DNA of 48,286 bases, from the NCBI GenBank assembly GCA_009889625.1, contig WTZU01000008.1, positions 1-48,286 on the forward strand, written 5' to 3'. The stretch is from Candidatus Hikarchaeia archaeon HikBin5. Lineage in GTDB: Archaea > Halobacteriota > Halobacteria > Halobacteriales > Hikarchaeaceae. Position 1 is the stretch's first letter; every line of letters starts with the position of its first letter. Positions 1-48,286 of this stretch are shown in pieces. The notes below the pieces were generated by a model. It was not told the origin of the DNA and ran no database searches. It saw only the letters and a program-made list of their open reading frames with translations. The position numbers were made by a program, and so were the translations under genes.

Positions 1-75
1 CCAAGCCAGGCCAAAGGCGTCGGACTTAAGATCCGATCTCGTAGGAGTCCGCGGGTTCAAATCCTGCTCCTCCCA
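1..75 (+). tRNA. tRNA-Leu(UAA), 5'-truncated by the window edge
   Basis: Anticodon stem-loop tcgga-ctTAAga-tccga, long variable arm (tctcgtaggagtcc), T arm gcggg-ttcaaat-cctgc, acceptor 3' strand tcctccc plus discriminator A. Confidence 0.9.
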
Positions 76-99
76 CTTAATGGAAAAGGTAGAAACTAG

Positions 100-1560
100 T
101 CACAAAAATTGATCGAATAAGCCAGGGAATTTTTTAGAAACTTTCTGTCGTAGTTCAGGGCTAACCCGGACTACTTCGGGATATTCATCTCTGGCTTCAT
201 AAAGTTTTGTTGCGTCAATAACAACACGGGCATTATAATATCCTTTTTCAGGAGATCCCCTCCCTCCAGGGTAAATATAATCATATGGAATGGGATCATA
301 ACTTGCGCCCAGGGTATAATCTTCAATATGGATATCACGAGGGGGGTGGACGCGAGTGCCAAGTGCCCAGATAACGTCTGATTGGTCAAATACATCGACA
401 TCTTCGTCGACAACTATTATGTATTTTCCCAAGAATACATTTTGAGGCATTTGACTGACTAATTGACCTACTTGTTTTGCATGGCCTGCGTACTCTTGTT
501 TTATTGAAACCACTACCCATAGTCGAGTTGCTCCAGCAGGATCGCACCACACATCTTTGATTCCAGGGACGCCCAATTCCTCAAGAGCATTTGCTATATT
601 TGCAGCCCGGATGGGGCATCTAAAATAAGTTTCTTCTGCAGGTGGTTTTGCAGAGGGCGACCCTGTCAAAATCGGATTATTTCGATAGTAAATTCGTTCT
701 ACGTCGACTACCATTTCTTCTTTTTCACCGCCAGCGTAATAACCAAGGAACTCCCCATAGGGCCCCTCTAATCTAGTTTTGTTGGGAGGGATATAACCCT
801 CAAGTACTATTTCAGCATTTGCAGGGAGTGGAAGTCCAGTTAATGAACTTTGTATAACTTCAACTGGTTTTTCGCGCCACCAACCTACAAAATCATACTC
901 ACAAACTCCATGGGGTATTTCAACAGAAGATGCCCAATATAATTCGGGGTTGATACCACATACTATTGCGATGGGACAGGGTTCGCCGCGATCGTGATAT
1001 TTTTCCATGTGTTCCCTACCGTGTTTTCCACGAGAGGCCAACATTCCTACTTCGTTAGTGGTGTGGATCATGGAACGGTAGGTACCCACATTGACCCATC
1101 CATTGTCAGGATCTTGTGTAATTACGAGATCTGCAGTTCCAATATAGTTCCCACCATCTTTTTCGTGCCACAAGGGAGACGGGAAGGTGGTTACGTCGAC
1201 ATCTTTTCCTTCTTGAATATTTTCCAAAATAGGACCATTTTTGACTATTTTTGGAGGAATTCCACTTCGATTTTTGAGTTTGTGTTGAATCCCTTTTGTA
1301 GTCTCTTTCAAAGTGTATTTTGGATCAAATCCAAATGTCAATGCTATTCGAGAGGGCGAACTAAGTATACAAGAAAGTACGCGGAACCCAGAGGGGTACC
1401 CAGGTATATCATCAAAAAGTACGGCTTCGGATCCAGGGTTGCTCTGATATACATCACTAATAGCACCGATATCCTCTTCGATGTTTGCACCGGAAATCTT
1501 TTTTAAATCATTTAAGTCATCTACTGCTTCAATCCAATCTCGCAGATCTGAGAATGCCAT
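100..1560 (-). CDS. UbiD family decarboxylase
   Basis: UbiD-like protein (MAFSDLRDWIEAVDDLNDLKKI..., SPLWHEKDGGNYIGTADLVITQDPDNGWVNVGTYR, EGPYGEFLGYY). Start placed at the internal ATG 1560 rather than the ORF-track start 1686. Confidence 0.9.
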   Translation of the reverse strand: MAFSDLRDWIEAVDDLNDLKKISGANIEEDIGAISDVYQSNPGSEAVLFDDIPGYPSGFRVLSCILSSPSRIALTFGFDPKYTLKETTKGIQHKLKNRSGIPPKIVKNGPILENIQEGKDVDVTTFPSPLWHEKDGGNYIGTADLVITQDPDNGWVNVGTYRSMIHTTNEVGMLASRGKHGREHMEKYHDRGEPCPIAIVCGINPELYWASSVEIPHGVCEYDFVGWWREKPVEVIQSSLTGLPLPANAEIVLEGYIPPNKTRLEGPYGEFLGYYAGGEKEEMVVDVERIYYRNNPILTGSPSAKPPAEETYFRCPIRAANIANALEELGVPGIKDVWCDPAGATRLWVVVSIKQEYAGHAKQVGQLVSQMPQNVFLGKYIIVVDEDVDVFDQSDVIWALGTRVHPPRDIHIEDYTLGASYDPIPYDYIYPGGRGSPEKGYYNARVVIDATKLYEARDEYPEVVRVSPELRQKVSKKFPGLFDQFL

Positions 1561-1657
1561 GGTGATTTGGAGGTGATGTGAGAAAATATGGATTTTGATT
1601 TTCATTGTGGAGAAGTCAAAAGGTCTTTTTCTGTGCATTTGATAAATAGTTTGTAAA

Positions 1658-2743
1658 ATGGCACTTCTTATAGACAATGAGACCACTGAAAAAGTGTTGA
1701 ATATTCCGGATGCCGTAGAGGCAATGGAAAATGCATTTGTCCAACTGAGTAAAGGGAATGCAGCATTTCAGCCTAGAACAGATGTTCTTTCTCCGGTGGA
1801 GGGAAAAGGGGAATTGGATTATTATTGGTGGCACTCCCTTATTGGAGCGACTTTGGACCCTCCAAGACTCGCTTTTCGTTTTGTATCAGATGTGTATAGC
1901 TGGAGGAGAGATACTGAAGGAAAATTGAGAGAAGTGCAATACAATGTAGAAGAGGGAAAATCAATGGGTTTTGTGTTACTTTTTGATTCGGCCAATGGGG
2001 AGATAATAGGATTGCTGAACGACGAATCACTTCAGCACGCAAGGGTTGGTGCCACGGCAGGTGTGGCTTGTAAATATCTCTCTAGGGAAGATTCAAACAC
2101 TGTTGGAATAATTGGATCGGGTGGCATGGCGAAAGTGTATCTAGAATCATTTTTTTCGGTTAGGGAATTGGATCAAGTAAAGGTATATTCACCCACGATT
2201 AGTCACAGGGAGGCATTTGCGGAAGAAATGAGTACGTCATTGGGAATAGATGTTAAAGCGGTTTCTTCAGCCGAGAAGGCCGTGAGTGGTGCAGACATAG
2301 TAGCAACATGTACAAATGCTAGTTCTCCTGTGTTTACTGAAGAATATGTTTCAGAGGGCATGTTTGTGGTGGATACCAAAAGTAGTGAGATCTCCCCTAA
2401 AGCAGAAACCATGTTCGATCAAATTGTAGGGACGACAAGAGAAGCATATCTTGCATCTGAGGATTATGTAGTGGGGCAAAAGAACCTACTTGATAAGCAT
2501 AAACAACTCCATGGAAAGAGAGGATTCGAGATGAAAGAGTATGCTACTTTGAGCGATATAATTCAAGACCCATCAAAAGGGAGAGGAGGAGATGAGGAAT
2601 CTATTTACTGTAATAATCGGTCGACAGGAATTCAATTTGCGGCCATTTGTGATCTAGTCCATAGACGTAGTGTAGAAGAAGGGCTGGGGAAGGAGATTCC
2701 TAGTGAGTGGTTCCAGCAAGATTTACATCGGTCGTATTCGTGA
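1658..2743 (+). CDS. Ornithine cyclodeaminase / mu-crystallin family NAD(P)-binding protein
   Basis: LLNDESLQHARVGATAGVACKYLSRE...VGIIGSGGMAKVYLESFFSVRELDQVKVYSPT is typical of OCD/mu-crystallin proteins. Confidence 0.85.
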   Translation: MALLIDNETTEKVLNIPDAVEAMENAFVQLSKGNAAFQPRTDVLSPVEGKGELDYYWWHSLIGATLDPPRLAFRFVSDVYSWRRDTEGKLREVQYNVEEGKSMGFVLLFDSANGEIIGLLNDESLQHARVGATAGVACKYLSREDSNTVGIIGSGGMAKVYLESFFSVRELDQVKVYSPTISHREAFAEEMSTSLGIDVKAVSSAEKAVSGADIVATCTNASSPVFTEEYVSEGMFVVDTKSSEISPKAETMFDQIVGTTREAYLASEDYVVGQKNLLDKHKQLHGKRGFEMKEYATLSDIIQDPSKGRGGDEESIYCNNRSTGIQFAAICDLVHRRSVEEGLGKEIPSEWFQQDLHRSYS

Positions 2744-2783
2744 GGCGGTTTTATGGGAAGAATGTTGGGCCTATTTGACGAGT

Positions 2784-3206
2784 TCAAGGGCGTTCGACCA
2801 ATTCAATTATATTCCCATCTGGATCGTGTAAATTCGCAATTTTTGCCCCACTTGCAACAGGAAGAGGAGGACTTATGAATTCGATATCTGTGGATAATTT
2901 AGAATACCAATCATCTATGTTTTCTATTTGAAAACATAAATGGGCTAGTCCCACATCGTGTATAGCAGAAGAAGAATTTACATTAGTATTAGGAGGACTA
3001 GAATACTCTTTCAATTCCAATGAGATTCCATCGTTTTCTAGGAATGCTATTTGTGCATTGACGCCATCTAGACCAAGAAGACCATCTTGCGAATCGCTAG
3101 CCTTGAATCGTTTTCGTTCGGAAAAGCCAAAATGAGTACAGTAAAAATTGAGAGATGTTTCTAAGTCAGATACGTTTAATCCAATATGATCAAGAATTGC
3201 GGTCAT
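2784..3206 (-). CDS. VOC (glyoxalase/bleomycin resistance/dioxygenase) family protein
   Basis: MTAILDHIGLNVSDLETSLNFYCTHFGF...HLCFQIENIDDWYSKL...ANLHDPDGNIIELVERP. Confidence 0.88.
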   Translation of the reverse strand: MTAILDHIGLNVSDLETSLNFYCTHFGFSERKRFKASDSQDGLLGLDGVNAQIAFLENDGISLELKEYSSPPNTNVNSSSAIHDVGLAHLCFQIENIDDWYSKLSTDIEFISPPLPVASGAKIANLHDPDGNIIELVERP

Positions 3207-3242
3207 AAAGTAAGAGAGAAGATGTTAGATTTTAAACTTATC

Positions 3243-3821
3243 TTATAGTAAATTGGAGATGGTTTTGATTGCTATTTTTGCGATCTTATCAGGAGGAAGA
3301 GAGGCATCGATTCGGACAAATCTGCCAGGATCGTTAGAGATAATTTTTTCGTAGTTTTCATGGACTCGTTCTAGGAAAGAAAGTTGTTCAAATTTATTAG
3401 TAGATCCACTTCTCATAGCGCCAAGCGAAGGAGAGAGGTCGAAATAAAGAGTAAGTTCGGGGAGTACAGTCCATGGTTGGTGTATTTTCTGTATATAAGA
3501 GAGAGGGTCTTCAACGATGCCATCCAAAGAAGTAGATTGATAAGCATATCTGGAATCGATATATCGATCAGATATAACTAGTTTTTTATTGGATAAAGCT
3601 GGCAATATAGTGGTCTGTAGATGATACGCATGGTCTGCCATATAGAGGAATAATTCAGACAAGGGGTCGGCGTCGTCGGTGTTAATAGATTTCCGAACGG
3701 CTTCGCCATACCAAGAATCAGTTGGTTCTAGTGTATATACTGCATCGGGATAGGCTTCTTGAAGGGCGGAAATTATAGTGGTTTTACCGCTCCCATCTAT
3801 TCCCTCAAGTGTGACTAACAT
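3243..3821 (-). CDS. tmk: Thymidylate kinase (dTMP kinase)
   Basis: P-loop LEGIDGSGKTT, SDRYIDSRYAYQ motif. Confidence 0.92.
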   Translation of the reverse strand: MLVTLEGIDGSGKTTIISALQEAYPDAVYTLEPTDSWYGEAVRKSINTDDADPLSELFLYMADHAYHLQTTILPALSNKKLVISDRYIDSRYAYQSTSLDGIVEDPLSYIQKIHQPWTVLPELTLYFDLSPSLGAMRSGSTNKFEQLSFLERVHENYEKIISNDPGRFVRIDASLPPDKIAKIAIKTISNLL

Positions 3822-3921
3822 GAGATTGATTGATTCTGAAAAAAGTTAAATTTTGGGAATGTGAGGAACGAGTTGGAAAGATATTAATTGTATCGGAATA
3901 GGAGGTATAAGTGAATAAATA

Positions 3922-4848
3922 ATGAAAATTGTAGTTTTTGGGGGAACTGGGTTCATTGGTAGAGTATTATGTCAAGAATTATCAAGTGATAATCGAGAAA
4001 TTATTTCTGTGGGAAAGAGAAAAAATGGCCACGAGTTTACAGAGGGATGGGGATTCACAAGGATTCCGTCTACTCGGGGCATATTACATCGTCAAGGAGA
4101 CATTGAAGATTATGAATTTGTTGAAGAATGTTTGACAGGGGCAGACATGGTGTACAATCTTGTGGCATTGTCTCCGCTTTATCAGCCGAGGGGAGGGAAT
4201 AAAAAACACGATGGAGTACACAGGAAAGGAACAGAAAACATAGTCAGTGCAGCTAAAAAATGCGGGGTGAAGAAATTAATCCAAATGAGTGCTGTAGGAG
4301 CTAGTTCGAATGCAGAAACTGCATATCTACGTGCGAAGGGTGATGCGGAAAAAATAGTTAAAAAATCTGGTATTGATTGGTGTATTTTTCGTCCGTCGGT
4401 TGTATTTGGAGAAGGTGGAGAGTTCATATCATTCATAAAGAAGATAGCGCCCCCATACATCACTCCTCTCCCAGGGGGTGGGAAAATGAGATTTGATCCT
4501 ATTTGGGTAAATGACCTAGTCAAGATTATAGTTGGAATTACAGAAGGGGATTTCGAGAGTGGACAAATTTTGGAAATTGGAGGTCCGGAGATCATGAGTA
4601 TGGCAGAGATAACCAAGGCGATTCATGCCTCCAAGGGTAGGTCGTGTTTGATAGTTCCAATACCGATGGTGATGCAAAAGTATCTAATGGCAATTGCAGA
4701 AGTGATTCCCAGTATTTTGCTTCCATTTGGTAACGACCAATACAAATCTCTAAAACTCGATCCGGTAGCAAAGGGAAATGACATGGAAAAAATAGGGATG
4801 TCGAGGGGAGAATTGGTGAAAATGCAAGAATATTTGAGAAAATTGTAA
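3922..4848 (+). CDS. NAD-dependent epimerase/NDUFA9-like (atypical SDR) protein
   Basis: MKIVVFGGTGFIGRVLCQEL, VYNLVALSPLY, LIQMSAVGA..., FRPSVVFGEG. Confidence 0.82.
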   Translation: MKIVVFGGTGFIGRVLCQELSSDNREIISVGKRKNGHEFTEGWGFTRIPSTRGILHRQGDIEDYEFVEECLTGADMVYNLVALSPLYQPRGGNKKHDGVHRKGTENIVSAAKKCGVKKLIQMSAVGASSNAETAYLRAKGDAEKIVKKSGIDWCIFRPSVVFGEGGEFISFIKKIAPPYITPLPGGGKMRFDPIWVNDLVKIIVGITEGDFESGQILEIGGPEIMSMAEITKAIHASKGRSCLIVPIPMVMQKYLMAIAEVIPSILLPFGNDQYKSLKLDPVAKGNDMEKIGMSRGELVKMQEYLRKL

Positions 4849-5013
4849 GCTTGAAGAAAAATAAAAAATGATATACATGGGCGTCAGACATCTGGCGCTC
4901 GAGATGAAATTTGGAAGATACTTCGTGGAATGAAGATCATATCGCTGCAACTCGTTTTTGGGGAAAGAACGGCATAAAATGGGGTTATGAAGGCCTTTCA
5001 AAAGGTTTATTCA

Positions 5014-5024
5014 GATATATAAAG
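5014..5024 (+). promoter_or_regulatory. Candidate TATA box for cetZ operon
   Basis: gatatataaag about 35-40 nt upstream of the cetZ ATG at 5056. Confidence 0.5.
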
Positions 5025-5055
5025 TGATTTGTTGTCACGGATACTAAGACTAGAT

Positions 5056-6243
5056 ATGAAACTCGCTCTAATTGGATTTGGACAGGCCGGAGGAAAGATA
5101 GTTGACAAATTTCTTTTGTACGATAAACAGACTAAAAGTAACATCGTAAGAGAGGCTATCGCGATAAATACTGCCAAAGCTGATTTAATGGGGTTATCCA
5201 ACGTTGCAGGTGATAAAAGAATACTAATAGGACAGGACCGAGTGAAAGGTCATGGTGTGGGTGCGGATAATTCATTGGGCGCCGAAATTGCAGAAGAAGG
5301 CCTAGATGTTATGCAAAATATTGTCGATCAAATACCAACTCATGAAGTGGATGCTTTTCTCATTGTTGCAGGGTTAGGGGGAGGAACAGGTTCGGGGGGA
5401 GGACCAATACTAGCTAGGCATTTGAAAAAATTATATACACAAGAGCCAATTTATGGTCTTGGAATAATACCTTCTCTTGATGAGGGAGGAATATATACGC
5501 TGAATGCCGCAAAATCATTTCAGGCATTTGTGAGAGAAACGGATAATTTGCTGGCATTTGACAATGATGCATGGAGAGTGGGTGGTGAATCGGTAGAGGG
5601 GAGTTACGACACAATAAATGAAGAGATAGTGAGGAGATTTGGAGTATTATTTGGAGCGGGGGAAATTCAGGAAGACAATGATATTGCCGAATCTGTTGTT
5701 GATTCTTCAGAGATCATCAATACTTTAGCAGGAGGTGGAGTGACCACAGTTGGTTATGCTGCAGAAACGGTTCCCGTTCAAACCAAACGTAGTGGGATAC
5801 TATCACGATTTCCAGGAGGAAGGAAGAAAGAAGAATATCAAGATAGTTCAGATACAACAAATCGGATTACCAGCCTAATTAGGAAGGCGACATTGGGAAG
5901 ACTGACCCTTCCATGTGAAATAAAGGGTGCAGAGAGGGCACTTGTTGTTGTGTCAGGGCCACCAAATTATCTTAACAGGAAAGGAATAGAAAAAGGTAGA
6001 AGGTGGATAGAAGAACAAACGGGAAGTATGGAAGTCAGAGGAGGAGACTATCCTATACATGGAGAGGACAAAGTAGGAGCAGCAGTGATGCTTTCTGGAG
6101 TTGTTAATATCCCTAGAATAAAAGATCTACAACGGATTGCTATTGAAGCCCAGGAGAACATGGCAGAAATTCGATCCCAAAGTGAAGAGAAATTAAGGGA
6201 ATTAATTGAGGAGGGTACCGATGAGCTTGAACCATTATTCTAA
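5056..6243 (+). CDS. cetZ: CetZ/tubulin-FtsZ superfamily GTPase
   Basis: MKLALIGFGQAGGKIVDKF, tubulin signature GLGGGTGSGGGP, LAFDNDAWR. ORF track starts at a TTG (5029); ATG 5056 fits the family N-terminus. Confidence 0.93.
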   Translation: MKLALIGFGQAGGKIVDKFLLYDKQTKSNIVREAIAINTAKADLMGLSNVAGDKRILIGQDRVKGHGVGADNSLGAEIAEEGLDVMQNIVDQIPTHEVDAFLIVAGLGGGTGSGGGPILARHLKKLYTQEPIYGLGIIPSLDEGGIYTLNAAKSFQAFVRETDNLLAFDNDAWRVGGESVEGSYDTINEEIVRRFGVLFGAGEIQEDNDIAESVVDSSEIINTLAGGGVTTVGYAAETVPVQTKRSGILSRFPGGRKKEEYQDSSDTTNRITSLIRKATLGRLTLPCEIKGAERALVVVSGPPNYLNRKGIEKGRRWIEEQTGSMEVRGGDYPIHGEDKVGAAVMLSGVVNIPRIKDLQRIAIEAQENMAEIRSQSEEKLRELIEEGTDELEPLF

Positions 6244-6997
6244 ACTGGTTGCAATAATAATAGGATTGGTATTGATAGGGGGAATGGCCGGAGCGACGTC
6301 CATGGAACAAACTGGAGTTGATCCAGCAGAAATAGGAAGTGACGTCGTAGTTGAAACAATGGTGACCGAATTATACATAACAGACACAGGTCCCATAGAT
6401 GTTTGGACTCTTAGAGGGGAGTCGCTTCTAGAAAGTGTAACCTGGACAGTGACAGAAATCAATGCTGCAGATCGTCCAGTGGAAGAAACAAGAAAGGTGC
6501 ACACGGGGAAAGTGTTTCAACAAGGGGTCAGTTTGGATGATTCGGTTGTAAAAATAAAGGTAGAAGTATCAGGAACAATTCCAGAAGTGGCAGAATGGAC
6601 TTATGAGCCTAGGCAGAGTGTCTTGGTGATGGAACTATCTCAGATGCGACTAGGAGGGACAAGAGAGGTTATCGGGTCGATAGGAATATCACCATATACT
6701 ACAGAAAGTAAGGCTGCAAGAGAAGCGATAGATATTGCTAGTGTTGAAATAGAACAAGGGGGCGGGAACACAGATGCCATAAAAACACTGGCAAATTCTA
6801 TTTCAGCATACAATGTGGGAAATTTTGATAATGCAAGAGATTTAGCAAAACAAGCTAAAGAGACGGCTGTTGCAAATAAGGAGAGTACCGAGAGGAAAGG
6901 ATTAATATTAAATATAGTTGGTTTGGTGATTGCTGTGGCACTTATTGGTGGGATAATAATGTGGTATCAGTCTACGCGTCACAGAAGTAGACTTTAA
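6221..6997 (+). CDS. Membrane protein of unknown function, N- and C-terminal hydrophobic segments, CetZ/Cof operon member
   Basis: ATG 6221 overlaps the cetZ 3' end and is preceded by an SD-like GAGGAGGG; N-terminal LVAIIIGLVLIGGMAGA and C-terminal LILNIVGLVIAVALIGGIIMWY hydrophobic segments. Confidence 0.75.
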   Translation: MSLNHYSKLVAIIIGLVLIGGMAGATSMEQTGVDPAEIGSDVVVETMVTELYITDTGPIDVWTLRGESLLESVTWTVTEINAADRPVEETRKVHTGKVFQQGVSLDDSVVKIKVEVSGTIPEVAEWTYEPRQSVLVMELSQMRLGGTREVIGSIGISPYTTESKAAREAIDIASVEIEQGGGNTDAIKTLANSISAYNVGNFDNARDLAKQAKETAVANKESTERKGLILNIVGLVIAVALIGGIIMWYQSTRHRSRL

Positions 6998-7626
6998 TGC
7001 AAATTATAATCCCGTTTTCATCGCGGGAGCCAAAAACTAGATTGGATAGTGTTCTAACTTCAGAAGAGCGCAGAGCGTTTGCAGGAGTTATGTTGGAAGA
7101 TGTTGCTAGAGCGGTAGAGCTGGCGGGATCGGCCCCGATAATACTATCTACAGAACCCATAGAAGTCCCGTGGGAAGTCATAGTAGATGAAAGGCCCCTA
7201 TCATTGGCAGTAAATGGTTTATTAGAGAACTCAAAAGGCCCAATTGCCATTGTAATGAGTGATTTGGCGATTGTGACCGCAGAAAATATAAAGCAATTGA
7301 CAGAAGCAAGAGGAGATATTATAATTGCCCCAGGTAACTTGGGAGGGACCAATGCTTTTGTAACATATAGTCCCGAATTTAGGGTGGACTATCATGGGGC
7401 TTCATATCTAGATCACATTAAGATGGCAAAGAAAATTGGGAGAGATGTGGTAGTAGTAGATTCATTTAGATTGGCTACAGATATTGATGTGAAAGAAGAT
7501 TTAATTGAAATACTAATTCATGGGGAGGGAAAATCAAAAGAGTGGTTATCAGAGCGTGGATTTTACTTAGAAATACAGGGCGAAAACCGTGTTGGAATTT
7601 CAAGGAGGGGTAGCAGATGGCAATAG
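6997..7626 (+). CDS. cofC: 2-phospho-L-lactate/phosphoenolpyruvate guanylyltransferase (F420 biosynthesis)
   Basis: MQIIIPFSSREPKTRLDSVL..., IVMSDLAIVT, APGNLGGTNAFV, FRVDYHGASYLDH, VVDSFRLATDID. Confidence 0.9.
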   Translation: MQIIIPFSSREPKTRLDSVLTSEERRAFAGVMLEDVARAVELAGSAPIILSTEPIEVPWEVIVDERPLSLAVNGLLENSKGPIAIVMSDLAIVTAENIKQLTEARGDIIIAPGNLGGTNAFVTYSPEFRVDYHGASYLDHIKMAKKIGRDVVVVDSFRLATDIDVKEDLIEILIHGEGKSKEWLSERGFYLEIQGENRVGISRRGSRWQ

Positions 7627-8702
7627 GTCAAAAAGAGTATGATATTGACATAGAATTTAGACCAAATGAAGTGAGAGAATTACTCTCCGTGACGCCGGAG
7701 GAAGTAGAAACTAACTCGGAGTTGACATATGTTAAAAATGTATTCATACCTCTGACAACTGCCTGCAGGTACACATGTACTTATTGTACATATTTTGATC
7801 CACCAGGGAAGGCTTCTTTACTGACCCCAGAAGAGATTAGAATAATTATCAGAAAGGGTATCGAATTGGGGTGTACAGAGGCCCTGTTTACTTTTGGAGA
7901 TGATCCAGATGAAAGATATGTGGAAATTTATAGGAGACTAAAAGAATTAGGCCATTCGACGATACATACATACCTCGAAGAAATGTGCGAAATGTGTCTT
8001 GAAGAGGGGATGTTGCCTCACTCCAACCCAGGTGATCAAACAAGAGATCAGATGGAGAGAGTTGCAAGAGTAAATGCTAGTATGGGAGTTATGTTGGAAA
8101 CGGTGGCGAAAGTTAAAGCGCATTCCGGAGCACGAAAAAAAGATCCGGGTCGGCGAATCAATACATTAAAAATTGCAGGAGAACTTGGAGTTCCATTTAC
8201 AACTGGGATATTAGTAGGCATTGGAGAAACAGAAGAGGACAGGGCTAAAAGTATCCTTGCAATTCGGGATATAAATGAGAGATATGGGCACATACAAGAA
8301 GTAATTATTCAGCCAGTGGTTGAAAATGAACGGTGGAAAGGGGGGATGCCTTCATTGGAATCTATGCGAAAAGCAGTGAGCATGGCGAGATACTGCTTAC
8401 CCCCAGAGGTATCAATTCAAGTGCCACCAAACCTCGCTTCAATTAAGAATTTTTTAGATTGTGGAATCGATGATTTGGGAGGAATTTCTCCAGTCACAAT
8501 AGATCACATAAACCCAGAATACGCATGGCCGGCCCTTAGAGATTTGGAATCAATTGCTGCAGACAAAGGAGTTTCTCTCAAAGAAAGGCTGCCCGTATAC
8601 AACCGTTTTATAGAAGCTGGATGGATATCAAGAGACATCAGACAAGTTATAGAAGCAAAAAACGATATAGGAAAAAAATATCGAAAAATACTATTAGATT
8701 AA
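7617..8702 (+). CDS. cofG: 7,8-didemethyl-8-hydroxy-5-deazariboflavin synthase subunit CofG
   Basis: Radical SAM CRYTCTYC motif followed by TYFDPPGKASLLTPEEI; SD aaggagggg upstream; overlaps cofC 3' end. Confidence 0.92.
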   Translation: MAIGQKEYDIDIEFRPNEVRELLSVTPEEVETNSELTYVKNVFIPLTTACRYTCTYCTYFDPPGKASLLTPEEIRIIIRKGIELGCTEALFTFGDDPDERYVEIYRRLKELGHSTIHTYLEEMCEMCLEEGMLPHSNPGDQTRDQMERVARVNASMGVMLETVAKVKAHSGARKKDPGRRINTLKIAGELGVPFTTGILVGIGETEEDRAKSILAIRDINERYGHIQEVIIQPVVENERWKGGMPSLESMRKAVSMARYCLPPEVSIQVPPNLASIKNFLDCGIDDLGGISPVTIDHINPEYAWPALRDLESIAADKGVSLKERLPVYNRFIEAGWISRDIRQVIEAKNDIGKKYRKILLD

Positions 8703-8708
8703 AAGAAA

Positions 8709-10091
8709 TTAATAAGAGATTGGTGGGGTGGGTGATTTGGAAAGCATGGGGGATCCATTGGCTCGTGGGCCAAGAGTAGGTCCGAATGGTGGTTGGTCCA
8801 AATCTAGCTCTACAATTCGCTCATAGGTGGTATTTCTTTCTGCAGGAATCCTACCGATAGTAGTGATCAAATCCACATACTCATTGAAACTTCTAAACTG
8901 CCCGAAATTGCCCCCTGCTCGAGTAGTGATTTCTTCACTTAAAAGAGTCCCCATAAAGTCATTTGCGCCACAAGATAGCATCTTAAGACCTTGTGAATCA
9001 CCGAATTTGACCCAAGATGATTGAATATTAGAAATATTATCCAAGAAGAGTCGTGAAACTGCCATCATGAGTTCATCTTCGGAGGGTGTGGCACCCCCAG
9101 ATACCATACCACGTTTGTGCAAGGGCGTATTGGGATATACAAAAGAAAGTGGGACGAATTCCTTTATCATCTTAGTTCTGTCTTGAAGGTCTCGGATGAC
9201 TTGTAGGTGCATTGCACGGTGCATTTCATTTTCTACATGGCCATACATGATTGTTGCAGTTAAGGGGAGATTTTCAGCTGCTGCACCCTCCATTGCATTG
9301 ACCCAATCTGTAGAAGAAATTTTTCCAGGACAAATAATGTCTCGTACTTCTTCCACTAAGATCTCAGCTGCAGTTCCAGGTACAGAATTCAATCCCGATT
9401 TTTTTAATTCACGGTATACTTTACGATAATTCCAATCTGTCCCGCGTTTTGCATGATCTGCTTCTTCGGGGGTCATAGAATGAACATGTACATTTTCTAC
9501 ATTCATGGCATGGATTTGGTCACAATAAGTCCCAGGATCGGTATGGTAATATTTAGCGGGTTTGTACTGGAGTTGATTATGGTTTTCTGGTGAAGAATCT
9601 AGAATTTCTCGGTGTTCGGAGTTTAGGACGAGAGAGGGATGAAGACCAGAAACGGAGCAGACCTCAGAAATGCCCAGATCCAATGCATCTTCGACTGTTT
9701 TTCGGGAAGTTTCGGGGGTTTTAGTAAATCCATTATGAGCCCCAGTATAATTTTTTTCGAACAAGTATGCAGAATCTTTAAAGTTGCAAAATAAACAGCC
9801 AGTATTGCAGGCAGTAGTAATGTTATTGTTGAGATTTGCGACAAAGGTTACAACCTCCCCTACTACTTCTGACCTTCTCTGGTCTGCAGCTTCTAGTACC
9901 TGTTCTTTCCTATGTAAATCAATTCCAGAGGTATCAGTTCCAGTTGTAAGTAATTCCACAGCATCATCTACTGTCAAACGCTCGCCGTTTCTAGCTTTTT
10001 CCAATGCATTTTCAAATGGTTGATCGGTGACAGGGAGATGATCAAAATCAAAAGATGTACGGGGAGTAGCTGCCATTCTGTTTGTGTTCAT
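8709..10091 (-). CDS. cofH: 7,8-didemethyl-8-hydroxy-5-deazariboflavin synthase subunit CofH
   Basis: Radical SAM CNTGCLFC motif, NLNNNITTACNTGCLFCNF, GTAAEILVEEVR, MYGHVEN. Confidence 0.92.
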   Translation of the reverse strand: MNTNRMAATPRTSFDFDHLPVTDQPFENALEKARNGERLTVDDAVELLTTGTDTSGIDLHRKEQVLEAADQRRSEVVGEVVTFVANLNNNITTACNTGCLFCNFKDSAYLFEKNYTGAHNGFTKTPETSRKTVEDALDLGISEVCSVSGLHPSLVLNSEHREILDSSPENHNQLQYKPAKYYHTDPGTYCDQIHAMNVENVHVHSMTPEEADHAKRGTDWNYRKVYRELKKSGLNSVPGTAAEILVEEVRDIICPGKISSTDWVNAMEGAAAENLPLTATIMYGHVENEMHRAMHLQVIRDLQDRTKMIKEFVPLSFVYPNTPLHKRGMVSGGATPSEDELMMAVSRLFLDNISNIQSSWVKFGDSQGLKMLSCGANDFMGTLLSEEITTRAGGNFGQFRSFNEYVDLITTIGRIPAERNTTYERIVELDLDQPPFGPTLGPRANGSPMLSKSPTPPISY

Positions 10092-10111
10092 GCACTGCGA
10101 AGAATAAAAGA

Positions 10112-11179
10112 TTAATGAAGAAGGGGCAAATTGTACCCTGTCTCATTTTCCAATATAAATTTCCATGTTTCTTGACAATCGCAGGATGGTTCTGATAAAA
10201 CAGATGGGTCTTGTCGAAGGTTAAAATCCTTTATGGATCGGAATACAATGTCATCACAAGAGCCACAATTATGAGGACCGCGATCAGATCCGGCGCCTAC
10301 AGGATCTGAAACGACTATGATATTTGTTTTTGCTGTTTCACGTAAAATACTAGAAATTGACCATAGCCAAGGTGGCCTATATCCATGGGAAAAATAGAGT
10401 TGTTCCACTAATGTATGTCGTTGGACATTGGATGGATTCATTGAAATGGTGTGTGCATAAGGACTTACCTGATCAATTGAATCGATCATATCAGTTATGG
10501 CTTCTACTTCGGATAAGAAGGGTGGTTTTAATAACAAATATGCTTTTATCCCAGCCCCAGCTTGATTTGCTATTGTACTCGCTGCGATGAAATCTTCGAA
10601 AGTGAAATACTTATTAATACAATCGTGTCTGATTCGGTCCGATGCGGTCTCGAGTCCTATTGCTATATCCACAGATAGATCCATATTTGTAAAATCTGAG
10701 ATTTTCTGTTCGGTGACAAAATCAGGTAGGCTTTCAATGACAATTCTATCACGGTTAGAAAATATTTTTGCTATTTCTTCCCGGGTGGTAGGAGGAATTT
10801 CTCTCTCATCGAAAAAAGATCCAGAGGTGTATATTTTTATTTGGCCACAGTGGATGTTTTTCTGTTTTTCGTAATCCAATGCCACTTGAATTTGGGCCAG
10901 TAGATCTTCATGAGATACAGATCCTCCCGCGACAGATTCTGCAACGTATCCACACATAGTACATCCTCCAGCTCTAGCCCACCTACAACCCCCGGTATTT
11001 AGAATTATAGTGAGAGATTTGTAGATTCCAGAAGGCGTGTTGTCTTCATCTATCCAAATGCGAGTTGGAGATTTTGAATCGTAGGTTCTCTGATTATGAG
11101 AACGTATCTCCCTCATGGTAAGGTTGTGTGCGTCCATGCCTTTTTCAAGTTCATACACATCGTACGAGGGTTGATCCAT
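10112..11179 (-). CDS. Archaeosine biosynthesis radical SAM protein RaSEA
   Basis: Unusual Cys motif GGCRWARAGGCTMCGY (C-x7-C-x2-C), MTLREIRS-like N-terminus, VVSDPVGAGSDRGPHNCGSC; genomic proximity to ArcS and TGT. Start at ATG 11179 preferred over 11239. Confidence 0.85.
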   Translation of the reverse strand: MDQPSYDVYELEKGMDAHNLTMREIRSHNQRTYDSKSPTRIWIDEDNTPSGIYKSLTIILNTGGCRWARAGGCTMCGYVAESVAGGSVSHEDLLAQIQVALDYEKQKNIHCGQIKIYTSGSFFDEREIPPTTREEIAKIFSNRDRIVIESLPDFVTEQKISDFTNMDLSVDIAIGLETASDRIRHDCINKYFTFEDFIAASTIANQAGAGIKAYLLLKPPFLSEVEAITDMIDSIDQVSPYAHTISMNPSNVQRHTLVEQLYFSHGYRPPWLWSISSILRETAKTNIIVVSDPVGAGSDRGPHNCGSCDDIVFRSIKDFNLRQDPSVLSEPSCDCQETWKFILENETGYNLPLLH

Positions 11180-11288
11180 AAGAGAGATGAGAAGTGGAGA
11201 TGTAAAACAGAAGCGAAAAGGAGAATATAGAAATGACAAATAGTAGATTTACCGGAAAATACTATTTATAGTAGATCTAGGTAACGCC

Positions 11289-12425
11289 ATGGGAGAAGGA
11301 AAACCAGAAAAAAGTAAACGGAGGAATGTTCCGGAAGATGCATGGGATGAGTGGATAGTTGATGCTGATTTCCACCTTAATCTATTTGACTCTAAATCCT
11401 ATTTAGAATATATTGATGACCCTCGTTTGAGGAAAAAAATAGAAGTTGGAGGCATTCCAAAGGGAGTTACTGGGGGTTGGGTGTTCCCGTATGCACATCA
11501 CATTGCAGATTCACTTAATACACAAGGTACGGCGTTGGTTTCAGAAGAAATAGATGGATTAAAAAAGCAGTATGCTATTGATGAAGTGATTGTTGGCCCA
11601 GGAATGATTAACTTACCTACAGCCAGATATCCTGTGATTAAAAATGCAATAGCAAGGGCTTACAATGATTACATAGTGGACAAAGTTATCGATGAAAAAA
11701 GAGGCATTTATGGACTGGCCATCATACCTCAATGGGATCCAGCGGCGTGTGTTGAAGAGATAGAGAGGATGAAAGTTGAAAAGGGGATCGTGGGAGTTCA
11801 AGGTTGGTATAGTCCTCAGACATTGTTTGGAGCCATGGAGTACGAAGATATGTATGAAGAATTGATAAAAGAAAAATTGCCACTAGTGTTACATGGTAGT
11901 GGTTTTACATCTAGATTTGATTTATTGGGAAATTCTATGAAATCGGTTGTAGAGGCGTTAACATTATCTTGGACATATAATGCAATGGCCAACATATTGA
12001 ATCTAATTTTTACAGGGACGTTTGATCGGCACGAGGATCTAAAGGTGGTGATACAAGAAGCAGGGACAAACTGGATTCCATTCGCATCTCTGAGGGCCGA
12101 TGAATGTTACTACGCATTGCCAGAAGATGTGATGCTCTCTCACAGAATGTTTGAAGATGAGAATCAATACTTAAACCATATGCCGAGTGAATATTTTTAT
12201 AAGAATATGTATTACACTACTCAACCGATCGCATTGCCAAGAGATCCAAATCATGTTAAATCCATGTTTGAGATGTGTCGGGCTGCAGAGACGTTCCTAT
12301 ATTCAAGTGACTGGCCACATAACACATTCGACCCCCCGAATTGGTTATTTAATAACAGAGGTATAGACGAAGAGACGAGGACTAGAATTTGTAGTGGGAA
12401 TGCAAAAGAGGTATTTGGGATATAA
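11289..12425 (+). CDS. Amidohydrolase family protein (COG2159-like metal-dependent hydrolase/decarboxylase)
   Basis: WIVDADFHLNLF, LPLVLHGSG, GTFDRHEDLKVVIQEAGTNWIPF, FLYSSDWPHNTFDPP, SGNAKEVFGI. Confidence 0.85.
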   Translation: MGEGKPEKSKRRNVPEDAWDEWIVDADFHLNLFDSKSYLEYIDDPRLRKKIEVGGIPKGVTGGWVFPYAHHIADSLNTQGTALVSEEIDGLKKQYAIDEVIVGPGMINLPTARYPVIKNAIARAYNDYIVDKVIDEKRGIYGLAIIPQWDPAACVEEIERMKVEKGIVGVQGWYSPQTLFGAMEYEDMYEELIKEKLPLVLHGSGFTSRFDLLGNSMKSVVEALTLSWTYNAMANILNLIFTGTFDRHEDLKVVIQEAGTNWIPFASLRADECYYALPEDVMLSHRMFEDENQYLNHMPSEYFYKNMYYTTQPIALPRDPNHVKSMFEMCRAAETFLYSSDWPHNTFDPPNWLFNNRGIDEETRTRICSGNAKEVFGI

Positions 12426-12426
12426 T

Positions 12427-12783
12427 ATGCGAGAAAAGGTTATTGGGAAAATAGAGGATTTCCCAGAAGGAGAAGGAACTGAAATTCGTTTAGGGGGATT
12501 GAAGATAGCCGTTTTTAATCTAGAGGGGAAATTGTATGCTATTCATGATAGTTGCCCTCACAAACATGCCCCATTGCACGAATCAGGATCAAATAGATAT
12601 AATAGTGAAAAGTGCGGAGGATCATTTCTCGGTGGGATAGACTTGGAATTGAAAATGGTCAAATGCCCTTGGCATGGTTTGCGATTTAATCTTGAGACTG
12701 GAGAAAGTCCGGTACTGAAGCGAAAAATACCAGTATACAATGTATTAATCAGAGAGGATGGAGAAGTGGCAGTGGTGGTTTAA
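12427..12783 (+). CDS. Rieske [2Fe-2S] ferredoxin-like protein
   Basis: CPHKHAPLH ... CPWHGLRFNLETGESP Rieske ligand pairs; ATG lies 1 nt after the amidohydrolase stop codon. Confidence 0.9.
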   Translation: MREKVIGKIEDFPEGEGTEIRLGGLKIAVFNLEGKLYAIHDSCPHKHAPLHESGSNRYNSEKCGGSFLGGIDLELKMVKCPWHGLRFNLETGESPVLKRKIPVYNVLIREDGEVAVVV

Positions 12784-14534
12784 AATTTTTGTACGTGTCG
12801 GATATCAATAGCGACTCCACGGGAGCTTTGTTCCATCTCAGGTCCACTCATAATTGCCCGCCCAACAGCTAACGCCAACGGGCCTTGAACAAAAACCTCG
12901 TCTCCAGGTCGTATTGTATCAGATGCACTAACAATTCCAGGAGCTAGTACGCTTCCGCGGGGGACGAAGTCATTGATCATGACAGTAGGCATCCCAAATT
13001 TTGAATTTTGTAATTTATTCGCGCCTTGCAATGTGAGAGAGAAAATTCCATATTCGGGCAATAAAGTTGCGATCTGATCATTGTTATGGTCAAATATTCT
13101 TCGCGCAAAGAATTTTCCTTTCAAGGTACAATTTTCAAATAATAAATTCCCAACTCCTTTTCCGAATTGATAGTCTGCAATTGCTTGGGCCTGGTAAAGC
13201 ATTCTTTCATGTCGAGAATAAGGAGATTCTTCGGAAAGGGCCCCATCTAAATTTTTTAATGAATCGGGAGACAAAGCATGGTCTTTAACGGTATATTCAA
13301 TTGGATTTCCATAATCAGTGGTGGCCAATTTAACAATGTCCATATACCCCCCCGGAGGGACGTGTGCAATAATTTTTGAGTAATTATTCAATTTAAGAAA
13401 TTGAGATAATAAATTGGAAATTCGTTGGATTTCAGTGGGACTCCAATCTCCTGTCAATGCGGTGTCGTAGTGTTGCGCAGGATATGTTAATTCCAATTCC
13501 TGAGGGACGATTCCAAGGGGGGATGAAATGGAAACTTTGTGTCCACGAAAACGAATAGATTGGTGGAGAAATCGATGACTTTTTGATTTTGAATATGGTT
13601 TTTTTGCAGAACAGGGAACCAATATCAAAGGCAATTTAAAACGTGTCTCGTATCGTTTAATGAGGCGTTGTTGGAAACGGTGGATTTCGGGCCTATTGAG
13701 GGAATCATCAGTGGTGGAGATGAATCCCTCTTTGCGTGCGATTGGAGTTCTTTGTTCTAAATAATCGTTTTGAGAATCTAAATAGCGAAGGGCAGAAGTT
13801 AGCCAGGTATTGTGGCGGACTCGTCCTTCGAGATGGTCTCGGAGGTTATTTGATTTAATGATATGGACAATTAGAGATAATTCATTCTGAAGAATTCCCA
13901 CATTATGGGCAGCACAAAGTTCATTTGTGAAGTCATCTATAGAAACAGAACAGGTAGAACAATTGCAAGGTAGATCCTCCAAATTTTCTAAGAGATATTC
14001 ACCAGTGGGCAATAGATATTTTCCTTGCAATCCTAACAGAAATGCCCGGGTCGTGTCAAAAAGATCAATTCCCATGTAGATCAAGAATGATAAATTTTGA
14101 GGCGTTGCGAATCCTGGTAGGTAAAGTGCAGAATCAGGAGGTGTTGAGCTCCTAGTTTTGATTATGTCATTACAGAATTTCTGAGGAGATCCAGTAGAAT
14201 ATGGAGCGGTAGATAGTATGTAGGCATCAGTGGATAAATCTGAAGCCATTTTTGGAGAGATTACGGCAGCAGTTGGGCAATCGACATCGGGAGGTTTTAC
14301 GAAAAATGCTTCTTCAAGTAGATTCCCAGCCCCAGGGGGAACTCCCCTATGTGGTAAAATGAGGAGGTTATCGAGAGGAGGGGGAGAAGGGATTTCTTGT
14401 TCGTTTGCCCATAAACTGCCAGAGTTATGGATGAAATCATCACAAAAACTTGGAGTCATACGAGGAGTAGGGAATCTTAGTTTCCCTAAACGTGCGGCCC
14501 CATTCCTGTGTGTAACTTCGAAATATTTGGTCAT
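12780..14534 (-). CDS. arcS: Archaeosine synthase ArcS (TGT paralog with PUA domain)
   Basis: TGT-like N-terminal half, ArcS core motif LVPCSAKKPYSKSKSH, C-terminal PUA-like MINDFVPRGSVLAPGIVSASDTIRPGDEVFV. Confidence 0.9.
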   Translation of the reverse strand: MTKYFEVTHRNGAARLGKLRFPTPRMTPSFCDDFIHNSGSLWANEQEIPSPPPLDNLLILPHRGVPPGAGNLLEEAFFVKPPDVDCPTAAVISPKMASDLSTDAYILSTAPYSTGSPQKFCNDIIKTRSSTPPDSALYLPGFATPQNLSFLIYMGIDLFDTTRAFLLGLQGKYLLPTGEYLLENLEDLPCNCSTCSVSIDDFTNELCAAHNVGILQNELSLIVHIIKSNNLRDHLEGRVRHNTWLTSALRYLDSQNDYLEQRTPIARKEGFISTTDDSLNRPEIHRFQQRLIKRYETRFKLPLILVPCSAKKPYSKSKSHRFLHQSIRFRGHKVSISSPLGIVPQELELTYPAQHYDTALTGDWSPTEIQRISNLLSQFLKLNNYSKIIAHVPPGGYMDIVKLATTDYGNPIEYTVKDHALSPDSLKNLDGALSEESPYSRHERMLYQAQAIADYQFGKGVGNLLFENCTLKGKFFARRIFDHNNDQIATLLPEYGIFSLTLQGANKLQNSKFGMPTVMINDFVPRGSVLAPGIVSASDTIRPGDEVFVQGPLALAVGRAIMSGPEMEQSSRGVAIDIRHVQKF

Positions 14535-14558
14535 TGTGAAAATTATAATTAGATTATA

Positions 14559-16037
14559 TTAGGAGGATAAGTTGATAAGTTTTACAGCATCTGGCAATGT
14601 TTCTAAAATGAGTTGGGGCCAATTTTCATGTGCAAATGTGAAAGTGGTTTGTGGGTGTAGAGACACCAGAGTTGAAATCCCAGCTACTGCTTGTTGAAGG
14701 GCATTTATGTCAATATGATTAGGAATTTCTGCAGTGAGGGGGTAGGTATGAGAGAGACCAATTGGGAAAGGTCCAAATGGTGGTTTTACATACCAAACCT
14801 CACCATAGTTAGAAAGAATTGAAGAAGAAGTATTGGTTGTCAATAATACATTTTTTCCTATGCGAAATCTAGATAAATTTTTATGGTGCCTGATTATCTC
14901 CGGTCTATAGTGGCTTAGGTCAGAAGTGTGAAAAAAGGTTCCTTTGACGGCTGGATCTTGTTTTTCTAATTGAATCGAATGTCGAAATAGAGCTTTGCAC
15001 CCGTCGAGCATGGCGGGATGAGATCTAGATCTAAGTTCGACTAATTCTAGCAGGCTACCCTCTTTAATTGCAACCTTGATTTTATTTATTTCACTAAGAC
15101 TAACGTAGAGATTGTGCTCTGCAAGCAGAGACTCGCATTTATTTGGTGAAAGATCTCTGAGTTCAGATGGAGTATAAGTGGAGCATATGGGACAGTGGCA
15201 AGGAAAATGATCCATTTCTAAAAGTTGTTTGGTACCTTCAGTAGTAAGATAAGACCCACGTCTAGCATATAGCGCATAGGCTGCTGAATCGAATAGATCA
15301 CACCCAGCGGCTACGGCTAGGGCGAACATCATTGGGTGTCCGGCCCCAAAAAGATGAACTATGGCATCGAGGCCGAGGCCACGTTTAGTGGCCATAATAA
15401 TATTTACTACATCCTGGAACCTGTATTGCGTGAGTAGAGGTACAGCCGCCCCAACTGGGAATACATCAAATCCAAGGGCATATGCATCCGAGGCAGCTTT
15501 TTCACGTAAATCGATATGAGTAGATCCTTGGATTGGAGCAGAGATTAGCATGTCATTTTCGACTAATGTTTTAGACAATTCTAAGCGTTCGGAGGTGGTT
15601 TGTAAATCTAGTTTGGCAACCTCATAAGAGACATCGGGAGGAGTAGGGATATCTAGAGGCGTGGCTATATCAGACCCAATGGCATTTTGGAAATGTATGA
15701 TTTCAGAAGTTGTTACATCCACACTCCCATACTCTGCAAGTTGGAAAGATCCAGAATCGGTCATAATTGCACCAGGGAAATCTAAAAGTTTATGCAATCC
15801 ATTCTCAATTGCTGCATGGTGTAAGTGATCAGTTTGGCGGATAATATAAGAGTTAGTTATGAGTATTTGAACATTGAATTTAGAGGCAAGTTCAGATGGA
15901 GAAATAGTTTGTAATTTTGGATTAATAACAGGGAGAAATGCAGGCGTCTCGACTATTACATTAGACCTAGGAACTCTAAAATTCCCAATCCTACCATTAG
16001 CATCAGAATCTTTGATATCAAAAAGTCCCTGTGTCAT
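14559..16037 (-). CDS. tgtA: Archaeal tRNA-guanine(15) transglycosylase
   Basis: GAIMTDSGSFQLAEYGSVDV, ILITNSYIIRQTD, HLFGAGHPMMFALAVAAGCDLFDSAAYALYARRG, zinc ligands CHCPIC. Confidence 0.93.
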   Translation of the reverse strand: MTQGLFDIKDSDANGRIGNFRVPRSNVIVETPAFLPVINPKLQTISPSELASKFNVQILITNSYIIRQTDHLHHAAIENGLHKLLDFPGAIMTDSGSFQLAEYGSVDVTTSEIIHFQNAIGSDIATPLDIPTPPDVSYEVAKLDLQTTSERLELSKTLVENDMLISAPIQGSTHIDLREKAASDAYALGFDVFPVGAAVPLLTQYRFQDVVNIIMATKRGLGLDAIVHLFGAGHPMMFALAVAAGCDLFDSAAYALYARRGSYLTTEGTKQLLEMDHFPCHCPICSTYTPSELRDLSPNKCESLLAEHNLYVSLSEINKIKVAIKEGSLLELVELRSRSHPAMLDGCKALFRHSIQLEKQDPAVKGTFFHTSDLSHYRPEIIRHHKNLSRFRIGKNVLLTTNTSSSILSNYGEVWYVKPPFGPFPIGLSHTYPLTAEIPNHIDINALQQAVAGISTLVSLHPQTTFTFAHENWPQLILETLPDAVKLINLSS

Positions 16038-16167
16038 TTGATCAATCTAAGTTGTTATGGGTGAAAAATGGTTCGTAAATCATACGAGAGGAGATCGCAT
16101 GATAGAGAAAAATTCAAGTGCGGAAGGGATTTGTATAATTAAAAAAAAGAAATACATGAGAATAAAG

Positions 16168-18114
16168 ATGGGGAAAAATTTCATTACATTAAATATTGAT
16201 GTAGGAGGAACATTTACAGATGGTTTTTTTGTAAGGGGAAAAGAATCCTCTTCGGCCAAAGTCCCAACCACTGGACATGATTTAACAATTGGTTTTATGG
16301 AATGTATTGAAAATGGGGCTAAAAAAATGGGAATGGAATTATCTGAATTTTTAGCAGAAGCAGATATGGTTAGATTTTCTACTACCATGGGGACGAATGC
16401 CATTATAGAAAAAAAGGGAATGAAGATTGGATTATTGGTTACGTCTGGAGAAGAAGAAAGACTCTACTCTGTGAAAGATGAACTTAAAGTTAGTGATTAT
16501 TTTATTGGGCCGGGGATGATAGAGGAGATAGAAGAGGAAATTAATATAAAAGGGGATATTGTCAAAATTCCGGATAGTGATCAGACCATAGGTGCTGTGA
16601 AAAAATTGCAGGAATCCGGTGCAAGGATGATCGTTATTTCATTGAAGAATAGTTATTGGAATGATGCTAACGAAAGAGAAGTGAAAAGATTAATTCAAGA
16701 AGAATATCCTCGGCATTATTTAGGATCCATTCCCACATTAGCTTCGTATGAGGTATCTTCACGGCCAGATGATTATCGCCGATTGAATACAGTGGTCGGA
16801 AATGCCTATATACATCGTCCGATGAAGGTTTCATTATACAGAGCTGAAGATAAAATAAGATCTCACTCATACAATAGGCCCCTATTCATTGGTCACTCTA
16901 GTGGTGGCGTTGCGGGAGTGGCCAAAACTAGGGCGATAGATACCTTGAATTCGGGCCCTGTCGCAGGTGTATTTGGGGTTAAATCCATTTCTGATGAATA
17001 TCAAACTAGTATCATGGGGGCAGACATGGGAGGTACCAGTTTAGATCTTAGTATTGTACATGATGGAAACCTCCCATTTGAATTAAGCCACAGAATAGAA
17101 GGATTGCCGACACACATTCCAGCGATAGAAGTCAAGACCGTGGGGATAGGAGGAGGATCTATTGCAAAAGTGACGCAAGAGGGGCTGCAGATAGGTCCTG
17201 AGTCTGCTGGAGCAAATCCAGGTCCAGCCTGTTTTGGAAAAGGAGGCAAGATGGCAACTGTGACTGATGCAGATGTGGTCCTGGGTCGGATAGATTCAGA
17301 GTTTTTCCTAGGGGGGAAATTAGAACTATCAAAGGAGAAAGCTCAGATTGCAATTGAAAAACACGTAGCGTCTGAGAAAGGAATTTCGATAGAGATGGCT
17401 GCGGATGAAATAATTAATAAAGTTGAACAAGATATCAAAGAATCTATATTAAAATTAGGATTGAATGGAATTGATACTATTGTGGCATATGGAGGGGCAG
17501 GTCCCATGCATATGACAGGTTTGGTCAAAGAAGAATACATAAAGAAATTAATAATTACGCCATATTCAGCTGTTTTTTCAGCGTTTGGCGAATCTATGAT
17601 GGGAGTTCTACACACATACACGCGACCTTTATTAAGAGGATCGCGTGTGGAGGATTTGATTTCTCAGATGGAAATGGAGGCGAAAAAAGATATGAAATCA
17701 GAAGGATTTGTCGCAAAGGATATAAAATTCGAGGTAGATGCGATAAGTTATGATTCGAAGGGGCGCATTGATAAATTCGTATCTGCACAGGGAGAGGAAG
17801 AAGAGGGATCAGTGACACTGAGACTTCATGCTAGAGGAAAAACTCCGATATCCACATTTACTCGGGAAGTGTGCGGGGAATCAGATCCATCATCTGCCAT
17901 GATTGGAAATAGAGAAGTTATATGGGGAAATGAGATAATCGATACCCCTATATTCGAATTGGAAAAATTAAATAAAGGTGCAATTGTAGAGGGTCCGGCA
18001 ATAATTGAATCGACAGACACGACAATACCGATATTGGAAAAAACATTCTTGTGGGTAGATGGGATCGGGAATGGAATCATAGGATCAAAGCGATCCGATG
18101 TGATTAAATCTTAG
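16168..18114 (+). CDS. Hydantoinase/oxoprolinase A family (HyuA-like)
   Basis: NIDVGGTFTDGFF, STTMGTNAI, MGADMGGTSLDLS, ESAGANPGPACFGKGG, TDADVVLGR. Start could also be ATG 16156 or further upstream. Confidence 0.9.
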   Translation: MGKNFITLNIDVGGTFTDGFFVRGKESSSAKVPTTGHDLTIGFMECIENGAKKMGMELSEFLAEADMVRFSTTMGTNAIIEKKGMKIGLLVTSGEEERLYSVKDELKVSDYFIGPGMIEEIEEEINIKGDIVKIPDSDQTIGAVKKLQESGARMIVISLKNSYWNDANEREVKRLIQEEYPRHYLGSIPTLASYEVSSRPDDYRRLNTVVGNAYIHRPMKVSLYRAEDKIRSHSYNRPLFIGHSSGGVAGVAKTRAIDTLNSGPVAGVFGVKSISDEYQTSIMGADMGGTSLDLSIVHDGNLPFELSHRIEGLPTHIPAIEVKTVGIGGGSIAKVTQEGLQIGPESAGANPGPACFGKGGKMATVTDADVVLGRIDSEFFLGGKLELSKEKAQIAIEKHVASEKGISIEMAADEIINKVEQDIKESILKLGLNGIDTIVAYGGAGPMHMTGLVKEEYIKKLIITPYSAVFSAFGESMMGVLHTYTRPLLRGSRVEDLISQMEMEAKKDMKSEGFVAKDIKFEVDAISYDSKGRIDKFVSAQGEEEEGSVTLRLHARGKTPISTFTREVCGESDPSSAMIGNREVIWGNEIIDTPIFELEKLNKGAIVEGPAIIESTDTTIPILEKTFLWVDGIGNGIIGSKRSDVIKS

Positions 18115-18138
18115 ACCATATATCAAAGGGAAGAGGGA

Positions 18139-19035
18139 CTAAAGAGACCCCATCAATTCATGAATTGTTTCAGGTTGGGCGGATGGAGAAATAGTCCATT
18201 CACTAGATAGAAGTGCATCACTGGGGAGTGTATTAAGGAATTTTTGGAAAGGTTCAGATCCAGAACATAAGATGGAATTGGGGATTCCAAATCCAAAATA
18301 GATATCAGAAAGGGATGCAGATTCCATGCATTCTTGAAGGGAATCGGTTGATCCAGTTATCAAATCAAATCCCAAATCTGCGGCAATTTTAATTTGGTGA
18401 GAAGAAGTTCGCTTGGTTATTACTATTCCAATGGCTTCGTAATGAGAAAGGATATTGGGCAAGGGAGAGACTGTTTGGGTATAAAGTGAATCTTGGACAG
18501 GTAGCCCATTTGGTGCAAGAATTGCAACCCCATCGGCTCCAGATTCTAAATAAGAGTTAGTAAGTAGAGATAGCGTTTCTTCTATGACGAAGAGGACCTC
18601 CTCATGGATAGATGGATCATTTTTAGCAGAAGTAGAAAGTAGAGAATTTGAGATAATTTCAGGACTGCAAATTCCAGCTATAATAGGACAATTGAGAGAA
18701 TTTTTTAATCTGGATATTACAGATAAAATTTGGGGGATTCTACCGCTAGTTAAGATAGAATCTATATTGATATCTAAAGCGTCTTCGATAGTTTTTATGG
18801 GACCGTCTTCTTGAGAAGGAGAATATCCCATCGCAGTTGCCTCTAGTGTTGTGTCAAAAGAGGTACAAATGACAGGGAGATTAAACAGATCTGCGGCATT
18901 ATATAGAGATTCATAAAGATTATTTTCACTATATTCCATTTCGATCGTGTTAAAAGAAGAGAGTTTTGCAGCGAGCTCATAGGTCCAGATTAGAGGAGAG
19001 GGGTTGTTTCCAAAAAGAGATATGAATGAGTCCAT
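18139..19035 (-). CDS. URO-D/corrinoid methyltransferase-superfamily-like protein, divergent
   Basis: TTLEATAMGYSP, PIIAGICSPEII, SYLESGADGVAIL patterns resemble the URO-D TIM barrel; short and without a clear HxC metal motif. Confidence 0.55.
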   Translation of the reverse strand: MDSFISLFGNNPSPLIWTYELAAKLSSFNTIEMEYSENNLYESLYNAADLFNLPVICTSFDTTLEATAMGYSPSQEDGPIKTIEDALDINIDSILTSGRIPQILSVISRLKNSLNCPIIAGICSPEIISNSLLSTSAKNDPSIHEEVLFVIEETLSLLTNSYLESGADGVAILAPNGLPVQDSLYTQTVSPLPNILSHYEAIGIVITKRTSSHQIKIAADLGFDLITGSTDSLQECMESASLSDIYFGFGIPNSILCSGSEPFQKFLNTLPSDALLSSEWTISPSAQPETIHELMGSL

Positions 19036-19049
19036 AATCTATATTGATT

Positions 19050-20360
19050 TTAAGAGGTTGAAGGTGGGCGAAGAAGCAATGCGAATCCACCTGCAACCAA
19101 AGCCAATCCGGCACCGATTAAGAAAGTTGCAGTCCAACCAGCAGAGACAACAAGCCATCCCGCGACGGCTCCGCCAAATATGCCCCCCCATACTTTTCCC
19201 GAGTAGAGAAGTGCATAGTTTGCAGAGGAATTTTTTGAACCATAATAATCTGCTACGACACTAGGGAAAAGTGTATATTGAGGACTCCAGAAAAATGTTG
19301 CTATGAAAACTGAGAAAATAAACCCAATACTAAAACTCATGTAGCCAAAAAAGAGAGTCCCGAGGAGACCCAATCCACAGAGAGAAAATGAAATTGCCAT
19401 TGCACGTTCACGGCTGAAACCAAGTGAGATTCCAGGGATGCGATCGTCGGATATGTATCCCACAACTAATCTTCCGACTCCGCCCGCGATGGGAAGTATA
19501 GTTGCAGATGCAGTTACTGCGGCAAATGTCAAGCCTAGATTTTCAGCTAGTAAGACTACTTTTGCCGTTAAGGTCAGGCCGGCGCCGCTTACTGCAACAA
19601 ACATGAAATACATTAACCAGAATTGCCATGTTTTGATCATTTGTCCGGATGTGAACTCACCAGGAGTGGATGGAGAGGGACTAGATTTTGTTTCGGGGGG
19701 AGAGCTAGTAGTTTTTGTTTTGAGCCAATTTTCAGGAGGGTCACGGAGGATCAATGCCCCTACCATAACCCCAATTAGTATCAATAGACCCATGTTTTGG
19801 AGAACGTCTGGATAGCCAGCTGCTGTTGCATTTACCCTGACATAGGGTATGAAAAGTGCACTTCCACCGGCGAATGCCATTGTTCCAATGCCCGTGGTGA
19901 GTCCTCTTCGGTCTGGAAACCATTTTAAGGCCGTGTTTACAGCGATGGTATAGATGATACCTACGCCTATTGCACCTATAGAATATAGGATATATATCTG
20001 CCATACTTCAGTTGCTTGAGAAATTCCAATATAACCTCCACCAGCTAGAATACCTGAAAGAAGAGTCAATTTCTGCGGGCCATATCTATCTCTCCACCAT
20101 CCAACGGGGAATTGAGATCCTGCTTGAAATATAACAAAAAGAGTGAATACTACGCCTAACACGCTTAGAGGAACACCCAAGCTAGATGCCATGGGACCTT
20201 CAATAGAAGACCAAACATATTGATAAGGACTTACCAAGCCCATCATTACTGCTGCGGCTATAATTTGCCACCATCGAGAAGACAAATATCTTCGTCCGAA
20301 TATAGTGAAACCTAATATTTCACTAGCCATGGCTGAATAATTGGGAGGAGAACTGTTCAT
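19050..20360 (-). CDS. MFS transporter, oxalate/formate antiporter (OFA)-like
   Basis: About 12 hydrophobic segments; QFPVGWWRDRYGPQK, GIGVGIIYTIAVNTALKWFPDRRGLTTGI, FFWSPQYTLFPSVVADYYG. Confidence 0.88.
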   Translation of the reverse strand: MNSSPPNYSAMASEILGFTIFGRRYLSSRWWQIIAAAVMMGLVSPYQYVWSSIEGPMASSLGVPLSVLGVVFTLFVIFQAGSQFPVGWWRDRYGPQKLTLLSGILAGGGYIGISQATEVWQIYILYSIGAIGVGIIYTIAVNTALKWFPDRRGLTTGIGTMAFAGGSALFIPYVRVNATAAGYPDVLQNMGLLILIGVMVGALILRDPPENWLKTKTTSSPPETKSSPSPSTPGEFTSGQMIKTWQFWLMYFMFVAVSGAGLTLTAKVVLLAENLGLTFAAVTASATILPIAGGVGRLVVGYISDDRIPGISLGFSRERAMAISFSLCGLGLLGTLFFGYMSFSIGFIFSVFIATFFWSPQYTLFPSVVADYYGSKNSSANYALLYSGKVWGGIFGGAVAGWLVVSAGWTATFLIGAGLALVAGGFALLLRPPSTS

Positions 20361-20415
20361 AATATAGAGAAACGGTCCAGATGCATTATAGTTACGAGTT
20401 GTGAAATACCAGGAT

Positions 20416-21003
20416 TTAGATTGTTTTGTTGTCCAATAGATTGTGGATAATGGTGATAGAATGGTCAGCGTGGAGAGAAATAGGACCCAAACTCATGGTT
20501 TTTTCAACATATTCTGTTAATATATCAGTCTCGAGAGGGGAGAAATTTTGATGGTCTGAAAGAATGAATATGGGTTCTTGAGGGAGGGAGAATGTATGAG
20601 AAGAGGATCCTTCTTCATCTAGATGAATGAAAGTTCCACTTGATTCTATAGAAGTTAGGAGAGATCGAAAGTTACGTTTGGAAATATAAATCCCAGGAGT
20701 GCTCTCTACTTCGATTTGACCAATTGTGTCCGGTATTTTTTCTAATGCTTTTTTTATCAAAGCTGCAATGCATCTCTCGTCAGGGTGTAGATAGCGTATT
20801 TCAGAGCCCTCGATTCGAATAGTAATTTGGTTTTGTAGCAAAAGATAGATGCGGGCATTGGATCGTGAAGCGTGTGAAATTAAGAGAGAACTTCCAACAC
20901 ACCTACAAAGTAGATCCATCCGCCCTCCGCTTCCGGGCAGATCGTTAAGGGAAAAGCCAGGGTCTATTGTTGCGGTGTGGCTTACTACTATAAATTGCCG
21001 CAT
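20416..21003 (-). CDS. trmY: tRNA (pseudouridine(54)-N(1))-methyltransferase
   Basis: MRQFIVVSHTA...LNDLPGSGGRMDLLCRCVGSSLLISHASRSNARIYLLL...LHPDERCIAALIKKAL is the TrmY signature. Confidence 0.92.
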   Translation of the reverse strand: MRQFIVVSHTATIDPGFSLNDLPGSGGRMDLLCRCVGSSLLISHASRSNARIYLLLQNQITIRIEGSEIRYLHPDERCIAALIKKALEKIPDTIGQIEVESTPGIYISKRNFRSLLTSIESSGTFIHLDEEGSSSHTFSLPQEPIFILSDHQNFSPLETDILTEYVEKTMSLGPISLHADHSITIIHNLLDNKTI

Positions 21004-21122
21004 AAAAATAATTTCATTACAAGGGGTAAATCTTCATCGGTGTAAATACAAGAGGTTGTAGAAAGATACCGGGTCGAATGCAGAATTACTTAAGTTTTAT
21101 CAATAATAGTGGTATATAGGAA

Positions 21123-22406
21123 ATGGATTTATTTGAAGAAGCTAGGAGGATAATAAATCAAGGGGAGATCTGTGATTCGTGTTTAGGACAAATATTTGCA
21201 GATAGGGGACATGGCTTAACTAATAGGGAGAGAGGGAATGCTTGGAGAACTATATTCGCGATGGAAAATGGTGAGATGGTGGATAGAGAAATGGATTGTT
21301 GGGTTTGTTTAGGGGAGGCTTATCGATTTGACGAATGGGCTGAGTTGGCAATAGAAGAGGCGGAGGAAATTGAATTTGAAACATATAAAATTGGTACTAG
21401 AATGTCCCCATTACTTGAGGAGAATAGTAAATTATTGAGGGAAGTTGTGGGCATCCCTATGGATTCTGGAGAATTCCTCAAAACAGAAATGAATCGGGAA
21501 GTTGGGAAGATAATAGGAGACAAAACAGGGAAAAATTTTGCAGCAGAAAATCCAGATGTGACAATATTGTTAGATGTTTCTAGCAGGGCAGTTGAAATCC
21601 AAGTGAACCCAATACTCATATATGGAAGGTATAAAAAATTAATTAGAGGAATCCCTCAAACTAGATGGCCATGTAGAAGATGTAAGGGAAGTGGTAGGAA
21701 TGCAGAGGGAGTATGTGAGAGATGTAAGGGGTCGGGGAAACAATATGAAGAGAGTGTGCAAGAATTAATAGATGTAAGTATAAATGAGATTTTAGAAGGA
21801 AATAGTTCTGCATTTCATGGAGCAGGTAGAGAAGATATTGATGCAAAAATGTTGGGCACGGGGAGGCCATTTGTAGTGGAGATTAAAAATCCCAAGAAGA
21901 GATCTGCAGATCTCCAGATACTGGAAAATAGAATAAATAAAATGGCAGTTGGAAAGATAGAAGTGGAACTAGAAGGGATTGTGAATAGAAAAATGGTATC
22001 ACATATAAAAGAACTATCTGCATCAAAAACCTACACAGTTGGAGTTAAATTTGAAGAGGTAGTCGAGGAGGAGATATTGCGAGATGCCCTTGGGATATTG
22101 GAAGGAGTTGAAGTTGAACAAGAAACCCCTACAAGAGTGGTCCATCGAAGGGCGGATAAAACGAGGGTGAGGAAAGTGTATTCTGCAAAGGGCAAGTCAA
22201 TGGGCGGTACAGGAGCAGAATTGGAAATTCACGGTGAAAAAGGATTATATATAAAAGAATTAGTGAGCGGAGACGGGGGTAGGACAAAACCTAATTTGGC
22301 AGAATTAGTGAAAGTAGGAGCCATGGTAGAAACATTAGATGTGATCTCAGTAGTGGCAGAGGAAGGTAGTTTTGATGTTCCAGAATATATAATCAGAAAG
22401 AAATGA
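21123..22406 (+). CDS. pus10: tRNA pseudouridine(54/55) synthase Pus10
   Basis: N-terminal CDSCLGQIFADRGHGLTNRERGNAW, WPCRRCKGSGRNAEGVCERCKGSGKQYEESVQELI, FHGAGREDIDAKMLGTGRPFVVEIKNPKKR, ELEIHGEKGLYIKELVSGDGGRTKPNLAEL. Confidence 0.95.
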   Translation: MDLFEEARRIINQGEICDSCLGQIFADRGHGLTNRERGNAWRTIFAMENGEMVDREMDCWVCLGEAYRFDEWAELAIEEAEEIEFETYKIGTRMSPLLEENSKLLREVVGIPMDSGEFLKTEMNREVGKIIGDKTGKNFAAENPDVTILLDVSSRAVEIQVNPILIYGRYKKLIRGIPQTRWPCRRCKGSGRNAEGVCERCKGSGKQYEESVQELIDVSINEILEGNSSAFHGAGREDIDAKMLGTGRPFVVEIKNPKKRSADLQILENRINKMAVGKIEVELEGIVNRKMVSHIKELSASKTYTVGVKFEEVVEEEILRDALGILEGVEVEQETPTRVVHRRADKTRVRKVYSAKGKSMGGTGAELEIHGEKGLYIKELVSGDGGRTKPNLAELVKVGAMVETLDVISVVAEEGSFDVPEYIIRKK

Positions 22407-22427
22407 AATGGGGGATTTAGAAAGATA

Positions 22428-23075
22428 ATGGCAATAATTGGTGTTGACGAAGCAGGAAAGGGACCGGTGATAGGATCAATGTTTGTTGTGGCTGCCCGAG
22501 TCAGAGCGCAAGAAGATATACCAGATCATGTACTAGATTCCAAAAAACTAACGCCTGAACGCCGAGAGTATATCGCGCAAGAGCTAATGGGGTTGGAATT
22601 TTTTTCGAGAGGTGTAGAAGAGGTGGGAATTGAAGAAATCGACCTCCCGAGCTCTAATATGAACGTACTAACTGCAGAAGCTCATGCGAGGGCCATATCA
22701 AGAGTTGTTGAAGAGGGAGATTGCATATATTTGGATGCGGCTGACGTCAATCCAGAGCGCTTTGCTGAGAGAGTTTTAAAAGGAATAGATGTGGAAGTTG
22801 AAATAATATCGGAGCACAAGGCAGACATGAATTATCCCATTGTAAGTGCGGCGAGCATACTTGCAAAGGTGATAAGAGATGCCCATATTATAGACTTGAC
22901 AGAAACCTATGGGAACGTGGGGAGTGGGTATCCTTCAGACGCCATAACTAGACAATTTTTGGAGAAATACATCAATGATAACGGGAGTTTGCCCGATTGT
23001 GCACGTAGATCGTGGAAAACGAGTAAAGATTTATTAGCAAAAACGGGACAAAAATCAATTGAAGATTGGAGATGA
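22428..23075 (+). CDS. rnhB: Ribonuclease HII
   Basis: IIGVDEAGKGPVIGSMFV, DSKKL, EHKADMNYPIVSAASILAKVIRD, GSGYPSD. Confidence 0.95.
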   Translation: MAIIGVDEAGKGPVIGSMFVVAARVRAQEDIPDHVLDSKKLTPERREYIAQELMGLEFFSRGVEEVGIEEIDLPSSNMNVLTAEAHARAISRVVEEGDCIYLDAADVNPERFAERVLKGIDVEVEIISEHKADMNYPIVSAASILAKVIRDAHIIDLTETYGNVGSGYPSDAITRQFLEKYINDNGSLPDCARRSWKTSKDLLAKTGQKSIEDWR

Positions 23076-23084
23076 CGGATGACC

Positions 23085-24620
23085 TTATTGTAGTTTAAGT
23101 AAAAATTTCAAGATATCGCCATATGCAGGACGTGTTACGAGGACCCCTATGAGTACGCCCAAGATAGTCACTATTGCAAATCCACGTAGATCCCCAAGTG
23201 AAAGTACGGCTAGGGGACTAAGCGCTACTATCGTTGTGATAGCTGCAGCCCCTATAATCCAAAAAGCTGCTCTGAAACGGTTTTGGAAGATTCTAGCAGA
23301 AGAAACAGAACCTTCTGCCATGACTTCGTCTGCAATGATTATTAGATCATCCACCCCAGTTCCAATGACAGCGATAAATCCTGCAATGTGAGAGAGATCC
23401 AATGCCAATCCAATCCCAGATGAAAATCCCAATAAGATGATAACTTCGGATAAGGCAGTTACCACCATGGGTAAAGCCACTTTTATATCACCATAACGAA
23501 TGAAAACGACTATGGCCACGGCTAAAATGGCAGTTAGCCCGATAAGGAATGAATAAATTTTGAAATTTTCGGCTAAGCTAGGAGATACGAAATTAATAGT
23601 CCCCGAATCTAAATCTAGTGGTGCGGGTAATGCCCCAGCCCGGAGATTGAGACGAAGGGAATCTGCATTGGTTCGGTTGTGGGAAGTCATAACGAAATTC
23701 TTGCTATTAACGAACTCCCCCTTTTCCATGGTGTTTGCAAGCCCAGAGGAGATTGATGCTGAATGAACTATCTCACCATCGAGAACTGTGTGGATACAAT
23801 ATCTGGAAGATATAGGAATTGAAGATATACATGAATTTGAGTTGCTTTGAGAAGAAAATCCATATTGTTGCAGATATGTCTGGAAATTATAAGCGCCATC
23901 TTCTGTCAGAGTTACAGGGACATGGGGCGAAGAAATAGCAACAGTAGGATCCTGAACAGTTCCAACTGTTGCTATGTCTTTCTGCGTCAATACAACTGCA
24001 ATTTTTGATTCTCCTGATTCGATGGGGAATTGAACTGCTATTTCAACTGACCCACGTTTTTCAACTAGTTTTTTTACTTCAGAGCTGCTGTAATTTGGAA
24101 CCTCGATTATGATAAAATTTTGACCAGATGGTGTCGTTGATTGTTGCACAGTTGCGCCAGTAAGGCCCGACTCATCAAATTTTTTATTTAGCACTTCAAT
24201 AGTGGTTTGACGAGTTTGTGGGGTGACACCAGGACGGATGTCACCAAAAGATAGATTGGCACTATCAAGGGAAGTTTCGAAATCTGCCGAGGGGATGTTT
24301 GCAAATATTTCAAATGTTCCAATTCCATTTGGTCCTATCTTAGCGTCGACGTCGCTTCGAGATAGAGAGGGAAATTGACTTAAAATAGTTTCTTCTACAG
24401 TAGACTCTTGATGCCCAACAAACGATACATCTTCGGCAGTCCAACCAACTATGGGTGCGCGTAGGCGAGTGCCACCAGAAAGGTCCAATCCATAACTTAA
24501 ATTTAGATCTAAACTATCAGAATTAGAAGAAGTGCCAGACCCTATCGGCGAGATGAGAAACACACTAGCCATAAGGAGGATTACTAGGGCGATAATACGC
24601 CAATTTGATCGAATATTCAT
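23085..24620 (-). CDS. secD: Preprotein translocase subunit SecD
   Basis: LSYGLDLSGGTRLRAPIVG, GTGVDDLIIIADEV; 4-bp overlap with secF. Confidence 0.92.
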   Translation of the reverse strand: MNIRSNWRIIALVILLMASVFLISPIGSGTSSNSDSLDLNLSYGLDLSGGTRLRAPIVGWTAEDVSFVGHQESTVEETILSQFPSLSRSDVDAKIGPNGIGTFEIFANIPSADFETSLDSANLSFGDIRPGVTPQTRQTTIEVLNKKFDESGLTGATVQQSTTPSGQNFIIIEVPNYSSSEVKKLVEKRGSVEIAVQFPIESGESKIAVVLTQKDIATVGTVQDPTVAISSPHVPVTLTEDGAYNFQTYLQQYGFSSQSNSNSCISSIPISSRYCIHTVLDGEIVHSASISSGLANTMEKGEFVNSKNFVMTSHNRTNADSLRLNLRAGALPAPLDLDSGTINFVSPSLAENFKIYSFLIGLTAILAVAIVVFIRYGDIKVALPMVVTALSEVIILLGFSSGIGLALDLSHIAGFIAVIGTGVDDLIIIADEVMAEGSVSSARIFQNRFRAAFWIIGAAAITTIVALSPLAVLSLGDLRGFAIVTILGVLIGVLVTRPAYGDILKFLLKLQ

Positions 24621-25477
24621 GGAGATCCCTCGACATACCAGCGTAAGAGGCTGAAGTTTAATAGATATGTGTTGAGTAAATCTACAATTAGGCCAAAAAT
24701 CAATACGATGCCAATAGAAGTCAAAAGGTCGACTCCGAATAAAAAGGAGGCAATGGTCATTACAGTGATTGCAGAGAGAGAAGTAAAGGTCATAGTGAGC
24801 CCGGTCCTCATAGCGTTGTAAGTTGCTTCATAGAAATTTCCTTTGCGTTTTAATATATGATTTGTGAGTAAAATGTCAGAATCTACGCTGTATCCGACTA
24901 GCATTAGAAGTGCCGCAACAGTACCTAAAGATAATTGAATCCCAATCACATTCATAATTGCAAGAGGGATTAGGATATCGCCTGTAGCAGAAAGTACTAC
25001 CGCTATAGAGGGGATTATTTTTCTGAATAAAAAGAAAACTACAATAGCCATGCCAGAAAATGCAATGGCGAGGCCAAAGAGGGCTAATTTTTGAGATTCT
25101 GCTCCAAAACTAGGAGAAGTGCTCTGAACGGCTAAAACATCGAAACCGGCATTGGTTGAAATGAGTTCTAATTGATCTGGTTCTATTTCTGATGCTTGGA
25201 ATGTGACTATATACGCATTGTTTTGACTAGCTATGGGGCGGATTGAATCGATAGGCCAGTTGAATGTTGAATAAATAGGATCAACACCTCCATCTGAAAT
25301 TATGGTAATTTCAGTTCCACCGGTGAATTCAATTCCGGGGTTGACGGGGGATCCAGTTACTGCATACCAACTACCTATTATTAAAATTGAAACTAACAGA
25401 AGAGTCAACGGTAGAGTGATGAGTTGCTTGTTCGAATATTTTCTGAGATTAAAAGATTCGACTTTGAACTCAAACAT
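24617..25477 (-). CDS. secF: Preprotein translocase subunit SecF
   Basis: PGIEFTGGTEITI, GYSVDSDILLTNHIL, ATYNAMRTGLTMTFTSLSAI. Confidence 0.92.
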   Translation of the reverse strand: MFEFKVESFNLRKYSNKQLITLPLTLLLVSILIIGSWYAVTGSPVNPGIEFTGGTEITIISDGGVDPIYSTFNWPIDSIRPIASQNNAYIVTFQASEIEPDQLELISTNAGFDVLAVQSTSPSFGAESQKLALFGLAIAFSGMAIVVFFLFRKIIPSIAVVLSATGDILIPLAIMNVIGIQLSLGTVAALLMLVGYSVDSDILLTNHILKRKGNFYEATYNAMRTGLTMTFTSLSAITVMTIASFLFGVDLLTSIGIVLIFGLIVDLLNTYLLNFSLLRWYVEGSP

Positions 25478-25585
25478 ACGAATTAGCGGTGTTAGTTAGA
25501 GCTCATAAAGCTTCCTACAACGAATTTATAAAATATTGGTGAAAAGAATGGCAAGAATTACGGTTGATCGATACCAAGTAGTGTT

Positions 25586-27385
25586 ATGGAAAAAATCCCA
25601 GAAAGATCAGAAATTGAGCAAAAATACAAATGGGATTTGGAAAGTATCTATTCAGAGGATGAGGAATGGAGACATTCACTAGAAAACGTAAGGAATCGTT
25701 TAGGTGAATTTGAGCCATATAAAGGAAAAGTCTGCAATAATGGAGAAACATTACTAGAGATACTAGGATTGGTAGAAGTGGTAGCGAGAGAAATGAGATT
25801 AGTAGGTTCGTATGCAAAGATGCATTCTGATGTGGATAAAAGAGACCAGAAATTTCAATCTATGTTGATTGAAGCTAGGTCCGTGGCAACAGAATTGGGT
25901 GGATTGACTAGCTTCATTGAACCAGAAATTCAAGAATTGGGTAACAAGGGGCTGGAATTGTTGCTAAAATCGAATGGAGAACTTGAAATATATCGTCATT
26001 ATCTATCAGAAATAATACGGGTGAAGGATCATGTTCGTTCGGCAGAGGTAGAAACGTTATTGGCAGATATGGGAGAGATATTTTCAGCACCAAACGAGAT
26101 TTATGGATTATTGATGCATGCAGATATGTCATTTCCAAAGGTGAGGGGAAATGATCAAGAATTAATCGAGATCACTCACGTGAATTTTACAAAATTCATG
26201 AGAGAAGGAGATAGGGAAACTAGAAAGAAAGTGTATCAAAAATTCTATCGAGAAATTGGGAAGTTTAGAAATACCATAGGTGCCATGTTGAAAAATAATA
26301 TCATCGTGGATGTTAAGAGTTCTCGTGCGCATAATTATGAAAATTCTAGGTCGGCTGCTATGAACGATTCAAATATACCAACGGAAGTATATGATGGGTT
26401 GGTAGAAACAGTTAGAGAGAATCTTGATGTTTTACACCGACATATAGAGTTAAAGAAGAAAAGTCAAGCTATAGAAAAATTAAAAATGTGGGATTTGTAT
26501 GTGCCAATGGTTAGTGGAGATAGTCCCGTAATAAAGTACGATCAAGCTATAGATCACGTAATCGAATCAGTTTCTCCACTGGGGGAAGAATATGGAGAGG
26601 TCCTCAAAGAGGGTCTTAATTCGAGATGGATTGATGTATATGAAAACCGTGGAAAATATTCGGGAGCATATAGTGGAGGGACTTATGATACAAAACCATT
26701 CATACTCATGAATTATCAGAATGACATTCAATCGATGTTTACTTTGGCCCATGAACTAGGGCACTCGATGCATTCTAAATTGACCAATACTGCTCAACCA
26801 TATATATATTCAGGATATGACATATTTGTGGCAGAGGTTGCGTCTCTTGTGAATGAAGCATTATTGACTGAATACCTCCTGGAAAATACAGAAGAAGAAT
26901 CATTTAGAGCTTATATTCTTGATGAAGCCATAGAGAGATTTAGAAGCACATTGTATAGGCAAACGTTGTTTGCTGATTTTGAACACCAAATTCATCAAGT
27001 TGTAGAATCGGGTGGTGCATTAGTTCCGGATAGGCTCGATGAAATATACAAAAATATAAAAAATGAATTTTACAAACCAATTGAGATGGATAAATACATA
27101 CAAAGGGAATGGATGAGAATACCACATTTTTATTATAATTATTATGTGTATCAATATGCAACGGGGATTTCAGCTGCAGTGAGTCTTGCTCGAGATATAC
27201 TAGACGGTAAAAAAAATCAAAGAGAGAAGTATATTTCATTTCTCAAATCGGGGTCGAGTAAATACCCTATAGACTTACTTAAAGAAACAGGAGTAGATAT
27301 GACCTCGAAAAAACCGATTGAAAATTCCATATCGGTTTATAAAAAATACCTTACAGAGATGGAATCAATTATAGAAAGTGAATAA
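25586..27385 (+). CDS. pepF: Oligoendopeptidase F (M3 metallopeptidase)
   Basis: HEXXH motif in FTLAHELGHSMHSKLTN; YATGISAAVSLA near C-terminus. Confidence 0.93.
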   Translation: MEKIPERSEIEQKYKWDLESIYSEDEEWRHSLENVRNRLGEFEPYKGKVCNNGETLLEILGLVEVVAREMRLVGSYAKMHSDVDKRDQKFQSMLIEARSVATELGGLTSFIEPEIQELGNKGLELLLKSNGELEIYRHYLSEIIRVKDHVRSAEVETLLADMGEIFSAPNEIYGLLMHADMSFPKVRGNDQELIEITHVNFTKFMREGDRETRKKVYQKFYREIGKFRNTIGAMLKNNIIVDVKSSRAHNYENSRSAAMNDSNIPTEVYDGLVETVRENLDVLHRHIELKKKSQAIEKLKMWDLYVPMVSGDSPVIKYDQAIDHVIESVSPLGEEYGEVLKEGLNSRWIDVYENRGKYSGAYSGGTYDTKPFILMNYQNDIQSMFTLAHELGHSMHSKLTNTAQPYIYSGYDIFVAEVASLVNEALLTEYLLENTEEESFRAYILDEAIERFRSTLYRQTLFADFEHQIHQVVESGGALVPDRLDEIYKNIKNEFYKPIEMDKYIQREWMRIPHFYYNYYVYQYATGISAAVSLARDILDGKKNQREKYISFLKSGSSKYPIDLLKETGVDMTSKKPIENSISVYKKYLTEMESIIESE

Positions 27386-27388
27386 AAT

Positions 27389-27883
27389 ATGTCAAAAGAG
27401 AAATTGATAATAAGAATTACATGTGGATCAGGGGTTGGGCCGACAGAAATCGCATCGTATGATGCTGCCCTTCATGATGCAGGGATAAGTAATTATAACT
27501 TAGTGCAAGTTTCGTCGGTCATTCCAAAAAATGCCAAAATAGAAGTAGTCAACGAAATGCCAAATTTAGGACCGTTTGGTAATAGATTATGGGTAGTTCA
27601 AGCGAAAACTACTAGGAGAAAAAATGAGGGCGACGCTGTGGCTGGCTTGGCGTGGGTAGAGAGTGAGAATGCCGGCATATTCTATGAATCTTCAGGAGGG
27701 GGGAATGAAGACGAAGTGAGGGAAGAGTTAATTCAAGGAATAGAATCCTGTAAAGAGCTCAGAAAATGGAAATTTGGAGAAACGAACATGGAGATAAAAT
27801 GTTCAAATAAAAATAAAAATGAATTTGTTACGTCAGTAGTAATAGGAATATATGGAGAAAGTGAGAGTATGTTTCGGAAATAA
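27389..27883 (+). CDS. pdaD: Pyruvoyl-dependent arginine decarboxylase
   Basis: GSGVGPTEIASYDAALHDAGISNYNLVQVSSVIPKNAKI (SS processing region), ENAGIFYESSGG. Confidence 0.9.
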   Translation: MSKEKLIIRITCGSGVGPTEIASYDAALHDAGISNYNLVQVSSVIPKNAKIEVVNEMPNLGPFGNRLWVVQAKTTRRKNEGDAVAGLAWVESENAGIFYESSGGGNEDEVREELIQGIESCKELRKWKFGETNMEIKCSNKNKNEFVTSVVIGIYGESESMFRK

Positions 27884-27886
27884 AAA

Positions 27887-29686
27887 TTATTTTCCCCAAA
27901 AGGGATCGTTGATACGCTTGGTTTGAGCGAACATAGAGAGTGCTTCACGTTCGTCGTTTCTCAATTCATCAGAGAATGTGTCCTCTAGGGCTTTGACATG
28001 TTTCTCGTGTACATCTATCCAGAGTTCAGATTTTTCATTGATTTGGCGCCCTACAGTGGGCCCATCAAGAGAAACGCTCACTTGGTCTCCAATCTGTGCT
28101 TTTTCAATTGATTCTCCTTGATAATGGATGTCTTTGACAAAGCCAATTCGTTTGAATTCATCTTGAGAAAGGGTTGCAACCGGAGAACCTTTCTGTAGTG
28201 TTCCAGATAGTACTTCCACTCCAACGATTGCGGGGTTTGACTGTCGAAAAATATGATTTTCTAGGATTTGAAAGTGAGCAGGCCTTGTTAATTTATCGAA
28301 GAGATTCTTCCTCCTGTTGGACGATAATTCTTCAACATAAGATTCGTAGTTTTCAAGTAAATGGTAGATGACATCGTCTATAAGAATTTTCACGTCTTTC
28401 TCTCTTGATTGGCGCTCTGAATCTTCTATTAAATTAACATTGAAACCCAGAATTATTCGGTGCTGTTTTTCATTTGTTGTGCTAGCCAGGGAGATATCAC
28501 GGGGGGCTATGTCGCCCACTGATGCCCGCATTACAGGGACGTCTATGTCAGAAAGGGCCTTTGCCAAGGCTTCAAGACTGCCAAGCGTATCCGCGCGAAT
28601 TATAACTCCTGAATCTTTCGTGTCTATCTTGGCTTTTTCTAATTCGGATTCAACTTCGGCGAGGGTGGCATCGAGATCTAAATCACTAGTGGAACGAATG
28701 GGAGATCCTACCAGGACATTAGAAAGATTTGGTGCTGCCACTCGAATTCCAGAGGCTGCGGTGACAGATGAAGATCGACTGAAGCGATTACTAGAATTGG
28801 ACTCGGATAAAGGCAAGAGATTGAAAAGGGCCCTAACGTTTGTGGCAATGGGACCATTCACCCCACCAACGACTATTTTATCGTCTTCAGAAAGACGACC
28901 ATCATATAGGATTGCATCGATGACAGTTCCTAGTCCCCGTTCTTCTTTTACTTCGAGTACCATACCCTTCCCAGGTCCATCTATATTCACTGAAATTGAT
29001 TCTCGCATATATTTCTGCGTCAATCCCATAAGTACGGCCAATAGGTCAGGGATACCCTCACAAGTTCGTGCACTGGTTGGAATTATACCTAAAGTTTTAC
29101 TGAAATCTGAAATTTTCCAATAATAATCGGAAGTAAATCCAAAATGGGAAAGCTCACCTACTAATTCATAGAATTTTTGATCCATACTTGATCGAACACG
29201 TTCTGGTTGAGATGCATAACTGGTCGCAGAGGCCATGTTGGGTTGTGAATTCCACCCAGGAATGGTATCTATTTTATTGGCACAAATAATAAATGGTGTT
29301 TTGGAATTTCGGAGGATGTTTAATGCCTCTTTTGTTTGGGGTTGAAACCCATCATTTATATCCACAACTAGAATTGCTATGTCGGCTAGAGATCCCCCTC
29401 TAGAACGAAGAGTGGTAAATAATTGATGTCCGGGCGTATCTATAAAAAGTAAACCAGGTAATTCTAGACTTTGTGAATTAACAAGCGAACCGGCTATATT
29501 TGAAACTATATCAATTGGGACGGTCGTGATGCCGATATGTTGAGTGATTGCCCCAGCTTCAGTATCTGTTATAGAAGAACCACGAATGCTATCAAGAAGA
29601 GTGGTTTTTCCATGGTCTACATGCCCAAGGACAGAGATGATAGGAGTTCTCAATGTATTTTGATTATTGGTGATCTTTTTTGACAT
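27887..29686 (-). CDS. infB: Translation initiation factor aIF5B
   Basis: ISVLGHVDHGKTTLLDSIRGSS, GAITQHIGIT, FIDTPGHQLFTTLRSRGG, CANKIDTIPGW. Confidence 0.95.
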   Translation of the reverse strand: MSKKITNNQNTLRTPIISVLGHVDHGKTTLLDSIRGSSITDTEAGAITQHIGITTVPIDIVSNIAGSLVNSQSLELPGLLFIDTPGHQLFTTLRSRGGSLADIAILVVDINDGFQPQTKEALNILRNSKTPFIICANKIDTIPGWNSQPNMASATSYASQPERVRSSMDQKFYELVGELSHFGFTSDYYWKISDFSKTLGIIPTSARTCEGIPDLLAVLMGLTQKYMRESISVNIDGPGKGMVLEVKEERGLGTVIDAILYDGRLSEDDKIVVGGVNGPIATNVRALFNLLPLSESNSSNRFSRSSSVTAASGIRVAAPNLSNVLVGSPIRSTSDLDLDATLAEVESELEKAKIDTKDSGVIIRADTLGSLEALAKALSDIDVPVMRASVGDIAPRDISLASTTNEKQHRIILGFNVNLIEDSERQSREKDVKILIDDVIYHLLENYESYVEELSSNRRKNLFDKLTRPAHFQILENHIFRQSNPAIVGVEVLSGTLQKGSPVATLSQDEFKRIGFVKDIHYQGESIEKAQIGDQVSVSLDGPTVGRQINEKSELWIDVHEKHVKALEDTFSDELRNDEREALSMFAQTKRINDPFWGK

Positions 29687-29799
29687 CCGTGGCTCCTCAG
29701 ACTATGTTTAGTAGTATCTGCATGTTCTAAACATTAGAGTCATATATTAAACTGGTATTTCTCCGTGAGTATTATGCTTGTGGAAAAGATATAGGGAGT

Positions 29800-30066
29800 A
29801 TGACAGACATACTAGCACAGAATTTAATTGAGAAGGGAGTTATGAGAAATGATGGAAAAGAGATGGGAAGTTTAGAGAACATAACTGTGGATCTTAAAAC
29901 AGGAAAACTCGAATCCATTGTAGTAAAACCAAAACCTGATATTGTTCTTAGTGATTTTGAAGGATATAGCAAAGATGCTGAGGGAAACTTTCTAGTCCCA
30001 GTGAATTTGGTAGAATCGGTTACAGATAATATCATGGTTAAAGATATCAAAGATTTAATGATTTAG
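29800..30066 (+). CDS. PRC-barrel domain protein
   Basis: VMRNDGKEMGSLENITVDLKTGKLESIVVKP...NFLVPVNLVESVTDNIMV. Confidence 0.85.
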   Translation: MTDILAQNLIEKGVMRNDGKEMGSLENITVDLKTGKLESIVVKPKPDIVLSDFEGYSKDAEGNFLVPVNLVESVTDNIMVKDIKDLMI

Positions 30067-30077
30067 ACATCGAGTGC

Positions 30078-30539
30078 ATGTATATTTTGGATTCTTCGGT
30101 TTTCATTAGAGGACATATAAAAGAAGGAGATACTGCTACTGTTCCAGGAGTATCGAGCGAATTGGTTGGGGACTCCAAATTACGTTTTGAAGTTATGAGG
30201 GGAGAGGGAATGAAAATACAAATTCCACAAGAAAAAACGATTAAACAAGTGTCACATGTGGCGGAGAGAACAGGAGATAGTGGTGTTCTTTCTATGACAG
30301 ATGTTTGTTTGATTGCCGCTGCGATAGAACTAGATGGAGTATTAGTAACAGATGATTATGCGATACAAAATACGGCTACTGAATTGGGGTTGGACATAGA
30401 AGGAATTGTGATGGATGGCATCAAACAAAGGAGAAAGTGGATATTCCAATGTGAAAGTTGTGGCAAAGTGAGCAAAACTATTCAAGAAAGATGTAGAGTA
30501 TGTGGAGGGGCGATGAGTAGAAAAAATCCTTTAGGATAG
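30078..30539 (+). CDS. Nob1-type ribosome-maturation endoribonuclease (PIN domain + zinc ribbon)
   Basis: MYILDSSVFIRGH, TDVCLIAAAIELDGVLVTDDYAIQNTA, zinc ribbon CESCGKVSKTIQERCRVCGG. Confidence 0.9.
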   Translation: MYILDSSVFIRGHIKEGDTATVPGVSSELVGDSKLRFEVMRGEGMKIQIPQEKTIKQVSHVAERTGDSGVLSMTDVCLIAAAIELDGVLVTDDYAIQNTATELGLDIEGIVMDGIKQRRKWIFQCESCGKVSKTIQERCRVCGGAMSRKNPLG

Positions 30540-31370
30540 GAAATGAAGATATAGAGATGGTGTGGCATAAGAGAGGACATTGATATAAAATATTGAGAAA
30601 ATAATTGAATCATAGATACCATGTAATAATGCGGCTGCGACTAGATTTTTAGTTTGGTGATATACAATACCAATAATGAATGATAGAATGAAAATTATAA
30701 AGAGAGTATTGAGCGCAGGGAGGGGGTTTTGAAATAAAGATTCTCCAGAATAAGCGGGCATGTGAACGGCTGCGAAGATGACACTTGATAAAAAAATAGA
30801 ACCAAATGGAGAAAATGATCGATAGAGGGATTTCTGAATAATATTTCGATATAGGAGTTCCTCGAGTGGGCCAATAATTAAAATAGAAACGGGGACGAGT
30901 AAGAGTATCAATTCGGGTGTGGAAGAAACTATGCTTTCAACAGAATGGGAAGTGGTTTCTACACCGAAATATTGGAATGTGAAACCAACAATCAGGAGTA
31001 TTGAAAAGAGGGAGATCAAACCAGCAAAAATGTATAAAATATCATTCCGTGTAGGGAGATTAATATCAAGGAAAGTGAGAGGTGTTTTTGTTCGGCGCAT
31101 GTAGAATACAAAGATTGTCAATATCCCCATGGAAAAGGCGAGTAAGCCTATGAAGATATTAAGGAGAGAACTAGTGGGTGAGAAATCCAAACCAATGATA
31201 GGTAAAATAAACAAAGTGGTTCCGTGTAGTACCACAGTCCAAAATGCTATCGCAATTAAAGTGGATACGCCGATGAATGCGGCAGATATGAATTCCATTA
31301 ATCGTTGTTTTTGGTCTGTCGAGGGAGAGGTTAGAAATGGAGAATTAGATAACATTGTTTTATTTTTCAA
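30531..31370 (-). CDS. CPBP family intramembrane metalloprotease
   Basis: GPLEELLYRNIIQKSL (EExxxR), SSVIFAAVHMP, LVAAALLHGIYDS. Confidence 0.88.
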   Translation of the reverse strand: MKNKTMLSNSPFLTSPSTDQKQRLMEFISAAFIGVSTLIAIAFWTVVLHGTTLFILPIIGLDFSPTSSLLNIFIGLLAFSMGILTIFVFYMRRTKTPLTFLDINLPTRNDILYIFAGLISLFSILLIVGFTFQYFGVETTSHSVESIVSSTPELILLLVPVSILIIGPLEELLYRNIIQKSLYRSFSPFGSIFLSSVIFAAVHMPAYSGESLFQNPLPALNTLFIIFILSFIIGIVYHQTKNLVAAALLHGIYDSIIFSIFYINVLSYATPSLYLHFLS

Positions 31371-32655
31371 TCCAATGTGAATTTTTATTTTGAGTAGAGC
31401 TAGATTCAGAACTAGATTTCCCAGTTAGGATGTCTTTTAAGGCTGTTTTTCCCCATTCAACTGCGGGTTGATCAAATCCATTTATTCCTTGTAACTCTGC
31501 AGAAATAATGCAAGATGCCATACACCCATGTAAAAGCTGCCCAAGTTGGAAAGAATCTATTTCAGTCAGTTCTATTTTAACAGAGGGGCATCCGACATCT
31601 GCCAAACTCGCTTCTGTCGTTTTTAATTCAGTTCTCAAAAGGTCGTCCATATTGAGATTAGAAAGATAATCGAAGGTGTTGAAATCAGGAGGAGGTATAG
31701 TTAACTTTGTTTTGTGATCAATAACATCGAGGAAAGTGACCATTAAATTTCGTTTTCCAGCTCGGTAAAGTTGGAGTTGTGAATGTTGATCTGTGGCGCC
31801 CATGGCCCTGAGAGGAATTTGGCCAGTGCCATCTTTGCCTAGGCTTTCAGACCAAAGTTGTGCAAACCATTCCGTGAAGGTTTCTAGGCGTTCAGAATAT
31901 GGCATGATAGAATTGGAAGTGATACCTAGGTTGAATAGCTCAGTGGTAAGGGCGCCATAGGCATACCCAGGAGAGTTGTGGAGAGATCTGGAAAGTGATT
32001 CCAATCCACTTCTTGCTCCTTTAATTATTTCTTCGACATCGCCCCCCAAGATTAGGAGGGGGGCTAGGCTCACTGTAGACAGTGCAGAAAATCGCCCAGG
32101 GATAGACTCGGGGAAGGGAACGATAGGGAGTGAGTATTTATCAGAAAGATCACTGAGATAGCCCTTACTTGCAGTGGTTACAAATGTCTGAGAAGTCCAA
32201 TCTATATTTTGTTTTTCCATAATATCCCTTACTATTAAAAAATTGGATATGGTTTCAATAGTGGTGCCAGAAAGTGAAACTACATTTACAACAGTGTCAC
32301 TTAAATCAAGGTTATTGAGCACATCTAGATTTGCAAAGGGGTCGACATTATCAAGTACATGATGACCAGAAATTCCAAGTGCTGTTGAAAGTGTTTTTGA
32401 GCCCAATGCACTCCCACCAATTCCAATTGTAAGTACGTTGGAGAAATTAAAAAAAGAATCAGATATTGTGAACAATTGTTTCATTTCCTCGGGGGAGGGG
32501 GGGTTGAGAGCAGCATACCCAAAAGTGTTATTGGTAATTTTTGGTCCTATATCCATATGAATCTCTGAGACTTGAATTGCCAGGGAATCCAGGGATTCTG
32601 AAGATATGCCAGGGGATGCAACTGTATCCATGCAATTGCCAATATCTATCCGCAT
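31360..32655 (-). CDS. pgi: Glucose-6-phosphate isomerase
   Basis: MRIDIGN N-terminus, IGIGGSALGSKTLS, VVSLSGTTIETISNFLI, MPYSERLETFTEWFAQLWSESLGKDGTGQIPLRAMGATDQHSQLQLY. ORF-track start 32682 is a TTG. Confidence 0.93.
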   Translation of the reverse strand: MRIDIGNCMDTVASPGISSESLDSLAIQVSEIHMDIGPKITNNTFGYAALNPPSPEEMKQLFTISDSFFNFSNVLTIGIGGSALGSKTLSTALGISGHHVLDNVDPFANLDVLNNLDLSDTVVNVVSLSGTTIETISNFLIVRDIMEKQNIDWTSQTFVTTASKGYLSDLSDKYSLPIVPFPESIPGRFSALSTVSLAPLLILGGDVEEIIKGARSGLESLSRSLHNSPGYAYGALTTELFNLGITSNSIMPYSERLETFTEWFAQLWSESLGKDGTGQIPLRAMGATDQHSQLQLYRAGKRNLMVTFLDVIDHKTKLTIPPPDFNTFDYLSNLNMDDLLRTELKTTEASLADVGCPSVKIELTEIDSFQLGQLLHGCMASCIISAELQGINGFDQPAVEWGKTALKDILTGKSSSESSSTQNKNSHWIEK

Positions 32656-32783
32656 ATATTCTTCTGTGGCTTTCAGGGTCAAATCTGCTTTGGTTCAAGG
32701 ACGGATGATTTAGAATAGTAGAAGCATAAAAAATGTGAAAACAGATAGTATAATTCAATCGAAGAAATAGATACAAATCAAAG

Positions 32784-33299
32784 ATGGTTAAAAATGGAGT
32801 AGGAATAGTTGAGAAATACAAGTATACCTTCAATGAAAGTTCTTCGTGGGTGTTTAAATCCTATGCTATAATCAGCACAATAGTAGGCATATTCATTGTC
32901 TTTTTGATAACCATGGCAGTGATTACATGGACTGCAAATCCGATAGGAGAAGGACCATTAGGAACGGGGACTTCGGTGTTTAGAGAACAAGTACTTTTAG
33001 GGGCGATATTGTTAGCCATAATAATTCCATTATTTGGACCGACATTTGTCGTTTCGAATAGGCATCAAAGGGGGATCAATTCCCGCAGGGGTGATTTCAT
33101 GATGGCATGTGCAGGATATGGATTCATGGTTGCTCTTTTTGTGGGTTTAATTATATTAGATCCAAATAGTCACCAAGGGAATTCTTCACTTGGAGGAATG
33201 GCCATCTGGATAGATTCATTTTCTGGATTCTATGGTGTAATTCTAATAATAGTTTCAATGATGTTATTAGTGATCGTAGAGAGAAAAACACGAGGATGA
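32784..33299 (+). CDS. Multi-pass membrane protein of unknown function
   Basis: Open frame with about four hydrophobic segments; function not recognised. Confidence 0.6.
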   Translation: MVKNGVGIVEKYKYTFNESSSWVFKSYAIISTIVGIFIVFLITMAVITWTANPIGEGPLGTGTSVFREQVLLGAILLAIIIPLFGPTFVVSNRHQRGINSRRGDFMMACAGYGFMVALFVGLIILDPNSHQGNSSLGGMAIWIDSFSGFYGVILIIVSMMLLVIVERKTRG

Positions 33300-33327
33300 A
33301 TCAAATTTGAGAGATTAGATCAAATAT

Positions 33328-33351
33328 ATTCGAAATCTTCGAATGTTTTTT
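33328..33351 (+). terminator. Hairpin plus T-run, terminator-like, downstream of 32784..33299
   Basis: ATTCGAA-atc-TTCGAAT followed by gTTTTTT, 29 bp after the stop codon. Confidence 0.4.
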
Positions 33352-33471
33352 AGAGAGATGAGAAGATATTTCGTGTTCGGCTGTTTTGACATGTAATTGT
33401 CTTTGAAAACCGTGAAAATTCCTGCCATCATAAGCGACTCGAAAGGCTTGCTTCATTCACCATACCTGAAA

Positions 33472-34779
33472 TTATTTGGTTGCGTAATCTTCGTATTTTG
33501 GACTAGTATTAGTTCCGGGGAAATGATCTAGTGAGACTTGAATTTCTTCTCCTGTGGACATTTTTTTGATAGTTATCTTATTTTCTTTTAAGTCACGTTC
33601 TCCAACTATTATCACGGTTTCGGCATTGATTGAATTGGAATAATCTAGCTGTGCCTTGAATTTCTTTCCAGAAACATCAGTTTCTACCGTGTTTCCGCGG
33701 TCTCGAAGAGTATGGGCCAATTGAATAGCCGATTCGTGGGTATTATCCCCAACTTGAATTATATAATAATCAGTGAGGAGATTACTAGAGGGCCAGGTCC
33801 CTGTTCGAAGAAGTAATTTTTCCAGAGTAGCATCGCCAAAAGCGAATCCCACTGCAGGAATAGAAGGACCACCTAGATCTTGGATCAGATTGTCATAACG
33901 CCCGCCGCCGAATATAGAACGGCTTACCTCACCGGATGCATCGAAACATTCGAAAATGAATCCGGTGTAGTAATCAAGACCTCGTGCTGTTTTAAGAGAG
34001 ATAGAACAATGTTTTTCCGCAGATGTATTAGATATGATATCGAATATATTTTCTAAGTTTTGGATAGCAGACTGAATAGAGTCTCCATGTGATAATTCGG
34101 CTATTTCGGACAGATCGGTGAGTGAGAGTATATCATCTAAATCGTCTATAGAAGAAAGTGGAAAGCCGGCTTCAGATAGTAATGTTTCATATAGTTGATT
34201 CTCTATTTTTTCTTTTTTGTCTATTGCACGAATTGCTGCAATGAAATCGACTGTGGGTGAAAATGACTTCAAAATATCAGATAAAAGGCTCCGATGAGAA
34301 ACTAGGAAAGTAAAATCTCCTTTTTCCAATCCTAGATTTGATAGCATGTGTGCAGCACATACAATGATTTCTGCGTCTGCGGCAGGAGAAGATGATCCAA
34401 AAATATCAACGTTTGTTTGGTAAAATTCTCGGAATCTACCTTGTTGGACTTGTTCGTATCTCCAGAAAGGCCTTGTTGAAAACCATTTTATGGGTTTTGG
34501 GAGAGACTTCCCGCGTAAGGCTACCATTCTAGCAACTGTAGGGGTGAGTTCAGGTGTTAGGGTGATATCCCTCCCACCTTGATCTGTGAACGAGTACAGA
34601 TGATCTACAATTTCGCTTCCGCTTTTGTCTATATATAGTTGAGTGTGCTCGAGAGAGGGAGTCCCAATTTCTTTGAATCCATAACTACGTACAGTGTTTT
34701 CAATTGAATTGAACACACGTCTTCGACTTGCCATCTCTTCAGGATAGAATTCTCGAAAACCTTTGAGACGGTCGTGCAT
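33472..34779 (-). CDS. hisS: Histidyl-tRNA synthetase
   Basis: KGFREFYPEEMASRR, LTPELTPTVARMVA, ARGLDYYTGFIFECF, IFGGGRYDNLIQDLGG. Confidence 0.95.
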   Translation of the reverse strand: MHDRLKGFREFYPEEMASRRRVFNSIENTVRSYGFKEIGTPSLEHTQLYIDKSGSEIVDHLYSFTDQGGRDITLTPELTPTVARMVALRGKSLPKPIKWFSTRPFWRYEQVQQGRFREFYQTNVDIFGSSSPAADAEIIVCAAHMLSNLGLEKGDFTFLVSHRSLLSDILKSFSPTVDFIAAIRAIDKKEKIENQLYETLLSEAGFPLSSIDDLDDILSLTDLSEIAELSHGDSIQSAIQNLENIFDIISNTSAEKHCSISLKTARGLDYYTGFIFECFDASGEVSRSIFGGGRYDNLIQDLGGPSIPAVGFAFGDATLEKLLLRTGTWPSSNLLTDYYIIQVGDNTHESAIQLAHTLRDRGNTVETDVSGKKFKAQLDYSNSINAETVIIVGERDLKENKITIKKMSTGEEIQVSLDHFPGTNTSPKYEDYATK

Positions 34780-34909
34780 AGACCTATTTGTTTCTGAATG
34801 CGCTTGAATTCTTCCGTTTTGTCAAGATGACGTCTTGAAAAGGGATTTCTCCATAGGGTAGATTGGTAGTTTGATAGGAATAAATAAAAATTTACTGTCC
34901 AATATACCA

Positions 34910-35278
34910 TCAACGTCGCTTGATGTCGAAGCTTTTTCGTGCGGGTGGGGAGAGTTTTTGGAGTAGGTCCTTCATTTGTGATTCACTTATCTTATCACCC
35001 AACCTTCCGCTTTGTGCCAAGGCGATTATCTGTTGTTCTACTTGAGATGCGAAGTCAGGTTTACTCATTCTGACGGAATTTAATCGAGTCCTAGCCCCAT
35101 CTGTTAGAAATTGCCGCAAAATAGCCTGTTTCTGCATTTCTGCTTGCTGTATTGCTTGTTCTTGGGCCGCATCTTGTGCTGTTGCTTGTTGGCGCGCTTG
35201 GAGTTCTGCCATTCGCTGTTGCCGGATAGCATCGAGATCGCCATCATTGCCACTCATATAAATAGGATTCAACGCCAC
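34910..35278 (-). CDS. PDCD5-family DNA-binding protein
   Basis: [15 protein letters not shown]...[36 protein letters not shown]. Confidence 0.92.
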
Positions 35279-35330
35279 ATAGCAAAACGATTGCGGAGAG
35301 TGATTTGAAAAATAAGATTACAAAAATTGT

Positions 35331-35789
35331 TTATATATATCGATTAAGATCGTCTCTATTGAGTTTCTTAAGGACCTCGCCGGCGGTTTTATCTAAGAGA
35401 CTCTGGCCTTGGGGGCTAATAACTCTGCCAACCGAATTGGGTGGTTTTTCCAATAATCCTGCAGTTTCTAGTTGTTGCAATATTGTTCGAATGATTTTTC
35501 CGCCTGCACTAGCGTGGTGAACAGGTCCTACTCGATAACGATTGGATCCTGCTTTTCCGCCCCCATACATGGTTGATAATCGATCGACTCCAACGGGGCC
35601 GTCGATAGAAATAGTTCGGAGGATACTAGCCGCCCTTACGAACCAGAAATCATCTTGTTCAGGAGGGAGTTCCCTATCAGGTCCGGATTTGGCGAACTCA
35701 GACCATTCAGGTGGTTCTATTTGGTTTGAAAGTTTCTCCGCAAGAGCGCTCAAGAACGCATCCACGGGAACGTCATAGTGAGTTACCAT
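35331..35789 (-). CDS. rps19e: 30S ribosomal protein S19e
   Basis: DDFWFVRAASILRTISIDGPVGVDRLSTMYGGGKAGSNRYRVGPVHHASAGGKIIRTILQQLE. Confidence 0.95.
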   Translation of the reverse strand: MVTHYDVPVDAFLSALAEKLSNQIEPPEWSEFAKSGPDRELPPEQDDFWFVRAASILRTISIDGPVGVDRLSTMYGGGKAGSNRYRVGPVHHASAGGKIIRTILQQLETAGLLEKPPNSVGRVISPQGQSLLDKTAGEVLKKLNRDDLNRYI

Positions 35790-35871
35790 TGGTGTAGAAG
35801 TTTCCTTCCTCGGTTTTTAAGTCCGTCGAAGTACTGTTCTCATACTGAAGGAGGATCAAGGGTGAAATTCA

Positions 35872-36750
35872 ATGGATGAACAAGATGCTCTCAGATTTAT
35901 AGAAAATGAAGTATCGTGGAGCGGAGATGATGCAGCAGTTATACAGAACTTATTAATCACTACAGATATGTTGCATGAAAAAACAGATTTTCCAAAAGGT
36001 ACGACGCATTATACTACGGGGTGGAGATCGGTAGGGGTTTCTCTTTCAGATATAGCAGCCATGGGAGGAAGTCCGATAGCAGTGGTTGCAGCATATTCTG
36101 CCCCTAATTTCAAAAGAGATGAGATAGGTGAATTTATCAGAGGGGCAAAGGAAATTTGTCGAGGTGTTGGAGCGGAGTACGTAGGGGGGGATCTAGATAC
36201 TTCTAATGAATTTAGCATAGTGACTACCGCAGTAGGGACATCTACCAGTCCAATATTTCGAGGGGGGGCAGAAATTGGAGAGGTGGTTTGTGTTACAGGG
36301 GATTTGGGCAGAAGTGCTACGGCAAAAAAGTTATTTGAGGTGGGGGAATCTGAAAAGGCAAATGAGATGTTTAGATTTGAACCTAGAATTTCGGATGGGA
36401 AAATAATAGCTAAGCATTCAACTTCTATGATGGATTCAAGTGACGGGCTTGTTAGGTCATTGTATGAAATGGGAAATGCGAGTAATTGTGGATTTAGCAT
36501 AAACTCAAATTTAATTCCGATAAATGAGACGCTCAGAGAAATGGTAGATGGAGATGCTCTTGGAATTGCGATGACGTATGGGGAAGATTTTGAACTAGTA
36601 TTTACAGCCGCGAAAGAAGAGATAGGAAAAATGAGAGACCATACCAAAACGGACATAACAATTATTGGAGAGGTTGTTGAAGAGAAAATAATGGTAGATG
36701 GGGAAGTGGTAAAAAATGAAGGATATACTCATGGAGGGGGCAAGATATGA
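35872..36750 (+). CDS. thiL: Thiamine-monophosphate kinase
   Basis: GDDAAVIQNLLITTDMLHEKTDFP, GWRSVGVSLSDIAAMGGSPIAV, MMDSSDGLVRSLYEM. Confidence 0.93.
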   Translation: MDEQDALRFIENEVSWSGDDAAVIQNLLITTDMLHEKTDFPKGTTHYTTGWRSVGVSLSDIAAMGGSPIAVVAAYSAPNFKRDEIGEFIRGAKEICRGVGAEYVGGDLDTSNEFSIVTTAVGTSTSPIFRGGAEIGEVVCVTGDLGRSATAKKLFEVGESEKANEMFRFEPRISDGKIIAKHSTSMMDSSDGLVRSLYEMGNASNCGFSINSNLIPINETLREMVDGDALGIAMTYGEDFELVFTAAKEEIGKMRDHTKTDITIIGEVVEEKIMVDGEVVKNEGYTHGGGKI

Positions 36751-36757
36751 ATAGAAT

Positions 36758-37936
36758 TCATCCTAAGAACTGCAGAGGAATGGGAGTAAAACAGAGGAAT
36801 CCTATTATAAATATCAAAATGCCAAGGAGCTTTCTTTTTGTGTCGATTGGTGCATCCCTAATTGGACGGGCATACCCAGATTGAGCCAAAAATAGGGTTA
36901 AAATTCCCCAAAACAGCCACATCGAAACTGCACTCTCTACGTTAGCTGAAAAGATATTTTCTCCAAAGTAATATAGAAATGCAGCCAGCCCAAACAAAAG
37001 TCCGGGCACTATAGCGGAAATGGTTGCAGCTCGTTTCCCCATCAATCCCCGAAGTATGTGCCCCCCATCGAGTTGACCCACAGGAAGTAAATTAAGAAAT
37101 GTGACGAACATTCCAACCCAGCCACCAAAGACAACTGGATTGAACGCGAGAGAAGGGTCAGAATAACCTATTTTATGCGTCCCCATCAAAACTGCAAATG
37201 CATTTTCGGTGCCAGGCGATCCTACGGATATTGCAATTAATTTAAATAAGATAGGATAGCCAAATTCTACTTGGAATACACCTGGTTGGGATGGATCCAC
37301 CCAAGTTGGAATTGTAATAGGGGCAAGAGATAATCCAATTGCAGTTATGACAATAGTTGCTATAAGTCCAGCTATAGGCCCAGCAATTCCTATATCAAAA
37401 AGAGCAGTTCTAGTGGGAATATGACCTTTGATCCGGATGACTGCCCCTAACGTGCCGATGAAAGTTGGCATTGGTATAAAATAAGGCAAAGTTGCGTCTA
37501 CTTCGTAGTATTTACTTACAACATAGTGACCTAATTCATGGATCGCTAGGACCCCTATTACAGCTACAGCAAAAGGCCATGCTTGTAGAAGTGACAATGG
37601 GTTTGAGAGAGGATCGGGGATATAATACCACATAGATCCTGCGTAGAGGGTAGAGATAATAGTTGCAAAAAATAGCAATAGTTGCACCCAGGGAAATTCA
37701 GGAGAGGGGCTATGGATTGGTTTGGCGATGAGGACATATTCTCCGAGCTGTTGAGTTAGTTGTATTTCATATCCATACTCTCTAAAAATTGGCCATGTGA
37801 ATTCAATTACAGAATTGGGATGTTCAAGGGGTTCGCCATAATAGGCCACAGATCCATTTTCAAATCTGACTTCATAGACCTGGAAAACAGAAGAAAATGA
37901 GTCGATGGAGGGCCCAACAAAAGGAGGATTAGGCAT
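36758..37936 (-). CDS. Site-2 protease family (M50) membrane metalloprotease
   Basis: IHELGHYVVSKYYEVDA (HExxH), FLNLLPVGQLDGGHILRGL. Confidence 0.9.
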   Translation of the reverse strand: MPNPPFVGPSIDSFSSVFQVYEVRFENGSVAYYGEPLEHPNSVIEFTWPIFREYGYEIQLTQQLGEYVLIAKPIHSPSPEFPWVQLLLFFATIISTLYAGSMWYYIPDPLSNPLSLLQAWPFAVAVIGVLAIHELGHYVVSKYYEVDATLPYFIPMPTFIGTLGAVIRIKGHIPTRTALFDIGIAGPIAGLIATIVITAIGLSLAPITIPTWVDPSQPGVFQVEFGYPILFKLIAISVGSPGTENAFAVLMGTHKIGYSDPSLAFNPVVFGGWVGMFVTFLNLLPVGQLDGGHILRGLMGKRAATISAIVPGLLFGLAAFLYYFGENIFSANVESAVSMWLFWGILTLFLAQSGYARPIRDAPIDTKRKLLGILIFIIGFLCFTPIPLQFLG

Positions 37937-38005
37937 CGAGCGTAGAATGGATATAGGAGAACATAAGCATTCTAATTGGAAAGGATAATTGAGGGGAAGA
38001 GAGAA

Positions 38006-38254
38006 TTATGCTTGAGCAGGTATTACACGCCAAGTTGTAGCACTGGTATACGCCCATTTTTCAAGTTGGAAATCATTGGTGGAATCAATCCTAATTTTAG
38101 CCAATAGCGCGCCTATTTCTTTAGGGGATAGGCCCACATCTGCTGCAATGAATTTGCTCTTGAAATAGAGATTTCCACTTTCTGCCCGGTTGCGGAGATA
38201 ATCTTTGAGTAACTCTGTTTTTGCTTCTGTTGTTAAAGAGGAATCTTGCTCCAT
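38006..38254 (-). CDS. Small conserved haloarchaeal-type protein (DUF7123-like)
   Basis: YFKSKFIAADVGLSPKEIGALLAKI...LEKWAYTSATTWRV; family name from recall, needs checking. Confidence 0.7.
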   Translation of the reverse strand: MEQDSSLTTEAKTELLKDYLRNRAESGNLYFKSKFIAADVGLSPKEIGALLAKIRIDSTNDFQLEKWAYTSATTWRVIPAQA

Positions 38255-38276
38255 TGAGTAGGTAGAGGAGGGGAAT

Positions 38277-38286
38277 TGGTATATAT
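38277..38286 (-). promoter_or_regulatory. Candidate TATA box for 38006..38254
   Basis: tatatatac about 25-30 nt upstream of the minus-strand ATG at 38254. Confidence 0.4.
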
Positions 38287-38488
38287 ACTAACGATCTCCC
38301 ATTCTTTTTTTGATTATTTTAGAAAAATGAATACTTTTTTGTTGTTTTCATAAAGTCCTTAAAATGCTTTATATCTTTCATAGAGCTCTAAAATAGATTA
38401 TTTCAAGTATCGATATATTGTATAAAAAGTCTGACGTTGTAAGACATTTGGCATATAAAAATTCATATTTTTTCCAAAAATCAACCCA

Positions 38489-39280
38489 TTATGGGCGATC
38501 GTGTACCCAAAATGATCCATCGAGTTTTATTTCTTTTTTAAATATAGGGACTTCATCTTTGAGCCGGTTTATACCATCTTGGACTGCCTTGAAGGCTTCA
38601 CTTCTATGTGCGCCTAAAACGACTACAAAGACAACATTTTGTCCAGATTCAATATGTCCAATTTTATGATACATAATAACTTCAAAAATTCCATCCCTCT
38701 TGCGAAGATCAGAGCATATTTGTTCCATTCTATCTTCGGCGATTCCAGCATATTTCTCAAATTCAAGTCTTGTTGTGGGCGAATCGGAAGGGTGATCGAA
38801 CTCACGAACTCTCCCAGTGAAGGTTGCTATTGCCCCTGCCTCATTTGCTCTTGGAGAGGTGATCGCTTGATGGATAAGAGAATCTAGGGTTTCAAATGGT
38901 TCTGTCGTGTTTAATTTGAGAAATAGTTGATCTGTGTCGAGATTGTCGACAGAGGTCAATTCCATCAAAGAAGTGCCAGCATGAGAAGATCCTTTTATTG
39001 ATAAATAAGGCAAATTGGCATTTTCGAATCCGCTAATAATGGCGTAATCATGTGTTGTTGCTATCTTTTCAAAAAGGTGTGTAAGGGTTAACCCGCCCCC
39101 GGAAGCCGACCAATTGCCTTTTTCGTCTAATTGATAAGTGGAAAAAATTTGTTTTGGTGAATTCTCAATGGCCAAGGGAGAAATTATTGCTAACGACCCT
39201 TGAGTAGACAGGAAAGTAGCTACTTTGTCTACTAAAATCTGTAAATCGGATGGTGGAGCTGCAATGCCAATTAATCTCAT
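38489..39280 (-). CDS. MoaE-domain protein (molybdopterin synthase large subunit) with N-terminal MobB-like region
   Basis: C-terminal MoaE: GAIATFTGRVREFD, LEFEKYAGIAEDRM, MYHKIGHIESGQNVVFVVVLGAHRSEAFKAVQDGINRLKDEVPIFKKE. Start ATG 39280 (MRLIGIAAPP) preferred to 39370. Confidence 0.87.
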   Translation of the reverse strand: MRLIGIAAPPSDLQILVDKVATFLSTQGSLAIISPLAIENSPKQIFSTYQLDEKGNWSASGGGLTLTHLFEKIATTHDYAIISGFENANLPYLSIKGSSHAGTSLMELTSVDNLDTDQLFLKLNTTEPFETLDSLIHQAITSPRANEAGAIATFTGRVREFDHPSDSPTTRLEFEKYAGIAEDRMEQICSDLRKRDGIFEVIMYHKIGHIESGQNVVFVVVLGAHRSEAFKAVQDGINRLKDEVPIFKKEIKLDGSFWVHDRP

Positions 39281-39385
39281 GCCCTTGGAAAGGCAAAGAA
39301 AGGGCTTGTATCCATCGACTATGGTACGGGAGATTGAATGCTTAGATAAAGGAAAGGATATATCCGTCAAGGGCTTTCAAATCGG

Positions 39386-40078
39386 ATGATGAGAATAGTA
39401 ATTTCAATTGGGGGGAGTGTTCTTGTTCCAGGGTTATCTAAAGACAGGATTGAAGAGTATGCGGGAGTGGTGGATCAAATCATAGAAAATGGACATTCGG
39501 TGGGAATAGTCGTAGGGGGCGGGAGAATTGCGAGAGATTATATTGAAATTGCAAGGGATTTTGGTTCTAATGAGAGTGAATTGGACCAGATGGGAATAGC
39601 AATTACACGTGTCAATTCCCAACTACTAATGTTAGGTATAAATCATAAATTTGGACAGTTACCACCTAAAGATTATGAATCTGCCAAACAGATACTTCAG
39701 CAAGAAGGAGTGGTGGTAATGGGGGGTGTTGCCCCGGGGCAAACGACAGATGCGGTTGGTGCAGCACTAGCAGAATATACTGATGCAGATCTGTTAATAT
39801 ATGCCACTAGTGTGGATGGGGTGTATGATGAAGACCCCAAATTGAATCCAAATGCGACTCGTTTTGATGAATTGACTCCGGGAGAATTGGTAGAGATTAT
39901 TTCTGGTATGGAAATGGTGGCAGGAAATCCGGCTCCAGTCGATCTGTTAGCTTCGAAACTTATTGAACGCTCAGGGATCAAAACAGTGGTAATTGATGGA
40001 TCCAATCCTACTAATGTTTTAAGTGCAGTCCTTGAGGGAGAATACAGTGGCACGGTGATTAATTCGGATGGTAAATAA
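39386..40078 (+). CDS. pyrH: UMP kinase (archaeal type)
   Basis: MRIVISIGGSVLVPG, VGGGRIARDYIEIARDFG, GGVAPGQTTDAVGAALAEYTDADLLIYATSVDGVYDEDPK. Confidence 0.94.
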   Translation: MMRIVISIGGSVLVPGLSKDRIEEYAGVVDQIIENGHSVGIVVGGGRIARDYIEIARDFGSNESELDQMGIAITRVNSQLLMLGINHKFGQLPPKDYESAKQILQQEGVVVMGGVAPGQTTDAVGAALAEYTDADLLIYATSVDGVYDEDPKLNPNATRFDELTPGELVEIISGMEMVAGNPAPVDLLASKLIERSGIKTVVIDGSNPTNVLSAVLEGEYSGTVINSDGK

Positions 40079-40095
40079 TTATTTGATATTCAATT

Positions 40096-41748
40096 ATGAG
40101 TAAAGAGGCAGATCGAAGATTCTGGGCAGAAAAAATTTCGGATGAAATAGAAAATAGGAAACTGGAGGATCCGATAGTCATAAAGGGCGCAGTGTCCCCT
40201 TCTGGATCCCCGCATTTAGGTCATTTGAATGAAATTATGAGAGGGTATTATGTGGCAGAGGTGCTACGTGGGCGAGGATATAGTGTGAGGCAAATATTTA
40301 CGTCGGATGACAAAGATGCCCTAAGGAAAATTCCAAATATTCTGACTGATGAAAATTGGGATCTTGTAGGATTGGGAGATATAGATGCAAAGGTACTTGG
40401 TAAAAACCTAGGTGTCCCGTATTCAGAAATTCCAAATCCATTTAATAGTGAATATAAATCATATGGAGATCATTTTACAGCGTTATTAAAAGAAAGTGCA
40501 GAGATGGCAGGGGTCCCTATAGAATTCATTTCTACTACAGACATGTATAATGAAGGGGCATTTGATGAAACTGTGAGAGAGGCTTTACAAAACTTATCAA
40601 AAGTCCGTGAAATTCTTAGCAAATACCAAAGGAATGTGTCAGAAGATTATATTCCGTTCATACCCCAATGTGAAAAGTGTCGAAGATTGACAACTGGTGT
40701 AAAAAGAATAGATATGGAGTTGGAGGTAATAGAATATGAATGCGAAGGTTTTGCAGATGCAGAGGGATCACGAATGGGTGGTTGTGGGCACAGGGGAGTT
40801 GCTACATTTAGAGAAGGAAAACTTTCTTGGAGATTTGAGTGGCCTGCTGATTGGAAAGTATTAAAAATTGACTTCGAACCATTTGGGAAAGACCATGCAG
40901 AGGGTTCATGGCCGAGTGGTCAAGAAATTGCTAGAGAAATATTTGGAATAGAACCCCCAATTCCAATGGTATATGAATGGTTTACCATAGGTGGAAAGGC
41001 CCTTTCTTCTTCTAAAGGAAATATCGTTACAATTAGAGATCTGGTCGAACTAGTGGAACCAGAAATAGTGCGTTATTTTTTTGCCAAGAATCCGAATAAA
41101 CAAAGAGATCTCAATCTAGAGAAAATAGACATATTAGTGGATGAATTTGATGAATTTGAACGAGAATACTATGGCGAAAATAGTCAGAAGATATCACCAA
41201 ATGTGTCGATGAGTGCATATCCCATGGTAGTAAAAAATACCGTCGAAAAATGGGTAGGCGAGGGAGATCTAGGGGCATTTAAATCACGTCGAAGGATACC
41301 ATATAGGTTTGCTGCAGCATTAGGGATGAATGATGACAGAAACTTGCAAATTGAAATTGCAAATAGGAGGAAGATTATTGATAAAGATATGGAAGATTGG
41401 GTTACTTCTTTGGCTATTGGACGTGTGGAAAGGGGAAGACAATGGGCCGAAAATTATCAAAATGAATATAATTATCAGCTTTCAAGAAAAGTTCCAGAAA
41501 TAGAAATAGACGGGGAGATTGGACGGGCTTTGGAAGAGTTGGCTAGTTTTGTAGAAGAAGGCCATAATGAGGTTGAAATTCAAGAGGCAATTTATGAGAT
41601 TGCAAAAAATAATGAAATTGAAATAGGCCAATTCTTCGAGGTGAATTACAGATTATTGTTTGCTCAAGAGAGGGGACCACGGTTGGGACCATTACTAGCA
41701 GCTCTAGATCGGGAATTTGTAGTAATGCGTTTGCGGAGAGAGGGGTGA
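40096..41748 (+). CDS. lysS: Class I lysyl-tRNA synthetase
   Basis: HIGH-like GSPHLGHLNEIMRG, KMSKS-like KALSSSKGN, CEKCRRLTTG zinc finger. Confidence 0.94.
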   Translation: MSKEADRRFWAEKISDEIENRKLEDPIVIKGAVSPSGSPHLGHLNEIMRGYYVAEVLRGRGYSVRQIFTSDDKDALRKIPNILTDENWDLVGLGDIDAKVLGKNLGVPYSEIPNPFNSEYKSYGDHFTALLKESAEMAGVPIEFISTTDMYNEGAFDETVREALQNLSKVREILSKYQRNVSEDYIPFIPQCEKCRRLTTGVKRIDMELEVIEYECEGFADAEGSRMGGCGHRGVATFREGKLSWRFEWPADWKVLKIDFEPFGKDHAEGSWPSGQEIAREIFGIEPPIPMVYEWFTIGGKALSSSKGNIVTIRDLVELVEPEIVRYFFAKNPNKQRDLNLEKIDILVDEFDEFEREYYGENSQKISPNVSMSAYPMVVKNTVEKWVGEGDLGAFKSRRRIPYRFAAALGMNDDRNLQIEIANRRKIIDKDMEDWVTSLAIGRVERGRQWAENYQNEYNYQLSRKVPEIEIDGEIGRALEELASFVEEGHNEVEIQEAIYEIAKNNEIEIGQFFEVNYRLLFAQERGPRLGPLLAALDREFVVMRLRREG

Positions 41749-41757
41749 ACAAGTTCT

Positions 41758-43545
41758 ATGGAATATTCAATTTGGACCATTTTATGGGGGGTTTTAATTT
41801 ATTCTATTTTAATAAGATGGTTGGAGCAGAAAGACATCATTCCAAAGTATATTAGATCACAAGGTCCGATACATACCATCCATACAGAGAAAGGTAGAAA
41901 GTTATTAGAAAAATTAGCAGCTGCAAAAGGTTTGTGGAGAGCGTGGGGGAACATAGGAGTGATTGTTGCTAGTTTGATGATGGTCGCCACATTCGTGTTA
42001 TTGATATCCTCTGCGTTTATGGTTATACAAAATCCAACTCCTACTGCGTTGAGCCAACCTAGGAATGTGCTCATAATCCCAGGTGTGAATGAATTTCTTC
42101 CGTGGAAAGTTGCTCTAGAGATATTTTTGGGACTGCTAATAGGGCTAGTCGTTCACGAAGGCGGACATGGAATAATGTGTAGAGTGGAGAAAATCAAAGT
42201 GAAAAGTATGGGGATTGCCCTATTTGCGGTTCTGCCAATAGGGGCATTTGTAGAACCTGATGAAAATAGTCGTAAGAGAGCAAGTCGGATAGGACAGATA
42301 AGAATGTTTTCAGGAGGAGTTGCAAATAATTTTTTAGTTGCCATAGTATGTTTTTTGTTACTATTTGGCCCAATTGCGGGAGGAATTGGGGTTGAGGAAG
42401 GGATAGCAGTTGGGGGCATATTGCCAGGGTCTCCGGCAGAACAAGCTGGCATTATAGAAGGTGACCGATTGATAGAAGTGGAGAAAGGAGAAAGGGCAGA
42501 ATCATGGTCAATTGAGAGAAAAAATTCTGATGAAGTTTTAAGGATAACTATGGATCGGGAGATTGGTATAATTGGCGTGGATGGAAATGGGCCATACAAA
42601 CACAGAGATTCGGTGACAGGGTATGGAAATGAGTTGTTAATTGAGGGAGAAAAAGTACAAACGATAAGTGGGTTAAAAGAATTAATTGGAGCCAATGACG
42701 TCGTGTTAGTTCAAATAGGAGATGAAGAGGCACAACACATTCCCATGGGGGCACTAGTGAATCTTGTGGAAGGGGGGCCATGGATGGAAGCAGATGAGAC
42801 TCAGTGGCCACCTTTCGGTCATATAGTGGTTACAGAGATTAATGGATTTAGGGTGATAGATAGCGAGGGCCTTACAGGTTTTTTAAGAGAGAGTACACCT
42901 GGAATGGTTGTGGAAATAAAATATTATGAATTTCTAGAAAGTGAAAATAGATGGGGGGAAGCGAAGCATAAAGTTCAACTAGGAAAGCGTCCAAATTCGG
43001 AAATCGGGTCGGGTTTTTTGGGAGTAATTTCATCTAGAGGAATAAGTGGAATTGAATTTGACGACATAGGAATAGTGGAATACCCAGCAGAAACGTACTT
43101 GCAAATTTTAGGAGGAGAGGATATAGAGACGCCGAATGGCGAACAAGTTTCTTTTGGTGCTAGATTGATGATTGCTTTGCAATTACCGATATTGGGTGCT
43201 ACTAGTGATAATATTTCGTTTAATTTTGCAGGTTTCACGGCAGATAATATTAATTTTTATTCAGTGGACAATTCGCTAGAAAATATAGATTGGATCGTGT
43301 TTAAATTGGCAAATATTCTTTTTTGGACGGGGTGGATAAATTTCAATTTGGGACTGTTTAATTGCATACCTACAGCTCCATTGGACGGAGGACATATTCT
43401 ACGGAAATATATAGAAATTGTGACCCATAGAATATCAAAGAAAGAAATTCCGCAAAGGGTTAATTTCGTGTGTAGAGGAATCAGTGGAATAATGGTTGTT
43501 TGCCTCTTTATTGCCATTTTTGGACCATCTATATTTTCAGGATGA
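41758..43545 (+). CDS. Site-2 protease family (M50) protein with PDZ-like region
   Basis: GLVVHEGGHGIMCRVE, GGILPGSPAEQAGIIEGDRLIEV (PDZ-like), FNLGLFNCIPTAPLDGGHILRKY. Confidence 0.9.
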   Translation: MEYSIWTILWGVLIYSILIRWLEQKDIIPKYIRSQGPIHTIHTEKGRKLLEKLAAAKGLWRAWGNIGVIVASLMMVATFVLLISSAFMVIQNPTPTALSQPRNVLIIPGVNEFLPWKVALEIFLGLLIGLVVHEGGHGIMCRVEKIKVKSMGIALFAVLPIGAFVEPDENSRKRASRIGQIRMFSGGVANNFLVAIVCFLLLFGPIAGGIGVEEGIAVGGILPGSPAEQAGIIEGDRLIEVEKGERAESWSIERKNSDEVLRITMDREIGIIGVDGNGPYKHRDSVTGYGNELLIEGEKVQTISGLKELIGANDVVLVQIGDEEAQHIPMGALVNLVEGGPWMEADETQWPPFGHIVVTEINGFRVIDSEGLTGFLRESTPGMVVEIKYYEFLESENRWGEAKHKVQLGKRPNSEIGSGFLGVISSRGISGIEFDDIGIVEYPAETYLQILGGEDIETPNGEQVSFGARLMIALQLPILGATSDNISFNFAGFTADNINFYSVDNSLENIDWIVFKLANILFWTGWINFNLGLFNCIPTAPLDGGHILRKYIEIVTHRISKKEIPQRVNFVCRGISGIMVVCLFIAIFGPSIFSG

Positions 43546-43632
43546 AATTTAAAACACCAAGTGGATGAAATGGCGGAAAAAAGAGAAAGTGGTTAAAACA
43601 GAAATTTTATTTTAGTAGTTGAAGTACCTCGT

Positions 43633-44979
43633 ATGATGACTGATTTGGAGAACAAAGGGAAATGGGTCATAATATTTGGTATTGTTTTTTTTGTTTCGGC
43701 CATGGTATTGAGTTTTATGTTCGCCCCAGTGATGAGTGCAGATTCCAATCAAGAAAGAGTAACAATAATTGGGTCACAAGGGGGAGGACCTGGGTGGCAT
43801 GAATTGGGTAGTGTATATTTATTAGAAGGTGCCGAGCAAAGATGGAAAGAAGATAGTGCAGATAGTTATTTTGATGTAACAGTTTTAGAAGATGGTAGAA
43901 TATTAGTAGGATTTATGCATAGCGGATATTCTGATTGTGAATTGAAAGAAGGAGACTGCGTCCACACGGGGTTTAGAATCATAGAGGGTGGAGAAGATCC
44001 GAAAGTGGTTGAAGAATATAGCTTCGAGGTAAGGACGAGAAAGGATAGTGAAGTTCATGCCGTGAGTGTACTTTCTTCTGGAGAATTTCTAATATCTGAT
44101 ATGGACCTAGAACGTGTGTTTACTGTGAAAGATGAAGAGGTTACATGGAGTTGGGAGGCGAAGTCTATTTATGATGAACCGAAAGATCCTACAAGGCGAG
44201 ATTGGCTTCATATAAACGATGTAGATGTTATAGGAGAGGGGAGATATCTAGTTTCGGTGAGAAATGCCAATCAAATTCTAATAATCGAGAGAGACCAAGG
44301 AGTAATCGAGATTATAAATAAAGATTATGATGATGAAGACGATGATAGTTGTAAGAGAATGGGAGCACTAGAAGACACAAATGGTGATGGAAATATACGA
44401 TGTGGAGATCCAGATATACTTAATCACCAACATAATCCTCAGTGGTTGGGAGAAGGGAAGATATTGGTGGCAGATAGTGATAACGATCGAATTGTGGAAT
44501 TGAATAGAAATGAAGTGGGTAAGTGGGAGCCGGTGTGGGCCCTTTATGAAGCAGGAGGGATTGAATTAAATTGGCCTAGAGATGCAGATAAATTGCCGAA
44601 TGGTAATATACTGATTACAGACACATTAAACAAGAGGATTATAGAAGTAGATTCTGATGGAGAGATTGTGTGGGGAGTGTGGACTCAGCATATCCCATAT
44701 GAAGCGGATCGATTACCATATGGGGAAATAAGTGGGATAGACGAACTATGCGGAAATGGAGAATGTCAGGGATTTGAAATAAGAAATCATAGGAATTCAG
44801 AGGAGACCATAGAGATAGAATCAAGGGGCTCAAAAATTCCTTTAATTTCGGATTTGTTGTTCATAGTGAGAGTGGTATTCCCAGAAATTCCATATTGGTT
44901 CAAAGAACTGCAATTGATTGCCACAATGATATCAATATTCCTGATAGCAAGTGGGTGGAAAATGAAGAAGACGGGATGA
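43633..44979 (+). CDS. Arylsulfotransferase-like / beta-propeller membrane-anchored protein
   Basis: N-terminal hydrophobic segment, NHL/ASST-like strands (WLHINDVDVIGEGRYLVSVRNANQILIIER, LNHQHNPQWLGEGKILVADSDNDRIVELNR), C-terminal hydrophobic segment. Confidence 0.75.
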   Translation: MMTDLENKGKWVIIFGIVFFVSAMVLSFMFAPVMSADSNQERVTIIGSQGGGPGWHELGSVYLLEGAEQRWKEDSADSYFDVTVLEDGRILVGFMHSGYSDCELKEGDCVHTGFRIIEGGEDPKVVEEYSFEVRTRKDSEVHAVSVLSSGEFLISDMDLERVFTVKDEEVTWSWEAKSIYDEPKDPTRRDWLHINDVDVIGEGRYLVSVRNANQILIIERDQGVIEIINKDYDDEDDDSCKRMGALEDTNGDGNIRCGDPDILNHQHNPQWLGEGKILVADSDNDRIVELNRNEVGKWEPVWALYEAGGIELNWPRDADKLPNGNILITDTLNKRIIEVDSDGEIVWGVWTQHIPYEADRLPYGEISGIDELCGNGECQGFEIRNHRNSEETIEIESRGSKIPLISDLLFIVRVVFPEIPYWFKELQLIATMISIFLIASGWKMKKTG

Positions 44980-44987
44980 GAAACTTT

Positions 44988-45749
44988 CTATTTTTTACCG
45001 CGTGCGGCAGAAATTGATCTTGCAATCATTCCTGCTTGGGCGCCTGCGATGAAACCGGCATCTATGTTTACAGTTGTAAGTACTGCGCACGATTGTAGCA
45101 TACTAGTCAGGGCCGCTTCTCCAGATCCGCCGAAACCATAACCAGTAGAAACGGGCAACCCAATTACGGGGGTATCTACAAGTCCTGCGACTAGTGATGG
45201 TAAAGTGCCCTCGCGTCCTGCGGCAACAATTGCTACATCTGCAGATCTAATGAGTTCAATTTGATCTAGTAATCTATGTAAACCTGCGACACCGACATCA
45301 TTTATTTGGACTATATTTGCACCCATTTCGGAGGCGATTATGGCGGCCTCTTCGGCGATAGGACGATCACTAGTTCCTGCAGTTACTATTGCGACAGTGG
45401 CATTGAGAGTGGGAGATTCAAATTCAGAGGTCTTTGCTATTATTGTCCGGGAGAGAGGATGGGACTTTACTTTGATTGATTGTGGGAAATGTTCTTGGAT
45501 TGCCTTTTGAATTTCAGGAGTTGTCCTAGTGACAATTGCCCGCCCAATTGTTTCTATCGCTATGGAAGCAAATGTTATTATTTCTTCCATAGTTTTACCG
45601 TCGCATAGAATACCTTCAGGTACGCCGTGCCTATGTTCTCTAGCTGTATCAAACCTACCAGCTTCGCTAGTGGCATATCCTAATAATTTTGCTTCGGCTT
45701 CGGCGATAGTAATTTTACCATCGGATAGGTCTTGAAGCACATCATGCAT
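44988..45749 (-). CDS. larB: LarB, nickel-pincer cofactor biosynthesis (AIR carboxylase-like)
   Basis: FDTAREHRHGVPEGILCDGKT, AIVTAGTSDRPIAEEAA, DVGVAGLHRLL, VAAGREGTLPSLVAGLVDTPVIGLPVSTGYGFGGSGEAAL. Confidence 0.92.
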   Translation of the reverse strand: MHDVLQDLSDGKITIAEAEAKLLGYATSEAGRFDTAREHRHGVPEGILCDGKTMEEIITFASIAIETIGRAIVTRTTPEIQKAIQEHFPQSIKVKSHPLSRTIIAKTSEFESPTLNATVAIVTAGTSDRPIAEEAAIIASEMGANIVQINDVGVAGLHRLLDQIELIRSADVAIVAAGREGTLPSLVAGLVDTPVIGLPVSTGYGFGGSGEAALTSMLQSCAVLTTVNIDAGFIAGAQAGMIARSISAARGKK

Positions 45750-45811
45750 GCATAACTAAAAGTGCCCTTGATACTCGTAATTATCGCTTTGTGTTTTAGA
45801 TTATGAAGGGG

Positions 45812-47866
45812 TTAGTTTTCAGTCCTCATGAGCTCGATCTGAGTTACTACATCCAAGGGCGGATTATCGCCATTTAGTGCATTTATGAGTACATTCGACT
45901 CTTCTGGTGTGAAGAAATTTTGGCATATAATTTTACCGAGAGATGTTGCTTTTTGACCAGATACTAGACCAAATTTAATGAGGTTTTTCAATGCTAGTTC
46001 TGTTTGAATTTCTCCAATCATGGAAGAGTTGAGTTGAGCAAATTGGTCAGGTGCTACGACTATGTTGGCGAGGGTTTCACTCATTGCGGTTTGTTCGTCA
46101 TAGGAAATATATACATTGTCGACATCACTAGTAAGTAGTTCAAATGCCACTTGGTCTTCAGTTCGGCGCATGGTATTTGAATAAACCCTTCCTGGTTCCA
46201 CCAGTAGATAGATTAAGCCTTTGTCGTGATAGCTAGGACGTCCAGCTCTACCTTGCATTTGTTGGAATTCATGGGGAGTCAGCCAACTAGTTCCCATTGC
46301 TAGTGAATCAAAAATAACTTGGGATGCTGGGAAATCTACTCCAGCAGATAGAGCAGCAGTGGTGACTACTGCAGCTATTTTTCCTTCGCTGAATCTGTGT
46401 TCAATTGTTTTTCTTTGGTGGTGGTCCAAACCTGCATGGTAAGGCGCAGAAGAGGATGTTAATTTATTAGATATATCGTGACATCTTTGTCGAGAATTGG
46501 TGAATATTATTGTTTGTCCTAAGTATCCACTTGAAGATTTATTGATAAATTCACGTTCGATAAGTTCATTTATCAAGTGGGGTTTCTGACCAGGAAGAGA
46601 AAATGCTATATGGCGGTGGAGAGGAATTGTGCGAGTATTAAATTCAATGGTGGTTGCTTTCAAGGCAGACCCAAGGTGATTTGGGTTACCCACAGTTGCG
46701 GACAGATAGATCCATTGGGTTCCGCTGTTAAATTTGGTACAATGGTGTTTCAAACGTGTGATAAGTCCATCTATTCCATGCCCTCTAGATTGGTCCGCCA
46801 ACATATGGATTTCATCGATTACAATGGTTCCGACATTAGAGAGATCTTTATGAGTTCTAAGAGTGTGATCTATACCTTCATAGGTTCCTACGATGACATC
46901 TGCGTTGGGATTGAAAGGGTAAGAATCCCCTCGGACTCGGCTTGATCCCACTCTAAGAGAGATATTGAGCAGATGTCCATAATGTTTTTTGAAACTGTCG
47001 TATTTCTGATTGGCAAGTGCGACCAGGGGGACTAAAAATAAAAATTTCCCACCCCCATTGAGGGCCCTGTTGATGCCTGCTATTTCCCCAATTAAGGTTT
47101 TCCCAGTCCCGGTGGAACTAATTATCAATTGGTCGGATCCGGTCAATAGCCCATGCTGGAGAGAAAGATTTTGAATCGGTTGTAACTCCTCGAATCTCGC
47201 GAGAAGAGATTCCCTGAGATGTTCATGGATATCAAGATCCCCAATGTCAATAGAATCGATGGATGATATTTCAGATTGTATTTGATCAAAAGCTGTGAGG
47301 CCGGGGTCGAGTTCTCCAGAAAATGTTTTTTTTACATGATCTAGATCTTGTAAATCCATGAGTATTTTTTGAAGGTGGTTTTTAGTTGATTTAGACCAGT
47401 TTCCATTTGGAGAATAGTCAGATTCTAGCTCCGAAAGGGCGCATGATAAGCAGATTTCATGAAAATGAGAAACAATAACATTAGAAGCAACAAGTGGAGA
47501 AAAATGACCTTTTGAAGAGCAATGGTGACAGGTTCGAACGACCTCTGCCTGAAGTCCATAACTATGTAAAAGGGATTTAATCTCCGCCCTCATTTCCTTT
47601 TTTGTTTGACTCGATATTCTTATTTTTTTTGCTTTCCGTCCTATATCAATAAAATCCTCGGGTCGGCGTAGTTGTTCTTTGGTCCGTCCTTGTATTCTAA
47701 ATCTTAGAGGTCTTGGACCTGCCTTTGTTTCTTTGAGTTCTAGAACGGATTTGAATAGTACTTCCCCATTATGAAATCCAGATACCAGATAATCAGAATT
47801 TTTTGAATGCAAAAACAACGTGAAATCTTGGCGGCTAGGGGCCACAATAGTGGATAGGATGTCCAT
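45812..47866 (-). CDS. DEAD/DEAH-box (Ski2-like) helicase with N-terminal zinc-finger region
   Basis: SSTGTGKTLIGEIAG, VIDEIHMLAD, YLSATVGNP, QMQGRAGRP; upstream CHHC...CLSC cysteine pairs. Confidence 0.9.
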   Translation of the reverse strand: MDILSTIVAPSRQDFTLFLHSKNSDYLVSGFHNGEVLFKSVLELKETKAGPRPLRFRIQGRTKEQLRRPEDFIDIGRKAKKIRISSQTKKEMRAEIKSLLHSYGLQAEVVRTCHHCSSKGHFSPLVASNVIVSHFHEICLSCALSELESDYSPNGNWSKSTKNHLQKILMDLQDLDHVKKTFSGELDPGLTAFDQIQSEISSIDSIDIGDLDIHEHLRESLLARFEELQPIQNLSLQHGLLTGSDQLIISSTGTGKTLIGEIAGINRALNGGGKFLFLVPLVALANQKYDSFKKHYGHLLNISLRVGSSRVRGDSYPFNPNADVIVGTYEGIDHTLRTHKDLSNVGTIVIDEIHMLADQSRGHGIDGLITRLKHHCTKFNSGTQWIYLSATVGNPNHLGSALKATTIEFNTRTIPLHRHIAFSLPGQKPHLINELIEREFINKSSSGYLGQTIIFTNSRQRCHDISNKLTSSSAPYHAGLDHHQRKTIEHRFSEGKIAAVVTTAALSAGVDFPASQVIFDSLAMGTSWLTPHEFQQMQGRAGRPSYHDKGLIYLLVEPGRVYSNTMRRTEDQVAFELLTSDVDNVYISYDEQTAMSETLANIVVAPDQFAQLNSSMIGEIQTELALKNLIKFGLVSGQKATSLGKIICQNFFTPEESNVLINALNGDNPPLDVVTQIELMRTEN

Positions 47867-47981
47867 TTATATGAGAGTTTTCTATTTTCAAGATTGAGGC
47901 AGGTTTAATCGAGTGACAGCTTGGATCTGGGTATTCGGATTGATTCGTGTGAGTAATATTTTTTAAGTTGAGTATGGGGAG

Positions 47982-48023
47982 AAGCTTTATATTTTTTAGA
48001 TGCGTTACTTGAATCTATGCCCA
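47982..48023 (+). repeat. Direct repeat copy 1 (42 bp, exact): promoter plus start-codon module
   Basis: aagctttatattttttagatgcgttacttgaatctatgccca; identical to 48073..48114. Confidence 0.95.
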
Positions 48024-48072
48024 GCTATTTGGGTAGTGGCCACCACAATCTGGGTATGGCTAAAAAGGGAGT

Positions 48073-48114
48073 AAGCTTTATATTTTTTAGATGCGTTACT
48101 TGAATCTATGCCCA
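48073..48114 (+). repeat. Direct repeat copy 2 (42 bp, exact), includes ATG of the oxidoreductase
   Basis: Same 42-bp sequence, offset 91 bp; ATG at 48108. Confidence 0.95.
48075..48085 (+). promoter_or_regulatory. Candidate TATA box of the proximal promoter
   Basis: gctttatattt about 25-30 nt upstream of ATG 48108, as in leaderless archaeal genes. Confidence 0.5.
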
Positions 48115-48286
48115 AAATCGCAATTATAGGAGGCGGAATTGCAGGTGCCAGCATAGCATATCATCTATCGAAAAGGGGGAGTTTTTCAGTGGATGTTTAC
48201 GAACGGGGAGAATTACTTTCGGAAACCACTAGTAGATCCGCTGCGGTGTTTGGTCACTACGGAAATGCTACTGAAGTAAAAATGAA
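48108..48286 (+). CDS. FAD-dependent oxidoreductase (DAO-like), 3'-truncated by the window edge
   Basis: MPKIAIIGGGIAGASIAYHLSKRGSFSVDVYERGELLSETTSRSAAVFGHYG: Rossmann GxGxxG motif. Confidence 0.85.
   Translation, partial: MPKIAIIGGGIAGASIAYHLSKRGSFSVDVYERGELLSETTSRSAAVFGHYGNATEVKM

Follow-up and report, generated by a model that had tools for sequence, protein, structure and literature searches.

A 42-bp direct repeat carrying a TATA-like element and a start codon, conserved as a pair ahead of a FAD oxidoreductase gene in Candidatus Hikarchaeia

Upstream of a DAO-family FAD oxidoreductase gene of Candidatus Hikarchaeia archaeon HikBin5, a 42-nt sequence (AAGCTTTATATTTTTTAGATGCGTTACTTGAATCTATGCCCA) occurs twice as an exact direct repeat, and both copies are found at the same place in two further MAGs of the genus. 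We consider the chances about even that this is an old tandem of leaderless-type core promoters, identical to each other, overlapped by a regulator site and maintained by selection. How genes are controlled in uncultured marine relatives of the haloarchaea is poorly known, and a 41-bp unit whose two copies are kept letter for letter across species offers a compact, testable candidate regulatory element. It would also be a case of leaderless initiation offered twice ahead of one gene.

The window analyzed here, 48,286 nt in length, is the entire contig 35 of a 1.07-Mb MAG (G000). The repeat lies between a divergent gene pair, a helicase gene on the minus strand and the oxidoreductase gene on the plus strand. 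A sequence-only reading had described an exact 42-bp sequence occurring twice, 91 bp apart, and this is confirmed at 47982-48023 and 48073-48114 (91 bp from start to start, with 49 bp between the copies). In 1000 dinucleotide shuffles of 47867-48120, direct repeats reached at most 14 nt. In a survey of sampled parts of G000 and its relative G001, with coding and non-coding judged by eye, this was the only non-coding-looking pair common to both genomes among exact repeats of at least 22 bp within 400 bp. The features of the region are:

45812..47866, minus strand: DEAD/DEAH-box helicase gene, divergent (Pfam)
47982..48023, plus strand: copy 1 (distal), putative leaderless core promoter P1, ATG at 48017-48019 (exact repeat; 41/42 columns invariant in three genomes)
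47986..47997, plus strand: P1 TATA-like element and T-run TTTATATTTTTT (from the sequence; TTTATAT starts 31 nt before the ATG)
48017..48103, plus strand: frame from the distal ATG, 28 codons (from reading the sequence; stop TGA at 48101-48103)
48024..48072, plus strand: diverged spacer (three-genome alignment)
48030-48053, plus strand: better-conserved spacer patch TGGGTAGTNNCYACCANNANCTGG (three-genome alignment)
48073..48114, plus strand: copy 2 (proximal), putative leaderless core promoter P2 and oxidoreductase start (exact repeat; identical in G001 and G002)
48077..48088, plus strand: P2 TATA-like element and T-run TTTATATTTTTT (from the sequence; TATA-to-ATG distance as in P1)
48108..48286, plus strand: DAO-family FAD oxidoreductase gene, 5' end, cut by the contig end (PF01266; full length in G001 and G002)

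The proximal copy does stand ahead of a FAD oxidoreductase, as had been proposed: the second ATG (48108) opens the DAO frame, and the 59 aa present match PF01266 (E 3.7e-14). The full-length relatives in G001 and G002 are PF01266 proteins of 397 and 403 aa, whose nearest solved structures are sarcosine and glycine oxidases (1y56_B, E 7e-21); against NCBIfam, they score below the curated cut-offs. The next gene downstream in these relatives is a convergent pterin-4a-carbinolamine dehydratase. The distal copy, also in agreement with the earlier description, does not lead into the enzyme frame; its own 28-codon frame ends before the enzyme start. On the other side of the repeat, the helicase probably starts at GTG 47845 rather than ATG 47866, because this ATG is not conserved and the first start in both G001 and G002 is a GTG seven codons further in.

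Each copy carries a TATA-like element and an ATG at leaderless spacing, as previously noted: TTTATAT occupies positions -31 to -25 in both, in keeping with archaeal leaderless promoters, in which the TATA box lies ~25-31 nt before the start codon. In 584 regions upstream of G000 and G001 genes, TATA-like words become modestly more frequent at -33 to -28 and the A+T maximum falls at -27, a pattern suggesting that this genus uses leaderless starts. Leaderless transcripts make up 72% of the protein-coding transcripts of Haloferax volcanii, where 7.5% of expressed genes show two transcription start sites, in most cases a leaderless and a leadered one (PMC4983044). Ahead of the oxidoreductase gene stand two promoter-like units, co-oriented and both conserved, which is the layout of a tandem promoter. 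The earlier suggestion of a dual promoter or regulatory arrangement gains from the conservation of both copies across species, while promoter activity and leaderless starts are what we infer from these sequence features.

The comparison with related genomes that had been proposed as a check found the pair in both G001 (JAKURE010000008.1) and G002, with a copy spacing of 92 in each, compared to 91 in G000. The six copies in these three genomes are identical over 41 bp, from the TATA box to ATGCCC. Invariant alignment columns number 41/42 in copy 1, where the sole variable column is a gap at the 3' edge, and 41/41 in copy 2, versus 86/160 (54%) in the neighboring intergenic DNA. If copy 1 evolved like its flanks, conservation of this extent would have a probability of ~5e-12 by a simple independent-site estimate. 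The comparison covers only three genomes; the contig of a fourth (G003) is uninformative, starting inside the 3' end of the oxidoreductase gene. Among 90 G000-G001 gene pairs, the longest exact run within the last 60 nt upstream has a 95th percentile of 31 and a maximum of 44; a 42-bp exact run upstream of a gene is extreme for this genome pair. Because both copies occupy the same site in three species, the duplication predates these species. This overturns the idea of a recent duplication: the same pair sits at the same place in two species whose upstream intergenic DNA is only 62% identical to that of G000. The similarity that had been seen to extend upstream of the copies is real and short, consisting of GGAG(T)AAGC only, with one base absent from copy 1 of G000. 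Within the otherwise diverged spacer, the patch TGGGTAGTNNCYACCANNANCTGG (48030-48053) is kept in all three species and is possibly a second factor site.

Under the tandem promoter reading, each core promoter unit would run from BRE/TATA through the segment leading to the start and include the first six bases transcribed (ATGCCC). Transcription of the oxidoreductase mRNA would begin at the ATG of P2. P1, 91-92 bp upstream, would start a second transcript, which would either terminate early or run on as an mRNA extended at its 5' end and carrying a short upstream frame that is not conserved; alternatively, the distal copy may act as a second binding site. As the TATA-to-ATG segment is as invariant as the TATA box, we propose that a sequence-specific regulator probably recognizes this segment in both copies, either blocking or aiding RNA polymerase recruitment. 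We assume an overlapping site for this factor on the model of archaeal regulators that bind beside the TATA box, such as Pyrococcus furiosus LrpA, which sits directly downstream of the TATA box and prevents recruitment of RNA polymerase (PMC2995911). The likeness to LrpA lies in the conserved TATA-to-start segment, where a bound factor would block the polymerase; the difference is that we found no regulator, regulon, or significant palindrome here. A more speculative extension, which we think doubtful, is that the duplicated leaderless promoter and start codon work as a decoy or switch built into the locus. A single factor and the polymerase would then choose between a productive leaderless start and an upstream start with a poorly translated transcript, and promoter choice would set enzyme output.

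The arrangement is unusual but not unprecedented, as tandem promoters before a gene are already known. It resembles the H. volcanii genes with two start sites, in which two starts precede a single gene, often giving a leaderless and a leadered transcript; however, where that report treats such genes (PMC4983044), the two promoters are not described as copies of one sequence, whereas the pair here matches over all 42 bp, start codon included. It also resembles the rRNA operon of Halobacterium cutirubrum, a related lineage, in which several serial promoters feed one transcription unit, but there a stable RNA operon has as many as five promoters that differ in strength, as the same report presents it, while here a protein gene is preceded by two identical ones (PMC4983044). 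In the open-access literature, we found no description of an exactly duplicated leaderless promoter and start codon kept across species.

Several alternatives to the tandem promoter were weighed. The one that survives best, though still improbable in our judgment, is that P2 is the sole working promoter and copy 1 is an auxiliary site (operator or decoy) for the same factor, acting by cooperative binding or looping. Copy 1 is conserved to the base despite leading into no conserved frame, and archaeal Lrp-type regulators are known to use clusters of sites (PMC2995911). However, an operator alone need not preserve a TATA box, its spacing, and ATGCCC, and 91 or 92 bp is no whole number of helical turns. 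A palindromic (Lrp-type or dimeric) operator was considered and set aside: the dyad TAGAT-N11-ATCTA is reached by 24% of shuffles, and searches for the motif gave no further sites. Allowing up to three mismatches, the motif occurs in the family at this locus only and was not found in the 293 other genomes among 294 sampled from the class. The genome-wide controls drew on ~510 kb from G000 and ~755 kb from G001, and a search of this sampled DNA at 18 of 23 letters gave no further sites. Since the sampled genomes contain the motif nowhere else, a regulator gains no support from a regulon. The exact motif had 0 matches in viral_contigs, where the oxidoreductase was likewise not found, and the upstream regions of more distant DAO homologs held no comparable direct repeat.

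One point against the tandem promoter reading is that gene conversion between the copies could preserve the identity of copy 1 even if that copy did nothing itself. Copy 1 would then be a passive remnant of an old duplication, held identical by conversion from a functional copy 2, an explanation that we regard as somewhat less probable than an auxiliary site. It would account for the identity of the copies inside each genome, and the word just upstream of the copies gives a faint sign of concerted change, being TATGG twice in both G000 and G001 and TATAG twice in G002. On the other hand, this explanation requires repeated conversion over only ~42 bp in three lineages, with no repeat-mediated deletion in any of them.

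We think it very unlikely that P1 instead serves an independent gene for a small RNA or peptide, ~70 nt long and terminating at the copy 2 T-run. Hairpins are predicted in the spacers of G001 and G002, with TTTATATTTTTT downstream, but the folding z-scores against shuffles are only -0.2 to -0.8 and the predicted folds differ between species, so we rejected a structured RNA leader or small RNA in the spacer. Rfam gave no match in the element (two sub-threshold matches fall outside it). A conserved leader or upstream peptide behind copy 1 was rejected as well, since the frame behind the distal ATG is 28 codons long in G000 and 6 codons (MPPxGG) in G001 and G002.

The last alternative concerns the end of the contig, where the G000 sequence becomes unusually similar to G001. 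Mean identity between these two genomes is 78.5% in 177-bp windows, while the 177 bp past the second ATG are 96.6% identical, within the top 0.24%. At or near copy 2, the grouping of the three species also switches: the helicase gene places G001 closest to G002 (124 sites vs. 84 and 52), whereas the oxidoreductase gene has 28 sites shared by G000 and G001, compared to 1 and 3 for the other pairings. Both ends of the contig (1-77 and 48210-48286) match G001 over exactly 77 bp, and in all 13 of the 50 contig ends of the G000 MAG examined do so. Such ends are as expected of a k = 77 assembly graph that breaks at sequence common to co-occurring populations; published Hikarchaeia MAGs were assembled with metaSPAdes at k up to 77, which may not apply to the G000 MAG (PMC7599335). 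Either a recombination tract or a chimeric contig end begins at copy 2 of G000. With sequence this G001-like from copy 2 onward, the G000 version of copy 2 does not count as independent of G001. Two comparisons are free of this problem, copy 1 across the three genomes and copy 2 between G001 and G002, and the repeat is fully identical in both. A recent tandem duplication or assembly error in G000 alone is highly improbable: the contig does stop 179 bp after the second ATG, at a 77-mer that G001 also has, and its G001-like character from copy 2 on makes a join inside copy 2 possible, but G001 and G002 each have both copies with their own spacers, and the G000 spacer is unlike those of both relatives and runs into copy 2. 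With three assemblies showing the pair, each with a different spacer, the two-copy arrangement is not the assembly artifact that the sequence-only reading had asked to be checked. Elsewhere in these two genomes, an 81-bp stretch without a called gene (L132 7283-7363) is also identical in G000 and G001.
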